Shown here in pieces: positions 1 through 52,904 of a stretch of DNA of 52,904 bases. Below the pieces are notes generated by a model. It worked only from the letters and a program-made list of their open reading frames with translations. It was not told where the DNA came from and did no database searches. Numbering within the stretch: the stretch's first letter is position 1; each line of letters opens with the position of its first letter. The DNA comes from Lentisphaeria bacterium (lineage in GTDB: Bacteria > Verrucomicrobiota > Lentisphaeria > Victivallales > UBA1829). A program made the translations under genes and the position numbers. Location of the stretch: NCBI GenBank assembly GCA_017615635.1, contig JAFZZR010000174.1, positions 1 through 52,904 on the forward strand. Direction: 5' to 3'.

Positions 1-189
1 ATCGAAATCCCGGATGTCCGTCTTGAGGAACTGCTCCACCGTCGAAGGAGCGGACCAGCCGAAATGAATGAGTTTCTTCTTCCCCGGCTCCGTGTATCCG
101 TAAACGGTACAGCTCACGGAGAGGAGAGCACAGACGGCCAGGATCAGCGATGTCTTTCCTTTAATCGACGTGTTGTGCAAGGACCACAT
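1..189 (-). CDS. Exported protein, N-terminal part (runs off the window)
   Basis: Only the first 63 codons are present; the frame is open to the window edge. The start is the ATG whose complement is at 187-189, preceded by a good Shine-Dalgarno (AAGGTGG). The N-terminus has basic residues (SIKGKTS) followed by the hydrophobic run LILAVCALLSVSC, so export is likely. The cysteine could be a lipoprotein acceptor, but S-V-S-C is a weak lipobox. The mature part begins with 'TEPGKKKLIHFGWSAP', which I do not recognise. It has its own promoter (219-247) although it lies downstream of the GH20 gene in the same direction. It may be a member of the upstream glycan cluster, for example a secreted hydrolase, but that is not shown. 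Confidence 0.75.
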   Translation of the reverse strand, partial: MWSLHNTSIKGKTSLILAVCALLSVSCTVYGYTEPGKKKLIHFGWSAPSTVEQFLKTDIRDFD

Positions 190-218
190 TTTCCCACCTT
201 CTCTGTTCTTTCTTCCTT

Positions 219-247
219 AATGTATCAGCAGATTCGAAAAAAAACAA
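219..247 (-). promoter_or_regulatory. Promoter of the partial exported-protein gene
   Basis: On the minus strand TTGTTT (complement 242-247) and TACATT (complement 219-224) are separated by exactly 17 bases, about 30 bases upstream of the ATG. The same two hexamers with the same spacing occur at 10704-10732, which supports a real sigma-70-type promoter. Confidence 0.6.
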
Positions 248-306
248 TCTTTTTTTCCCGCGAAAGCGAAAAAGCAGAACAGTTTTTTGCAGCCGGGGGA
301 TCCGGA

Positions 307-1794
307 TCAGCTGCTGTAGGGCAGTTCGCCGGGATTGACCTGTTTCTGGACGAACCCGAATTTTTCATATTCCTTCAGTTTCATGGGGGCGGCGACCTGC
401 CGGAGGTGCTGCGCCATGGCGAAGCGGGTCGGCTGGACAGGCTGGATCACATCGGGATTCCAGGCGGCGCAGGCGGCGGTCCCCAGGACGAGCTGATACC
501 GGAAATCGTGGTAGATATGCCAGGTGGTTTCCAGCATCCCGAACAGTTTTTCCTTTTTGACCAGTTTGCCCAGCGCGGGTATCCCTGCACGGTCGAGCCA
601 GGGACAGACCAGAACGTCGAATTCGGCCTTCTTGAAGAACTTCATGGTGGGCCAGGTGAAATCCGGATCCTCGGGCCGGGCCTTCGTTCCGCCGTACTGC
701 CAGTCGGCAATGATGATGTCCTTCGGCAGCTCGCGGTAAAGTTCGCTCAGCTTGTGCTCTTCCTTTCCGTGGGCCACATAGCCGGTCCAGCGCGGATCGT
801 TGCGGTCGATCAGCATGTCGTGCCACATGATGATCTTCGCGCCGCGCTTTCGGAACAGTTCGCGGAAATACAGAATATGATCCTTGAGAAGGTCCTTGAG
901 TTCGTGCTTCGCGCACTCGAAACAGGAACCCATGTCATACGCCTCGTCGCAGCCGATATGGAAAAACGGCGGTTTCTCGAAGAAATCGAAGAGTTCCAGA
1001 ACAAGATCGGTGAGGATGCGCCGGCTTTCCGGATTGCTGAGGCACCAGGTCCAGCCTGCGGGCTCGAAAAGGGGCTCGAGCTCGGGATGCCGGTCCAGCA
1101 CCACGTGTTTGCCGGTAATCTCCCGGCAGGCGGAGGCGTGTCCCAGCAGGTTGAACTGGGGGATCAGCGTGATGCCCAGTTCTTTTCCGAGGCGGACAAG
1201 GCGCTTCAGCTCATGCCGGTCCAGCGCAAGATCAGCCCAGCAGAACTCCGGATGGGAGCGGAAGGGGAAAAGTCCCCAGGCCTCGATGACCGCATAATTG
1301 AATTTATGGTATGCGGCGAGGCGGAGGGTCTTTTCGATATCCCAGAGAGGAGTTTCCGGGAAAATGCACAGATGGATCCCCCGGAAGGCCATGGCAGGTT
1401 CATCCTTTATCACGCAGGGAACCAGAAAATATCCGGTAACCTTCTCCGTGCCCCGGTTGGCCTCGGCCAGCTGCCGGAGCGTCTTGAAGGCGTTCAGCAG
1501 TCCGTCCATGCCGGAGACGGTGACGGTCAGCAGTTTCTCCGTCACCGTGATCTCGTAGGCTTCGGGACTCTTCCGGGAGACGGGAGCGTTTCCCAGCGTG
1601 ATGCGGGGAGAAACGTTCCAGTATTCCCGGAAAAGAGACTCCGCCCTCTTCTTCAGCGAGTCATCCGCTCCGCCGCGCACGTTCAAAAGGACCTTGGCCT
1701 GTTTTTGAATGGCGTAGGGAGCGCCTCCGGCGAACCGGAGGCTTTTCGGGCAGGGAATGAGGCGGGAGGACTGTATCAGTTCGTGACGATCCAT
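307..1794 (-). CDS. GH20-type beta-N-acetylhexosaminidase-like protein
   Basis: A 495-residue protein with the two-part GH20 layout: an N-terminal alpha/beta domain (about 1-130, typical phrase 'GLLNAFKTLRQL') and a TIM barrel from about 135 ('MAFRGIHLCIF'). The catalytic Asp-Glu pair lies in HIGCDEAYD (D283, E284); the family normally has HIGGDE, so the glycine before Asp is Cys here. GH20 enzymes remove terminal beta-linked GlcNAc or GalNAc by substrate-assisted catalysis. No signal peptide is visible, so it should act in the cytoplasm on imported oligosaccharides. The start follows a strong AAGGAG. It is the last gene of an operon holding a GH89-like enzyme, a SIS protein and an oxidoreductase. 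Substrate specificity is not deducible. Confidence 0.85.
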   Translation of the reverse strand: MDRHELIQSSRLIPCPKSLRFAGGAPYAIQKQAKVLLNVRGGADDSLKKRAESLFREYWNVSPRITLGNAPVSRKSPEAYEITVTEKLLTVTVSGMDGLLNAFKTLRQLAEANRGTEKVTGYFLVPCVIKDEPAMAFRGIHLCIFPETPLWDIEKTLRLAAYHKFNYAVIEAWGLFPFRSHPEFCWADLALDRHELKRLVRLGKELGITLIPQFNLLGHASACREITGKHVVLDRHPELEPLFEPAGWTWCLSNPESRRILTDLVLELFDFFEKPPFFHIGCDEAYDMGSCFECAKHELKDLLKDHILYFRELFRKRGAKIIMWHDMLIDRNDPRWTGYVAHGKEEHKLSELYRELPKDIIIADWQYGGTKARPEDPDFTWPTMKFFKKAEFDVLVCPWLDRAGIPALGKLVKKEKLFGMLETTWHIYHDFRYQLVLGTAACAAWNPDVIQPVQPTRFAMAQHLRQVAAPMKLKEYEKFGFVQKQVNPGELPYSS

Positions 1795-1813
1795 GGTCTC
1801 TTCTCCTTCTTCG

Positions 1814-2890
1814 TCAGACGCGGGCGGTCTTTCCGGACTGAATGCTTTCGTAGCAGGCGTTCATGCACTCGATGGTGCGCTTGTGCCAGCGGAGATTAAT
1901 CTTCGGCTGCTTGTGATTGCGGATGCAGTCCACGAACTCGTCGATGAGTCCCACCCATTCGTCGAAGTAGGTGTACTGGACCGTATAGCGGTCGTTGGGA
2001 GCGCCGTTGTGATAGACGTTGGGGCCGAAGCAGTCGCACTGGATCATGCCCTTTTCGCCGGTGATGGTCAGGTTGACCTCCATGCGCTTCGGGAAGACTT
2101 CCCAGCCGGGGGCGGGCACCTTCAGGCGTTCTTCCAGGCGGGACCAGGAGGGATCGAAGAGGAAGGCCGTGCCGTCCTTGAGCTTTCCGGCGGCCATAAG
2201 CATATCCTCCACTTCCAGTTCACGCCGGAGATTGGGAGCGACCTGGGCGAAGACCGTATCGAAATCGGATCCGGTAAGCCAACGTATCAGGTCGAAGATG
2301 TGCGGATGGTCGCAGAGCGCGCCGCCGCGGAAGCGTTTGTCGCCGGGCGCCAGGGGGACGCGTTTTCCATAGCTGGCCTCGGGGCTGCCCTGCCAGGGGA
2401 AAGCCCAGACGGGGGAGAGGGTGATATTGGTGGCCTGAACGGCCAGGAGTTTGCCCAGCTTGCCGGAGGCGATCTCCTGCTGCAGGCGCTTGACCACGGG
2501 ATTGTAGTGCATTTCCAGCTCGATCTGGCAGACGATGTCCGCTTTCTCCACCATCTCGATCATCTTGTCATACTCGGCCATGTCGAAGGTGGGGATCTTC
2601 ATGGAAAGGATGTGGATCCCGCGTTCCGCACAGAACTTCATCTCCTCGAAATGCTTCTCGTTGGCGGAGGCCAGCACGATGGCTTCGATGTCGGGATGTT
2701 CGGAGAGCATCTTTTCCGGATCCAGATAGCAGGGAACACCGGTTTTGTACAGTTCGTAGACTTCCTTCGCGGCCTCATCGGCGGCGCAGGACGCCACCCA
2801 GTCCAGCTTCTGATTCTCGATCAGGGTCTGATAGTATTTGCGGGTATGTCCGTGGGTCATGCCCATCATGGCGATTTTCACAGGTTTCAT
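1814..2890 (-). CDS. Gfo/Idh/MocA-family oxidoreductase
   Basis: A 358-residue protein. The N-terminus 'VKIAMMGMTHGHTRKYY' is the start of an NAD(P) Rossmann fold in the Gfo/Idh/MocA style, although the usual GxGxxG is replaced by GMTHGH. A C-terminal substrate domain follows ('GGALCDHPHIFDLIRWLTG', with the His-Asp pair typical of the family active site). I set the start at the ATG at 2890 because it has GGAG upstream and the Rossmann strand begins at once; the open frame extends further upstream without support. The family oxidises or reduces sugars, cyclitols and glycosides. In this operon it may act on the amino sugar freed by the GH20 and GH89 enzymes. The exact substrate is unknown. Confidence 0.85.
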   Translation of the reverse strand: MKPVKIAMMGMTHGHTRKYYQTLIENQKLDWVASCAADEAAKEVYELYKTGVPCYLDPEKMLSEHPDIEAIVLASANEKHFEEMKFCAERGIHILSMKIPTFDMAEYDKMIEMVEKADIVCQIELEMHYNPVVKRLQQEIASGKLGKLLAVQATNITLSPVWAFPWQGSPEASYGKRVPLAPGDKRFRGGALCDHPHIFDLIRWLTGSDFDTVFAQVAPNLRRELEVEDMLMAAGKLKDGTAFLFDPSWSRLEERLKVPAPGWEVFPKRMEVNLTITGEKGMIQCDCFGPNVYHNGAPNDRYTVQYTYFDEWVGLIDEFVDCIRNHKQPKINLRWHKRTIECMNACYESIQSGKTARV

Positions 2891-2904
2891 GGGGCGTCTC
2901 CGTT

Positions 2905-3615
2905 TCACAGTTGCACAGGTTGATTTTCGGAATCGGAACGGACAACGGCATCCGCGTACCGTTTCATAGAGGCAGCGGCCTTCGTCCATTCTGCGGCGAG
3001 CTCGGGCTTCATCAGGACCGCGAAGGCGGCGCGGACGATCCAGATCTGGTCGTTGGGCAGGCCGAAGAGTTCGGTATCCACATCGGTGAACGTCTGAAGG
3101 CCGGATCCGGTCCACTCGTAAATGGAGCTTTGGGGGACCTGCGTATCCACGGTGCGGTCGGAGGCCACGCCGCGGCGGGCGATGATCTCGTGTCGGTCCA
3201 TGGGATCCGCGCCCGCAGGCAGCTTGACACCGCATTCCACCGAGGCGCTCATGCCGTTTGCGAGCCGGGCCAGGATGTTGCAGGCGGCATCGCCGCTCCG
3301 GACGGAGAAAAGCTGCTTGACGGGGGATCCGGCGAGGAACGAGGCGAGTTCCAGCTCGCGGGCGGCGCTTTTCACGGAGTCGCCGCCGGCGGTGAAGCTG
3401 GCGAACCGGAAGGTGGAGACATCTTCCAGCGTTTTGCCGTCGATGATTTTCTTGAGTTCGACGAAGCGGCGTTCGACGCGCCAGGGGAGAAGCGGGATCC
3501 GCGATCCATCGGGCAGCGCAAGCTCGAAACCTTCGTTTCCGGGGACGATCTCTCCGGCGGGGCATCCGTACTTGTCCCGCAGGAAAGCCAGCGAACGATT
3601 CATTTTTTCACACAT
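2905..3615 (-). CDS. Unknown protein, perhaps a Gfo/Idh C-terminal-domain-only protein
   Basis: A 236-residue protein starting one base after the stop of the SIS gene (TAA, C, ATG), so it is probably translationally coupled; a second ATG four codons later is also possible. No signal peptide, membrane segment or nucleotide-binding loop is visible. The pattern ('DVSTFRFASFTAGGDSV', 'MSASVECGVKLPAGADPMDRHEIIARRG') resembles the beta-sheet substrate-binding half of Gfo/Idh/MocA proteins without the Rossmann half. It sits directly upstream of a complete member of that family and could be an accessory subunit, or a decayed paralogue. It is in frame and has a normal start, so I do not call it a pseudogene. 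The family relationship is judged by eye and weak. Confidence 0.65.
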   Translation of the reverse strand: MCEKMNRSLAFLRDKYGCPAGEIVPGNEGFELALPDGSRIPLLPWRVERRFVELKKIIDGKTLEDVSTFRFASFTAGGDSVKSAARELELASFLAGSPVKQLFSVRSGDAACNILARLANGMSASVECGVKLPAGADPMDRHEIIARRGVASDRTVDTQVPQSSIYEWTGSGLQTFTDVDTELFGLPNDQIWIVRAAFAVLMKPELAAEWTKAAASMKRYADAVVRSDSENQPVQL

Positions 3616-3616
3616 G

Positions 3617-4375
3617 TTACAGACTCTTGACAAGAGGTTTGTATTTTTTGAGATAGGCGGCGTTTTTCTCATCGCCGCCCGGCGTGTTCGCACTGTTCCA
3701 GACCGGAGGCACAATGCCCCGTTCCAGACAGATCCGGCAGCATTCGATCTCCAGCAGATGGGCAATTGTGAAGTCGACCACGTTGGACACGGGCGCGATG
3801 GGCGTTCCGAGTCCGGGGATGTTCACGACGGCGTCGCCCACCGGATTGTAGTCGTCGATGCAGACTTCGGCGAAGTCGAACAGATTCTTGCCGGAGGAGT
3901 GCCGGATGAAGTGATCGGCGGGCATCTCCTTCTGCCAGTACGAGCTGGCGATCGCAACGATCCGTCCGCCGCGCTTCCGGATCTCCATGGCGGCGTCGAT
4001 GGTGGCCGGGTTGATCCCGATGTTGTGGAAGATCAGCACCAGATCGTCCTTCTGAATGTCGTAATACTTGATAATGGAGGCGCCGAAGTTCTCCGTACGC
4101 TCCAGCTCCAGGTACTTCAGCGCCTGATTGAACACCGAAAGCGCCGTCTCCATCAGGGGATTGATGTTGGCCAGTCCGCCCGCGCGGAAGAACATCTCGC
4201 CCATGGCCAGCGTGGTGTGTCCGCCGCCGGCATAGACGTTGATGAGTCTGTCCGCCTGGATGGCGTCGGCCATGAGTTCCGCCGCACGGCGGATGTTGTC
4301 CGCCTGTTCGTCGGCGACCTTCCGGATGTTGGCTATGGCATTCTCCACATAGCCGAAATCGTTGAGTTTGATCAT
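3617..4375 (-). CDS. SIS-domain sugar-phosphate-binding protein
   Basis: A 252-residue protein. An N-terminal helix of about 35 residues is followed by a sugar isomerase (SIS) fold: 'INVYAGGGHTTLAMGEMFFRAGG' (first nucleotide-like loop) and later 'DLVLIFHNIGINPATIDAAMEIRKRGGRIVAIAS', which fits the second strand-loop-helix unit. This is the stand-alone 'sugar isomerase domain' type related to MurQ and GmhA-like SIS_2 proteins. Members bind phosphosugars and act as isomerases, lyases or sensors. Its Shine-Dalgarno (AAGGAG) overlaps the last codons and stop of the upstream GH89 gene, showing translational coupling. In context it may isomerise or sense an amino-sugar phosphate derived from GlcNAc; the reaction is inferred. 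Confidence 0.8.
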   Translation of the reverse strand: MIKLNDFGYVENAIANIRKVADEQADNIRRAAELMADAIQADRLINVYAGGGHTTLAMGEMFFRAGGLANINPLMETALSVFNQALKYLELERTENFGASIIKYYDIQKDDLVLIFHNIGINPATIDAAMEIRKRGGRIVAIASSYWQKEMPADHFIRHSSGKNLFDFAEVCIDDYNPVGDAVVNIPGLGTPIAPVSNVVDFTIAHLLEIECCRICLERGIVPPVWNSANTPGGDEKNAAYLKKYKPLVKSL

Positions 4376-4378
4376 TCT

Positions 4379-6706
4379 TCACTCCTTGGATATTGAGTTC
4401 ATGATTTCAAAACTTTTCGCCAGTTTCTTCAGATTCGCGGAGAGATTTTTCGCGGCCTGCGCACGGTCCGGCGCCATCTTTTTCAGCGGCGTCCTGTAAA
4501 AACTGTCCTTCACCGCCAGGTACCGGGGATCTCCGTTTTTCTTCAGATCCAGTTTCCGATCCGTGTACGCCTCGCGGAAGATCTCGCGGCAGACGTCCAG
4601 TTCGGGGATATAGAGTCCGGTGAACAGTTCGGTGATGAAGCTGCGGCAGTATCCGTTTTCGGCATTGCCCTTGAGCGTATACTCGAACTTCGGATTGGTC
4701 TTCTGCTTCTTCCGGAGGGACTGCAGGGAAGCGTACAGGGAGTAGTCGCTGTCGGCGGCTAGGATCTCCGCAAAAACGACTTCCGCGTTCCGGACGGAAT
4801 CGAAGAGGGATTCCACCTCTTCCCGGTTGTCCGCCCCGTGCCGCCAGTCGAACAGAGCCAGGATCAGCCGGCTGAAGGTATGGCACAGCACGCGGGAAAC
4901 GACGGTACGGATCAGGTCGATCACGTCGCGGCGGACGAATTCGTGTTCCTTTTCCAGTTTCAGAGCAGCGAGTCGGCGGAGGAGTCCGGGTGCCGCGGGG
5001 ATGACCGGTGCGAGCATATCGCGGAAATACCGCGCCTTCTGTTCGGTCTCCGGATGGTCGTCGTTCAGATACCGGGGCTGGAAGATGAACTCGCTGAACA
5101 GATTGGTGTAGATCCGGCGGGTCCTGTCCGAACTGAACTGGCCGGGTCCGTTCCAGTGCCGGGCCTTGATGAAGGGCAGAGCCTCTTTCCAGAAGCCGAG
5201 CATTTTTGCGGCACTCTTTGCATCATAGCGTGCGGCGCAGAATTTTTCCAGGAAGGAGTCGATCTGATAATTGCTTTTCCGGGGATCCCAGGCGTTGGCG
5301 GCCAGAAATTCCAGCATCAGCGTATCGGTATGGGAGTTCTCCGGCCAGTAGACCATGCCCTTGCACATGGGATCGGCGGCGGCCACGGGCAGACGTCGTG
5401 CAATGGCATCGTAGTTGCCGCGGGGCTCCGAATTGGGTTCGTAGGCGTGGAAAATCCCGTAGATCCAGGGGAACTTTCCGCAAAGATCCCAGTTTTGGAA
5501 CGTACGAAGCTCGTCATCGGTATCCGATGTGTAGTCGAAGATGAGCGTGCGGTCGGGGTCCAGTTCCTTCACCAGATCCCGCACCTCCTCGGGCGTCCAG
5601 TACATGCTGAAGTCCCAGCTTCCGATGAGGAGCGGCGCATTGGGATAGTGCTCCCGCAGCTTCTTCTGGATCCTCCGGTAGGTGTAGAGCTTCATCTGGT
5701 GATTGGAGTCCCGGTCGGCATAGCACCGCCGTTCCGCCAGTCCGATGGTATGGAAGAGATCCGGCGAGCCGTATTCCTTTATATGAGTCTCGGTGAGCTT
5801 CCAGTAAGCCTCGAGATTCTTCTCCTGCCGGATATCCCAGACCAGTCCGCTTTTTTCGCCGTAGCCGGACGTTGCCTGCGGCATGAAGTCGGGCTTCACC
5901 TTGTCCAGATACTCCTGCGGAGTCCGGCTGTACCAGTGCGTCATGGTGCCGATATCCTCCGGATGAAGCAGATCCCGTTCGCGGGCGTAGGCCAGAACTT
6001 TCTTCCGGAGTTCGCCGCGGTACTTCAGGCTCCAGAACAGCGTCCGGTCGTCGTACGAACGGGGAACGGCGTAGTCAGTTTCATATCCTTTCGGATACGA
6101 TACGACATCCGGGAACGCCTTCTGGAACAGATCGTCCAGACCGATCCGGAGCATGAAAAGATTCATGCGCTTTTTCAGGATCCAGTCGATCTCCCGTTTC
6201 CACTCTTCGAAGTCCCAGTGTTCCGCCTGGAACCGGTTCAGACTGCGGTGCGCGAAGTAACGGAGTCCGCGGTACTGGAACCGGGGAGCTTCCTTCAGAT
6301 CCAGTCCGGAAATATCGATCCTCTCCGCCTCGGGGACAAGATCGCCGTCCCAGAAATACCGGCAGTCCGCCCGCAGTTCGAAGAAGCGGTAGACACCGTA
6401 CAGCAGGGCGCGCGGACGCGCCCCGGCGAGGAACAGGAGAGACCGTCCGTTCGAATCGACCGCGGAACGCATCTGATACTGATCCGTTCCGAAGGCCAGA
6501 GTGAACGGCGGAATGACCTTCTCCACGATCTTGGCATGGGTGAAGGCGTTGACGGCATCCGAGCCCAAAACCACCAGATCGCATTTCGGATCGTCTCTGG
6601 TGATGACCGGCAAACTTTCCCCGGTGACCTTCCGCCAGAACGAGGCGAATTCCGCTGCGGCGATTCCGCCGATGCCTTTCTTTTCAGGGACCAGGATTTT
6701 CAGCAT
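4379..6706 (-). CDS. GH89-like alpha-N-acetylglucosaminidase (NAGLU family)
   Basis: A 775-residue protein. Residues 1-140 form an alpha/beta N-domain as in GH89/GH67/GH20 enzymes ('ARPRALLYGVYRFFELR'). The barrel begins at 'YRGLRYF' (145-151), with 'WKREIDWILKKRMNLFML' (169-186) matching the W-x-REIDWM-x-x-x-x-INL signature of NAGLU. Later 'GMVYWPENSHTDTLMLEFL' fits the segment carrying a catalytic Glu. The helical C-terminal third agrees with the family. GH89 enzymes cleave terminal alpha-linked GlcNAc in heparan sulfate or mucin-type glycans. Unlike known secreted members it has no signal peptide, so it should act inside the cell. GGGAG precedes the start. Sequence divergence from canonical NAGLU is considerable, so specificity could differ. 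Confidence 0.75.
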   Translation of the reverse strand: MLKILVPEKKGIGGIAAAEFASFWRKVTGESLPVITRDDPKCDLVVLGSDAVNAFTHAKIVEKVIPPFTLAFGTDQYQMRSAVDSNGRSLLFLAGARPRALLYGVYRFFELRADCRYFWDGDLVPEAERIDISGLDLKEAPRFQYRGLRYFAHRSLNRFQAEHWDFEEWKREIDWILKKRMNLFMLRIGLDDLFQKAFPDVVSYPKGYETDYAVPRSYDDRTLFWSLKYRGELRKKVLAYARERDLLHPEDIGTMTHWYSRTPQEYLDKVKPDFMPQATSGYGEKSGLVWDIRQEKNLEAYWKLTETHIKEYGSPDLFHTIGLAERRCYADRDSNHQMKLYTYRRIQKKLREHYPNAPLLIGSWDFSMYWTPEEVRDLVKELDPDRTLIFDYTSDTDDELRTFQNWDLCGKFPWIYGIFHAYEPNSEPRGNYDAIARRLPVAAADPMCKGMVYWPENSHTDTLMLEFLAANAWDPRKSNYQIDSFLEKFCAARYDAKSAAKMLGFWKEALPFIKARHWNGPGQFSSDRTRRIYTNLFSEFIFQPRYLNDDHPETEQKARYFRDMLAPVIPAAPGLLRRLAALKLEKEHEFVRRDVIDLIRTVVSRVLCHTFSRLILALFDWRHGADNREEVESLFDSVRNAEVVFAEILAADSDYSLYASLQSLRKKQKTNPKFEYTLKGNAENGYCRSFITELFTGLYIPELDVCREIFREAYTDRKLDLKKNGDPRYLAVKDSFYRTPLKKMAPDRAQAAKNLSANLKKLAKSFEIMNSISKE

Positions 6707-6721
6707 GATCCGTCTCCCGGA

Positions 6722-7753
6722 TTATTTTTTGAGAAGACGACGGTAGTTCTCTCCGATGGTATCCCAGAGTTTGAGGGCATCCGGAGCCCCTACCACAGTC
6801 CCGTAGCCGCCGCGGTAGGTCCAGGCCGCGATCCGGTCCACGCCCGCCTGCTCGGCGATATCCGCCCAGCGTGCGACCTGCGTCCAGTCCTTGGGCTGCT
6901 TGTAATAGCCCATGAGCCAGCGCTCGGAGAGCTTGCCGTATTTCTTCGCCACGGCCACGGTCCGCTCCGTGATATCGCGGTAGAAGTCTTCCGGAAGGGC
7001 CCAGTTGACGATGGTGGTGGAGAAGACGTCGAAATAAGGACAGGAGGCCACCATATCCCAGTTATCGTATCCGCGGTATTCGGAGACGTAGTATCCGTTC
7101 TGCGTGGCATGGACACAGCAGGTGATTTCCAGCTTCGGATCGATCTCCTTCAGCGCCTTGGAGGTCTCCGAAAGGACCACCAGCGCCTCCCGCCAGCGGA
7201 ACAGCTTCACGTCATTGGTCATGTACCGGGGCATGGCATATCCGTAGTAATCCTCGAACCGCTTGCGGCAGACCGGACAGAAGCAGGTCCAGTCGTCGGC
7301 CACGCCGCCGGTGATGGAGGCGATGCCCTTGGGGAAAGCGTAGTGAGGCTCATCCCAGAAGAAACCGTCGGGCTTGCACTCCCGGGCCAGCGTGGTGCAG
7401 AAATTCCGGAAGTAATCGCGATAGCTGTTGGTGTTGAAGCACGCGTAGGGGAGCTTTTCACCGGTCAGTGCGGAGACCTGCCGGTTCTCCACATTGTCCT
7501 GCAGGAATTTGCTGACCTGTTCGCCGCCGAAGTATTTTCCGTTTCCCCACGGATCGATCAGCACGCGCAGGCCCATTTCCTTCGCCTTCGCCACGATCTT
7601 CGGGATGTTCGGACGCCAGAAATCGAAATCGAACTCGGTAACGGCGAGGATCACCGTGGAACAGCCGTGCTCCAGCATTTCCGCGAAATCCTTTTCCGCG
7701 TGTTCCACATAGTTCAGTCCGTAGTAGCTGATACTTGTCTGCGTGATGGCCAT
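6722..7753 (-). CDS. Putative glycoside-hydrolase-like TIM-barrel protein
   Basis: A 343-residue cytoplasmic protein, first gene of the minus-strand glycan operon. The start at 7753 has AAAGGA upstream; the frame is open upstream of it, across the promoter. It looks like a TIM barrel: 'VILAVTEFDFDFWRPNI' (34-50), 'GLRVLIDPWGNGKYF' (61-75), 'DGFFWDEPHY' (129-138, likely acid/base Asp-Glu) and 'CFCPVCRKRF' (157-166). The Cys-rich phrase after an acidic strand end is seen in several hydrolase families that handle host glycans (GH29/GH42-like and unclassified families), from memory. The final 'AWTYRGGYGTVVGAPDALKLWDTI' fits the last barrel strand. I do not recognise the CAZy family. Role inferred from position: one step in oligosaccharide breakdown. 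Confidence 0.7.
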   Translation of the reverse strand: MAITQTSISYYGLNYVEHAEKDFAEMLEHGCSTVILAVTEFDFDFWRPNIPKIVAKAKEMGLRVLIDPWGNGKYFGGEQVSKFLQDNVENRQVSALTGEKLPYACFNTNSYRDYFRNFCTTLARECKPDGFFWDEPHYAFPKGIASITGGVADDWTCFCPVCRKRFEDYYGYAMPRYMTNDVKLFRWREALVVLSETSKALKEIDPKLEITCCVHATQNGYYVSEYRGYDNWDMVASCPYFDVFSTTIVNWALPEDFYRDITERTVAVAKKYGKLSERWLMGYYKQPKDWTQVARWADIAEQAGVDRIAAWTYRGGYGTVVGAPDALKLWDTIGENYRRLLKK

Positions 7754-7797
7754 GGTGAGAATCCTTTCCTGTTTGGTATGGATGTTTTCCGGGAAAG

Positions 7798-7826
7798 AAT
7801 ATATCCCGGCAGGAGAGTCCATGCAA
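7798..7826 (-). promoter_or_regulatory. Promoter of the GH89/GH20 operon
   Basis: On the minus strand TTGCAT (complement 7821-7826) and TATATT (complement 7798-7803) are separated by 17 bases, 45 bases upstream of the first ATG of the operon. It lies between the operon and the divergent AraC regulator. Confidence 0.65.
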
Positions 7827-7891
7827 TTTCAAAATCGACTGTTTTTTTATGAAAAGCGGCTGAAAAATGGAAAAAAGGGAGAAAACAGAAC

Positions 7892-7919
7892 TTGAAAAAT
7901 TATGAAATCCGGGTATTTT
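7892..7919 (+). promoter_or_regulatory. Promoter of the AraC regulator at 7952
   Basis: TTGAAA (7892-7897) and TATTTT (7914-7919) with a 16-base spacer, about 33 bases upstream of the ATG. Because the TTG at 7892 lies in the -35 element, it is unlikely to be a translation start, although the frame is open from there. Confidence 0.55.
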
Positions 7920-7951
7920 TCCATGTAAAAGCTAAAGAAAGAAGCCGTTCC

Positions 7952-8797
7952 ATGAAAAAAAGACTTGCCGACCTGCTGGAATACGCTCGCGCCCTGCACG
8001 AACCGGAAAATCTTTTTGCCGGACGTCAGCTGGCCCGGAATTTTTCGCCGCCGGACAGCATCCTCGTGTTTTTCCACGATTTCACCGCCTCCGCCCCCAA
8101 CTCCCACGGACGCCATACGCTGGTGATCCCGTTCGATGCCATGACCTACTATCTGGGCGGGAGGCGTCTGGATCTGGAGCCGGGGGGCGTGCTGTACGTG
8201 CCGCCCTACGAAACGAGATTCCTTCACCCGGGGTCCGCGGGATTCCGCCGGCTGTTCATCACCTTCGACGGCGATCCGGGACAGAAGTATCTGCCGGAGC
8301 CGGGATACTATACGCCGGGAGAGAGGGTGCGCGGTCTGCTGGATGAATTTCTCGCCGCCTACGAAAAAGGCACGGCGGAAGAAACGGCGTGCAGGCTTCT
8401 CTGTTTTCTGGAACAGCTTTCGGAGGGAGCCGCTGCTGCACGGCCGGGCGCAAGACTTCCGCAGGGCGTGGAGAAAACGCTGGCGCGGATCGAATCGGAT
8501 CTTTCCGTGCCTCTGGACATCAAGAGTCTGGCGGAGAATGCAGGGCTTTCCGAGGGACGTCTCCGGACGCTTTTCCGGGAGCATGTGGGAATTTCCCTGG
8601 GGCGTTTCGTGGCCGGAAAAAAACTGGACTACGCCCGATACTGTCTTCTCAATACGGAGATGCCGCTCGCGGACATCGCCGCAGGCTGCGGCTTCGCCAA
8701 CGTCTTTGTCTTCGGTTCGTTCTTCAAGAGGGAGACGGGCACGCCCCCGTTCCGTTTCCGCGTGCAGAACCGGAAGAAAACGGCTTTGGGCGACTGA
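7952..8797 (+). CDS. AraC-family transcriptional regulator
   Basis: A 281-residue regulator: an N-terminal cupin-like sensor half (about 1-150; 'YYLGGRRLDLEPGGVLYVPPYETRFLHPG') and a C-terminal pair of helix-turn-helix motifs (about 180-275). The second HTH has the family signature 'PLADIAAGCGFANVFVFGSFFKRETGTPPFRFR'. The start was placed at 7952 rather than the upstream in-frame TTG, which lies inside the predicted promoter. It is divergent from the GH89/GH20 operon and is the obvious candidate to control it in response to an imported sugar. The ligand is unknown. Confidence 0.9.
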   Translation: MKKRLADLLEYARALHEPENLFAGRQLARNFSPPDSILVFFHDFTASAPNSHGRHTLVIPFDAMTYYLGGRRLDLEPGGVLYVPPYETRFLHPGSAGFRRLFITFDGDPGQKYLPEPGYYTPGERVRGLLDEFLAAYEKGTAEETACRLLCFLEQLSEGAAAARPGARLPQGVEKTLARIESDLSVPLDIKSLAENAGLSEGRLRTLFREHVGISLGRFVAGKKLDYARYCLLNTEMPLADIAAGCGFANVFVFGSFFKRETGTPPFRFRVQNRKKTALGD

Positions 8798-8889
8798 TTT
8801 TCTCCTTTTTTTGGCCGGACGCCTTTACTTCCGGAAAAAAAGGTTTATTGTACAAACTGGAAAATGACAATCCCATGGAGACTGCGGAA

Positions 8890-10215
8890 ATGAAAAAATG
8901 TTTTCTCTTGTGTTTTATGATCGGTCTTTCGACGGCGTCCGCCGCCCTCTTTGCGGCCCCGGCGAGGCCCCTGCCCGGACTGGAGGGCGGGATGCTGAAG
9001 ATTCAGGAGGCGCCCGCCTCGCTGGAAACGAAGGAGCCGGAAACGAAAACTCCGGAGATCCGGGATGACCGGAGGAACGTTCAAATAGAGGAAGGAGAAA
9101 CGCCGTCGCCGTCATTTCCGGGGGCGGATTTGACTTCCCGCCCGTCCTCCTGGTCCGCCGCGACGCCTGTTCCGCCGCGGTCCCTGGCCGCGAGGCTGCG
9201 GGATCCCGGCAGTGCAGGGAAACTTCACTGGGCGCCGCTGGAACATGTCGGCGTACTGCGTGGGGTGCGGCTTCCGGCGGTGGCGCTCTCGCCGGATCAG
9301 AGCGTGCTGGCGATCGTGGAGACGACGGGAGGCGAGGAACCGCCGAACGGGAGCCGTATTGTGCTCATCAATACGCACACGTGGGAAATTCTGAAGCTGA
9401 TCGAAACGCCGAGACACGCGGAAAAGATCGTCTTTGCCGGGAAGGAGCCGGCTCTTTATGCTCTGTGCCGCGTGCAGTCCGAACTGAAACAGAATGCCGG
9501 TCTCGTCCGGTTCCGTCTGGATTCCGGCGAAGAATCCGCGTTCATCCGGACGGGATCGCTGGGCTGCGCCGATCTGTTCTGCGACCGGGAAGACCGGGTA
9601 TATGTTTCCGATGCGGCCAAGCCCCGGGTCCTGGTTTTCACGCCGGACCTTTCCTCGCACAAAACAGTAAAAACAGCCTCGTCCGGCTGCGCTCTGGCCC
9701 TTTCGCCCGACGGCAGACGGTGGGCCGCGGCGGGCAAAGCGGGCAAGATCGAGGTTTTCAAAGTCGGGGATGCCCGTCCGCTCAGTACGGAAAAGATACC
9801 GGCTGATTATCCGGTCCGTCAGCTCCTCTTCCTGGATAACGGAAGGAGCTTTCTCTGCGCACCCGACCCGCTGACGGACCGATCCGCCTTTGCGCTCCGG
9901 GCGGGCCGGATCCAGGAATTCGAGGGGACCAGCGCGGGAGAGCTGGCCGTAAGCACGGACGGGCGGGTGATCCTGCACCGGAAGAAAGTGGCCGGCGAGA
10001 TCGAATTTCTGGACGCGCGGACATTTCAGAAGCTGGCCTCGGCGACTCCGGGGAGGATCGATCCCCGGACGCAAGGATATCCCCGTGCGGTGTTCCCGCT
10101 GGAAGCGGGTGAACTGACGGCCGTGCTGGATGAAACGGGCAATCTGTATGTTCTGCGCCGTCCGGAGCAGCAGACGAAATTCCAGAAAAAGATCATTCTG
10201 ACGCCGTGGAAATGA
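8890..10215 (+). CDS. Exported beta-propeller protein of unknown function
   Basis: A 441-residue protein. I chose the ATG at 8890 because GGAG lies 9 bases upstream and the frame then opens with a clean signal peptide (MKKCFLLCFMIGLSTASA); an upstream in-frame ATG at 8875 is possible. After a proline/glutamate-rich linker (about 30-110) come repeated four-strand blades with 'ALSPDQSVLAIVET' and 'ALSPDGRRWAAAGKAGKIEVFKVG', typical of WD40/YVTN-like propellers. Such proteins bind partners rather than catalyse. Its stop overlaps the start of the lipoprotein gene (ATGA), and a membrane kinase follows, so it may be a periplasmic partner in a signalling or envelope module. No specific function can be assigned. 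Confidence 0.8.
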   Translation: MKKCFLLCFMIGLSTASAALFAAPARPLPGLEGGMLKIQEAPASLETKEPETKTPEIRDDRRNVQIEEGETPSPSFPGADLTSRPSSWSAATPVPPRSLAARLRDPGSAGKLHWAPLEHVGVLRGVRLPAVALSPDQSVLAIVETTGGEEPPNGSRIVLINTHTWEILKLIETPRHAEKIVFAGKEPALYALCRVQSELKQNAGLVRFRLDSGEESAFIRTGSLGCADLFCDREDRVYVSDAAKPRVLVFTPDLSSHKTVKTASSGCALALSPDGRRWAAAGKAGKIEVFKVGDARPLSTEKIPADYPVRQLLFLDNGRSFLCAPDPLTDRSAFALRAGRIQEFEGTSAGELAVSTDGRVILHRKKVAGEIEFLDARTFQKLASATPGRIDPRTQGYPRAVFPLEAGELTAVLDETGNLYVLRRPEQQTKFQKKIILTPWK

Positions 10216-10667
10216 ACCGGATCCGGACTTTTCTTTTTCTCCCTCTCCTGACGGCACTGGCCGCCGGGACCGCGGGCTGTTCGCTGTTTTCCGACTCGAA
10301 ATCCGGTGACGGCTGGCGGGAAGACGGTACGGGCGCCGTTTCCGTGCTCCGCGAGCGCGAGATCCGTCTGACAGGTTCGTTCCGGTGCTTTCTCCCCCCG
10401 GATACGCCCGATGCCGTACGGATCCTTCTGATCCGAACGGGAAACAGGATGGAGCTGACACCCTCCTTCCGCACGGCGGATCCCCAAACGTTCCCCGCCA
10501 TGCTCCGCGCCGGATATGCGGACGCGGCATACGGCACGATTTCGGAAGCGGAGGCGGAGGAACTTCAGCTGAGGGGCATTCCCCTGCCCGTGGGCGGCGT
10601 GCTGCTGCTGCGTCCGGACGATGCCGCCTGGTCGGAACGGATTCAGTCCTCGATCCCGCTGGACTGA
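10212..10667 (+). CDS. Small lipoprotein of unknown function
   Basis: A 151-residue protein starting with ATG in a 4-base ATGA overlap with the propeller gene. The N-terminus MNRIRTFLFLPLLTALAAGTAGC is a lipoprotein signal with a T-A-G-C lipobox (Cys about 23). The mature domain has two recognisable blocks, 'DAVRILLIRTGNRMELTPSF' and 'YADAAYGTISEAEAEELQLRGIPLPVGGVLLLRPDDAAW', an alpha/beta pattern with no match I know. It is most likely anchored to a membrane together with the propeller protein encoded upstream. Confidence 0.8.
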   Translation: MNRIRTFLFLPLLTALAAGTAGCSLFSDSKSGDGWREDGTGAVSVLREREIRLTGSFRCFLPPDTPDAVRILLIRTGNRMELTPSFRTADPQTFPAMLRAGYADAAYGTISEAEAEELQLRGIPLPVGGVLLLRPDDAAWSERIQSSIPLD

Positions 10668-10703
10668 TCCGGCCGTTTTACAGACAAATCGGAAGGAGCA
10701 TGC

Positions 10704-10732
10704 TTGTTTTTTGCGGGATCCGGCACTACATT
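10704..10732 (+). promoter_or_regulatory. Promoter of the Ser/Thr kinase gene
   Basis: TTGTTT (10704-10709) and TACATT (10727-10732) with a 17-base spacer, 75 bases before the kinase ATG. It is identical in both hexamers and spacing to the element at 219-247. Confidence 0.6.
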
Positions 10733-10807
10733 ATCACGCGGGATGCAGGAAACAAATAAATATCGGAAGGAAAGTCTGAGGCGGATCCGCTTCGGACAGA
10801 AAAGCCC

Positions 10808-13237
10808 ATGATCATCAAATGTCCGCAATGCGGTCGTGAAACCGAACTGGAACACGTGGAACGGGGACGGCATGTCGAATGCATGTGCGGCTCCCGGTTC
10901 TTCCTGGACGAACTGACCGTCGTTCAGGACTATTCGGCCATCGATCAGGCGCCTCCGGAAAAAATCGGTCCCTACAAAATCGAACGTTTTATCGGACGCG
11001 GGGGTATGGGCCGTGTCTATAAGGGGATCCATCCGTCGCTGGGTCTGCCGGTGGCGGTGAAGATCCTTCTGCCCGAGTTTGCGAACAATGCCGTATTCAA
11101 AGCCCGCTTCATCCAGTCGGCAAAAATCTGCGCCAAACTGAATCATCCCAATATCGTCCGGGTATATGACTTCGGAACCACGGACGACGGCACGCTTTAT
11201 CTCGTCATGGAATACATCGCGGGCGGCACGCTCCACGATCTTCTCATGCGGTCCGGACCGCTGGATCCGGAAAAGACCGCCCGGATCGCCGAAGCGGTCT
11301 GCGACGGGCTGGAGGTGGCCTGGAGTCACGGGATCGTGCACCGGGACATCAAACCGGACAATCTGATGATCACGTCGGAAGGCGAGTACAAGCTGTCCGA
11401 TCTGGGTCTTGCCAAGTACGAACCGGGCGCCGGAGAAAAGACGACCTGGCGCAGCGATACGCTGGAACTTTCGTCCCTGGGGACGCCGGATTACATGGCG
11501 CCGGAACAGGCCCTGAACGCCGCGAACTGCGACATCCGCGCGGATATCTATTCCCTGGGGATCACACTGTACCAGCTTCTTTCCGGACGGCTCCCCTTTA
11601 TCGCGTCCAGCCGGGAGGAGGTCCGCCGGATGCATCTGGAAGTGGAGGCCAAGCTGCCCGGGTACTATCGGCCCGGGATCCCCATGGATCTGGAATACAT
11701 CGTCATGCGCTGCATCCAGAAACGCCGGACCGACCGGTATCAGACGCCGGCCGATCTCCACGCCGATCTGCGCGCCTATCTGGAAGGCGCTCCCCTGCCC
11801 TCCACCACCTCCGGGCCGGATCCGGATCCCGCGGTTCCCCGGATGCCGGTATCCCAGGCTCGTCCCGGGAAGGAATCGAAGGGCGGATGGCGTCCGATGC
11901 TCATTCTTCTGGCGCTTCTGGTATGCGGAGCGGCGGTGATTTTCGCCAAAATCGCCGCATACCGGACGGCGGAGTCCGACAACGGCGGCGGCCCGTCTGC
12001 GGAATCCGGCGCCGGAGAGGAAAGCAAACGGGAGGATTCCGCCTCACGCGGCCGGGTCCGGCTGAATCGGGATGAAGTATGGTCCGACACGCTGAAGTTC
12101 GCACAGGCAGCGCTGCGGGACCGTTCCGATTTTGCCATGGCCATTCTGAATCTGAAATCCTTCGAAAACGATGCGGACCCCAAGAGGCGCGCGGAAGCCC
12201 GCGAGCTTCTGAAACGTCTGGATACGGCCTGCCGGGAGGAGATCCGGGAAAGAAGGATCCGTCTGGACCGTCAGGCGCAGAAGCTTCTGGACCAGGAGAA
12301 GTACGAAGAGGTCCTCCGGCTCTACGATTCGGGCTTTGCCGACCTGCGGGAAGAAAGCCGGAGCGTCCGCGAGGAGATTGCGGAGAATCTGACGAGGAAG
12401 ATCGAGGAACGGAACGTCCGCCGGGCGAAGGCCGCCGAGTTTCTGGAAAAGAAAATCGTTCCTCTTCTGGCCGCCGGGGAATACGGAGCCGCGGAAGAGC
12501 TGTATCTTTCGAAAGACAATCCGGTCCGCCCGGGGAAAATTCTGGATCTGATCCGTCAGTGCGCCTCCGTGCCGCGCCTGTTCGCCGAACAGATGCGGAG
12601 CCGGACCGGGCAGGACTGCTTCTTCCGGTTCCGGAGCGAGCCGTTCGCCTCCTGGGGACCCGGCGGGATGAAGATACTCGAAGTCGAGCCGCCGGAGATT
12701 TACGTTCAGGCGGAGGGCCGGCGCATGTTCACGATCCGGGATCTCACCTGGGACGAACAGGCTTCCGAGATCGAAAAACTTCCGGGAACGACAGGGGAAG
12801 GCCGGACGCTCTGGCTGATCGGCGCCTGTTTCCGCGAGGTACCCGAAGAGGCCATGGCTCTGGCGAAACAGCTGCCTGCGGAACTGCGGGAGTCGTACAG
12901 CCGGTATCTGGAGGATTGGAACCGCAAGCGGACACAGGAGCTTTTCCGGAGCGAACTCCGGAATTTTCTCAACGAAGTCGGCTATACCAGCAAAGACGTC
13001 CCGGAGCCGGATCAGCTCCAGCGTATCCGCCTCTTCAGCGCGCTGGACTGGTCCGACGAGGAAACCTGTTCCGGCCTGTACGACCGGCTGGATCTCCTGA
13101 TCCGGAAGTACATCGGTCTGCCCGATCTGGAACCGTACATCTCCGCACTCCGGCATATCCGTGCCGATGTGGAAGAACATATCATCGATCAACCTAAAAT
13201 ACCGGCCCGCGGGTCCATTCAGCGAACGGGAGAATAG
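10808..13237 (+). CDS. Membrane Ser/Thr protein kinase with N-terminal zinc ribbon
   Basis: An 809-residue Hanks-type kinase. C5-x2-C8 and C25-x-C27 form a small zinc-ribbon-like head, rare in such kinases. The kinase domain (about 55-325) is complete: G-loop GRGGMG (63-68), Lys85 in VAVK, HRDIKPDN (178-185), DLG (198-200, in place of DFG) and APE (231-233). A proline-rich linker and one transmembrane helix (about 363-384) follow, then about 420 residues rich in charged alpha-helix that should lie outside the cytoplasm. It should therefore phosphorylate cytoplasmic Ser/Thr substrates, possibly in response to an envelope signal. The propeller and lipoprotein genes upstream could supply the signal; the pfkB and sppA genes follow within a few bases. 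Confidence 0.92.
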   Translation: MIIKCPQCGRETELEHVERGRHVECMCGSRFFLDELTVVQDYSAIDQAPPEKIGPYKIERFIGRGGMGRVYKGIHPSLGLPVAVKILLPEFANNAVFKARFIQSAKICAKLNHPNIVRVYDFGTTDDGTLYLVMEYIAGGTLHDLLMRSGPLDPEKTARIAEAVCDGLEVAWSHGIVHRDIKPDNLMITSEGEYKLSDLGLAKYEPGAGEKTTWRSDTLELSSLGTPDYMAPEQALNAANCDIRADIYSLGITLYQLLSGRLPFIASSREEVRRMHLEVEAKLPGYYRPGIPMDLEYIVMRCIQKRRTDRYQTPADLHADLRAYLEGAPLPSTTSGPDPDPAVPRMPVSQARPGKESKGGWRPMLILLALLVCGAAVIFAKIAAYRTAESDNGGGPSAESGAGEESKREDSASRGRVRLNRDEVWSDTLKFAQAALRDRSDFAMAILNLKSFENDADPKRRAEARELLKRLDTACREEIRERRIRLDRQAQKLLDQEKYEEVLRLYDSGFADLREESRSVREEIAENLTRKIEERNVRRAKAAEFLEKKIVPLLAAGEYGAAEELYLSKDNPVRPGKILDLIRQCASVPRLFAEQMRSRTGQDCFFRFRSEPFASWGPGGMKILEVEPPEIYVQAEGRRMFTIRDLTWDEQASEIEKLPGTTGEGRTLWLIGACFREVPEEAMALAKQLPAELRESYSRYLEDWNRKRTQELFRSELRNFLNEVGYTSKDVPEPDQLQRIRLFSALDWSDEETCSGLYDRLDLLIRKYIGLPDLEPYISALRHIRADVEEHIIDQPKIPARGSIQRTGE

Positions 13238-13241
13238 TCTA

Positions 13242-14192
13242 ATGGGAAAAAATTGCGGATCTCAAAAACCTCACATCCTTGTCACCGGATTCAATCCCGC
13301 CTGGCAGAAAACTCTTTTCTTTCCCTCCTTCCGCCCCGGAGAGGTGAACCGGGCGGACTCCGTCCTTTACACGGCGGGGGGCAAAGGCATTCATTTTCTG
13401 CGTGCGGCCCGGATCTGGGGCGGAGTCGACGGCTGCGTGTTCCAGTTTGCGGGCGGAGAAACCGGCAAACGAATCACGGACTCTCTTGCGAAAGAAGGAC
13501 TGCCCTGCTTCACCGTCCCGCTGGAGGGCGAAACAAGGACCTGCACCACGGTACTCTGCCGGAAGACCTGCGTCATGACGGAACTCATCGAGCCCTCCGC
13601 GACCGTGTCGAAAGACGCCCTGGATGCCATGCACGCCGCGATCCGGTCCTCTCTGGAAACGGCGGATGCGCTGGCGCTCTGCGGGACCTGTCCTCCGGGC
13701 ACGCCGCCCGAGTACTACGCGCTTCTGGCCGCGGAAGCCCGGAAGCGGAAGCGTTTCGTGTTCGCGGACGTGTTTCAAAATATCCGGACCGCTCTGGAGG
13801 AAGGTGTCGATCTTCTCAAGATAAACCGGGAGGAGCTTCTGATTCTGAGCGGAGAAACGGATACCGAATCCGCGTTCCGGGAATGTTTCCGCAAGTTCCG
13901 GATCGGAATCCTTGCGGTGACGGACGGTAAGGATCCCGCCATGCTTTCGGAAGGCGGAGAGATCCGGTACTTCGATGTCCCCGTTGTGGAAAAACCCGTA
14001 AACCCGATCGGATGCGGAGATACCTGCTCCGGCGTGATGCTGACCAGTCTGCTTACCGGCGCCTCCCCTTCGGAGGCGTTCCGGAACGGTCTGGCAGCAG
14101 CGTCCGCGAACTGCATGACCGCCCATCCGGCGATCTACGACAAGGAGACGGCGCTGCGTTTTGCCGCCCTCCCCGAAAAGGAGAAAAACTGA
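13242..14192 (+). CDS. PfkB-family sugar (phosphate) kinase, 1-phosphofructokinase-like
   Basis: A 316-residue protein; ATG at 13242 with GGGAG upstream, four bases after the kinase stop. Family signatures: N-terminal substrate loop 'LYTAGGKGIHFLRAARIWGG' (GGKG-x-N/H pattern of FruK/LacC/PfkB hexose-phosphate kinases) and C-terminal 'NPIGCGDTCSGVMLTSL', with the GxGD catalytic aspartate. These enzymes phosphorylate fructose-1-P, tagatose-6-P or related sugars with ATP. Its stop overlaps the sppA start (TGATG), so the two are coupled. Which phosphosugar it uses cannot be read from the sequence. Confidence 0.85.
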   Translation: MGKNCGSQKPHILVTGFNPAWQKTLFFPSFRPGEVNRADSVLYTAGGKGIHFLRAARIWGGVDGCVFQFAGGETGKRITDSLAKEGLPCFTVPLEGETRTCTTVLCRKTCVMTELIEPSATVSKDALDAMHAAIRSSLETADALALCGTCPPGTPPEYYALLAAEARKRKRFVFADVFQNIRTALEEGVDLLKINREELLILSGETDTESAFRECFRKFRIGILAVTDGKDPAMLSEGGEIRYFDVPVVEKPVNPIGCGDTCSGVMLTSLLTGASPSEAFRNGLAAASANCMTAHPAIYDKETALRFAALPEKEKN

Positions 14193-15256
14193 TGGAAGAA
14201 GAAGCAAAAGAAGTGAGAAACACCGTGGAAACAAAAGAATGCAAACAGGGGAAAAAGATCGGCGCCTGGGGATGCTGCGGCATCTTCTGTGCCGGATTTT
14301 TCCTTTTCATCACGGTCTCCGTTGTCATGATGGGCCGGGCCTGCGCCTCCTGCGCCTCGACCATTTCCTCCGAGACCACGGGGAAAGAGGCGGAAACGGA
14401 ATTCCTCTGCGGAAATCCGAATTCCTCCAATGTGATCGCGGTTATCGACATCCGGGGCATCATCCTGCCGGAAGAGGAGGTTTTCGGATCGCAGATCGTG
14501 TCCCCGGAACGGATCTGCCATTTGATCCAGACGGCGGCAAAAGATCCTGAAGTCAAAGCCATTCTGATCCGGCTGGATACCCCCGGCGGCGAAGTGACCG
14601 CCTCCGACGTGATCCGGAACGAACTCAAAAACTGCGGGAAGCCCGTAGTTGCCCAGATGGAATCCATGGCGGCCAGCGGCGGATACTTTATCGCCACTGC
14701 GGCCGAACGGATCGTGGCAAACCGCACGACCATGACAGGGAGCATCGGAGTCGTGATCCGGACCCTGAACTACTACAGTCTGTTCCGTCTTCTGGGACTC
14801 AAGGAGTGCATCTACGCGTCCGGGAAAATGAAGGCCATGCTGAGCGGCGGTAAAGAGATCGAATCCGAAGAGGAGAAAGTCGTCCAGGCGCTGGTCATGG
14901 AAACCTTCACGGAATTCCTCCGGGAAGTTTCGGAAAGCCGCGGGATCCCCATGGAAAAACTCCGCGATTCCGATATCTGCGATGGACGCATACTTTCCGG
15001 CGCACAGGCAAAAAAAGCCGGTCTGGTGGATAAGCTGGGCTATTTCGCCGATGCCGTGACGGAAACGGAGAAGCTGCTCGATATTCCCGCCGGATCCGCG
15101 AAAGTGGTGCACTACCGCTCCGGATCCCGCCTGCTGGACATTCTCGCTTCCATGGCGGCGCCGTCCAAGCGGCTTTCCGTGTCCCTCAACGGAGAGGCGG
15201 TAAAGGAATTCACCATGACGCCCGGAAAGGCATACTTTCTTCCCTCGTTCCCGTAA
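14192..15256 (+). CDS. sppA: Signal peptide peptidase SppA-type serine protease
   Basis: A 354-residue protein with one N-terminal transmembrane segment (about 23-48), then the ClpP/crotonase-like fold of SppA proteases. 'VIDIRGIILPEEE' opens the domain; 'AILIRLDTPGGEVTASD' is the conserved oxyanion strand; Ser162 in MAASGGYF is the nucleophile; TMTGSIGV follows; Lys214 in ASGKMKAM is the likely general base of the Ser-Lys dyad. The length fits the short (SppA36K-like) type with one domain. It cleaves leftover signal peptides or membrane protein fragments on the outer face of the inner membrane. AAGGAG lies just upstream and the start overlaps the pfkB stop. Confidence 0.9.
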   Translation: MEEEAKEVRNTVETKECKQGKKIGAWGCCGIFCAGFFLFITVSVVMMGRACASCASTISSETTGKEAETEFLCGNPNSSNVIAVIDIRGIILPEEEVFGSQIVSPERICHLIQTAAKDPEVKAILIRLDTPGGEVTASDVIRNELKNCGKPVVAQMESMAASGGYFIATAAERIVANRTTMTGSIGVVIRTLNYYSLFRLLGLKECIYASGKMKAMLSGGKEIESEEEKVVQALVMETFTEFLREVSESRGIPMEKLRDSDICDGRILSGAQAKKAGLVDKLGYFADAVTETEKLLDIPAGSAKVVHYRSGSRLLDILASMAAPSKRLSVSLNGEAVKEFTMTPGKAYFLPSFP

Positions 15257-15277
15257 TTCCCGGCCTGAAAAAGAGAA

Positions 15278-16297
15278 ATGCCCTTCCCCGACTTCGAAAA
15301 GGAGCTCCTCTCCGCCGCGCAGTTCGACGGCTCGGTCCCCGCTGACCGCTTTTCCTGGTCTTTCTCCCGGGAACGGCTGTTCCGCCGGTGCCGCAGAGCT
15401 TTTTTCATCGGCAGCTTTCTATCCCAGGGCGGATGGGATCCGCTGGTCCATCCGCTGATCCGGTCCGCCTACATGGAAAAGCACACGCTTCCATTCCGGC
15501 TGTGGCTCACCCGGACAGTCCAAAGCGGGATCGCGGCCGGGCTGAAAAAGGCAGTGGTTCTGCCTCCGGATTCGCGTCGGAAAGCCTTTTCCTCCGGCTG
15601 CCTCCGCTTCCTTTCGAAAAATCTGTTTGACCTGGAGTTTTCCCTGGAACACGGGGAATATCTGAGCGATCCGAAAAGGCCCTGCGTCCGGGAGTGTCTT
15701 GACGGACAGACGGCGCGTTTTCCCGAACTCCGCCGACAGGCTCTGGATTCCTTTTCCGCGGCATATGCGGCGCTCATGAAAGCGCCCTGGTTTCACGACA
15801 TTCTGCGGCTCGATGTCATGCACTTCCGGTTCGATGACGAACTGATCTCCATTCTCTTCGAACAGTGGCCCGTGTGGTTCTCCCCTGGTCTCGTCTTCTT
15901 CTCCGGAAAGCAGTTCAACATGATCCTCTGTTCCGCCTCGGAAACGGTTTGTCCTTCCGGAGAGGAACCCGGCACGGAGGATGATCTTCCCGATCCCGCC
16001 GGCGTGACCGCCGCCCTGTTCGAAATGCATATCCGGTCGAAGTGGCAGCGAGAACCGCCGCTGGCCCGTCTCTTCCGGTTCGGACCCGACGGCGCCGACG
16101 TGGAGGAGATCCGGCCCGCGCCCGGCATCCGGACACTGATCCGGAACGGAGCCGGTGAAATGTTCTCCCTGATACGGCCGGACGGATCGGCCCGCTTCGG
16201 CGATTTTCCCAAAACGACGGACCCGATCCGCTGTGCCGGATGTCAGTACGCAGATACCTGCCGTCTGCTGGATCAGTGGGCGGATCGTCACTGCTGA
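15278..16297 (+). CDS. Cas4/AddB-like PD-(D/E)XK-fold protein with an iron-sulfur cysteine set, possibly inactive
   Basis: A 339-residue protein. Near the N-terminus 'SFSRERLFRRCRRAFFIGSF' (about 28-47) looks like the 'S-x-S-x-L-x-x-Y-x-x-C-P-x-x-F' entry helix of RecB/AddB/Cas4 nucleases. The C-terminus has C-x2-C-x5-C (CAGCQYADTC), so one early and three late cysteines match the 4Fe-4S arrangement of Cas4 and AddB. I could not find a convincing D...(D/E)xK core; the expected place reads 'FDDELISILFEQWPVWFSPGLVFFSGK'. It may thus be a structural or DNA-binding relative rather than an active nuclease. It follows sppA by 21 bases and its 3' end overlaps the convergent gene at 16288 by 10 bases. 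The family link is judged by motif layout only. Confidence 0.6.
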   Translation: MPFPDFEKELLSAAQFDGSVPADRFSWSFSRERLFRRCRRAFFIGSFLSQGGWDPLVHPLIRSAYMEKHTLPFRLWLTRTVQSGIAAGLKKAVVLPPDSRRKAFSSGCLRFLSKNLFDLEFSLEHGEYLSDPKRPCVRECLDGQTARFPELRRQALDSFSAAYAALMKAPWFHDILRLDVMHFRFDDELISILFEQWPVWFSPGLVFFSGKQFNMILCSASETVCPSGEEPGTEDDLPDPAGVTAALFEMHIRSKWQREPPLARLFRFGPDGADVEEIRPAPGIRTLIRNGAGEMFSLIRPDGSARFGDFPKTTDPIRCAGCQYADTCRLLDQWADRHC

Positions 16298-16710
16298 AGG
16301 AGCAGTTCGATCTGGTAGACGGCGTGCCCGGCAAAAAGGACGCCTTCGGCGGGTCCGGAGGAAACCGGCAGGTAAAAAACGTCCTGGATCGTCCGCCCCG
16401 AATCGGGGAAGAGACTCCGGACCTGTTCCGCCAGGCGCCAGACGGAGGACGCCCGGGAATCGCCTCCGGCCGTGAACGAATCCACCAGCAGCAGGCGGAT
16501 CGTCTGTGTCTGCACAGCGTTTCCGTTGCGGTATCCGGACTCTTCCGGGAACAGAATGACTGCGGGCAGAGAAGCCCCGCTCAAGACCCGGAGATCCCCG
16601 TTTTCGTTCGTGTCGTCCGGAAGATTTTTCCCGGGAATGAAATGGACGGACCGGACACATTCCGACAGAATGGTCTTCAGATCGTCCGCGATGTTTTCCA
16701 GCGTTCTCAT
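16288..16710 (-). CDS. Small protein of unknown function, weakly phage-tail-terminator-like
   Basis: A 140-residue protein with a good GGAG before its ATG. It is predicted alpha/beta: 'RTLENIADDLKTILSECV' (helix), 'LPAVILFPEES', 'TQTIRLLLVDSF' and 'HAVYQIELLLQQ' strands. The order (N-terminal helix, strands, a helix 'SSVWRLAEQVRSLF', strand) resembles small phage tail-completion or terminator proteins that join head and tail, but no other phage gene is near. It overlaps the end of the convergent iron-sulfur protein gene by 10 bases. I cannot assign a function; host domestication of a phage gene is one possibility. Confidence 0.6.
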   Translation of the reverse strand: MRTLENIADDLKTILSECVRSVHFIPGKNLPDDTNENGDLRVLSGASLPAVILFPEESGYRNGNAVQTQTIRLLLVDSFTAGGDSRASSVWRLAEQVRSLFPDSGRTIQDVFYLPVSSGPAEGVLFAGHAVYQIELLLQQ

Positions 16711-16738
16711 TTCGGTTTCTCCATGTTGTTTTATGGGC

Positions 16739-16783
16739 CGGACCGATCGGCGCTTTTCAGGAGAGAAAGCGGGAAACGGTCCG
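16739..16783. repeat. Nested inverted repeat upstream of the small orphan gene
   Basis: CGGACCG (16739-16745) pairs with CGGTCCG (16777-16783), and inside this CGCTTT (16751-16756) pairs with AAAGCG (16766-16771). TTTT follows on the plus strand. It lies between the orphan gene and the AraC regulator. It could be a weak terminator for plus-strand transcripts or a regulatory hairpin in the orphan gene's leader; neither is shown. Confidence 0.4.
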
Positions 16784-16921
16784 TTTTATAAAAGAGGGAG
16801 AAGCCGGTACGGAAATCCGGAAAAAATGAGATTTCCCCGGTGCGGCAACAGCCGAAAACTTACGGATATCGGACTTTCGGGAAACGCCGGAAGACCAGTT
16901 GCAGGTTTTGGCAGTGCCGCC

Positions 16922-17812
16922 TCACAAGTGGCTCTTCCGGTAGTCGCGCGGGGATGTGCCGCAGTGACGGCGGAACTGCCGGGAAAAATAGTTGGAATCG
17001 GGGAAGCCGCACTCCTGCGCGATCTCCGAGACCGGCGCCGACGTTTTCAGAAGCATCTCCGCCGCTTTGGAAAGACGGACATGCAGGAGATAATCGATGG
17101 GAGAATACCCCGTGACCTTCCGGAACACCGGCAGCAGCGTGCTGGGCGCCATGGCGGCGATCCGGGAGATCTTCTCGATGGTCCAGTGTTCCCGGTAACG
17201 TTTTTCCAGCAGACTGATCAGTTCGCCGAGGCGGAACAGCGAGAGCGCCATCGGATTCCTGATCCGGGAATACTCCCGGGAAATGAAAACGAATATCTCC
17301 AGCGCCTTGGCCAGAAGGATCAGGTCGGCTCCGGGCCGTTCGTCCTTTGTTTCCTCCACCATGCGCTGAAGCTCGGTTTCCAGGGGGAGCATGGTTTCGG
17401 GGCCGATATGCAGGCGGCTTTTGAATTTGTGGCTCCGCCGGTACGTCGGCTCGAACAGAAAAAAAGCGTTGAAGCCGGAAAGAGAGCGCAGGCTGTGAAG
17501 ATGATCCTTCAGATACGAATCATCGAACATGATATTGTACATGTCAAGGTTGTGCCGTTTCTGAAAATAGTGCTCCGTGTTGCCCTGGATCAGAAAGATA
17601 TCTCCGGCCTCGACCTGATAGGACGCCCCGTTGATCCAGTGTTCGCCGCCTCCGGCCGTGATGATGACCAGTTCGGAAAAATCGTGCGTATGCCGGATAT
17701 CCGTCAGATCGCCTTCATGCTGGCTCGGCTGGTCTCCCTGAATGGTCCGCAGGGCAATGGGACAGCCGTCCTTCGGGAAGAAATCGGCCCGGTTTGCAAT
17801 GACGGTTTGCAT
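16922..17812 (-). CDS. AraC-family regulator of the isomerase/aldolase operon
   Basis: A 296-residue regulator. The N-terminal cupin sensor contains 'IRHTHDFSELVIITAGGGEHWINGASYQVEAGDIFLIQGNTEHYF', very like RhaS/RhaR-type arabinose/rhamnose sensors. The C-terminal HTH pair ends with 'PVSEIAQECGFPDSNYFSRQFRRHCGTSPRDYRKSHL', the family signature. I chose the ATG at 17812 because GGAGG lies immediately upstream; an ATG four codons earlier has no such site. It is divergent from the isomerase gene, and two direct half-sites lie in the shared region (17826-17857), so it most likely activates that operon with a sugar ligand and limits its own expression. Confidence 0.92.
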   Translation of the reverse strand: MQTVIANRADFFPKDGCPIALRTIQGDQPSQHEGDLTDIRHTHDFSELVIITAGGGEHWINGASYQVEAGDIFLIQGNTEHYFQKRHNLDMYNIMFDDSYLKDHLHSLRSLSGFNAFFLFEPTYRRSHKFKSRLHIGPETMLPLETELQRMVEETKDERPGADLILLAKALEIFVFISREYSRIRNPMALSLFRLGELISLLEKRYREHWTIEKISRIAAMAPSTLLPVFRKVTGYSPIDYLLHVRLSKAAEMLLKTSAPVSEIAQECGFPDSNYFSRQFRRHCGTSPRDYRKSHL

Positions 17813-17825
17813 GCTCTCCTCCATA

Positions 17826-17857
17826 ATTCGTAAGATTGTGCTGATATTTCGTAATAT
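17826..17857. promoter_or_regulatory. Direct-repeat operator for the AraC regulator
   Basis: ATTCGTAAGAT (17826-17836) and TTTCGTAATAT (17847-17857) match at 9 of 11 positions and start 21 bases apart, two helical turns, as expected for tandem AraC half-sites. The downstream half ends 5 bases before the expected -35 region of the isomerase promoter, and both halves overlap the predicted regulator promoter on the other strand. Confidence 0.55.
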
Positions 17858-17863
17858 AGTCAA
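17835..17863 (-). promoter_or_regulatory. Promoter of the AraC gene at 16922-17812
   Basis: On the minus strand TTGACT (complement 17858-17863) and CACAAT (complement 17835-17840) are 17 bases apart and about 23 bases upstream of the ATG. The predicted operator halves overlap the -10 and the spacer, which fits autorepression. Confidence 0.45.
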
Positions 17864-17884
17864 GGTTTATTTATTTGAAAGGGC

Positions 17885-17890
17885 TATATT
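17885..17890 (+). promoter_or_regulatory. -10 element of the isomerase operon (no clear -35)
   Basis: TATATT at 17885-17890. The sequence 16-18 bases upstream (AAGGTT) is not a -35 match, unlike other promoters in the window, which suggests dependence on the activator bound at the direct repeat just upstream. Confidence 0.45.
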
Positions 17891-17942
17891 GAGAAAAGTT
17901 CCGGATTTATTTCGTCAACCAAAACACAAGGAGAAAAGAAAA

Positions 17943-18977
17943 ATGCAGGGAACATTCCGTTTCTCGTTCGGTCCGTGGAACATTCATGAAGGAGCCGATC
18001 CTTTCGGCCCGGAAGTACGTCGGACGATCCCGTTCAACAAGAAGCTCGAAGCTTATAAGAAAATGGGTTTTGACGGCGTACAATTTCATGACGATGATGC
18101 AGTTCCGAACATGGCAAATTTGAGTCCGTCGGAAATCATCAGAGAGGCGTCCGAACTGAAGAAGGTTCTGGACGATCACGGTCTGACGGCGGAATTCGTG
18201 GCGCCCCGGATGTGGTTTGCGCCTCAGACGATCGACGGCGGCTACACAAACAACTGCCCGAAATGCCGCGAATATGCGATCGAACGCACGAAGCGGACCA
18301 TCGATATCGCCAACGCTCTGGGCACTCGTAATATCGTCTTGTGGCTTGCCCGTGAAGGCACCTATATCCGCGAGGCAAAAGATCCCGTGGTCGCCACGGA
18401 AAGGATCGGCGCGGCGCTTCAGACCATGCTGGACTATGATAAAAACATCCGGGTCATGATCGAATCCAAGCCCAACGAGCCCATGGATCACACGTACATC
18501 CCGACCATCGGACACGCCATCGCCATGGGCCTGATGACCAACGCCCCGGAACGCGTCGGCTGCCTGATCGAAACCGCTCACGCGCTGCTGGCCAACCTTT
18601 CCCCGTCCGATGAAATGGGATTCGCCCTGGCCCACAAAAAACTCTGGAGCGTGCATCTGAACGACCAGAACGGACTGAAGTTCGATCAGGACCTGACCTT
18701 CGGCGCCGTCGATCCCCGCCGCGCTCTGAATCAGGTTCGCGTGCTTGACCGGCATGGATTCGGAAACGACGGAGAATGGGTTGGTCTGGACGTCAAAGTC
18801 ATGCGCACACAGAAGGAAGGCGCGGATATGAAGCATCTGGAATACAGCCGGAAAATCTTTCTGAAGCTGCTGGAGATCTCCCGCTCCCTCGATGATGCGA
18901 AAATCGAACAGCTTACGGCCGAACGCGATTATGAAGAGCTGAACTTCTACATCCTCAACGCGATGCTGAAGGGCTGA
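17943..18977 (+). CDS. Xylose-isomerase-like (XylA class I) sugar isomerase
   Basis: A 344-residue TIM-barrel protein starting after AAGGAG. It follows short XylA enzymes: 'GFDGVQFHDDDAVP' (His and Asp of the active site), 'LWLAREG' (W-x-x-REG), 'MIESKPNEP' (metal Glu and catalytic Lys), E-T-A-H (metal Glu and His), 'KFDQDLTFGAVDP' (two metal Asp) and 'EWVGLDVK' (last metal Asp). By eye one metal-ligand Asp of XylA (the D of H-I-D-L-N) is replaced by His (S-V-H-L-N), and the protein is somewhat shorter than usual, so substrate or metal use may differ. It should interconvert an aldose and a ketose in the cytoplasm. With the aldolase and dehydrogenase downstream it forms a small sugar-degradation operon. 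Confidence 0.8.
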   Translation: MQGTFRFSFGPWNIHEGADPFGPEVRRTIPFNKKLEAYKKMGFDGVQFHDDDAVPNMANLSPSEIIREASELKKVLDDHGLTAEFVAPRMWFAPQTIDGGYTNNCPKCREYAIERTKRTIDIANALGTRNIVLWLAREGTYIREAKDPVVATERIGAALQTMLDYDKNIRVMIESKPNEPMDHTYIPTIGHAIAMGLMTNAPERVGCLIETAHALLANLSPSDEMGFALAHKKLWSVHLNDQNGLKFDQDLTFGAVDPRRALNQVRVLDRHGFGNDGEWVGLDVKVMRTQKEGADMKHLEYSRKIFLKLLEISRSLDDAKIEQLTAERDYEELNFYILNAMLKG

Positions 18978-19030
18978 CAGGCCGGACACGTCCGTTCCTC
19001 CCTTGAGAGAAAGACACAAGGATAACAGAC

Positions 19031-19792
19031 ATGAATCTCAATCATCTTGAAGATTTCAAAAAAAAGATCGCCTCCGGTAAGATCTGCCAGGGCCTCGTTG
19101 TCCAGCTCGCGGACCCGGTAGTCGGCGAACTCGCAGGCGAGGCCGGATTCGATTTCACCTGGATCGATGCGGAACACTGTCCGCATACCCTGCAGACGAT
19201 TCAGAATCTCGTGCTCGCGCAGCGCGGTACGGGCTGTGCCCCCTTCGTACGGGCGGCATGGAACGAGTGGGGCATCATCAAGCCGATCCTCGATCTTGCC
19301 CCCGCCGGCATCATCATCCCCATGGTGCGCTCCCGCGAAGAAGCCGAGGAAGCCGTGGCGAACTGCAAGTATCCCCCTGCCGGAAACCGGGGCTTCGGCG
19401 CACGGCGGGGCACGGGATACGGTCGCGATCCGCTGCCGGCCTACCTGGAAACATCGGCATCCGACCCCATGGTCATCATCCAGATCGAGCATGTTGACGC
19501 CGTGAGCCGCCTCGAGGAGATACTGAAGGTCCCGGGCATCGACAGCATCTGCATCGGTCCCATGGATCTTTCCGGCTCCATGGGCCTGCTCGGACAGACA
19601 TCCCATCCGGAAATGATGAAGGCTATGGACTACATCGCGGAAAAAACGCACGCCGCCGGACTGATGCTCGGCACCGCCAGCGGAGCTCCCATGTCCGACT
19701 GGCGGGCACGCGGCATCCACTGGATCGCCCGGTTCAGCGATTGCGACGCCATTGCCGCATTCAGCCGCAAAATGCTGGCGGAAGAGGAGTAA
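19031..19792 (+). CDS. HpcH/HpaI-family class II aldolase
   Basis: A 253-residue protein of the pyruvate-dependent class II aldolase family (GarL, RhmA, HpcH). Conserved elements: 'FDFTWIDAEHCPHT' (catalytic His), 'VRAAWNEWGI' (Arg), 'PAGIIIPMVRSREEAE', 'NRGFGARRGTGYG', 'IIQIEHVDAV' (metal Glu) and 'ICIGPMDLSGSMG' (metal Asp). Such enzymes split 2-keto-3-deoxy sugar acids or 4-hydroxy-2-ketoacids into pyruvate plus an aldehyde, using a divalent metal. AAGGA precedes the start. In this operon it may cleave the product derived from the isomerase reaction, but an intermediate dehydratase is not present here. Confidence 0.88.
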   Translation: MNLNHLEDFKKKIASGKICQGLVVQLADPVVGELAGEAGFDFTWIDAEHCPHTLQTIQNLVLAQRGTGCAPFVRAAWNEWGIIKPILDLAPAGIIIPMVRSREEAEEAVANCKYPPAGNRGFGARRGTGYGRDPLPAYLETSASDPMVIIQIEHVDAVSRLEEILKVPGIDSICIGPMDLSGSMGLLGQTSHPEMMKAMDYIAEKTHAAGLMLGTASGAPMSDWRARGIHWIARFSDCDAIAAFSRKMLAEEE

Positions 19793-19796
19793 TCTT

Positions 19797-20720
19797 ATGA
19801 TTGCGGCCTTTGTTACTCATGAAGAATCGGTGATTCCGCCGGAGATCCGCGCGCGGATCCGGAACGGCGGGATCACGCTCAAGTGCCATGACTGCGGCAA
19901 GGATCCCCGGGAACTGATCCGTTTCGCCGGGGACGCCGATGTGATATGGTTTTGGGGCGATGAAGTGCGGATCACGCCCGAAATGCTCGACGATCTTCCC
20001 AAATGCCGGGCTCTGTTCCGCAGCGGCAGCGGCGTCGATTCCCTGCCGTGCGAACGGGCAAAGGAACTCGGCATCCGGATCTGCAATACGCCGGAGTCCA
20101 TCTCCGAGGCGGTGGCGGAACATACGGTGACGATCCTCCTGGCCCTGGCTAGGCTGATCCCGCAGGAAGACCGCAACAGCCGCACGGGACGCTGGCGTGA
20201 ACTGCAGAATTCGTTGAACTGGCATATCACGGGACGGACTCTCGGACTTGTCGGATACGGCCGCATTGCAAGGCTCGTGGAGAAAATGCTTTCCGGATTC
20301 TCCATGAATGTAATTCACTACGATCCGTTTACACCGGATTCGACGCCGCTGGACGATCTGCTCGGATGCGCCGATTTCGTTACCCTGCACTGTCCGCTCA
20401 CGCCGGAGACGAAGCATCTCATCAATGCCGAGCGTCTGGCGCGGATGAAGCCGGGTGCGCTGCTGGTCAACACCTCGCGCGGCGGCGTAATCGACGAGCA
20501 GGCGCTCTATGACGTACTGAAAGCACACAGGATCGGAGGTGCGGCGCTGGATGTCATGGAACAGGAGCCGTTCGATACGTCATCGCCTCTCTTCTCTCTC
20601 GACAACGTGATCTTCACCCCGCATCTGGCGGCATTCAGTGCGGACTTCGAGAAAAACTTCTGGAATTATTCCGCCGACAAACTTCTGACACTCCAAAAAG
20701 AGTTGACATCGGCTGACTGA
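19797..20720 (+). CDS. D-isomer-specific 2-hydroxyacid dehydrogenase
   Basis: A 307-residue NAD(P)-dependent dehydrogenase. It has 'FRSGSGVDSLPCERAKELGIRICNTPESISEAVAEH' (N-terminal catalytic domain), the Rossmann loop GLVGYGRIAR and the catalytic Arg/Glu/His set in NTSRGGVID, EQEPF and FTPHLAA. The family reduces 2-ketoacids such as glyoxylate, hydroxypyruvate or phosphoglycerate-type substrates to D-2-hydroxyacids, or the reverse. It starts four bases after the aldolase stop, so it likely acts on an aldolase product such as a 2-keto or aldehyde acid. A strong terminator follows. The physiological substrate is inferred only. Confidence 0.88.
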   Translation: MIAAFVTHEESVIPPEIRARIRNGGITLKCHDCGKDPRELIRFAGDADVIWFWGDEVRITPEMLDDLPKCRALFRSGSGVDSLPCERAKELGIRICNTPESISEAVAEHTVTILLALARLIPQEDRNSRTGRWRELQNSLNWHITGRTLGLVGYGRIARLVEKMLSGFSMNVIHYDPFTPDSTPLDDLLGCADFVTLHCPLTPETKHLINAERLARMKPGALLVNTSRGGVIDEQALYDVLKAHRIGGAALDVMEQEPFDTSSPLFSLDNVIFTPHLAAFSADFEKNFWNYSADKLLTLQKELTSAD

Positions 20721-20761
20721 AACGGTCCCGCCGTTTCCCGCCGGATATGATGATCCGGCAC

Positions 20762-20804
20762 AGACTGCTGCAAAACAGTATTTTGCAGCAGTCTTCTTTT
20801 TTTT
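20762..20804 (+). terminator. Rho-independent terminator of the isomerase-aldolase-dehydrogenase operon
   Basis: A perfect 14-base inverted repeat (AGACTGCTGCAAAA at 20762-20775 and TTTTGCAGCAGTCT at 20781-20794) with a 5-base loop, followed by a run of T (eight at 20797-20804). It separates this operon from the AAA+ cassette downstream. Confidence 0.9.
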
Positions 20805-20880
20805 ATAAACGGCATTGATTTTTTTAATTTTGTTTGCAGAAACCGATTTGGGCAGACATAAAATGTCATACATGGGGGGC

Positions 20881-20886
20881 TATAAT
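20881..20886 (+). promoter_or_regulatory. Candidate -10 element for the AAA+/SprT cassette
   Basis: A perfect TATAAT about 80 bases before the first ATG of the cassette. No TTG-type -35 is found at 16-18 bases upstream, unlike most promoters in the window, so the cassette may need an activator or use a different start. Confidence 0.35.
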
Positions 20887-20966
20887 ATCCGGCAAGTGAT
20901 TATGAATCGGAAGGGTCGATATGACAAAGTATCCGTACAAAAAAAAATAATAAATGAAAGGTAAAA

Positions 20967-23165
20967 ATGAAGCATTACACCGAAAAAAAAACGTACTGGC
21001 GGGAATCCAAGGCTCTGGAATTCTTCCTCAACTTTATCCGGAATCACGACGGTTCCGTCAATGACAACGACACGTTCGAACTGGTCGCCGGACTGCGCTC
21101 GCATAAACAATGGGTCGATCTCATCAACAAATCGTTTCCGGCCGCGTCAATCAAAAAGATGGCCAATACGCCGGGGCGCGACCGGCTGGATTTCACGGAC
21201 GATCCCAAGGAAATCATCCGCGAGATCTGGTGCTGTAAAACAGCCCGGAAGAAACTCCGGACGGTGCTTTCACGCGTGGCTGAAGAGGAGCTCCGGAAGA
21301 ATCCGCCGGAACGGTATAAAGAGGAGACCTTCGCCCGGAAAACGGCCGAGCTCCAGGCGACACTGAAGCTGTCCGACCGCGAAATCAATATTCTGCTGGT
21401 TTTTGCCTTTGTGCGAAACGATCTGCTCTGCATCGCCGACGGGCACAACCGGAGATCGGATGAAAATGACAAGGCTCTGTTCGCGGCCAAGTCTCTCGAC
21501 TGCGAACTCTCCGAAGTCATGGCCTGTCTGGACGAGAAAGGCAAACTGCGCCGCTATCAGTGTGTCGATGAGGATCTGGACTTCAACGGCGCGCTGTTCA
21601 ATTTCCTGAACGGCTTTACCGAAGAACCGCTGACAAGCATGTTCTTCGCAAAAAGCAAGGAAGAAACCCTGCCCTGGGATTTCTACGGCGCCCTGACGGA
21701 GAAACACGGAGAACTGGTGGAACGGATCATTTCGAGCTGCGATGGCACAAACTCCGCCAACATTCTCCTCTACGGAGCACCGGGAACAGGCAAATCGAGT
21801 TTTGCAAAAACTCTGGCGGAACGGCTGCACCGGACCTGCTACGTGATCAGACAAAGCGCAATCGGCAGAATGGACCGCTCACGTAGCGATCCGGATTTTC
21901 GGTTCGCGGCTCTGCAGGTCTGCTCGGAACAGGTCGATCCCGCGCACAGCCTGATCGTGATCGATGAGGCGGACGATATGTTGCGGGGCGCCGGATCCGG
22001 GTCGTTCTTCTCCATGCTGTTCGGCGGGAATCTCCCGGTCGGAGACAAGGGGCGTCTCAACAGCGCGCTGGATTCCATCAGGGTCCCGACGATCTGGATC
22101 ACCAACACCCCGGCAGGTGCGCTGGACGAATCGAGCCGCCGCCGTTTCGATTACTCAATCCGGTTCGATCCGCTTACCGATGTTCAGCGGAAGATGATCT
22201 GGCACAATAACGTCGAAAAGATGAATCTGGGATCGTTCGTCAGCGATGCGATGCAGACGAAATTCGCCTCTCTCTATCCGGTGAGCGCCGGCGGAATTAC
22301 GATGGTTCTTCAGAACGTCGCAAAACTGAAACCGCAAACGGAGGAAGTGGAAAACCTGGTGGATAAGCTGATGAAGCCGCATTGCGAACTTCTCGGCCTT
22401 TCCGCACAGCGGAATAAAATGCTTCCGGCCAAGGACTATTCCCTGGAAGGCCTGAATATCAAAGGGAAAATCCCTTTGACGCAGATCCTGGAGGCCATCC
22501 GCAATTATCAATCCGGCAGTTTCGATGAAATCGACCGTCCTCGGATGAATCTGCTGCTTTCCGGCGCACCGGGAACCGGGAAGACGGAATTTGTCAAGTT
22601 TCTTGGCTCCGAACTGAATACGAAAGTCATTGTCAAAATGGGAAGCGATCTGCTGAATATGTATGTCGGCGAAACGGAACAGCAGATCAAACATGCATTC
22701 GAAACGGCGGGAAAGGAACACGCGATCCTTTTCCTCGATGAAATCGACGGCATGCTTCAGAGCCGCGACCGTGCCCGGCACAGCTGGGAAATCACGCAGG
22801 TCAACGAACTGCTTCATCAGATGGAAAATTTCAACGGCATCATGATCGGGGCGACCAACTTCTCCGTCAATCTGGATCCCGCAGTGCTGCGCCGCTTCAC
22901 GTTCAAGCTGGAATTCGACTATCTTGACGAGACCGGCAAAAAAATCTTCTTCGAAAGGATGTTTCAGACGAAACTCTCTCCGGATGAAGAACGTAAACTC
23001 GCAGGGATCCCGCGTCTCGCACCCGGTGATTTCCGCACTGTTCGGCAGAGCTTCTTCTATCTCGGAGGAAGTGTTTCCAATGATGACCGCATCGAGGCTC
23101 TCCGGCGGGAAAGCGAATGCAAACGGGATCCGGACGCAACCGAAGACAGGAAAATCGGATTCTGA
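20967..23165 (+). CDS. Tandem AAA+ ATPase, first gene of a five-gene cassette
   Basis: A 732-residue cytoplasmic protein. Residues 1-240 form an alpha-helical N-domain I do not recognise. AAA+ domain 1 has Walker A GAPGTGKS (270-277), Walker B LIVIDEAD (329-336), sensor-1 WITNTP (377-382) and ESSRRRF (388-394). AAA+ domain 2 has GAPGTGKT (533-540), AILFLDEID (586-594), 'MIGATNFS' (626-633) and the arginine-rich AVLRRF (639-644). Both ATP sites look intact, so this is a type II, Cdc48/p97-like remodelling ATPase layout rather than a degenerate one. It lies upstream of a SprT-like protease, an ankyrin/DUF932-like protein and a helicase, suggesting extraction or remodelling of proteins on DNA. 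Alternatively it belongs to a mobile or defence module. Its substrate is unknown. Confidence 0.9.
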   Translation: MKHYTEKKTYWRESKALEFFLNFIRNHDGSVNDNDTFELVAGLRSHKQWVDLINKSFPAASIKKMANTPGRDRLDFTDDPKEIIREIWCCKTARKKLRTVLSRVAEEELRKNPPERYKEETFARKTAELQATLKLSDREINILLVFAFVRNDLLCIADGHNRRSDENDKALFAAKSLDCELSEVMACLDEKGKLRRYQCVDEDLDFNGALFNFLNGFTEEPLTSMFFAKSKEETLPWDFYGALTEKHGELVERIISSCDGTNSANILLYGAPGTGKSSFAKTLAERLHRTCYVIRQSAIGRMDRSRSDPDFRFAALQVCSEQVDPAHSLIVIDEADDMLRGAGSGSFFSMLFGGNLPVGDKGRLNSALDSIRVPTIWITNTPAGALDESSRRRFDYSIRFDPLTDVQRKMIWHNNVEKMNLGSFVSDAMQTKFASLYPVSAGGITMVLQNVAKLKPQTEEVENLVDKLMKPHCELLGLSAQRNKMLPAKDYSLEGLNIKGKIPLTQILEAIRNYQSGSFDEIDRPRMNLLLSGAPGTGKTEFVKFLGSELNTKVIVKMGSDLLNMYVGETEQQIKHAFETAGKEHAILFLDEIDGMLQSRDRARHSWEITQVNELLHQMENFNGIMIGATNFSVNLDPAVLRRFTFKLEFDYLDETGKKIFFERMFQTKLSPDEERKLAGIPRLAPGDFRTVRQSFFYLGGSVSNDDRIEALRRESECKRDPDATEDRKIGF

Positions 23166-23223
23166 TGCGGCGGAAATACCGGACAAATGGTTTTACAAAG
23201 AGGATGTTAAGGAGAAGAAAGAT

Positions 23224-23700
23224 ATGTACGAAATCGAACCTGCGCTGGCCGTCCTGTATGACAGTTTCCGGATCATGAATCATGTCTGCTGGCAGGGCAG
23301 TCTGCCGCCGTGCCTGCTGCGGTTGAGCCACCGGCTGTCGCCGAGGACTCTCGCCTACGCCGGGACCGACTTCCGGATCGTCTTCAACGCCGGGCACTGT
23401 CAACGCATTGACGATTCGGATTTTCTGCAGATCATGGCGCATGAAATGATCCACATCTGGCAGTATACCCGAGGCAAACGCGGCGGACACGGCCGCGATT
23501 TCAGGAATGAGCAGCTGCGTCTGGGACTGGTGCTCGGACGGGAGATCCCTCCGGACTCGCCCATGGGCTATGTGTTCTTCATGCACCGACTGAAGGACCT
23601 TCATCCGGCGGAGGCGGCGCGGAAAATCGCTGTGCACCGGAATCATAGAACATATGAAGCTGATTATTTCAATCAGTTTACAAATAAACAAAACAATTGA
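23224..23700 (+). CDS. SprT-like zinc metalloprotease
   Basis: A 158-residue protein; ATG with AAGGAG upstream, 58 bases after the ATPase. The family pattern is clear: N-terminal 'FRIMNHVCWQGSLPPCLLRLS' (SprT entry), zinc motif HEMIH inside 'IMAHEMIHIWQYTRG' and a third ligand in 'GGHGRDFRNE' (H-G-x-x-F). SprT-like proteins are small zinc metalloproteases; the eukaryotic relative SPRTN digests proteins cross-linked to DNA. Bacterial SprT members are usually solitary. No C-terminal zinc ribbon is visible. Placed between a tandem AAA+ ATPase and an SF2 helicase, it may be the proteolytic part of a nucleoprotein-clearing complex. Confidence 0.88.
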   Translation: MYEIEPALAVLYDSFRIMNHVCWQGSLPPCLLRLSHRLSPRTLAYAGTDFRIVFNAGHCQRIDDSDFLQIMAHEMIHIWQYTRGKRGGHGRDFRNEQLRLGLVLGREIPPDSPMGYVFFMHRLKDLHPAEAARKIAVHRNHRTYEADYFNQFTNKQNN

Positions 23701-23714
23701 CAAAGGAGAAAAAA

Positions 23715-25205
23715 ATGCCTCTTACAAAAGCCGTCAAAGAAAACCGTTATGAAGTCGCTGAATTCCTGATCGAAAGCGGAATGCGCCCGGATCCGGAGAA
23801 GGATGCGGAACTTCTTTACTCCGCTCTGGAAAACAAATCCATGCCCATGATCCAGCTGCTTCTGCCGTTTTTCGATCTCAACCGGACCGGACCGGACGGA
23901 AGAACGGTTCTGTTTTATCCGCAGCTCACAAAAGAAGAGGCGGAGTGTCTGATCCAGAACGGAGCGAAAGCCGACTTTGCCGATCCGAACGGAACGCTGC
24001 CGTATCAGACGGCAACCGATCCGGAAACGTCCGAATACCTGAAGGAGCTGTACTTCGAACTTCATCCGGTGACGGAATATTCGCTCGCGGCCGCCGGAAA
24101 AAAGCAGCAGCTCGACTGGTCCGAACGGTTTGCAACGACCCGAGTTACCATTTCCGACCTCGTGCCGGTGGAATGCGATCCTGCAACGGGCCGGTTCAAG
24201 ATCCAGTTCGAGGACCGCACATACGAAACCTCGGCACGTTTCATCACGAGCTTTGCACGGAAACTGAAATTTTCCAGCAATATCTTCAACTATTTCACCG
24301 CGGAAGAGGTCTTCGACCGCGTGCAGCAGCGGAATCCGGATGTGGCATTCAAAGTCACCTTCGACCGGCAGGACGGTGAGATTCTCGGCGTAGTGGATGA
24401 AAATAAAAAGCTTCTGCCTGCGGATATCGCCTGCAACGTCTTCGCGTCCGATCCGCGCGTTCAGAAGATCCAGTACTCCAAGGGCGTGTGGGAAGCGGAA
24501 TTTCAGCTGGACGAGACGTTCTCCGTCTCCGGCGACAGCGAATACTCCCGGAAAATCTGGGTGCATTATCCCGTGGACGGCGTCAGCATGCCGTGCGTGT
24601 ATCTCTCCGTCCTCCGGCAGGTGTGCTCCAATGGCATGGTCGCACTGGTTCCCGGATTCCGCACCGATATCGAAATCAACGACGAATCCGGAACTCATCT
24701 CTCCCGTCTGCTGCGGTCCTACAACAACGAAAACGGCTTCATGGCGCTGGAGAGCCGTCTCCAGACGGCACAAAACACAATGGCCTCCGTCAACGAACTG
24801 CTGAAATTCGAAAATCTGCTCACCACGCAGATCTCGGATCAGGCTTCGGCCTCTCAGCTTCAAACCCGCCTGGAAGAGATGGCCGGAGACCCGTGCGCCC
24901 GTTACGAGACGACTTCCCTGAACAATATCGCGCCAAAAAAACGTTCCCTGCTGCCGGTCAGCTGTTCGGTCAACGATCTCTTCAACTTCTGCTCCGAACT
25001 GACCACCCATCATGAAAACCTCATCTCCCGGGTGGATGCCTTCAATGCCGCGCTGGGCGGCATGCTCGCGCAGGAATTCGATCTGGAGGAGATGTACCAC
25101 AACCGGCAACCGGCCAGGGCGTTCCATCTGGATGATATGGATCTCACGGAAAATATCATGCGGGGAAGCGCCGTGCGGCGTCACAATACGGTGTTTCAGG
25201 CATGA
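23715..25205 (+). CDS. Ankyrin-repeat protein with a DUF932-like domain
   Basis: A 496-residue protein starting with ATG after AAAGGAG, 15 bases after the protease stop. Residues 1-100 look like three ankyrin repeats ('VKENRYEVAEFLIESGMRPD', 'MPMIQLLLPFFDLNRTGPDGRTVLFY', 'CLIQNGAKADFADPNGTLPY'). The middle to C-terminal part (about 140-420) resembles the phage/plasmid-type DUF932 family, with the phrase 'LRQVCSNGMVAL' and a long helical stretch after it. DUF932 proteins have unknown function and are frequent on phages and plasmids. Joining it to ankyrin repeats suggests a scaffold that recruits partner proteins of the cassette. Domain assignment is by pattern and not certain. Its end overlaps the helicase start (ATGA). 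Confidence 0.75.
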   Translation: MPLTKAVKENRYEVAEFLIESGMRPDPEKDAELLYSALENKSMPMIQLLLPFFDLNRTGPDGRTVLFYPQLTKEEAECLIQNGAKADFADPNGTLPYQTATDPETSEYLKELYFELHPVTEYSLAAAGKKQQLDWSERFATTRVTISDLVPVECDPATGRFKIQFEDRTYETSARFITSFARKLKFSSNIFNYFTAEEVFDRVQQRNPDVAFKVTFDRQDGEILGVVDENKKLLPADIACNVFASDPRVQKIQYSKGVWEAEFQLDETFSVSGDSEYSRKIWVHYPVDGVSMPCVYLSVLRQVCSNGMVALVPGFRTDIEINDESGTHLSRLLRSYNNENGFMALESRLQTAQNTMASVNELLKFENLLTTQISDQASASQLQTRLEEMAGDPCARYETTSLNNIAPKKRSLLPVSCSVNDLFNFCSELTTHHENLISRVDAFNAALGGMLAQEFDLEEMYHNRQPARAFHLDDMDLTENIMRGSAVRRHNTVFQA

Positions 25206-26338
25206 ACGGATTTATCTTCGAAGAACGTCCCTATCAGACTGAGGCCGTCGAACGCGTATTGGACGAATTCGGCAGCGGCCGGGAGTCGGTTCTGCTGGAG
25301 TCTCCGGTGGGCTCGGGCAAGACCGTCATGGGCCTTCTCATCATCAAAAAGCTTCAGGAGCAGGCAGACGGCAGACTGCGTGTCAACTGGGTGGCCTCGC
25401 GGCGACACATCCTCGAACAGACGCAGGACCTGAACGAAAGTTTCTTCCACTGTGATGTGAACATGGTCTCAGTCTTCTCCTCCAATCCGCCGAAAGCGGA
25501 TCTGGTGGTCCTCGACGAAGCCCACCACGAGGCAACGCAGAGCTGTCTGAGCATGTATGAAAACACCGGGAACACCCGGACACTCGGACTTTCCGCCACG
25601 CCCATGCGGACCGACCGGATGCGTCTTTCGTTCCAGACAAGCGTACGCTGCTGCGGGATCCAGCGGCTGATCAACATGGGGGTCCTCGCGCAGTATCATT
25701 CCTGCAAACTGCCGGAATGGAACGTGGAGCTGGCGGCAAAGGTCTTCTGCGAATCGCCGGAGAGATGGGGCAAGACTCTGGTGTTTTTCCAGACGATCCA
25801 TGAGTGCATGATATTCAAGCACATCCTCGCCGAAAACGGACTCGGCTGCGAAGTCGTCACTGCCCAAAGCAACCGGGATTCCCAGCTCGACGCCTTCATC
25901 GCGGGCGACGTGCAGGTCGTGGCCAACGTCTCCGTCCTCAGCGAAGGATTCGACCTGCCGGAACTCCGAAGCGTGTTCGTGCGCGACGCCTCGCGGCTCC
26001 CGACCATTCAGATGGCGGGACGCGGACTGCGCCGGGCTCCGGGCAAGGATCACTGCAATCTGGTGCAGAGTTCGAATTCCCCGTACCCCGTAGAGAAGAT
26101 CGCGCTTCCCGCCGAAGGATTCCGCTACATGAAAAACAAATGGCTCAGCTGTTCCGGCAATACGCAAATCATCCTGGATACGCTGGAGAACAGCATGAAA
26201 CTCCTGGAAGGAAGAAAGATCCATCTGCCTCGCTATCTTACTTGCGGACGGCATGTCAAGGAAGTTTCACTCCGGGCCCTGACTCCCTTTTCCCGAAACT
26301 CGCTCTCCAAACTCTTCAACATCACTGGTGAAAAATGA
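25202..26338 (+). CDS. SF2 DEAH-box helicase
   Basis: A 378-residue helicase in the compact two-domain form of superfamily 2. 'ERPYQTEAVERVL' (Q-like motif), Walker A 'SPVGSGKT' (34-41), DEAH (105-108), SAT (131-133), then the second RecA domain with 'KTLVFFQTIHECMIF', 'VANVSVLSEGFDLPELRSVF' and the arginine finger motif 'IQMAGRGLRRAPGKDH'. It is related to RecQ/UvrB/Rad25-like helicases of the short DEXH type found on phages and plasmids. The start overlaps the stop of the ankyrin gene (ATGA) and the stop overlaps the next gene's ATG, so all three are translationally coupled. Strand preference and nucleic-acid target are unknown. Confidence 0.88.
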   Translation: MNGFIFEERPYQTEAVERVLDEFGSGRESVLLESPVGSGKTVMGLLIIKKLQEQADGRLRVNWVASRRHILEQTQDLNESFFHCDVNMVSVFSSNPPKADLVVLDEAHHEATQSCLSMYENTGNTRTLGLSATPMRTDRMRLSFQTSVRCCGIQRLINMGVLAQYHSCKLPEWNVELAAKVFCESPERWGKTLVFFQTIHECMIFKHILAENGLGCEVVTAQSNRDSQLDAFIAGDVQVVANVSVLSEGFDLPELRSVFVRDASRLPTIQMAGRGLRRAPGKDHCNLVQSSNSPYPVEKIALPAEGFRYMKNKWLSCSGNTQIILDTLENSMKLLEGRKIHLPRYLTCGRHVKEVSLRALTPFSRNSLSKLFNITGEK

Positions 26339-27009
26339 AAGATGATGAAATCACAGCCCGTGCAATGGAACTGGCCGTTCTCTTCGCGGACATCCCCGAC
26401 GATGTCCTCATGCGCTTTGTCAACCGCAGCACGATCGTATGCACCGAATTCGACCGCAGCTCCATTCTGCGCGCCCTGGCGAGAAAATCGAATTCGGGCC
26501 GCGAACAGCTGAAAGCGTTTCTTTTCAAACCCGTTCCGGATTCTCTGCTGAAAAAACCGAGCTGGAGCTGGGGCACCTCCCTGAAAAGCCGTTATGAGAA
26601 AAACGTCACCTGCGAGGGGCTCTGCCGATTCGATACGCCGCTTCCGAAAAACAATCCGGAACACGACGATGAATTTGTGGAAAATGCCAAGGAACTTCTC
26701 CGCCGCGACCGGGAACTGCTGAAAAAGCTTCAGCAGAAGGATGAATCGATCATCCGCCGGGAGATCCTGGAGGAAGCGGAATTCAACACCGCCTTCGGCG
26801 ACTCCGAAGCCGCCCGCGCCGAAGCCGCCTTCCGCGACGGTGTCGTCCGAGCAAAACTGGCTGAACTGGAACGATATGTTAAGGAACAGATGGCGGAACT
26901 CCGAAGGGAAAACCGCGCCTATATGGAATCGCTCCGACAGGAATTTCTTCAGTCTTGTCCGGACCAGGGGCTTCCGGCGGAGTCATGCTCTGCGGGAAAC
27001 GGATCGTGA
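26335..27009 (+). CDS. Coiled-coil protein ending the cassette
   Basis: A 224-residue protein of unknown function whose ATG overlaps the helicase stop (ATGA). The first 60 residues ('ITARAMELAVLFADIPDDVLMRF') are helical, possibly a small DNA- or protein-binding fold. The second half ('AKELLRRDRELLKKLQQKDESIIRREILEEAEF' and 'LAELERYVKEQMAELRRENRAYMESLRQEFLQ', each as part of longer helices) is a strongly charged coiled coil, so it likely self-associates or links partners. No catalytic motif is visible. Because it is found only in this translational chain here, its role is tied to the AAA+/SprT/helicase group. Confidence 0.75.
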   Translation: MKDDEITARAMELAVLFADIPDDVLMRFVNRSTIVCTEFDRSSILRALARKSNSGREQLKAFLFKPVPDSLLKKPSWSWGTSLKSRYEKNVTCEGLCRFDTPLPKNNPEHDDEFVENAKELLRRDRELLKKLQQKDESIIRREILEEAEFNTAFGDSEAARAEAAFRDGVVRAKLAELERYVKEQMAELRRENRAYMESLRQEFLQSCPDQGLPAESCSAGNGS

Positions 27010-27057
27010 AAGACAGCCCGGCAGGGTGGAGCGTCCCGTTTTTTTTCGTATCGTGCC

Positions 27058-27086
27058 TTGAAAAAAGCCGGAAGGAAGAGTATTGT
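27058..27086 (+). promoter_or_regulatory. Promoter of the AraC gene at 27142
   Basis: TTGAAA (27058-27063) and TATTGT (27081-27086) with a 17-base spacer, 55 bases before the ATG. It gives the regulator its own promoter, separate from the cassette upstream. Confidence 0.5.
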
Positions 27087-27141
27087 ACAGTGTTGAAAGT
27101 ACCGGAAAGAACCGAACACGGAAGGCAAACGAGGCGAAGAG

Positions 27142-28068
27142 ATGGATTTACCGATTCATCAGTTTCTCACGGAGGATTTTTTCAGGCCGAACTGGTCGGT
27201 CTCCGTTCATCTGGTCCGGAACGGTCCCGAGGAGTATCCGTCTGAATATACGCACCTGAATCAGAGGCAGTTCTGGAAGATCATGTATATCGTAAAAGGA
27301 CACGCCGTCATGATCATCAACAACCGGAAATACGAACTGCCGGCCGGATCCACGGGACTCATTCATCCATCGGACCTGACAACCTTGGCGCTGACGGAGG
27401 ATGTTCTACTGTACAATGTTCTGTTCCAGATGGATGCCATCGAAAGCGAATTGAAAAATCTCTGTCTGAAAGAGGATTTTTTCTCCATTTTCCGGCAGAA
27501 TGCGGACAACCGGGATCCGATCCGTCACGATATTCTGCACCTGATGGACTCCAACCGTACGATCTACGCGATCATCCGGAAAATGTACCGGGAATACCAG
27601 TCCGATGAAGTATTCTCCCGCGAGCTTCTGAAAACGTATCTTCTGGAACTTCTGTATTTGCTGGCCCGGCAGTCCTTTTCCTCCTCGCTGAAAAGCCGCC
27701 GCGCCTTTGCTCCGGAATACATCAAGTCAACCTTGCAGAAGAACTTCCGGAATCCTCCGGACATCCGGAGTCTTATGCGGAAGACCGGTCTGACCCGCAA
27801 CGAACTGTTTCGTCTCTACAAGGCGGAAACCGGGGAAACCATGGGGCAGACCGTTTTGCATTTCCGGCTGGGATATGCGCTCGACCTTCTGAAGAATACG
27901 GATTTGCCCGTTTCGGAAATCTATGCCATGGCCGGATTTACGGATATTTCCAACTTCTACCGGGTCTTCCGTCGGACCGTCGGCCATTCTCCGGGATTCT
28001 TCCGCGAAAACCGAAACGGAGATCGGGAACACGCATCCGGCGTCCCGTCTTCGGATCACTCCGTCTGA
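27142..28068 (+). CDS. AraC-family transcriptional regulator
   Basis: A 308-residue regulator: cupin-type sensor ('LNQRQFWKIMYIVKGHAVMIINNRKYELPAGSTGLIHPSDL') and C-terminal HTH domain. The first HTH is 'DIRSLMRKTGLTRNELFRLYKAETGE', the second 'PVSEIYAMAGFTDISNFYRVFRRTVGHSPGFFREN'. It follows the AAA+ cassette by about 130 bases but has its own promoter candidate. Its 3' end overlaps the end of the convergent epimerase gene by 13 bases. It may control a distant sugar operon; there is no direct divergent partner, unlike the other AraC genes in the window. Confidence 0.9.
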   Translation: MDLPIHQFLTEDFFRPNWSVSVHLVRNGPEEYPSEYTHLNQRQFWKIMYIVKGHAVMIINNRKYELPAGSTGLIHPSDLTTLALTEDVLLYNVLFQMDAIESELKNLCLKEDFFSIFRQNADNRDPIRHDILHLMDSNRTIYAIIRKMYREYQSDEVFSRELLKTYLLELLYLLARQSFSSSLKSRRAFAPEYIKSTLQKNFRNPPDIRSLMRKTGLTRNELFRLYKAETGETMGQTVLHFRLGYALDLLKNTDLPVSEIYAMAGFTDISNFYRVFRRTVGHSPGFFRENRNGDREHASGVPSSDHSV

Positions 28069-29030
28069 CACGGTCCGACGGTTTCGCGGAAGCCGCAGAG
28101 CTCCATCCATTTCCGCATTCTTTCATTGCAGAAGTCAAGATTATGCGTAATGGTATCCAGCGCGTACAAAGTGGGATCGAAAAGCGGCCGATGCCGTGAC
28201 AGGCTGCTGGAAAGCCAGGCAAACGGCAGAATCATCCCTTTCGGCAGCGTCAGTTCCCGGATGACTTTTCCCGGCAGGTATTCCGCGGCCAGTTCCCGGT
28301 AATACTGCGAAAGGGTCGTATATTTGGAATCCAGCACCGTCACGCCCTGCCCTCCGGCCTCCGGCAAAACCAGAGCGCAGAAGAGAGTCTTGCAGACATT
28401 GGTCACATGGGCCAGGGGCCATCGGTTCCCGCCCCGCCACTTGCCGAAGTGAACGACGAAAGGAGAACTTTTCAGGAATGCGATCGCCCTCGGTGTGATT
28501 GTGGTATCGCCGTTGCCGAAGACCACGCAGGGACGCACGCAGGCAAAACGATCCGGCGGCAGATTGTCTTTGAGCCACTCCTCCGAGAGGATCTTGTACT
28601 TCGGATACGGATTCGTGACACTCCGGTCGAAACGCAGTTCCTCTTCGGTTTCGCCGTGGAAATCGTGCAGGCCGTAGACGTCGGCCGTGGAGAGATAGAC
28701 AAACCGCCGGACATCGTGTTTCATGCACAGTTGCGACAGATGTTTCACGGCCTCGAAATTGGGGATCCGGAACCATTCATCCCGGCCCACGTCGCTGGCC
28801 CGTGCGGCAATATGGATCACGCCGTCGAACTTTCTTTCCTCAAACAATTTGTCCAGGGCAGAAAAATCGCACAGGTCCGCCCGGACGGCCATCGCGCCGG
28901 ATCTCGTGAAACGCTCGGCGACCCGATTCCGGATCATTCCGGTGACTTCGCAACCCTGTTTCCGGAAAAATTCGGCTGCGTTGGAGCCGATATAGCCGCC
29001 TGCGCCGGTGATGAGGACTTTGAAGCTCAC
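28056..29030 (-). CDS. NAD-dependent epimerase/dehydratase-type SDR
   Basis: A 324-residue extended short-chain dehydrogenase. GAGGYIGS binds NAD(P) just after the start; 'YLSTADVYG' carries the Ser/Thr; the Y-x3-K pair reads Y-P-K-Y-K before ILSEEWL. I chose the GTG start at 29030 (GTGA overlap with the synthase stop, Rossmann strand immediately after); an ATG five codons upstream is possible. In bacterial sphingolipid pathways an SDR of this type (CerR) reduces the 3-keto group of the product made by serine palmitoyltransferase. Here it directly follows an alpha-oxoamine synthase, so the same role is plausible, but a sugar-nucleotide epimerase cannot be excluded from sequence alone. Confidence 0.8.
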   Translation of the reverse strand: MSFKVLITGAGGYIGSNAAEFFRKQGCEVTGMIRNRVAERFTRSGAMAVRADLCDFSALDKLFEERKFDGVIHIAARASDVGRDEWFRIPNFEAVKHLSQLCMKHDVRRFVYLSTADVYGLHDFHGETEEELRFDRSVTNPYPKYKILSEEWLKDNLPPDRFACVRPCVVFGNGDTTITPRAIAFLKSSPFVVHFGKWRGGNRWPLAHVTNVCKTLFCALVLPEAGGQGVTVLDSKYTTLSQYYRELAAEYLPGKVIRELTLPKGMILPFAWLSSSLSRHRPLFDPTLYALDTITHNLDFCNERMRKWMELCGFRETVGPCQTE

Positions 29031-30253
29031 GGCAGTACCCCGCATTGCTTCGCACAGCGTTCGAGAATCTCCGCCGCACGGCCCAGCTGATCCGGGGAAT
29101 GGGTCGCCATCACGTTCAGGCGCAAACGGCATTTCGAGGCGGCGACGGCGGGCGTGGTCCCGATATTGCTGAAGATGCCCTCTTCGAAAAGCATCCTCTG
29201 GAAGCGTCCCAGTTTCTCCTCGCTGCCGACGAGAACAGGCAAAATCGCCGAACGGCTCCCCAGCGTATTGAATCCGCGGTTCTCCAGCTCGGCCTGAAAG
29301 AAATCCCGGTTCCGTTTGAGATTCCGCAGATGCTCCGGCTCCTCCCGCACGATCCGGATCGACTCCAGCACGGCGGCCGCAGTCGTGGCGGGCAGAGCGC
29401 TGGAGAAAAAGGTGCTCCGCGCATAGTAGCGCAGGTAGTCGATCACGTTCTTCCGGCCTGCAGCGAAACCGCCCACGCTGCCCAGCGCCTTGCTGAACGT
29501 GCCGTAATGGAGATCCACCGAATCCCGTACGCCGAAAAGGTCCGCCGTACCGCGTCCGTTTTCTCCCATGACCCAGAAGCCGTGTGCGTCGTCGATCATC
29601 AGGAAGGCGTCGTTCTCCTGTTTGATCCGGACCAGCTCATCCACCGGAGCAAGACTGCCTTCCATGGAAAACACGCCGTCGGAAACGATCATCGACCGGG
29701 GTTTCACGACCCGGCGCAGATATTTCATGTTCAAATGCGGATACGGAATCAGCTCCGCACCGGAAAGGCGGATCCCATCGAATAAAGAAGCATGGTTCAT
29801 GCTGTCGCAGAACACGGTGTCGCCGGGCCGGAGAAGACCGGAAAGCACCCCCAGATTGCCGCTGTATCCGGCGGGAAAGATCAGGGCGGATTCCGTGCCG
29901 CAGAAACGGGCCAGAGTCTCCTCCAGTTCGGCATGAAGATCGGTAGTCCCCGCATAAAGAGGCGGCGACCCGGCGCCGGATCCGTATTTTTCCGCTGCGC
30001 GGCGCTCCGCTTCGATCACTCTCGGATGGAAGTTCAGGTTCAGAAAAGAATTGCTGCCGAGCATCAGCATATCTCTGACGTCACCGGACGGAGTACGGAC
30101 CCTCGTGATCGGTTTTACCCCTTCCAGCAGAGTCATGTGCAATCCGCCGTAATACTCCGGGGGATTCACAGCAAGCTCACGGGCAAGGAGTTCCGTCTTA
30201 CCGGTGATCCCCTCCCCGGCCTGATAGCAGCGTTCGAACAAAGACCGGCTCAT
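29027..30253 (-). CDS. Alpha-oxoamine synthase (serine palmitoyltransferase / BioF / KBL family)
   Basis: A 408-residue PLP enzyme. 'EKYGSGAGSPPLYAGTTDLHAELE' opens the core; 'DSMNHASLFDGIRLSGAE' and 'IDDAHGFWVMGENGRG' hold the cofactor-stacking His and Asp-x-His; the PLP lysine is in GTFSKALGSVGG; 'RSTFFSSALPATTAAA' follows. The family condenses an amino acid with an acyl-CoA or acyl-ACP, with loss of CO2 (sphingoid base, biotin or 2-amino-3-ketobutyrate synthesis). The operon contains no biotin or threonine genes but does hold a lipid-kinase-like gene, an SDR and a UbiA, so I favour a sphingoid-like lipid product. Acyl substrate and amino acid are not readable from the sequence. The start overlaps the upstream gene's stop (ATGA). 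Confidence 0.85.
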   Translation of the reverse strand: MSRSLFERCYQAGEGITGKTELLARELAVNPPEYYGGLHMTLLEGVKPITRVRTPSGDVRDMLMLGSNSFLNLNFHPRVIEAERRAAEKYGSGAGSPPLYAGTTDLHAELEETLARFCGTESALIFPAGYSGNLGVLSGLLRPGDTVFCDSMNHASLFDGIRLSGAELIPYPHLNMKYLRRVVKPRSMIVSDGVFSMEGSLAPVDELVRIKQENDAFLMIDDAHGFWVMGENGRGTADLFGVRDSVDLHYGTFSKALGSVGGFAAGRKNVIDYLRYYARSTFFSSALPATTAAAVLESIRIVREEPEHLRNLKRNRDFFQAELENRGFNTLGSRSAILPVLVGSEEKLGRFQRMLFEEGIFSNIGTTPAVAASKCRLRLNVMATHSPDQLGRAAEILERCAKQCGVLP

Positions 30254-31158
30254 GACATCATCTCCCGAAGATATTCCATTGTTGCCTTAACCCATTCTTC
30301 CTGACGGATATTACGATAATCCGGCGGCGGATTTTTCATGCGCCCGATCCATTGTCCGCCCTGTCCCCAGCAAAACATATTTTCCTCTTCCGAAGTAAAA
30401 TCGCCTTCCCCGATCCGGATCCCGGGAACCGGCATTCCCCGCGGCACGGCGTAGATCAGTTCATACTCGCCGACGCCTCCGACCAGGAATGACATCCGGT
30501 CAAAATCCATGCTCTGCGGAATATCTTGGGAAAGAACCTTTTCGACATCAAAAAACAAATTCATTCCGGTATTGACCCGGCGAAAATTTTCCAGCGCGTC
30601 AAAGAATCCGCCGCTGGTATCCGTGGCAAAAAGAGTTCCGGATGGAACTGGTTCCCGCAAAGGAATTTCCGGCATCGCTTCTCCCGTCACGGCAGCAAGA
30701 TTCGCCTTGCCCATGGGCCCGGAAATATACAGGTCGAACGGCTCGCGGCTTTTCGCCGTCCGGGTCACGGGCGAAACACATTCCGCGCTGACCGCGGCAG
30801 TCCAGCTCCACGGGCGGGCGCATCCCAGATCGCCGCCGATGCACCGTGCGCCGTAGTGACGCAGAACGGACTCAATCCCGGAGGCGATCTTCCCGTAGTA
30901 TTCCATCGGCCGGGAGTCATCGAGGTTCCAGGACTGGATCAGGATTTCCGGCCGGACACCGCAGGCAAGCAGATCGGTGCACGCGCCCGCCGCGAGATTG
31001 TGTCCGATGATCTCCGGCGGAGTGTGCGTGAAGAAATCCTCCGTTTCGGAAAACGAATCCATGGAAACCGCGCGGTTTCCGAAGTGCTCGGCGTCCGCGG
31101 AAAAAGGGTTCAGGCCGTGAATTCCGGCGAACATGGCAATATATTCCTGCTCAAGCAT
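30250..31158 (-). CDS. ThiL/AIR-synthase-fold protein
   Basis: A 302-residue protein of the PurM/ThiL/SelD/HypE fold. 'FGNRAVSMDSFSETEDFFTHTP' resembles the metal-binding entry of ThiL ('D...EG.HF'); 'GHNLAAGACTDLLACGVRPE' is the conserved second metal site; 'ARCIGGDLGCA' matches the GGD motif. These proteins bind ATP with magnesium and phosphorylate or activate a small substrate. No thiamine gene is near, so thiamine phosphate kinase is unlikely; the gene is embedded in a lipid-type operon, 4 bases overlapping the synthase and 8 bases overlapping the lipid kinase gene. It could activate an acyl or amino intermediate, but this is speculation. Confidence 0.75.
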   Translation of the reverse strand: MLEQEYIAMFAGIHGLNPFSADAEHFGNRAVSMDSFSETEDFFTHTPPEIIGHNLAAGACTDLLACGVRPEILIQSWNLDDSRPMEYYGKIASGIESVLRHYGARCIGGDLGCARPWSWTAAVSAECVSPVTRTAKSREPFDLYISGPMGKANLAAVTGEAMPEIPLREPVPSGTLFATDTSGGFFDALENFRRVNTGMNLFFDVEKVLSQDIPQSMDFDRMSFLVGGVGEYELIYAVPRGMPVPGIRIGEGDFTSEEENMFCWGQGGQWIGRMKNPPPDYRNIRQEEWVKATMEYLREMMS

Positions 31159-32002
31159 CCGGGATCTCCTTCGTTATCAAAGGTAATGTACGCCCGTAAA
31201 AGGAAATTTCAAGGGGCAGTGCTCCATGCGGATCGCCATCGAACTCGAAATCGCCCGGTCCGTCGATGCGGAGCGGCCCCCGCAGAATGAGGAATTCGCC
31301 GCAGGAACCGCCCCGGTACAGCTTCCGCAGAAGGCCCGGCCAGTCGCGACCGCGGACGTGCCGCAAAACCCAGACCGCGTATTCATCGTCGCGCAGTTTC
31401 GGAAGGGCAAGACGGAGTCCGCCGGCAATGAACGGCATCCGGGTAACCAGAAGATGACTGCATCCGGTCCGTTTTTCGCCATTGAGGATATAACTCTGCG
31501 GTTTGAATTTCAGGATGTTCCGCACCGCCGCACAGAATGTGCCGAAACCGTCTCCCAAGACGGGGCGCCAGGCGTTGGCATCCCGTGCGACCGCCGCGCC
31601 CATCCCCAGATTGCAGGAACAGAAGAACGCGTGTCCGTTGGCGCGGAGAACCGGGATGTTTCGCACAAAACCCCTCTTCAGAACTTCGACCGCCTCCGGT
31701 CCGCCGGAAGGGATCCCGTGAAACCGGCAGAAGTCGGGACTGGTCCCGGCATACAGGACGCCGAATTTCAGATTCGGATCGGGATTTCTCAGGATACCGT
31801 CCCCCACCGCGTTGATCGTGCCGTCCCCGCCGCAGGCGACGACGGCGTCACAGCCGGCCGCTTCCGCCGCGAGGGTCTGCGCCTGTCTGATATCTTCAAG
31901 CACAACTGATTTGCAATCATCCAGCTGCGAAGCATACTCACGCCAGATCTTCAATGCGCGGCCGCCGTGCGAGGATGGATTGACCAGTACCAGATATTTC
32001 AT
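31151..32002 (-). CDS. Diacylglycerol/sphingosine-kinase-family lipid kinase
   Basis: A 283-residue protein of the DagK/LcbK (YegS/BmrU) family. 'YLVLVNPSSHGGRALKIW' is the typical first strand, 'AVVACGGDGTINAVGDGIL' holds the GGDGT nucleotide-binding motif, and 'KFGVLYAGTSPDFCRFHGIP' is the family's 'GT.NDFar' region in altered form (T-S-P-D-F-C-R-F). The C-terminal beta sandwich ends with 'RIDGPGDFEFDGDP'. The family phosphorylates diacylglycerol, ceramide, long-chain bases or undecaprenol. In an operon with an alpha-oxoamine synthase, a long-chain-base or ceramide-like kinase is a reasonable guess. It overlaps genes on both sides (ATGA upstream, 8 bases downstream). Confidence 0.82.
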   Translation of the reverse strand: MKYLVLVNPSSHGGRALKIWREYASQLDDCKSVVLEDIRQAQTLAAEAAGCDAVVACGGDGTINAVGDGILRNPDPNLKFGVLYAGTSPDFCRFHGIPSGGPEAVEVLKRGFVRNIPVLRANGHAFFCSCNLGMGAAVARDANAWRPVLGDGFGTFCAAVRNILKFKPQSYILNGEKRTGCSHLLVTRMPFIAGGLRLALPKLRDDEYAVWVLRHVRGRDWPGLLRKLYRGGSCGEFLILRGPLRIDGPGDFEFDGDPHGALPLEISFYGRTLPLITKEIPDA

Positions 32003-32388
32003 CGGGTTCCGCGCTCCCTTTTCAGAACAAGCGTCAATCCTCGCGGAAAAAATTCTTCATTATGCATTGTACAAGAGAGTTTTCCGGAATCCGGATCGCA
32101 TCGATAGCGAATGATCTGTCCGACTTCTTCGCTCAGCAGTTCGACCCCGCTGCCGTCAATGCGCCATTTCCCGTGCCCCTCTTCCGTCTGGTATTTTTCC
32201 CGGATCTCAGAGCGATACGTCCCGTCCGGCAGGAAAATGAAATATATCTTCTCAAACGGGACTTCCCTGCCGTCACGGTCAAGTGAGTACAAACGGTATG
32301 TTCCACAAACTTCCTCCGGACGGAGCTCGACGCTCCGACATCCGGCAAACAAGCAGACGACGGCACACAGCATCAACATTTTCTTCAT
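31999..32388 (-). CDS. Small lipoprotein in the lipid operon
   Basis: A 129-residue protein with a classical lipoprotein signal: MKKMLMLCAVVCLFAGC, lipobox L-F-A-G-C (Cys17). The mature part, starting R-S-V-E-L, is a small beta-rich domain: 'GTYRLYSLDRDGREV', 'YFIFLPDGTYRS', 'GHGKWRIDGSGVELL', similar in pattern to lipocalin-like or copper-resistance-like small barrels. Such a barrel could bind or carry the operon's lipid product across the periplasm; this is inference. Both ends overlap neighbouring genes by ATGA, showing tight coupling. The start is the ATG overlapping the radical SAM stop. Confidence 0.82.
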   Translation of the reverse strand: MKKMLMLCAVVCLFAGCRSVELRPEEVCGTYRLYSLDRDGREVPFEKIYFIFLPDGTYRSEIREKYQTEEGHGKWRIDGSGVELLSEEVGQIIRYRCDPDSGKLSCTMHNEEFFPRGLTLVLKRERGTR

Positions 32389-33629
32389 CGGTAAATCCCC
32401 ATTTTCCGGTAAACGGCGGTCGGTCTGCCGCATTTCCAGTTCGCAACAATCTTCTCCGTTGTTTCCCACGGCAGAGGAAGCGCGCCCCCGGCGGCGTGCT
32501 CTGCGATCTCCTTCGCATGAAGGCAGCAGGTCCATTCCGCACAGGGCACGGCAAACGTCCTGCGCATCCGGGCGTAAGCCGTCTCGAACGGGACCTCTTT
32601 CAGATTGCCGAAGGAGAGATTGACGAATTCGCATGGCTGGACATCGCCTGCCGCACCGACATAGAACCGGTCGATCCCGCCGCAACAGCAGCCGAGCATG
32701 TCCGGCGACTCCTCGAAGACCTGGGCGGTCAGGATCGGTGCGTGCTTCTCTTTTGCGGAATTGTAGCGTTTCTGGGCGGCGCAGGCGATCCCGATGGCTT
32801 TCCGGCTCAGCTCGGGATCGAAATTCTTTCCCATCCACGCTCCGCAGGCTTTCGGATGGATCAGCTGGATGTAATCGAAATCATGTTCCTTCGCCAGGTC
32901 CATGATGCCGTCGATACCGCCCGCAACGATCTGTTCGTCGGTCAGCACGGTGTTGAACCCGGTCAGGATCCCGGCGTCTTTGCAATCATGCAGAAAACCG
33001 ATCGCCCGTTGCCACGAACCGGGCATGCCGGTGAAGGCATCGTGTTCCGCCGGATCCACCGAATGGATCGAACTCATGATCCCGGTCACTTCCAGCTCTT
33101 TCAGACGGGCGATCTTTTCCGGCGTCGAGGAGTATCCCGTGGAATTGACCCAGACCTCCAGCCCCCGGATCTCGTTCAGCACCGCCTCCAGACGCTCGAA
33201 CCGCAGCAGCGGCTCGCCGCCTTCCACCGCCCATGCCATGATCCCGAAATCGCGCATCTTCCGCACGTTTTCCAGCAGAAGATCCAGCGGGAGTTCGCTC
33301 GCGGGGTCGTGCCTCTGATAGCAGTGCGGACAATGATACGCACAGGCTTTGGTGATCGAGAGCACCACAGAGACCGGACGCGGGGGCCGGCACTGCAGTT
33401 TGTCGCGCATGGCCGTGAAAAACGCCGCCGAGGGATAGCGCGGCATGTAGAAATCCAGCTTGTATTCGCCGGACGCAAGTTTCAACAACTTGTGACGAAA
33501 GAAGATCCGCGTGAACTTCGCGGCTTTCCACAGGACCGGCACGGAATGAAACTTCCACGCGCAGACAAGCGACATCCGCAGATAGAACAGCAGTTTTGGA
33601 AAACCGGTCACAAATCTACTCTTTTTCAT
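32385..33629 (-). CDS. Radical SAM protein with a SPASM-like C-terminus
   Basis: A 414-residue protein. A hydrophobic/basic N-terminal extension of about 85 residues precedes the radical SAM core with C-x3-C-x2-C (CAYHCPHC), 'GIMAWAVEGGEPLL' (the GGEP motif) and 'MSSIHSVDPAEHD'. The C-terminal part has several cysteines ('GCCCGGIDRFYVGAAGD' and 'PCEF', then 'CAEWTCC'), which fits a SPASM/twitch-type auxiliary cluster. Radical SAM enzymes cleave SAM to start radical chemistry on lipids, peptides or cofactors. With UbiA, lipid kinase and alpha-oxoamine synthase genes it may modify an acyl or isoprenoid chain. Its target is not evident. It overlaps UbiA by 14 bases upstream. Confidence 0.88.
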   Translation of the reverse strand: MKKSRFVTGFPKLLFYLRMSLVCAWKFHSVPVLWKAAKFTRIFFRHKLLKLASGEYKLDFYMPRYPSAAFFTAMRDKLQCRPPRPVSVVLSITKACAYHCPHCYQRHDPASELPLDLLLENVRKMRDFGIMAWAVEGGEPLLRFERLEAVLNEIRGLEVWVNSTGYSSTPEKIARLKELEVTGIMSSIHSVDPAEHDAFTGMPGSWQRAIGFLHDCKDAGILTGFNTVLTDEQIVAGGIDGIMDLAKEHDFDYIQLIHPKACGAWMGKNFDPELSRKAIGIACAAQKRYNSAKEKHAPILTAQVFEESPDMLGCCCGGIDRFYVGAAGDVQPCEFVNLSFGNLKEVPFETAYARMRRTFAVPCAEWTCCLHAKEIAEHAAGGALPLPWETTEKIVANWKCGRPTAVYRKMGIYR

Positions 33630-34554
33630 CGGGATACCATTTGTACAGAAAGTGGATCAGCAGAAACGAAACGAGGGCACCTGCCAGCCAGTACAGGGAA
33701 AAAATCATCGGAATGAACCAGAGCCACATCACGCACAGCTGACAGTTCAGTCCAGTTGCGTTGTGATACTTTTTTTTCCAGAGGCAGTAAAGCAGACGGG
33801 CCGTCAGCCACAGCACCAGGAAGAGGTATACGAGCCATGAGAATCCCTCCAGCCGTACGCTGAGCGAGGAACACAGCAGACCGTTGTGCGTAATGTACAG
33901 CGTCCATCCGGCGGTGAGGATCATCCCAAGCCACAGGGAAAAACGGGGGAACAGGACCGGCAGCGTCTTCAGTCCCGCCGCCCGGTCTCCCTCGATGTCC
34001 TTGAAGTAGCTGTTGTGACACATGAGCACATGCGAGGGAAAAGTCACCAGCAGGATCAGCAGAAACGCAAGAGACTTTATTTCAATGTCCGGAGAGACAC
34101 CCAGCCCGAAAATCGAACAGCAGGCCATCGCCGCTCCGTAGACAAGGGTGTTGACCACCGGGATTTTTTTCAGCAGGGAATACAGGATGTTCAGGAGGCC
34201 CCCGACGATCAGCGCTTTGAAGGACAATGGCGAGATCAGCCAGGCCGTCACCGCAAAAACCGCCATGAGCGCACCGGAAAGACACAGCGCGGGCCGGGGC
34301 GCCAGTTCACCTGTCACCATGGGGCGGTGCGGCGCATTGACCGCATCCTCCTTGCAGTCGTACCAGTCGCTGAAGATCTGATTCACGCCCCAGGCCAGAA
34401 ATCCGATGGCCAGTACGGCCGCGTCGCGCAGGCCCCATGCGAAGGAAGAGAAGTAAGCATGGGCCGTCACGACGCCAGCCAGCGTGGCTGCGCCGGTGAC
34501 GAAGCAGTAATACAACCGCATGGATCGCAAATAGAAGTATAAAAACCGGATCAT
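33616..34554 (-). CDS. UbiA-family membrane prenyltransferase
   Basis: A 312-residue integral membrane protein with about eight or nine transmembrane segments. The two aspartate-rich motifs are clear: 'NQIFSDWYDCKED' (about 60-72) and 'YFKDIEGDRAAGLKTLPV' (about 180-200). UbiA enzymes attach a polyprenyl chain to a quinone ring, heme, chlorophyll or glycerol phosphate, using magnesium. It is the first gene of a seven-gene operon with its own promoter (34574-34601). Because the other genes point to lipid synthesis and no quinone gene is present, an unusual prenylated lipid is more likely than ubiquinone or menaquinone; that is inference. Confidence 0.9.
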   Translation of the reverse strand: MIRFLYFYLRSMRLYYCFVTGAATLAGVVTAHAYFSSFAWGLRDAAVLAIGFLAWGVNQIFSDWYDCKEDAVNAPHRPMVTGELAPRPALCLSGALMAVFAVTAWLISPLSFKALIVGGLLNILYSLLKKIPVVNTLVYGAAMACCSIFGLGVSPDIEIKSLAFLLILLVTFPSHVLMCHNSYFKDIEGDRAAGLKTLPVLFPRFSLWLGMILTAGWTLYITHNGLLCSSLSVRLEGFSWLVYLFLVLWLTARLLYCLWKKKYHNATGLNCQLCVMWLWFIPMIFSLYWLAGALVSFLLIHFLYKWYPDEKE

Positions 34555-34573
34555 ACCGTTCCTTTCCCGTCAC

Positions 34574-34601
34574 AATGTAATCCGTGAACCGTGTTTTTCA
34601 A
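34574..34601 (-). promoter_or_regulatory. Promoter of the seven-gene lipid operon
   Basis: On the minus strand TTGAAA (complement 34596-34601) and TACATT (complement 34574-34579) with a 16-base spacer, 20 bases upstream of the UbiA ATG. Confidence 0.65.
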
Positions 34602-34627
34602 CCGGCCAAACAAAGCCGACCGATGTT

Positions 34628-36388
34628 TTACGTCAAAAGGAAAAGCGCCGTTTCCGGCTCTTCGAATTCGTACTCGAACGAGGGCCCGTTCACCTCGATG
34701 ATTTTGCCGCTGAAAAGTTCCTCCGCCCGGCGGTACTCCTTCGGCAGCGAGATCTTTTTCCGTCCCCCCCTGGCGCAGTGGATGGAAAGCATATCGCGTC
34801 CGAACCACACCGGACAGCGGTCCTCCGTAAAGAAATGCACGCCCGCCTTTTCCGCCTCGGAGCGCAGATCGTCCGCGGTGATGGTGCGGTAATCCTCGAA
34901 CCGGGCGCCCGGCAGCGTCTGTTCCTGCCAGACCTCGCCGTCGGTCAGGCCGGCGGGACCGTTCCACAGCAGATGCCGCTCTTTTGCGAAGGCGTCCAGT
35001 TCCGCGCGGTTGCGCTTGTCCAGCCGGACGACACCCGTAAACACGGCGAATTTGATCCGGTCCGGGATGCGCGGGAGATCGTTCAGCGAATAGATTTCGC
35101 AGGGCGCACCCAGGCGGTTTGCCGCCTTCAGAACCGGAAGCAGGATCGGGTTGTAATCGTTGATCCCGACAAGATAGGCGCTTTCGGGGTCGACGATGAG
35201 CGCGATCTCCGCCTCGGGCGTGAAGCTCCGGTCCGCATATTTCTCCCAGATCTCACGGCACTTCGCGATGACAGAGAGCTGTTCCTGCGTCTCGTAGAAT
35301 TTGCCCCACATGTCGAACCACCAGAGATGGGATCCGTGGAAAAGCGTACGGCAGAACTCCCTCCGAAGCCCGGCCCGGTCCTCCGCGGGCGACTTCCAGC
35401 GGATCATCCACGGCAGTTCCACGTAGGGCGTCAGCTTCATGTTGGCCGTAGTCGTCCGATGGTCGATCTCGTACAGACAGTTCTTCCCGTGGCACTTCAC
35501 GGTCCCGTTGGGCGTCATGAATCCGCTGCCGCCGCCCATATCGCGGTCCTGATAGTCGCCGGGGCTGATGAGGAAGTCGATATCAGGCGAACTCTCCAGT
35601 TTTTCGTAGGCCAGATGCGCCCGGTGCACCACGCTGTGCGCCAGCTCCAGGATATACCCGTAGAAGACGCCCAGTTCCACCGGACGCGACACCAGAGAAC
35701 GCACCAGCGCGGCGAACTCCAGAATGGTCTCCACATTGAACTCGCTGTGGAAATGCCAGTACTGGACCGCCTCATGATCCGTTACGGGATCCCGCAGTTT
35801 CATGCCCGTATGCTCGTGGGATATATGATCCCGCGCAGCAACGCCGGGAATATCGGCGGGCTCGGGCAGCCCCTTCCGGGCGCACCACTCCCGATAAGCC
35901 CGGAGTTTGCCCGGACTGTCGGCACCATTGGAAAAATCCATCCATTCATCCGTAGTCCCGCACATCAGGATGTAGCAGAGGATCCGGTCGCCGAACTTCT
36001 TTTCCACATGTTCCACAAAGGCCCGGACATATTTGCGCGTCTCCTCCTTCCAGCGGTCGTGGGCCGCCGCCAGAGTGACGGCGGGATAGCTGTCCACGTA
36101 AAGCTGACGGGCCAGCCAGAGAGGCGAATTGAGGTCGATCATACAGAGGATCTTCGCCTGGGGACAGATCCCGATCACATCGTTCATCTGCTGATCGAAC
36201 GGAGCAAAATCATAGGTATCGTACCACAGCCACGTGGGATCATACTGGCAGTACGGTTCGCCCAGCGAATTGGTGCTGTGGGAGGCGAACACGGCGAACT
36301 GATCGACTCCGATGGCGGCGAAACGCTTCTTTGCGTCAAACTCTTTCCAGAACGAACGATAGGCGAAAAACGGCTTTGTCTGCTTCAT
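34628..36388 (-). CDS. GH42-like glycoside-hydrolase-type TIM-barrel protein
   Basis: A 586-residue cytoplasmic protein (no signal peptide), start after AAAGGAAG. It resembles beta-galactosidase-type barrels: 'RFAAIGVDQFAVFASHSTNSLG' (first strand), 'AKILCMIDLNSPLWLARQ', 'CYILMCGTTDEWMDF' (candidate acid/base end of strand 4), 'GSGFMTPNGTVKCHGKNCLYEID' and 'FHGSHLWWFDMWGKFYE'. A C-terminal Rossmann-like domain ('IKFAVFTGVVRLDKRNRAELDAFAKE') recalls the glutamine-amidotransferase-like trimerisation domain of GH42. Such domain pairs belong to several GH-A clan families; I cannot give the exact number. It ends an operon after two pseudopilins and a secreted protein, suggesting shared glycan use. 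Confidence 0.72.
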   Translation of the reverse strand: MKQTKPFFAYRSFWKEFDAKKRFAAIGVDQFAVFASHSTNSLGEPYCQYDPTWLWYDTYDFAPFDQQMNDVIGICPQAKILCMIDLNSPLWLARQLYVDSYPAVTLAAAHDRWKEETRKYVRAFVEHVEKKFGDRILCYILMCGTTDEWMDFSNGADSPGKLRAYREWCARKGLPEPADIPGVAARDHISHEHTGMKLRDPVTDHEAVQYWHFHSEFNVETILEFAALVRSLVSRPVELGVFYGYILELAHSVVHRAHLAYEKLESSPDIDFLISPGDYQDRDMGGGSGFMTPNGTVKCHGKNCLYEIDHRTTTANMKLTPYVELPWMIRWKSPAEDRAGLRREFCRTLFHGSHLWWFDMWGKFYETQEQLSVIAKCREIWEKYADRSFTPEAEIALIVDPESAYLVGINDYNPILLPVLKAANRLGAPCEIYSLNDLPRIPDRIKFAVFTGVVRLDKRNRAELDAFAKERHLLWNGPAGLTDGEVWQEQTLPGARFEDYRTITADDLRSEAEKAGVHFFTEDRCPVWFGRDMLSIHCARGGRKKISLPKEYRRAEELFSGKIIEVNGPSFEYEFEEPETALFLLT

Positions 36389-36512
36389 GGTTCAGCTTCC
36401 TTTCGACTGCATGATTACCGGATCGAATTCCCAATACAGTACGTGTCTTCCCCGCATTTTCAAGCTCCATCCGTCTTCTTTTCGGTATATTCAGCGGAAA
36501 AAGGAAGGGATA

Positions 36513-39500
36513 TCACTCCCCCCGGCGCCAGAATTCCATTTCCCCGATATGGAGATCGCCTTTGGAACGTTCTCCGAACTCCAGTTCGAAAACAGCCGCT
36601 TTCCCCCGGAAGGGGATCACGATCTCCCGCACATCCACGTCTTCGGCATTTTCGGGAATGGACGCCGTCCCCTCTTTTATCCGCTGTCCTCCGGAAAGCG
36701 AGTACAGTTCGATGGAGGGGATGTCGCCGTGACACCAGAGCCTTACTTCCCCGGGTCCGATGTCTTTCTGAAACTCCAGACGGATGACGAAGGGACTGCG
36801 GTTTTTCCATGCGGCGGCCCAACCCGGGAGCCAGTCCGAGGTTTTTCCTCTGCGGCCCGGCAGGGGTGCATCCAGCGCCTTGCGGCGGTTGAACAGGGCG
36901 CCGCAATTTTTCTGATCGTCCGGGACCAGGTCCGGAGCCAGAGAATAGGAGGCAGTGAAGGGACAGAGTCTGTTCGGGCCGTCCACGATGCTCTCCAGTT
37001 CCCAGGCGCAGGCGTTGCCCGTGACACAGACAAGGTCGTCCGGCCACGGCGACCGGGGTTTGGAGGCCGGTCTCGGGAAACGGAAGCGCCAGACAGGCTG
37101 ATCCACCCGGCATCCCGCCCGGGTCTGGAGAGACCGGAACATCCGCCAGGCGTTCTTATCGGTCAGCAGGCTGAAGGAGAACGGATTGGAGGCAAAGGTG
37201 ATCACTCTCCCCCTGCCGTAGGGATGGGAGATGACGGCGGGCTCTCCGCTGCCGAACCGGGCAATGACTTCGGCATTTCCGACGGGCTGCATTTTCCAGA
37301 CGGGATTGCCGGACGCGGCGATATTGAGATCTCCGAACTGCAGGCCGGCGGTCTGCATGTCTTTTCCGGATACTTCCAGTCCCATCAGTTCCTTTTTCAG
37401 GCCGGGCCGCTTCGATCCGTCGTCGGAGAGTTCCAGCATATCCGGCGATCCGAAGATCAGGGTGCCGCCCCGGGCCGCGTATTCTTTCAGGCGGTTCACG
37501 GCGGCTTCGTCCTGGAATCGGGCCGAGGGAACGTAGACCGTCTTGTAGGAGTCCAGCTTATGATCCTGCTCCGTGATCTGGACGTCGCTGACGAACCGGA
37601 ACCAGCTGCCCGTCCGGGGACCCAGGACCGTGAAGGCGGCTTCGTATTCGCGGGCATTGGGATCGGGGGACTTTACGAACCACCAGTTTTCGGCGAATCG
37701 GGTGACATTGGAGAAAAAGATCGCCGTATCGGGTTCGGGGAAGCGGAGTTTTCGCATTTTTCCGATTTCCAGCAGGATGTGACGGATCTCCGCAAACCGT
37801 TCCGGTGCGCCGTAGTAGTCCGTGTAGGTCTTGCCGAACCAGTCCACCAGCCACAAGGCCAGGGAGGTGCCTCCGGCCCGGAAGACCTCCGAAAGGACCT
37901 CATTGGTTTCCTCTGCGTTCAGGGACATGAAATAGTGTTCCACATGGGGGCCGCCGCGGACGGGTGTTTCCGCCAGATCGCCCATGATCTTCACTCCGAA
38001 ACCGATGCTCTGACGGTTGGGACTGCCGGAGGGTACCTGCTGCTGCGTGATGTAGTCGTAGGTCCCTTTTGCGTGCTCATAGAGCATGGCGGCGAAATCG
38101 CCCACCTCGACTTCGGAAAGGAGCACCACTTCCGGCTTGATCTTCTTGAGCCGGGCCGCGGCTTCCTTCATGCACTGATTGTATTTGTCCAGAACCCAGC
38201 GGTGATAGACGATCCGTTCGTACGGGGTGGCCGAGTCGACGGACTCGGGGAAGCCGAATTTCCCGAATCCGAACTTTTCCTTTGCCTCCCGTTCGAATCC
38301 CGCCCAGATCTCCGGGGATTGTTCCAGATACCGTTTTTTGAATTCGTCGTAATACCGGAAATACAGGCTGTGTGTCTCGTGCCCCAGGGGAACGACGGAC
38401 ACATGTTCATGGACTCTCCGGAACTCCTTTTCCAGTTCGTCGCAGAAACGTTTTGCTATCCGGTCGTCGGCAATGAAATAGAACCGCTTGTGCGGAACTT
38501 TCGGATTCGGCGTGTAACTGGGATATTCCTCGCTCCGGCCGCCCGCGAACTGAGGGATCGCATACCATTCGACCGCGAAGGGATATTTTTTCAGCATCCG
38601 GCTGGTAAAACTGCCGTTGGAAAAGGCGTTGACCATTTCGGAACTGATCCGCATCTCGCGGGTCAATTCGTAAATTTCCGAAAAATGGTACTTCATGCCG
38701 CTTCTCAGGGCGAAGCCCGTGGAGTTCCACCAGTAGTTTCCCGAAACCGTCCGGCCGATCTCGCAGTCGCCCACGGGTATCCGGGGATCGGGATGCAGGA
38801 GTTCGTCTCCCATGAGCTCTTCGTACAGGGGATGATCCGTTTTCCAGGCCTGACGCGGACGCGTGGTCATGGGGCTGTCCACGCCGTAGTAGAGGAACGA
38901 AAAATGTTCGCCGGGCGCTCCGTTCACGCAGGCGGTCAGGGGCCAGTAGCGCTGGGCGTCCTGATAGACGGGCCAGGCCCATTGGAGGAAGGATGAGCGT
39001 TCCAGAGGCTTGTCTTTCAGCAGTCTGTTGCGGAAAACGGCCAGTCCGATCTTCTTGTCGGGCATCCGGTATTCCTGTTCGCCGTATCCGAGATCCAGAA
39101 AAGAGATGCTCAAATCCATGATCCAGCGGCCGGATTCCTGCGACACGGTCACCTTCAGCGACTTCGGGTCCCAGGTCTTGTCCGTTCCGAACGCATCGTA
39201 CACCACGCCCGCGGTGTTGACGGCGATCTGGTGGAAATTCTGACGGTCGCGGGTCGGATCAAGGAATATTTCGACGCTGTCGTCGTTGTACGGGTTCCCG
39301 TCGTGCCCGGAGGCCTTCAGTACACGCTCGTCCATCCGCGGCTCTTCGCCGATGATCCGCATATGCAGCGTTCCCGCCTCCGTCAGCAGCAGAACGCTGG
39401 TTTTGACGTCTGAGGGAATGACTTCCGCCAGCGCGTCCCGGGAATTTTTTGTCTGGTCGCCGACTTTGATGAAGTCATCGAACCGCAGGGCATTTTCCCA

Positions 39501-40586
39501 GGCCGCCTCATCGACTTTTTCCGTCAGCGGGATCTGCGGGATATGGCTCCCTTCCTGAAACTGTACTTTGTCCACATAAAATTTGCCGGAAAAATTGTCG
39601 CCGGCCACGAACAGTTTCACCCGGCTGCATTCCACCGGTGTCCGGAAGGAGTAGGAGACCGGGATCCAGCCCTTTTCATTCAGCTTCGGCTCCAGCGGGA
39701 AATATTTCAGCGGACGCGGATAGGCCGCAAACGAATGGGAATACCGGTCCAGGAACTGGAACCCGAAACCGGCCGAACCGCTTTCCAGCGCCCCTTTCAT
39801 CATGGCGGAAACCGTGTAGGTCGTATCGGGCTTGACCGCCAGCTCCTGCCAGCATCCGGCGAAATGTTCCCAGCCGGCCATGGGCTCAGACTTCTTCGTC
39901 GGATCGGACGATATTTCCAGATACTGTTTTCCGTCCGGGGCCTCCCCCTCGCAGAGCGTGATGTCCGTGAAACGGCCATCCCAGTGCCAGGGGAACAGTC
40001 CGTTGTACGCGGGCGTGCCCGCCTCGAAGGAGCCGTTCACCGCCGCATCGGCCTCATCCGGCATGCTGCCCTGTGCCTCAAGCGCCCGGATCTCCGCCGA
40101 ACCGCCGGGACACGAGGCAAAGAAAAGACGGACTTCCTCCGTGGGGGCTCCCTGAAGATCGGAGACGGTCAGTTCCGCCTTCCGGTCCTGCCAGTCGGAG
40201 GTCAGTTCCATCCGGGTCGAGGACACGGGGCCCGTGTAGGGATTTTTCGATTCGCAGGAGTAACAGTACAGTCCGGCCCGGAGCGTTCCTTTGCCCCGCG
40301 CCTGGAATGTGAGGGTGACCGTATCGCCTTTCTTCACCCGGACCGGACGCAGGGAATGGATCGCCGCCTCTTTTTCCCCCTTCGATTCCAGCTGAAGAAT
40401 ATTATTTCCGTCCGGACCGGGCTTCACGCTCATTCTGACATCCTGCCGGGCCTCGCGCGCGGCGGATCCCATATTCCAGAGCATCGCCTGCCCCCGGTTA
40501 TCGCATTTGAAATTCCCGTTGACAAAGAGCTCGCCGGCTTCCGCGGCGACGACAAAAAGCCCCAGCAGGACTCCTGCGAATTTCAT
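36513..40586 (-). CDS. Large exported carbohydrate-active multidomain protein
   Basis: A 1357-residue protein with a signal peptide (MKFAGVLLGLFVVAAEA, cleavage before G). Residues about 20-350 contain two jelly-roll domains of CBM type ('LFVNGNFKCDN' and 'AAVNGSFEAGTPAYNGLFPWHW' each start one). A CBM9-like domain (about 355-530) has 'NPYNDDSVEIFLDPTRDRQ'. A TIM-barrel domain (about 550-1000) and then a GATase-like Rossmann domain ('KTVYVPSARFQDEAAVNRL', 'GRVITFASNPFSF') follow, and a C-terminal beta domain ends it. This is the layout of GH42/GH-A-type enzymes fused to binding modules. It should act on extracellular or periplasmic polysaccharide. Catalytic residues could not be placed with confidence. 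Confidence 0.75.
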   Translation of the reverse strand: MKFAGVLLGLFVVAAEAGELFVNGNFKCDNRGQAMLWNMGSAAREARQDVRMSVKPGPDGNNILQLESKGEKEAAIHSLRPVRVKKGDTVTLTFQARGKGTLRAGLYCYSCESKNPYTGPVSSTRMELTSDWQDRKAELTVSDLQGAPTEEVRLFFASCPGGSAEIRALEAQGSMPDEADAAVNGSFEAGTPAYNGLFPWHWDGRFTDITLCEGEAPDGKQYLEISSDPTKKSEPMAGWEHFAGCWQELAVKPDTTYTVSAMMKGALESGSAGFGFQFLDRYSHSFAAYPRPLKYFPLEPKLNEKGWIPVSYSFRTPVECSRVKLFVAGDNFSGKFYVDKVQFQEGSHIPQIPLTEKVDEAAWENALRFDDFIKVGDQTKNSRDALAEVIPSDVKTSVLLLTEAGTLHMRIIGEEPRMDERVLKASGHDGNPYNDDSVEIFLDPTRDRQNFHQIAVNTAGVVYDAFGTDKTWDPKSLKVTVSQESGRWIMDLSISFLDLGYGEQEYRMPDKKIGLAVFRNRLLKDKPLERSSFLQWAWPVYQDAQRYWPLTACVNGAPGEHFSFLYYGVDSPMTTRPRQAWKTDHPLYEELMGDELLHPDPRIPVGDCEIGRTVSGNYWWNSTGFALRSGMKYHFSEIYELTREMRISSEMVNAFSNGSFTSRMLKKYPFAVEWYAIPQFAGGRSEEYPSYTPNPKVPHKRFYFIADDRIAKRFCDELEKEFRRVHEHVSVVPLGHETHSLYFRYYDEFKKRYLEQSPEIWAGFEREAKEKFGFGKFGFPESVDSATPYERIVYHRWVLDKYNQCMKEAAARLKKIKPEVVLLSEVEVGDFAAMLYEHAKGTYDYITQQQVPSGSPNRQSIGFGVKIMGDLAETPVRGGPHVEHYFMSLNAEETNEVLSEVFRAGGTSLALWLVDWFGKTYTDYYGAPERFAEIRHILLEIGKMRKLRFPEPDTAIFFSNVTRFAENWWFVKSPDPNAREYEAAFTVLGPRTGSWFRFVSDVQITEQDHKLDSYKTVYVPSARFQDEAAVNRLKEYAARGGTLIFGSPDMLELSDDGSKRPGLKKELMGLEVSGKDMQTAGLQFGDLNIAASGNPVWKMQPVGNAEVIARFGSGEPAVISHPYGRGRVITFASNPFSFSLLTDKNAWRMFRSLQTRAGCRVDQPVWRFRFPRPASKPRSPWPDDLVCVTGNACAWELESIVDGPNRLCPFTASYSLAPDLVPDDQKNCGALFNRRKALDAPLPGRRGKTSDWLPGWAAAWKNRSPFVIRLEFQKDIGPGEVRLWCHGDIPSIELYSLSGGQRIKEGTASIPENAEDVDVREIVIPFRGKAAVFELEFGERSKGDLHIGEMEFWRRGE

Positions 40587-40616
40587 GACGCTCTTCCTTC
40601 CGTTGTGCGTATGATA

Positions 40617-41402
40617 TTATTTGAAATTTGTAATAGAATATTTCTTGTCCTGAGCCGCGTCCACCAGATCGGGATACGAAACCGTCCCCACATGTCCGGG
40701 AATAAAGAGCAGGTTCGCGGAATTGCTGTGCCGGGCATGGGCCAGACGCGCTCCCTGAACAGGCGTGCTGACCGCAGTAACGATGTAATACGTCTGGTCC
40801 CGGTAGAGGAGGCCGGACGTATGATAATTCAGGTATTTGACGCTGTCGGCGAATACGGCACCCGCAAGACCGTCTTTCCGTTTGCCGTCCGCAGCATATT
40901 TCCGCATCAGCTCCGTCGTTTTCCAATAGGCCTGGCGGTCGCCGTTGAAATAAGATAACGTCACCATGCCGTATCCGCTGTTCGCCACAGCCGGATTCCT
41001 CTGGTTGTCGAGCATGGTCTCGGAAGTCCAGGAGGGACAGTATGAGATCTGCCAGTGGGAAGGCCAGTTGAAGGTCCCCTGCGCCATGAAGATCTGCACC
41101 CAGGTGCGGCTGCCGTCATAATGACTCGGCACCCAGTCGTCGGAGCTGTCCGCATAACTCTGCCAGAGGAGCCCCATCTGACGCAGATTGTTGGTACAGG
41201 AAATGGCGTAAGCCTTCTCCTTCGCCTTGCCCAGCGAGGGAAGAAGCATCCCCGCCAGCACAGCGATGATCGCAATGACGACCAGAAGCTCGATCAGTGT
41301 AAAATGCTTCAGAGATGATCCTCCGCCGCACTGCGTGCTATGGAGGACGTGGGTGTGAGAGATGAAAGATGAGAGTTTAAAATCATCCTGCGGATTTCTC
41401 AT
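40617..41402 (-). CDS. Pseudopilin-like secreted protein (long pre-leader)
   Basis: A 261-residue protein; ATG at 41402 with GGGAAG upstream. It starts with a pre-leader ([17 protein letters not shown]), then [13 protein letters not shown], the prepilin cleavage/methylation helix with Glu5 relative to Phe1 (type II secretion/type IV pilus class). The globular part has conserved blocks '[18 protein letters not shown]' and, at the C-terminus, '[17 protein letters not shown]', a degenerate H-x9-DG motif (Pro in place of Asp). Such proteins (DUF1559-like) are numerous in Lentisphaerota and Planctomycetota and are thought to be exported, surface-linked proteins. It is a tandem paralogue of the next gene. 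Role here: possibly part of a glycan-binding surface structure. Confidence 0.88.
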
Positions 41403-41447
41403 GACTTCTTCCCTTTCCGAAGACGTGTCCATATCATTTTCCTCACG

Positions 41448-42140
41448 TTACCGGATGTTGGTGATGGAGTAGTAACAGTTCCCCGTCTGCGCGCGGGAAA
41501 CCAGATCGGAATACGAAACCGTCCCTACGTGCCCGGGAATGAAGAGCAGATTCGCGGCATTGCTGTGCCGGGCGTGACAAAGCAGTTTGTTTGCCGTCGG
41601 AGGCGTAGTGGTCGTGGGGATGTAGTACCACTGACTCCGCTGGGCGCCCAGGTACACCATGCTGTCGGCGAATATGGCGCCGCGGAACCCTTCTCTCTGA
41701 ATGTCGTCCTCGGCATATTTCCGCTGCAGTTCCGACATTTTCCGGTAGGGGGCCACATCGCCGTTGAGGAAGCGGGCCACCATGCCGTACCCGCGGTTCG
41801 CCGCGTTTTTATCCTTCTGATTGGTCAGCATGGTTTCCGAGGTCCAGGAGGGACAGTACGATATCTGCCAGTGGGATTCCCAGTTGAAGATCCCCTGCGC
41901 CATGAAGGTCTGCACCCAGGTCTTTTTCAGCGTGCTGTCGTAGTGAGCGGGCACCCAGTCGTCGGCGCTGTCCGCGTAGTTCTGCCAGAAGAGCCCCATC
42001 TGGCGCAGATTGTTCGTGCAGGAGATGGCGTACGCCTTCTCCTTCGCCTTGCCCAGCGAGGGAAGGAGCATCCCCGCCAGCACGGCGATGATCGCGATGA
42101 CGACCAGCAGTTCGATGAGCGTGAAAAATCTTGTTTTCAT
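41448..42140 (-). CDS. Pseudopilin-like secreted protein (short leader)
   Basis: A 230-residue paralogue of its downstream neighbour, with a short leader (MKTRF) before [13 protein letters not shown]. Most blocks are the same ('[18 protein letters not shown]', '[17 protein letters not shown]', '[17 protein letters not shown]'). AAGGAG lies before the ATG. It is the first gene of the operon that also encodes the 1357-residue secreted protein and the GH42-like protein, and it is divergent from an AraC regulator, so its expression is probably sugar-responsive. The two copies differ mainly in the leader and in the middle loop after the 'RGYGMV/SGYGMV' block, suggesting a duplication followed by divergence. 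Confidence 0.88.
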
Positions 42141-42202
42141 AGATTCGGACTCCTTACGTTTATGGTTCGACGGATTGCTGCCGCATAGCAGTATTTTCCA
42201 CA

Positions 42203-42230
42203 ACTATATCCTTCATTTTCCTTTTTACAA
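42203..42230 (-). promoter_or_regulatory. Promoter of the pseudopilin/secreted-protein operon
   Basis: On the minus strand TTGTAA (complement 42225-42230) and TATAGT (complement 42203-42208), spacer 16, about 63 bases before the ATG. An operator-like site (42243-42257) lies 12 bases upstream of the -35. Confidence 0.6.
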
Positions 42231-42242
42231 GCATTTTAGAGT

Positions 42243-42257
42243 TGTCATTTTGTGATA
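42243..42257. promoter_or_regulatory. Operator-like site near the pseudopilin promoter
   Basis: TGTCATTTTGTGATA matches the perfect palindrome at 42431-42445 at 12 of 15 positions. It sits just upstream of the -35 of the pseudopilin promoter, a position suited to activation. Confidence 0.45.
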
Positions 42258-42430
42258 TCGTGCGGGAACCGGAGAAAAAAACAATCCGGAGAAAGCGGCG
42301 CCGGCGGGCTTCCGTCAAATGCGGAAATGTCTTCGTCATCACCGCTCCTTATACTGCATTCCATCGGCAATTATACCCTGACTTTATCGCAAAAACAAGG
42401 GTTCGGAGGTTTGCATTTTGTGTTTTGACA

Positions 42431-42445
42431 TGTCATATTATGACA
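42431..42445. promoter_or_regulatory. Palindromic operator upstream of the AraC gene
   Basis: TGTCATATTATGACA is a perfect 7-base inverted repeat around one base. It begins 35 bases before the AraC ATG. A possible promoter TTGCAT (42411-42416), spacer 17, CATATT (42434-42439) would have its -10 inside the palindrome, which fits autorepression. Confidence 0.5.
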
Positions 42446-42465
42446 CATCCCGGAGAAAGAAAGAC

Positions 42466-43443
42466 ATGATCGACATCGATAAAGTCCGCTTGTGGAGTGT
42501 CCGGTTCGTACGCACGCCGGAGCTGAGATATATGCCGTATTCCGGCATGATCGTGGAGGAAGTCGAGGAACCCGGCTACTGCATGCCGGAGGTGTCGAAT
42601 TCCCTCATTCCCCTGTCCCTCGGCGGACAGCTGACTCTTACGCTGAACGGGCACGGCATTTTCCAGATCGGAGGAAAACAGTACGAATGCGTACCTGGGA
42701 CGGCGAACCTCGTTCACTGCAGGAACCCTCTTTTTTCCTGCCGCTGTCCGAAAGAGGGACGGGAAAACTGGCATTTCATCTGGATCAATTTTCCTGGCGA
42801 GGCCAGCAGCCGGATCATCGGGGAAATCAACCGGGCGTACGGTTATTTTTTTCATCTCGGCAGAGAGAGCGAACTGGAGAAGGAGCTGCTGTCCTGGCGG
42901 AAATATGCCGGCGCGACCTTCTCGCAGACACCGCAGGATGCGGCCGAAATGGTATTCGACATTTTCAGGATGCTGCTCCGACCCGGAGAGATGGATCTCC
43001 GCAGGCAGGAAAAAAAGAGTCAGGTCCGGGATATCCGGAGCGAGATCCGCAATTCGTTCGACGAATCCGTAACAGCTACGGATCTTGCTAAAAAACTCGG
43101 CGTATCGCAGAGTTATATTTCCAAGACATTCCACACGGAAACCGGACAGACGATCCGGGATTACAAAGAAAATCTGAGGCTCGGGGAGGCGATATCCCTG
43201 CTGCAGAACAGCAATCTCTCCTGCAAGGAGATCGCGCTGCTGTGTCATTACGGATCCTACCACAGTCTCTATCGGGCCTTCCGGAAAAAATATCGGATTT
43301 CACCGGAGATCTTCCGGAAAAAAAGCATCGGCAGGACGAAAAACCATCTTCTGCCGGAGTTTGATGAAAAGCAGCCCGGATATGCGGGAAGAGAAAATGT
43401 TAAAAACAAACACATAATGTGCAATTTTAACACGAATCGCTGA
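42466..43443 (+). CDS. AraC-family regulator of the pseudopilin/GH42-like operon
   Basis: A 325-residue regulator. The N-terminal sensor ('LSLGGQLTLTLNGHGIFQIGGKQYECVPGTANLVHC') is cupin-like. The HTH domain includes 'SVTATDLAKKLGVSQSYISKTFHTETGQTIRDYKENLRL' and 'SCKEIALLCHYGSYHSLYRAFRKKYRISPEIFRKK'. The start at 42466 has GGAG upstream; the open frame further upstream runs through the operator. Divergent gene order and the two related operator sites point to control of the minus-strand operon and of itself. A stretch of basic residues and a nested inverted repeat mark its 3' end. Confidence 0.92.
   Translation: MIDIDKVRLWSVRFVRTPELRYMPYSGMIVEEVEEPGYCMPEVSNSLIPLSLGGQLTLTLNGHGIFQIGGKQYECVPGTANLVHCRNPLFSCRCPKEGRENWHFIWINFPGEASSRIIGEINRAYGYFFHLGRESELEKELLSWRKYAGATFSQTPQDAAEMVFDIFRMLLRPGEMDLRRQEKKSQVRDIRSEIRNSFDESVTATDLAKKLGVSQSYISKTFHTETGQTIRDYKENLRLGEAISLLQNSNLSCKEIALLCHYGSYHSLYRAFRKKYRISPEIFRKKSIGRTKNHLLPEFDEKQPGYAGRENVKNKHIMCNFNTNR
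43399..43431. repeat. Nested inverted repeat at the 3' end of the AraC gene
   Basis: GTTAAAA (43399-43405) pairs with TTTTAAC (43425-43431), and inside it CACATAATGTG (43411-43421) is a perfect palindrome. It lies 22 bases before the predicted promoter of the glutamate dehydrogenase gene, so it may be an operator for that gene or a weak terminator for the regulator. Confidence 0.45.
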
Positions 43444-43452
43444 TGATTTCCC

Positions 43453-43480
43453 TTGCATAAGCAGAAATCCGGGATATACT
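43453..43480 (+). promoter_or_regulatory. Promoter of the glutamate dehydrogenase gene
   Basis: TTGCAT (43453-43458) and TATACT (43475-43480) with a 16-base spacer, 74 bases before the ATG at 43555. Confidence 0.65.
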
Positions 43481-43554
43481 ATGACAGGAACCGAACCGGA
43501 ATCACCGGTCACACGTCTGCGGATTTCTCAATATTACAATATGGAGGCAGAAAC

Positions 43555-46476
43555 ATGTATCGCACCGAATCACTGGAAGCCATCATCGCGGAAAACGCCG
43601 GTCAGCTGGAAGAGTGCTGTGAAAAACTGTTCCGGATCATGCCGGAATACTTCTTTGTCACGGTCAGCAACGAAATTCTGGGGATGCTGCTTCCCTGCAT
43701 TTCGCAGCTGCAGCCGGGGAGCCAGGCCATCGAGCGCCGGCACGAGCGCAAACTGTACCGCATGTATCTGGCCTCGCACGAGGATTTTCATGCGTACAAT
43801 CTGGCGGAGAAACTTCGGTTCCGCGGCGCGCTGATCCATGAATCCACGCATCCGTTCATTACCGAAGACGGCGAAGATTACTATCTGGTGGTTGAGATCT
43901 TCACGCTGGAACCCGAATACGGGTCGGCGGGACGGTTCAGTTTCCAGGAGATCTGCGGATCCCTGAAAATGGAGAAGGGCCGCAAAGCCGCTCTGAAGAA
44001 GCTGTACGACCGGCTGAACTGGAGCCAGCTCAACGATCTGACGGAGGACCGTCTGCTGGAACGCATGGAAATGGCGCTGGATGTGGAGGGCCGGGCCTGC
44101 GCATCGGTCCGTATCACGGGAAAAGCGGACGAACACCGCATGCTCGTGCTTGCGCAGAACGCGGGCAGCGGCAGTTCCTATTTCAATCTTGTGGTTGCCG
44201 CGCTGAATCTCTACGGCTTCAACATCAAGCGTGCCTACTGGCGTGAATTCGCCCATGGGAACGATCCGGCGGATCTGGCGCATGCCACCGTGGACTGCGG
44301 AAGTTTCTATTTTTCGGGCGACAAATCCAAACTGGCCGATCTGGAACGCGCGGTCAAAGCGCTTTACTGGGGAGAGATCGAGGATATCTTCTACCGGGAA
44401 TTCTGCCTGAAGCGGGGATTGAATCCGGCCGATGCGGCATTCTTCCGCGCCGCCGCCGAATTCCTTCACAGCCAGTTCGCGTTCGTCAACCATTCCGCCT
44501 ACATGGAGAACAACATCAAGCGGATCATCACGATCTATCCGGAACTCGCCTTCCGGATCTTCGCCTATTTCCGCTCGAAATTCGATCCGTCCGTCAGGCG
44601 CCCTGCGGCAAAGGCGCTGAAGGCGGAGGCCGCGGCGATCGAGGCGGAGATCGCTGGAATCAACAGCGGACTTTCCGAACGGGACACCTGGTCGAAAAAC
44701 ATCTTCCGGGCTATGCTGAACTGGGTCGAATGCATCCGCAAATGCAATTTCTTCGTACCCGATAAGGGCGCTCTGGCGTTCCGCCTCTCCCCCGATTTCA
44801 TGGATTTCTTCGCCTCGGTCTCCCCCAACTACATCGGCGCCTTCCCGAAGGACCGGCCCTTCGGCGTGTTTTTCTTCCACCGGTCCAATGCCGCCGGATT
44901 CCAGATCCGTTTTTCCGACATCGCCCGGGGCGGCTGGCGGACGGTGATCCCGCGCCGGATCCCCGGCTTCCTCGAAAGCCGCGATCTTTACAATGCCGCG
45001 CACGATGAACTGTTCCGAGAGGGCTACGTGCTCGCCCACACCCAGCACATGAAAAACAAGGACATCTACGAGGGCGGATCCAAAATGATCATGCTGCTCG
45101 ACACCGACCTGCCCCGCGAAAAGGTCAAGCCCACCCTCTGGGAGGCGCAGGCCGCCGTCTTCGACGCCTTCCTCTCCCTCATCAACTGCGACGCAAACGG
45201 CAGACTCCGCGAGAAAAACATCGTGGACGCCCTCGGACGCCGCGAGATCATCGAGATCGGGCCGGACGAAAACATGTTCGACGCCATGATCGCCTACATG
45301 GGCGACTACGCCGCCGCCCGCGGATATATTCTGGGCAGCGGGATCATTTCCGGCAAGCCCGAAAGCGGCATCAATCACAAGGAATTCGGCGTGACCAGCT
45401 TCGGTGTGCACACGTACCTTATGCGCACACTCCGGGAATTCGGCATCGATCCCCGCAAAGATGCGTTCTCCGTCAAGATCTCCGGCGGTCCCTTCGGCGA
45501 TGTGGCCGGCAACATGATGAAGCTGCTGCTCCGCACCGAAAAGGGGAAGCCGGTCTATTCGAAGATGCGCATCACCGCCATTACGGACGGACCTGCCGCC
45601 ATTTATGATCCCGCCGGGATCGACCGTACGGAACTCGCCCGTCTGGTCCTGAAACAGAATCTGGACGCCTTCGATCCGAAGAAACTCAAGGGCGAAGGCG
45701 CACTCATGCTCTTTTCCGAGATCATCACCGGCAAAAACGGCGATGAATTTCACCGCGCGGTGGAAGTCCGCAAGGGAAAGAAAGTGGAGATCACGCTCAG
45801 CAGAGATGAATTCATGCGCCGCTTCCAGGAAAATCTGGAAACCTATGCCGATTTCTTCATCCCGTGCGGCGGACGTCCCTCCACCGTCAACGGGTCCAAC
45901 TGGGAACGCCATGTCAAACGCGAGGGACGCGGATGCCTGGCCATCGTGGAAGGCGCCAACTCCTTCCTGACCCCGGACGCCCGCGTGGAACTCCAGAAGA
46001 ACGGCGTGCTGATCGTCAAGGATGCCTCCGCCAACAAATGCGGCGTCATCACCTCCTCCTACGAGATCCTCAGCGGACTGATGCTGGATCCGGACGAATT
46101 CGTCAAGGTCAAATCCGTTCTGGTGCCCCAGGTGATGAAAAAGCTGGAGCAGACCGCCTCCCGCGAGGCCGAATGGCTCTTTTCCATGCGCCATACCACC
46201 GGCCGCATGATGACCGAGCTGACCGAAGAGCTCTCCCGCTCGATCAACGCCAAGAACATTCAGATCGGGGAATATCTGGAAGCCCATCCGGAATGCTTTT
46301 CCGAAAAGATCATTCTGGATCATCTGCCGGAGATTTTCCGCAGCAAGTACAAAAACCGACTGAACCGCATCCCCGCGGAATACCGGAAGGCGATCGTCTC
46401 CGTGGAACTGGCCTCGAGGATCATCTACACCGCGGCAAACCGTCTGGAAGACGAAATCGCACGCGTCTGCCGGTAA
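43555..46476 (+). CDS. Large NAD-type glutamate dehydrogenase
   Basis: A 973-residue protein, the roughly 115-kDa GDH class (longer than the 450-residue hexameric type, shorter than the 180-kDa type). The start at 43555 follows GGAGG; an upstream TTG lies in the promoter. The N-terminal 400 residues are a regulatory region. The catalytic core has 'GFQIRFSDIARGGWR', 'HTQHMKNKDIYEGGSKMIML' (catalytic Lys region), 'GDYAAARGYILGSG' and the nucleotide-binding 'SGGPFGDVAGNMMKLLLR'. It converts glutamate to 2-oxoglutarate plus ammonia with NAD, a route for amino-acid breakdown. It is a single gene with its own promoter. Whether it uses NAD or NADP is assumed from the class. Confidence 0.88.
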   Translation: MYRTESLEAIIAENAGQLEECCEKLFRIMPEYFFVTVSNEILGMLLPCISQLQPGSQAIERRHERKLYRMYLASHEDFHAYNLAEKLRFRGALIHESTHPFITEDGEDYYLVVEIFTLEPEYGSAGRFSFQEICGSLKMEKGRKAALKKLYDRLNWSQLNDLTEDRLLERMEMALDVEGRACASVRITGKADEHRMLVLAQNAGSGSSYFNLVVAALNLYGFNIKRAYWREFAHGNDPADLAHATVDCGSFYFSGDKSKLADLERAVKALYWGEIEDIFYREFCLKRGLNPADAAFFRAAAEFLHSQFAFVNHSAYMENNIKRIITIYPELAFRIFAYFRSKFDPSVRRPAAKALKAEAAAIEAEIAGINSGLSERDTWSKNIFRAMLNWVECIRKCNFFVPDKGALAFRLSPDFMDFFASVSPNYIGAFPKDRPFGVFFFHRSNAAGFQIRFSDIARGGWRTVIPRRIPGFLESRDLYNAAHDELFREGYVLAHTQHMKNKDIYEGGSKMIMLLDTDLPREKVKPTLWEAQAAVFDAFLSLINCDANGRLREKNIVDALGRREIIEIGPDENMFDAMIAYMGDYAAARGYILGSGIISGKPESGINHKEFGVTSFGVHTYLMRTLREFGIDPRKDAFSVKISGGPFGDVAGNMMKLLLRTEKGKPVYSKMRITAITDGPAAIYDPAGIDRTELARLVLKQNLDAFDPKKLKGEGALMLFSEIITGKNGDEFHRAVEVRKGKKVEITLSRDEFMRRFQENLETYADFFIPCGGRPSTVNGSNWERHVKREGRGCLAIVEGANSFLTPDARVELQKNGVLIVKDASANKCGVITSSYEILSGLMLDPDEFVKVKSVLVPQVMKKLEQTASREAEWLFSMRHTTGRMMTELTEELSRSINAKNIQIGEYLEAHPECFSEKIILDHLPEIFRSKYKNRLNRIPAEYRKAIVSVELASRIIYTAANRLEDEIARVCR

Positions 46477-46515
46477 GGTAGTAATACGTCGAGCCCGATA
46501 TTCCGGTTCCTGACT

Positions 46516-47100
46516 TCAGCGGCCGGAATACCGGGCGGCGGTCTTTTCCAAAAGCCAGGCCATGTTCCGGCCCAGGTTCTTCATGTTGGCGACTCCCTCG
46601 GCATCGGAAAGGACATCCCCGATCTCCCGTCCGTACACCATGTTCCAGTAGGTGGATCCGACGAGAAGCATTTCCTTATTGAGGAAGAAGTGATTCATGG
46701 TATCCACGGCGGCCAGTCCTCCGCCCCGGCGCACAGCGGCCACGGCCGCGCAGACCTTGTGCTTCAGGAGTCCGGGATTTACGGCGGCGACTACGCCTGC
46801 GCGTTCCAGCAGGGCCTTCATTTTGGCGGAGACGTCCGCCGAATAAACAGGAGAGCCGAGCAGGATCCCGTCGGCGGCAATCATTTTCTCCATGACGGAG
46901 CAGAATCCGTCGTCTTGAAAAACGCAGTTCGACTTCCCTCGGCAGGAGAAGCAGCCGCGGCAGGGAGCGATTTCGAGATCCGCCAGCTGGATCAGCTCGG
47001 TTTCGACCCCCGCCGACTCCAGCTCGTCGAAAACCAGACGAAGGATCAGAGCCGTATTCCCGTCCTTCCGGGCGCTTCCGTTGATCCCGATCACCTTCAT
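46516..47100 (-). CDS. Iron-sulfur flavoprotein (Isf-like, NADPH-dependent FMN reductase fold)
   Basis: A 194-residue flavodoxin-fold protein. The FMN loop reads 'INGSARKDGNTALIL' (6-20). The cysteine motif C47-x2-C50-x2-C53-x5-C59 matches the C-x2-C-x2-C-x4-7-C cluster of iron-sulfur flavoproteins first seen in methanogens and common in anaerobes. 'GILLGSPVYSADVSAKMKALLER' is the second FMN-contact region. It is probably a cytoplasmic electron carrier or an oxygen/peroxide-stress reductase. The gene has a promoter in a repeat shared with the membrane protein gene upstream (47133-47188). Confidence 0.9.
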   Translation of the reverse strand: MKVIGINGSARKDGNTALILRLVFDELESAGVETELIQLADLEIAPCRGCFSCRGKSNCVFQDDGFCSVMEKMIAADGILLGSPVYSADVSAKMKALLERAGVVAAVNPGLLKHKVCAAVAAVRRGGGLAAVDTMNHFFLNKEMLLVGSTYWNMVYGREIGDVLSDAEGVANMKNLGRNMAWLLEKTAARYSGR

Positions 47101-47132
47101 AAGCTCACCTCCGGTCCTTCGTCTCCTGTTTC

Positions 47133-47188
47133 ATGCGTACGGATCATACTGTACACCCTCCCCGACAGGATTGCAAGGCGCCGGATCG
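47133..47188 (-). repeat. Promoter-bearing direct repeat, copy 1
   Basis: A 42-base block (47147-47188) is identical to 49283-49324, and a further 9 bases (47133-47141) match with a 2-base length difference between. On the minus strand it contains TTGCAA (complement 47171-47176), 17 bases, TACAGT (complement 47148-47153), about 48 bases upstream of the flavoprotein ATG. It thus looks like a duplicated promoter cassette. Confidence 0.85.
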
Positions 47189-47199
47189 GGAAGGAGGCA

Positions 47200-49194
47200 T
47201 CAGTCCGGTAGGATCATTTTCTCCCGACGGACCCGGAACAAATAAAAGCTTTCATCGTTGACGACAGGTTCGAATACATCCGGATGCGCCAGCGCGTAAT
47301 CCAGTTCGATCCGATTGTTTTCAAAATAATTGTGCTGGGCGTTAACTTCAATCGCCAGATGCGTGATCCCCGCATTGCGAAGACGCTTCAGCCAAACCTC
47401 GCAGGAGGCCGGCGGATTCCGCAGAGTCCGGATATCTCCCGCTTCATGGGGGTGCACCGTGTCCTTCTCGGATGGGGAAATCGCCAGAACCAGATTTCCC
47501 GGCTGATCTTCCATGAACATATAGCTGTTCCAGAGCGCTACGGAAGCGATGCGGCACGGCCTTCCGGTCGAAAAGAAATCATCCTGCACGCACTGCGCTG
47601 CACGGCTCCGAACCGGATCCGAGACCTGTTCATAAGTATATGACTTCAGTTTGATGCGGAGCAGGAAACAGGCCGGCAGAAGCAGAAGGAAAACCAGGAC
47701 CGGCACCGCGACGAAGTCCGCATACCGTTTGCGGAACAACAGAGCACCGGCCAGAAACGGGAGGAAAAACAACGGCAGGAACAGGCATTTCGTCGTAAAC
47801 GGGAATGCGTACAGCGAGAGAAGGACGACGAATGCAGCAGCCACGCTCAACCGACGAAACCGCTGCGGCATTTTACAGGCACGAAGGAGCGGGATGAATC
47901 CGGGCGTCAGGAGCATCACTGCGGGAATGAACTGTCTCGGCTGAGCTATGGCCGGATAAAAGAACAGATGCACAAAAAAAAGTACTGTTCCGCAGCAGAC
48001 GGGAACAAGGAGAAGCCTTTCACAGAGATGCAGGCGGCGTCTTTTCAGCAGAAAAAAGAGAAAGAAAGCAGCGGGCAGCGATCCGTACAGAAGAACGGTC
48101 GGAAGGTTGAATCCCCACGAATCCCCGGTGACAAAAAACTCCCAAAGCTGCGGCCAGGCCGAAATCACCGGAGGACGGAAGAAATCGATCCCCTGCGGAA
48201 AAACGGCGCCGAAGCGGACCGGATAAAAAGGATTCCCGGTCCGAAGAAAGTTTTCAAGATAGGCGCAACCGCCGGCAAACAGCGCGGCGGGAATGATGCA
48301 GAGCGTGTAGGGACGCCATTTTTTGCGGAAAAGAAATACGATGCAGAAGACTCCGGTAACAAGCGGGGCCGCGAGCAGCCCGGAATATTTCATACCCGCA
48401 GTACATCCCATGACAAGACCGGCGAGGATACCGAGCCGTTTATCCCCGCCTCGTACAGCTCCGGTAATCAGGAAGACCGTTCCCGTCAGAAGGAAAGAAC
48501 CTGTGAGTACGTCGGAATAGCAGAGCATGGCGTTTTCGCACAGAATCCCCGTGCCCGGCAGAAGCGTAAAAAGGAGCATCGATCCCAGCGGACCGCAGGA
48601 ACAGATTCCCGCAAGCATAGCGAGAGCGCACGCGGCGCCGAGCAGCGCAAGCGGCTGAAGAAATCCGGCCAGAAAAGATGTTCCCGTCGGCATCATAAGC
48701 CAGCCGTAAAGCATTTCGCTGTAAGGCGGCAGATATTCGCAGGGAAGACCGTGAATGGCAATCGGAGTCAGACGCCCCATCCGGATCCACATGGCCGGAA
48801 AATACAGGTGATATAAAAAGGTGTCTGTACCGCTGTGAATGATGGCACACTTGAATCCGATCAGAAGGAACAGGGCGGCGCCGAGACCGAGAAGGACGCG
48901 CACGGGCAAACCGTATTCTTCAGCCGAAGGGATTTTCTTCCTGCGGAGGCCGACGAGAAGGCAAACCGCAATCCCGACTCCAAGCGAAACGAGGAAATAA
49001 ACGGAAGGATCAAAAAGTGCAAAGGATGCCGCGATCCCAAAGGAAGCGAGACCTTCGAGCATCCATACGGTGAGAAAAAATGCGAGAAATCCGGTGCGTC
49101 CGCCGCGGTTCATACGTGAAGCCGCACACCAGGCGCCGACGGCCGGGACGGCATTATAGAGGATGAAGGAAACAAATACGATCAGATAATACAT
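47200..49194 (-). CDS. Polytopic membrane protein, probable GT-C glycosyltransferase
   Basis: A 664-residue protein with about twelve or more transmembrane segments and a C-terminal soluble domain (about 535-664). The first large loop has 'SGTDTFLYHLYFPAMWIRMGR', like the D-x-x-x-Y-H loop of GT-C enzymes that use polyprenyl-phosphate sugars (PMT/ArnT/GT39-like). 'LGLGAALFLLIG' and 'GMKYSGLLAAPL' are typical helix ends. The soluble tail ('GITHLAIEVNAQHNYFENNRIELDYAL') resembles the C-terminal domain of some such proteins. It could glycosylate a lipid or a surface protein such as the pseudopilins. Family and substrate are not certain. The promoter lies in repeat copy 2. Confidence 0.8.
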   Translation of the reverse strand: MYYLIVFVSFILYNAVPAVGAWCAASRMNRGGRTGFLAFFLTVWMLEGLASFGIAASFALFDPSVYFLVSLGVGIAVCLLVGLRRKKIPSAEEYGLPVRVLLGLGAALFLLIGFKCAIIHSGTDTFLYHLYFPAMWIRMGRLTPIAIHGLPCEYLPPYSEMLYGWLMMPTGTSFLAGFLQPLALLGAACALAMLAGICSCGPLGSMLLFTLLPGTGILCENAMLCYSDVLTGSFLLTGTVFLITGAVRGGDKRLGILAGLVMGCTAGMKYSGLLAAPLVTGVFCIVFLFRKKWRPYTLCIIPAALFAGGCAYLENFLRTGNPFYPVRFGAVFPQGIDFFRPPVISAWPQLWEFFVTGDSWGFNLPTVLLYGSLPAAFFLFFLLKRRRLHLCERLLLVPVCCGTVLFFVHLFFYPAIAQPRQFIPAVMLLTPGFIPLLRACKMPQRFRRLSVAAAFVVLLSLYAFPFTTKCLFLPLFFLPFLAGALLFRKRYADFVAVPVLVFLLLLPACFLLRIKLKSYTYEQVSDPVRSRAAQCVQDDFFSTGRPCRIASVALWNSYMFMEDQPGNLVLAISPSEKDTVHPHEAGDIRTLRNPPASCEVWLKRLRNAGITHLAIEVNAQHNYFENNRIELDYALAHPDVFEPVVNDESFYLFRVRREKMILPD

Positions 49195-49270
49195 TCGTAT
49201 ACCCCGAAGTTTTGCTGTTCTTCCCGAACCTGGCAGAAGGTAATTTCAGAATCCGAATCCGGGCGGTCCC

Positions 49271-49324
49271 ATGCGTACGATGTACTGTACACCCTCCCCG
49301 ACAGGATTGCAAGGCGCCGGATCG
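49271..49324 (-). repeat. Promoter-bearing direct repeat, copy 2 (in a 302-base gene-free stretch)
   Basis: Second copy of the repeat at 47133-47188, lying in the gene-free stretch 49195-49496. On the minus strand TTGCAA (complement 49307-49312), 17 bases, TACAGT (complement 49284-49289) gives a promoter about 90 bases upstream of the membrane protein ATG. The rest of the stretch holds the plus-strand promoter of the UDP-xylose synthase gene; I see no other feature. Confidence 0.85.
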
Positions 49325-49393
49325 TGCGAAAAACCGTCGGCGGCCCGAACCGACTGTTGTCTGCATTTTTTTTGTCTTCCGGAAAAAAAGGAC

Positions 49394-49422
49394 TGGCATT
49401 TTAGGGGAGATGGATGTACATT
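49394..49422 (+). promoter_or_regulatory. Promoter of the uxs-murF-murE operon
   Basis: TGGCAT (49394-49399) and TACATT (49417-49422), spacer 17, 75 bases before the ATG. The -10 is the same as in three other promoters of the window; the -35 is weaker. Confidence 0.5.
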
Positions 49423-49496
49423 GCCTCGAACATCAACAACAAAGACGGCCCTGACAAAATGAGTCAGCGTCGTCAGCAAACGAGGCGGGATACGCA

Positions 49497-50453
49497 ATGA
49501 CGAAAAGAAAAACCATTCTTGTGACCGGAGGCGGCGGCTTCATCGGTTCGCATCTCTGCGAACGTCTTCTTCAGGAAGGCTGCGATGTCATCTGTCTGGA
49601 CAACTTTTTCACCGGCAGCAAAAACAACATCCGGCACCTGCTCAATTCACCGGCATTCGAGCTGATCCGTCACGACATCACCGTGCCTATCAGCCTGGAA
49701 GTGGACGCCATCTACAATCTGGCCTGTCCCGCCTCTCCGGTGCACTATCAGCACGATCCGGTACAGACGGCCCGGACAAACGTGCTGGGAGCGATCAACA
49801 TGCTGGAGCTGGCGCGCCGCCTGAAAATTCCGATTCTGCAGGCGTCCACCAGCGAGGTGTACGGCGATCCCAACGTTCATCCCCAGCCGGAAAGCTACTG
49901 GGGGAATGTGAACCCCATCGGGATCCGCAGCTGTTATGATGAAGGGAAACGCTGTGCGGAAACACTGTTCTTCGATTACAACCGCCAGTACGGGATTCCC
50001 ATCAAGGTCATCCGCATTTTCAATACTTACGGACCCAGAATGCTGCCTAATGACGGTCGCGTGGTGAGCAACTTCATCGTCCAGGCACTTGCGGGCAAGG
50101 ACATCACCATCTACGGCGACGGACGGCAGACCCGCAGTTTCTGCTATGTCAGCGACCTCATCGAAGCCATGATCCGCATGATGAAGACGCCGGCCCGGGT
50201 CACGGGTCCCGTCAATCTGGGCAATCCCGGCGAATATACAGTACGCGAGCTGGCCGAAAAAATCATCCGGACGGTCGGATCCAAGTCCAAGCTGGTGTTT
50301 CAGCCTCTGCCGCAGGACGATCCCGCCCGGCGGAAACCCGATATCTCGCTGGCGAAGGAACTCCTCGACTGGAAGCCGACCGTCTCGCTGAAGGACGGCC
50401 TGAAAAAAACCGTGGACTACTTCCGGGAACTGAAGGAAAACAATCATGGATAA
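49497..50453 (+). CDS. uxs: UDP-glucuronate decarboxylase (UDP-xylose synthase)
   Basis: A 318-residue extended [13 protein letters not shown] (11-20) binds NAD; '[19 protein letters not shown]' is the signature phrase of UDP-xylose synthases; '[11 protein letters not shown]' holds the Ser/Thr; Y-D-E-G-K in '[14 protein letters not shown]' is the Tyr-x3-Lys pair; '[19 protein letters not shown]' and '[17 protein letters not shown]' complete the substrate site. The enzyme turns UDP-glucuronate into UDP-xylose by oxidation, decarboxylation and reduction, giving xylose for surface glycans. Its end overlaps the murF start by 8 bases, so envelope-glycan and peptidoglycan precursor synthesis share a transcript. 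Confidence 0.93.
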
Positions 50454-51816
50454 AGAGCTCTTCACTTTTGAGGAAATCCTGCAGGCCACGGGCGGGACAT
50501 CCGTCGGCGAGAAAAAAAACGGCGTGTCTGTCTGCGCCGTCTCCACCGACACGCGAAAGCCCATGCCAGGCGCTCTGTTCATCGCACTGCGGGGCGAAAG
50601 TTTCGATGCCCACGCTTTTCTGGGGGATGCCGTTGAAAAAGGCGCCGCCGTCCTCTGCGTGGAAAAGAGTTCCGGCGCGCCGCTGCCTCCGGGTATTCCG
50701 GTCGTGGCCGTGGACTCCACGGAGAAAGCCTATCAGGATCTGGCCCGGTTCCATCGGATGCGGTTCCCGGCGCTCCGGGTGGCCGCTCTTACGGGGTCCT
50801 GCGGAAAGACCAGCACGAAAGAAGCTCTGCGTGCCATATTCAACCACGTATACGGAAACGATCACGTGCTGGCCACGGAAGGCAACACGAACAATCAGGT
50901 AGGCGTTCCGGCGAATCTGCTCAAGCTGGAACCGCGGCACAAGATCGCCGTGCTGGAGGCCGGAACAAGTCATTTCGGCGAAATCGAGCCGCTGGCCCGC
51001 TGCATCCGTCCGGACCACGCCTTGATCGTATCCATCCGCTCCTCCCATATCGAGAATCTGGGCTCTCTGGAAGGTATAGCCTCGGAGAAGTCTCACATTT
51101 TCGGCGAACTTCCGCCGGAAGGCGGCGGCGTGATCCCGTTCCGCTGCGCGGGGAATGACATCCTCCGCGAAGCTCTGAAGGGACACCGTATCCTGACCTT
51201 CGGCACGGAAGAGGAAGCAGATTACCGCGCGGAGTATCTGGGCGGGAATCTGCGGGGCGCCTCCTTCCGTCTGATCCGGAAAGAAACCGGCGAGACTGCG
51301 GAAGTGAACTGGTCCGTGCCGGGCGAGCATCAGGCCGTGAATGCGGCGGGCGCAGCGGCGCTGGCCTCGTTCTTCGGGATATCGCTGGCGGACGCGGCGG
51401 AGGGGCTGAAGGGAACCACGCTGCCGGGCATGCGTATGCGGATCGCCGAACACGGCGGCGCAACCTGGATCAACGACGCCTACAACGCCAATCCCGACAG
51501 CATGAAGGCCTCACTCCTCTGGCTGAAGGAATTCGCGGATGCCTCCCGTCTGGTCCTCGTTTTGGGCGATATGGGGGAACAGGGCGACCGCGCGCCCGAG
51601 GCTCATGCCGACGTCATCCGCTTCGCACGGGACAACTTCCCGGCGGCACGGATCGTTGCCGTCGGCCCCATGATGTCCGAGGCAGGGAAAGGCATTGCCG
51701 ATTCTTCGTTCACCTCCTCCGCGGAGGCAAAAAATCTGCCGGTCAAGCCGGGCGATCTGGTATTTCTGAAAGCCTCGCGCTCAACTCGACTCGAACTCGC
51801 GGAACCGGAAAATTGA
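50446..51816 (+). CDS. murF: UDP-N-acetylmuramoyl-tripeptide--D-alanyl-D-alanine ligase
   Basis: A 456-residue Mur ligase. N-terminal UDP-MurNAc-peptide domain ('[27 protein letters not shown]'), ATP loop GSCGKTS (117-123), '[11 protein letters not shown]' (Mg/ligand loop), '[15 protein letters not shown]' and '[16 protein letters not shown]', which is diagnostic of MurF. It adds D-Ala-D-Ala to the UDP-MurNAc-tripeptide in the cytoplasm, completing the peptidoglycan precursor. It is encoded before murE, the reverse of the usual dcw order. The stop overlaps the murE start (TTGA). Confidence 0.95.
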
Positions 51817-52904
51817 ACCTGCTGACTCTGGATCATCTGCGCAAAGCGCTCTCGCCGGTCCTTGCCGATCCCGGCGCGGGCGATCCCGATATCACCGACG
51901 TCTGCAACAATTCCTCATGTGTCCGGCCCGGCTCGCTCTTCTGTGCCGTCCGGGGCTCCCGGGCCGACGGTCATGCATTCCTTCAGGAGGCAGCCCGGCG
52001 GGGCGCCGTCGCATTCTGCATTTCCGCCGACTGGACGGGTCCCGTTCCATCCGGGCGATCCGTCCTCCGGGTTTCGGACTCCTATTTTGCCTGGAGCATC
52101 CTGTGTGAGGAAGCGGCGGGCCGTCCGGCGGATGCATTCCGCGTACACACCGTCACCGGCACCAACGGAAAGACCACCATTGCCTTCGCGCTCCGTCACA
52201 TTCTGCGAACGGCGGACCGGAAGACCGCGCTCATCAGCACGGTCCGGTTCGAACCGGGCAACGGCTCCGCGGAAGATTCCTTCGTCACCATGCCCGACGC
52301 CGCCGGACTGCAGAAGCTGTTCGGGCGGATCCGCGACTGCGGCGCATCGGACGCTGTCATGGAATCCTCCAGCCACGGCCTGCACCAGCATCGGGCGGGC
52401 ACGCTGAAGTTCGCCTCGGGGATCTTCACGAATCTCACGGGCGATCACCTGGACTACCATAAGAACATGGAAAACTATTTCCAGGCGAAAAAACTCCTGT
52501 TCTCCTCCATGCTGGCCGCCGGCGCCCCCGCGGTCATCAACACCTCCGACGGATGGGGGATGCGCCTGTTCCGCGAAATCGAGGGGAACAAGCTGGACTT
52601 CTCCTCCGAAGATCCTCATGCCTTCTGCTTTCTCAAACAATTTACCCCCGACGATCACGGATCCACGCTGGATTTCGTCCTGGACGGACATCCCTTCCGG
52701 TGGCACAGTCCCCTGCGCGGGCCCTACAACGGCGCCAATCTGCTGGAAGCCGTCACGACCGGATACGCACTGGGGCTGGATCCCGATACGCTTCAGCGGG
52801 CCGCCGAAACCGTGCCCCCTGCCCCCGGACGGCTCGATCCCGTCCGACTCCCCTCCGGCGCGCTGGCTTTCGTGGATTACGCCCACACGGACGATGCCCT
52901 CGCC
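51813..52904 (+). CDS. murE: UDP-N-acetylmuramoyl-L-alanyl-D-glutamate--diaminopimelate-type ligase, N-terminal part
   Basis: Frame open to the window edge (364 codons). The start is TTG in a 4-base overlap with the murF stop; no ATG or GTG gives a full N-domain. Diagnostic pieces: 'VCNNSSCVRPGSLFCAVRG' (substrate domain), ATP loop GTNGKTT, ESSSHGL, 'FTNLTGDHLDYH' and 'DYAHTDDAL'. It adds the third amino acid of the stem peptide, usually meso-diaminopimelate in Gram-negatives; the deciding D-N-P-R motif lies beyond the window, so the amino acid is not proven. It is the last gene seen of the uxs-murF-murE operon. Confidence 0.93.
   Translation, partial: MNLLTLDHLRKALSPVLADPGAGDPDITDVCNNSSCVRPGSLFCAVRGSRADGHAFLQEAARRGAVAFCISADWTGPVPSGRSVLRVSDSYFAWSILCEEAAGRPADAFRVHTVTGTNGKTTIAFALRHILRTADRKTALISTVRFEPGNGSAEDSFVTMPDAAGLQKLFGRIRDCGASDAVMESSSHGLHQHRAGTLKFASGIFTNLTGDHLDYHKNMENYFQAKKLLFSSMLAAGAPAVINTSDGWGMRLFREIEGNKLDFSSEDPHAFCFLKQFTPDDHGSTLDFVLDGHPFRWHSPLRGPYNGANLLEAVTTGYALGLDPDTLQRAAETVPPAPGRLDPVRLPSGALAFVDYAHTDDALA

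Follow-up and report, generated by a model that had tools for sequence, protein, structure and literature searches.

A mobile operon joining a Cdc48-like ATPase, a SprT-like protease and a DUF932-helicase pair in a Lentisphaeria bacterium: a candidate module for clearing proteins from DNA

What might a tandem AAA+ ATPase, a SprT-like protease, an ankyrin-bearing DUF932-like protein, a DEAH helicase and a charged, probably helical protein do together, when their genes follow one another in a single bacterial operon? This question is raised by a locus of a Lentisphaeria bacterium whose genome comprises 3.7 Mb in 204 contigs; the window analysed here is a stretch of 52,904 nt (contig JAFZZR010000174.1), and the genomes compared within the same order are Lentisphaeria and Victivallis MAGs. 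The host is a gut bacterium. Cdc48/VCP and Spartan are a eukaryotic pair involved in clearing DNA-protein crosslinks, and a sequence-only reading of the locus had proposed a five-gene nucleoprotein-remodelling system that was not known to match any described one. No described system with this set was found in the open-access literature. The answer that we favour, tentatively, is that the locus is a horizontally moving, inducible module for nucleoprotein clearing, serving either repair or defence and perhaps active under stress or phage attack.

The five genes, here called A to E (Table 1), are arranged as that reading had stated: all lie on the plus strand, with gaps of 58 nt between A and B and of 14 nt between B and C, and with ATGA overlaps at both the C/D and the D/E junctions. 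The strong upstream terminator was also recovered, and an AraC gene begins at 27142, after E. Terminator-like sequences are not more numerous in the region than in shuffles.

Table 1. Features of the locus (positions are those of the 52,904-nt window)
Feature	Position	Strand	Evidence or detail
Rho-independent terminator closing the upstream dehydrogenase gene	20762..20794	+	14-bp stem, then T run
Palindrome GACATAAAATGTC, predicted operator of the A operon	20855..20867	.	exact GACATN3ATGTC
A, tandem AAA+ ATPase, Cdc48/VCP-like, 732 aa	20967..23165	+	PF00004 3e-41
Walker A motifs of A	~21774-21797 and ~22563-22586	+	
Codons for C-terminal Ile-Gly-Phe of A, predicted ClpP-docking tripeptide	23154..23162	+	tail conservation
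B, SprT-like zinc metalloprotease, 158 aa	23224..23700	+	PF10263 2.6e-9
HEMIH of B	23440-23454	+	
C, ankyrin repeats (residues 1-117) and DUF932-type core (~134-480), 496 aa	23715..25205	+	fold search
D, short SF2 helicase with DEAH box, 378 aa	25202..26338	+	PF04851 2e-19, PF00271 8e-10
E, charged, probably helical, no family, 224 aa	26335..27009	+	orthologues after D
Possible terminator 3' of E	27024..27036	+	weak 5-bp stem, then T run

The domain assignments proposed earlier for A, B and D were upheld. Protein A consists of two AAA+ modules in which Walker A and B are intact, as seen both in the PF00004 match and in the alignment, and its best solved relatives are VCP-like ATPase/Cdc48 (~1e-30). 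Protein B passes the PF10263 cut-off (37.3 against 25.6 bits), and its HEMIH, together with a third His in GGHG, is kept in all six aligned sequences. The structure model of B (pLDDT 91) finds human Spartan (6mdx) as its best solved fold, with a modest E of 4.6e-3, and Spartan also ranks first in a search with the B-family profile (E 0.012); B is thus a SprT-like zinc metalloprotease by family, with predicted proteolytic activity. The motifs of D are conserved in a 22-sequence alignment and form an SF2 set that includes DEAHHE and QMAGRGLRR, the nearest solved structure being RadD (6jde, 6e-11). With the named NCBIfam SprT, RadD, IetA and Cdc48 models, the cassette proteins score far under the cut-offs, A reaching 86.6 against 802.65 bits for the CDC48 subfamily (TIGR01243) and D 57.3 against 720 bits for RadD (NF053632).

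The two remaining proteins had been read as an ankyrin and DUF932-like protein and as a coiled-coil protein, and both descriptions required qualification. For C, fold searches agree with both parts, but the sequence cut-off of PF06067 is missed: C has no match to this family, and its relative in locus L027 scores 14.3 against a cut-off of 23 bits. When the full-length AlphaFold model of C (pLDDT 81) was compared with the PDB, the matches were ankyrins, and the search thus yielded no solved relative for the DUF932 core. Compared with viral structures, the same model has an unnamed phage protein as its top match (E 4e-12), with several DUF932-named proteins at E 2e-10 to 4e-4, and the RxVCSNG motif of C aligns with DUF932 (profile E 6e-4, probability 29%) and with YfjQ (profile E 3e-3). 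No assigned function for DUF932 was found in the open-access literature. The ankyrin repeats are present in the window copy and in L017-L021 and lacking in L022-L025, L027, L037 and L166-L171, L026 being cut off by the end of its contig. For E, no family rises above chance in four libraries; residues 111-208 contain 44% D/E/K/R and 2 Gly/Pro, but heptad analysis gives no clear peak, so that a coiled coil is plausible. Orthologues of E (68-71% identity) directly follow D in L017, L018 and L019, and E, present in four loci overall, is a local feature.

Do these five genes form a fixed unit? The comparison of gene order indicates that they do not. Of the order's 137 genomes, 14 have a match to C, in a few cases a partial or ankyrin-only one, and D directly follows C in all 19 bacterial C loci examined. 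Copies from distant families retain ~36-44% identity in C and ~52% in D; the pair also occurs in a Desulfobulbus MAG (L037). In the reversed order, D-C, the pair is found in nine of 11 viral contigs with C, which include two pairs of near-duplicates and reach 275 kb among those carrying the pair. A shared gene set follows the viral pair in L139, L141 and L142, and in L141 it comprises an AAA protein, a UvsW-like helicase, a ssDNA-binding protein and a UvsX-like recombinase; this position beside phage recombination genes supports an action of the pair on nucleic acid. The orders B-C-D-E, B-C-D-A and C-D-B recur in other loci, but all five genes are adjacent only in the window genome, which counts against the favoured reading. 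The claim of a fixed five-gene cassette was therefore abandoned: E is local, A is a general partner that varies in its presence, and C-D is the constant two-gene core. Several C-D loci have A on another contig or lack it, and many genomes with A are without C; since most relatives lie on short MAG contigs, such absences are weak evidence. An origin from plasmids or cultured phages was discarded, as C has no match in 50,697 phage or 72,556 plasmid records, and two viral C proteins likewise have none in the 50,697 phage records. A link to RNA polymerase was set aside as well: fused beta-beta' RNA polymerases adjoin C in L167 and L169, a local occurrence (3/388 genomes).

SprT joins the C-D core in three arrangements: upstream of C (window, L017, L019, L020), after D (L166), or, in L170, as a fusion with the second half of a D gene that is itself disrupted by a frameshift. 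A further domain at the C-terminus of D in L167-L169 is weakly similar to SprT (E 2e-4, probability 47%) and lacks HExxH, so its assignment is tentative. SprT of the B type is present in six of 137 genomes, five of which also carry C (Fisher p 7e-6), with adjacency to C in four; the SprT profile was built from four of the six carriers, which does not by itself force an absence elsewhere. These arrangements and this co-occurrence support a link between SprT and the C-D pair. On the other side of the balance, SprT is absent from most C-D loci, is absent or under the cut-off in viral records with C-D, and is missing from nearly all viral records searched.

The ATPase has a wider distribution: 40 of the 137 genomes encode a member of its family, and frequent neighbours include sigma-54 activators, WYL regulators, MoxR with a VWA-metallopeptidase, ClpP, PLD or RNase-T genes and a WEKLDG-repeat protein. 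MoxR-vWA genes adjoin A or C-D in L022, L023, L072, L089, L090 and L100, while the window contains neither a MoxR ATPase nor a vWA protein. A is thus a general partner of many operons, some of them with ClpP or the MoxR-VWA metallopeptidase. It nevertheless adjoins or lies near C-D in six loci (window, L020, where it follows D, L023, L025, L167 and L168), and it is enriched where C is present (10 of 11 genomes, as opposed to 30 of the 126 that lack C; p 1.6e-5), an enrichment that large accessory genomes could inflate. A second property of the family lies at the extreme C-terminus, where 34 of 37 bacterial A proteins carry [ILVM]G[FL] and two more end in FGF, the residues ahead of the tripeptide being variable; among viral relatives, 13 of 19 end in a tripeptide of the same docking type. 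In a looser form, the motif ends 28 of 30 A proteins as compared to four of 568 other ORFs of the same loci. The tripeptide, IGF in the window copy, matches the (L/I/V)-G-(F/L) motif by which Clp ATPases dock on ClpP (PMC8745299), and clpP adjoins A in L025, L081, L167 and L168. Judging from this tail, A may dock on ClpP.

Evidence that the cassette is mobile comes from comparing its identities with those of UvrB, employed as the yardstick because RpoB was not found in G000. For C and D, identity to the copies of another family (82-88%) exceeds that to the copy within their own (76-80%), whereas UvrB displays the opposite order (60-62% to the other family, 66% in its own); by this comparison, the cassette moves horizontally. 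Synteny with relatives breaks around it, the flanks being conserved only up to ~18977 and from ~29027. A recent chromosomal insertion with an exact empty site was rejected, as no clean empty site was found between 18977 and 29027.

The control regions of the relatives point to inducibility. Sigma-54-type sites (TGGCA[CT]N5TTGC[AT]) occur 30 times in 0.80 Mb of loci, against 1.65 expected in base-shuffled sequence, and many lie 50-80 nt upstream of A, while B (L017, L019) or C (L021, L166, L170) is preceded by others. No such site precedes A in the window copy. Exact copies of the palindrome GACATN3ATGTC number eight across 0.60 Mb of A-family sequence, where shuffles give 0.2, and fall mostly in promoter regions of A operons; in the window it sits 112 nt before A, and it is predicted to be the operator of the A operon. 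A true RtcR-type activator is encoded in three distant loci (L167, L168, L169), and none was found in the window; RtcR is the activator of the E. coli RNA-repair operon. The commoner sigma-54 activator (F6) has a sensor domain that differs from that of RtcR, and RtcR-type (CARF) sensing by it was discarded, its N-terminus having no RtcR match, unlike the activators of L167-L169. That the window copy has neither the distinctive regulators of its relatives nearby nor a sigma-54 site ahead of A counts against the favoured reading.

The analysis establishes how the genes are ordered, which domains and catalytic motifs they encode, how they co-occur and fuse, and that the tail, the promoter motifs and the horizontal spread are real; the biochemical steps and physical contacts of a nucleoprotein-clearing module we infer as follows. 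C and its partner helicase D would bind and remodel DNA at structures resembling recombination intermediates or stalled forks; B, brought to the same site, would cut proteins stuck there, while the double-ring ATPase A would pull on and unfold DNA-stuck proteins and may hand them to the ClpP of the cell through its Ile-Gly-Phe tail. As protein-binding adaptors one may envisage the helical protein E and the ankyrin region of C, and the targets might be either the cell's own crosslinks or phage complexes. The nucleoprotein-remodelling proposal of the sequence-only reading is supported in part, by the linkage of SprT to C-D, the enrichment of A, the recombination context and the position of Cdc48 and Spartan as nearest solved relatives, but not in its fixed set of five genes; proteolysis, crosslink repair and phage defence are possible roles.

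The closest known counterpart is p97/Cdc48 with SPRTN, which the locus resembles in combining a double-ring ATPase with a HExxH SprT protease, here in one operon with a helicase. B is nonetheless a protein of only 158 residues, remotely similar to SPRTN and without its C-terminal regions (PIP, UBZ), A differs from p97 by its ClpP-type tail, and C and E have no counterpart in the eukaryotic pair. ClpXP and ClpAP likewise employ an AAA+ unfoldase with the docking tripeptide, which Clp ATPases carry in an internal loop rather than at the extreme C-terminus; A, moreover, is a Cdc48-type tandem AAA protein and not a Clp ATPase. RadD and T4 UvsW-type helicases share the SF2 core and its motifs with D, and some viral D-C pairs adjoin UvsW, SSB and UvsX, but D has only 378 residues and, in those bacterial loci that were examined, is accompanied by a DUF932-like protein. 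In the CP4-57 element of E. coli, the DUF932 protein YfjQ lies beside the GTPase gene yfjP, much as a double GTPase directly follows C-D-E in L018; YfjQ, however, has no helicase, SprT or AAA partner alongside, and its similarity to C is detectable only in the RxVCxNG region.

Patchy distribution (C in 14/137 genomes) and horizontal transfer would also suit a dedicated anti-phage defence, induced by infection, that dismantles or blocks phage replication or recombination complexes or kills the cell by proteolysis, with C and D captured from large phages and hence recognising phage DNA intermediates. Viral contigs as long as 275 kb contain the C-D pair, which fits such a capture, and A-family loci carry RtcR-type or other sigma-54 activators and WYL regulators, CARF/RtcR-like and WYL regulators being classes linked to defence and stress (PMC4012209). 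The second AAA domain of A is closer to the anti-phage ATPase IetA, its best-scoring model among those of defence systems, than to FtsH, and IetAS also pairs an AAA ATPase with a protease gene; A, however, is far under the IetA cut-off (119.5 against 510 bits), IetS is of the subtilisin type in contrast to the SprT-like zinc metalloprotease found here, and the helicase and DUF932 genes are extra. Relatives are adjoined by GmrSD restriction, PLD and CHAT genes, but none of the ten scanned neighbours of the window copy is a defence gene. Since no PADLOC system was matched as a whole, the cassette contains no obvious killing effector or infection sensor, and mobility with sigma-54 control fits stress repair too, we consider defence as its dedicated role somewhat unlikely.

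Could the functional unit be smaller, consisting of C-D, with or without B, as a phage-related recombination or repair module, upstream of which an unrelated general ATPase was inserted and with E as a bystander? The breadth of the A family and its many other neighbours agree with such an arrangement, as do L017 and L019, where B-C-D-E is served by a sigma-54-type promoter of its own and is not directly preceded by A, and L021, L024 and L171, where C-D stands with neither A nor B nearby. The recurrence of A beside or within a few genes of C-D in six loci of different order, and its enrichment in genomes with C, argue against it and make it distinctly improbable. Least probable of these is an RNA-repair or RNA-directed response in which the helicase and the DUF932 protein would act on damaged RNA. 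RtcR adjoins C-D in three distant loci, in two of them together with A, an RNase-T-type exonuclease adjoins several A copies, and a ligase-like protein precedes C-D in L023, L025 and L027; this protein, however, matches DNA-ligase families (PF01068, phrog_114), the viral context of the pair is DNA recombination, the closest relatives of D are RadD and restriction helicases rather than RNA helicases, and SPRTN, whose function as a SprT protease is known, targets proteins bound to DNA.

A bolder version of the nucleoprotein-clearing module, which we regard as rather doubtful, would make the A family a new class of ClpP-docking unfoldases, Cdc48-like and ending in Ile-Gly-Phe. Together with the Spartan-like B and the DUF932 and helicase proteins C and D, it would form a bacterial counterpart of p97-Spartan that removes proteins from DNA under the control of stress or infection sensors and shares its DNA-handling pair with large phages. 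The parts and logic of the module resemble those of p97-Spartan and Clp, the set itself being undescribed as far as searched. If true, a single operon would hold a bacterial version of the p97-Spartan logic for stripping proteins off DNA, and DUF932, a phage and plasmid family, would acquire both a partner and a role open to testing; from the conserved GF tail of the Cdc48-like A, a further class of ClpP partners would be predicted for bacteria and large phages alike. Genes for SprT, ClpP, a MoxR-vWA metallopeptidase and UvsW are reported from jumbo phages (PMC7824862), so that these parts also circulate in phages. The window genome itself harbours a second, ankyrin-less module on another contig (L027).

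In a remote family within the window's phylum, the constant pair C-D (a DUF932-type protein and a short SF2 helicase) is accompanied by a fused beta-beta' RNA polymerase in L167 and L169, and sigma-70-like genes adjoin C-D in L167 and L168; together these could possibly represent a private transcription machine. The double GTPase that follows C-D and the charged protein E in L018 is reminiscent of E. coli CP4-57, where YfjP and YfjQ form a pair. The second module of the window's own genome encodes a WEKLDG-repeat protein, two uncharacterised proteins, a DNA-ligase-like protein, a DUF932-like protein devoid of ankyrins, and a helicase. The solenoid-like proteins are built of repeats such as QPQFADKCDWEKLDGxxWxxLL, and those that were tested matched no Pfam family.

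Features of the window and of related loci
Feature	Location	Strand	Context
Second module	L027:2159-8526		own genome, C62
Solenoid-like repeat proteins	L025:662-1972; L027:2225-3625; L022:7307-8383; L090:2-1839		adjoin A or C-D genes
Double GTPase with DUF697	L018:4635-7046		directly 3' of C-D-E
Serine/threonine protein kinase-like protein, 809 aa	window 10808-13237		upstream of cassette
Fused beta-beta' RNA polymerase, about 1650 aa	L167:10988-15916	-	upstream of C-D
Fused beta-beta' RNA polymerase, about 1650 aa	L169:6857-11818	-	upstream of C-D

The Cdc48-like tandem AAA family of A ends in a C-terminal [ILVM]GF tripeptide (loci L070-L101 and L143-L158), which also terminates 13 of 19 viral relatives. 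Sigma-54 activators adjoin A genes together with RNase-T or Sir2 genes in L083, L085, L088, L091-L093 and L166; their N-terminal domain, which contains LILTGWxWxDYACAAAxAL..., displayed no likeness to RtcR by profile in these loci. The palindrome GACATN3ATGTC precedes A operons in the window (20855-20867), L078, L083, L097, L074, L075 and L096.
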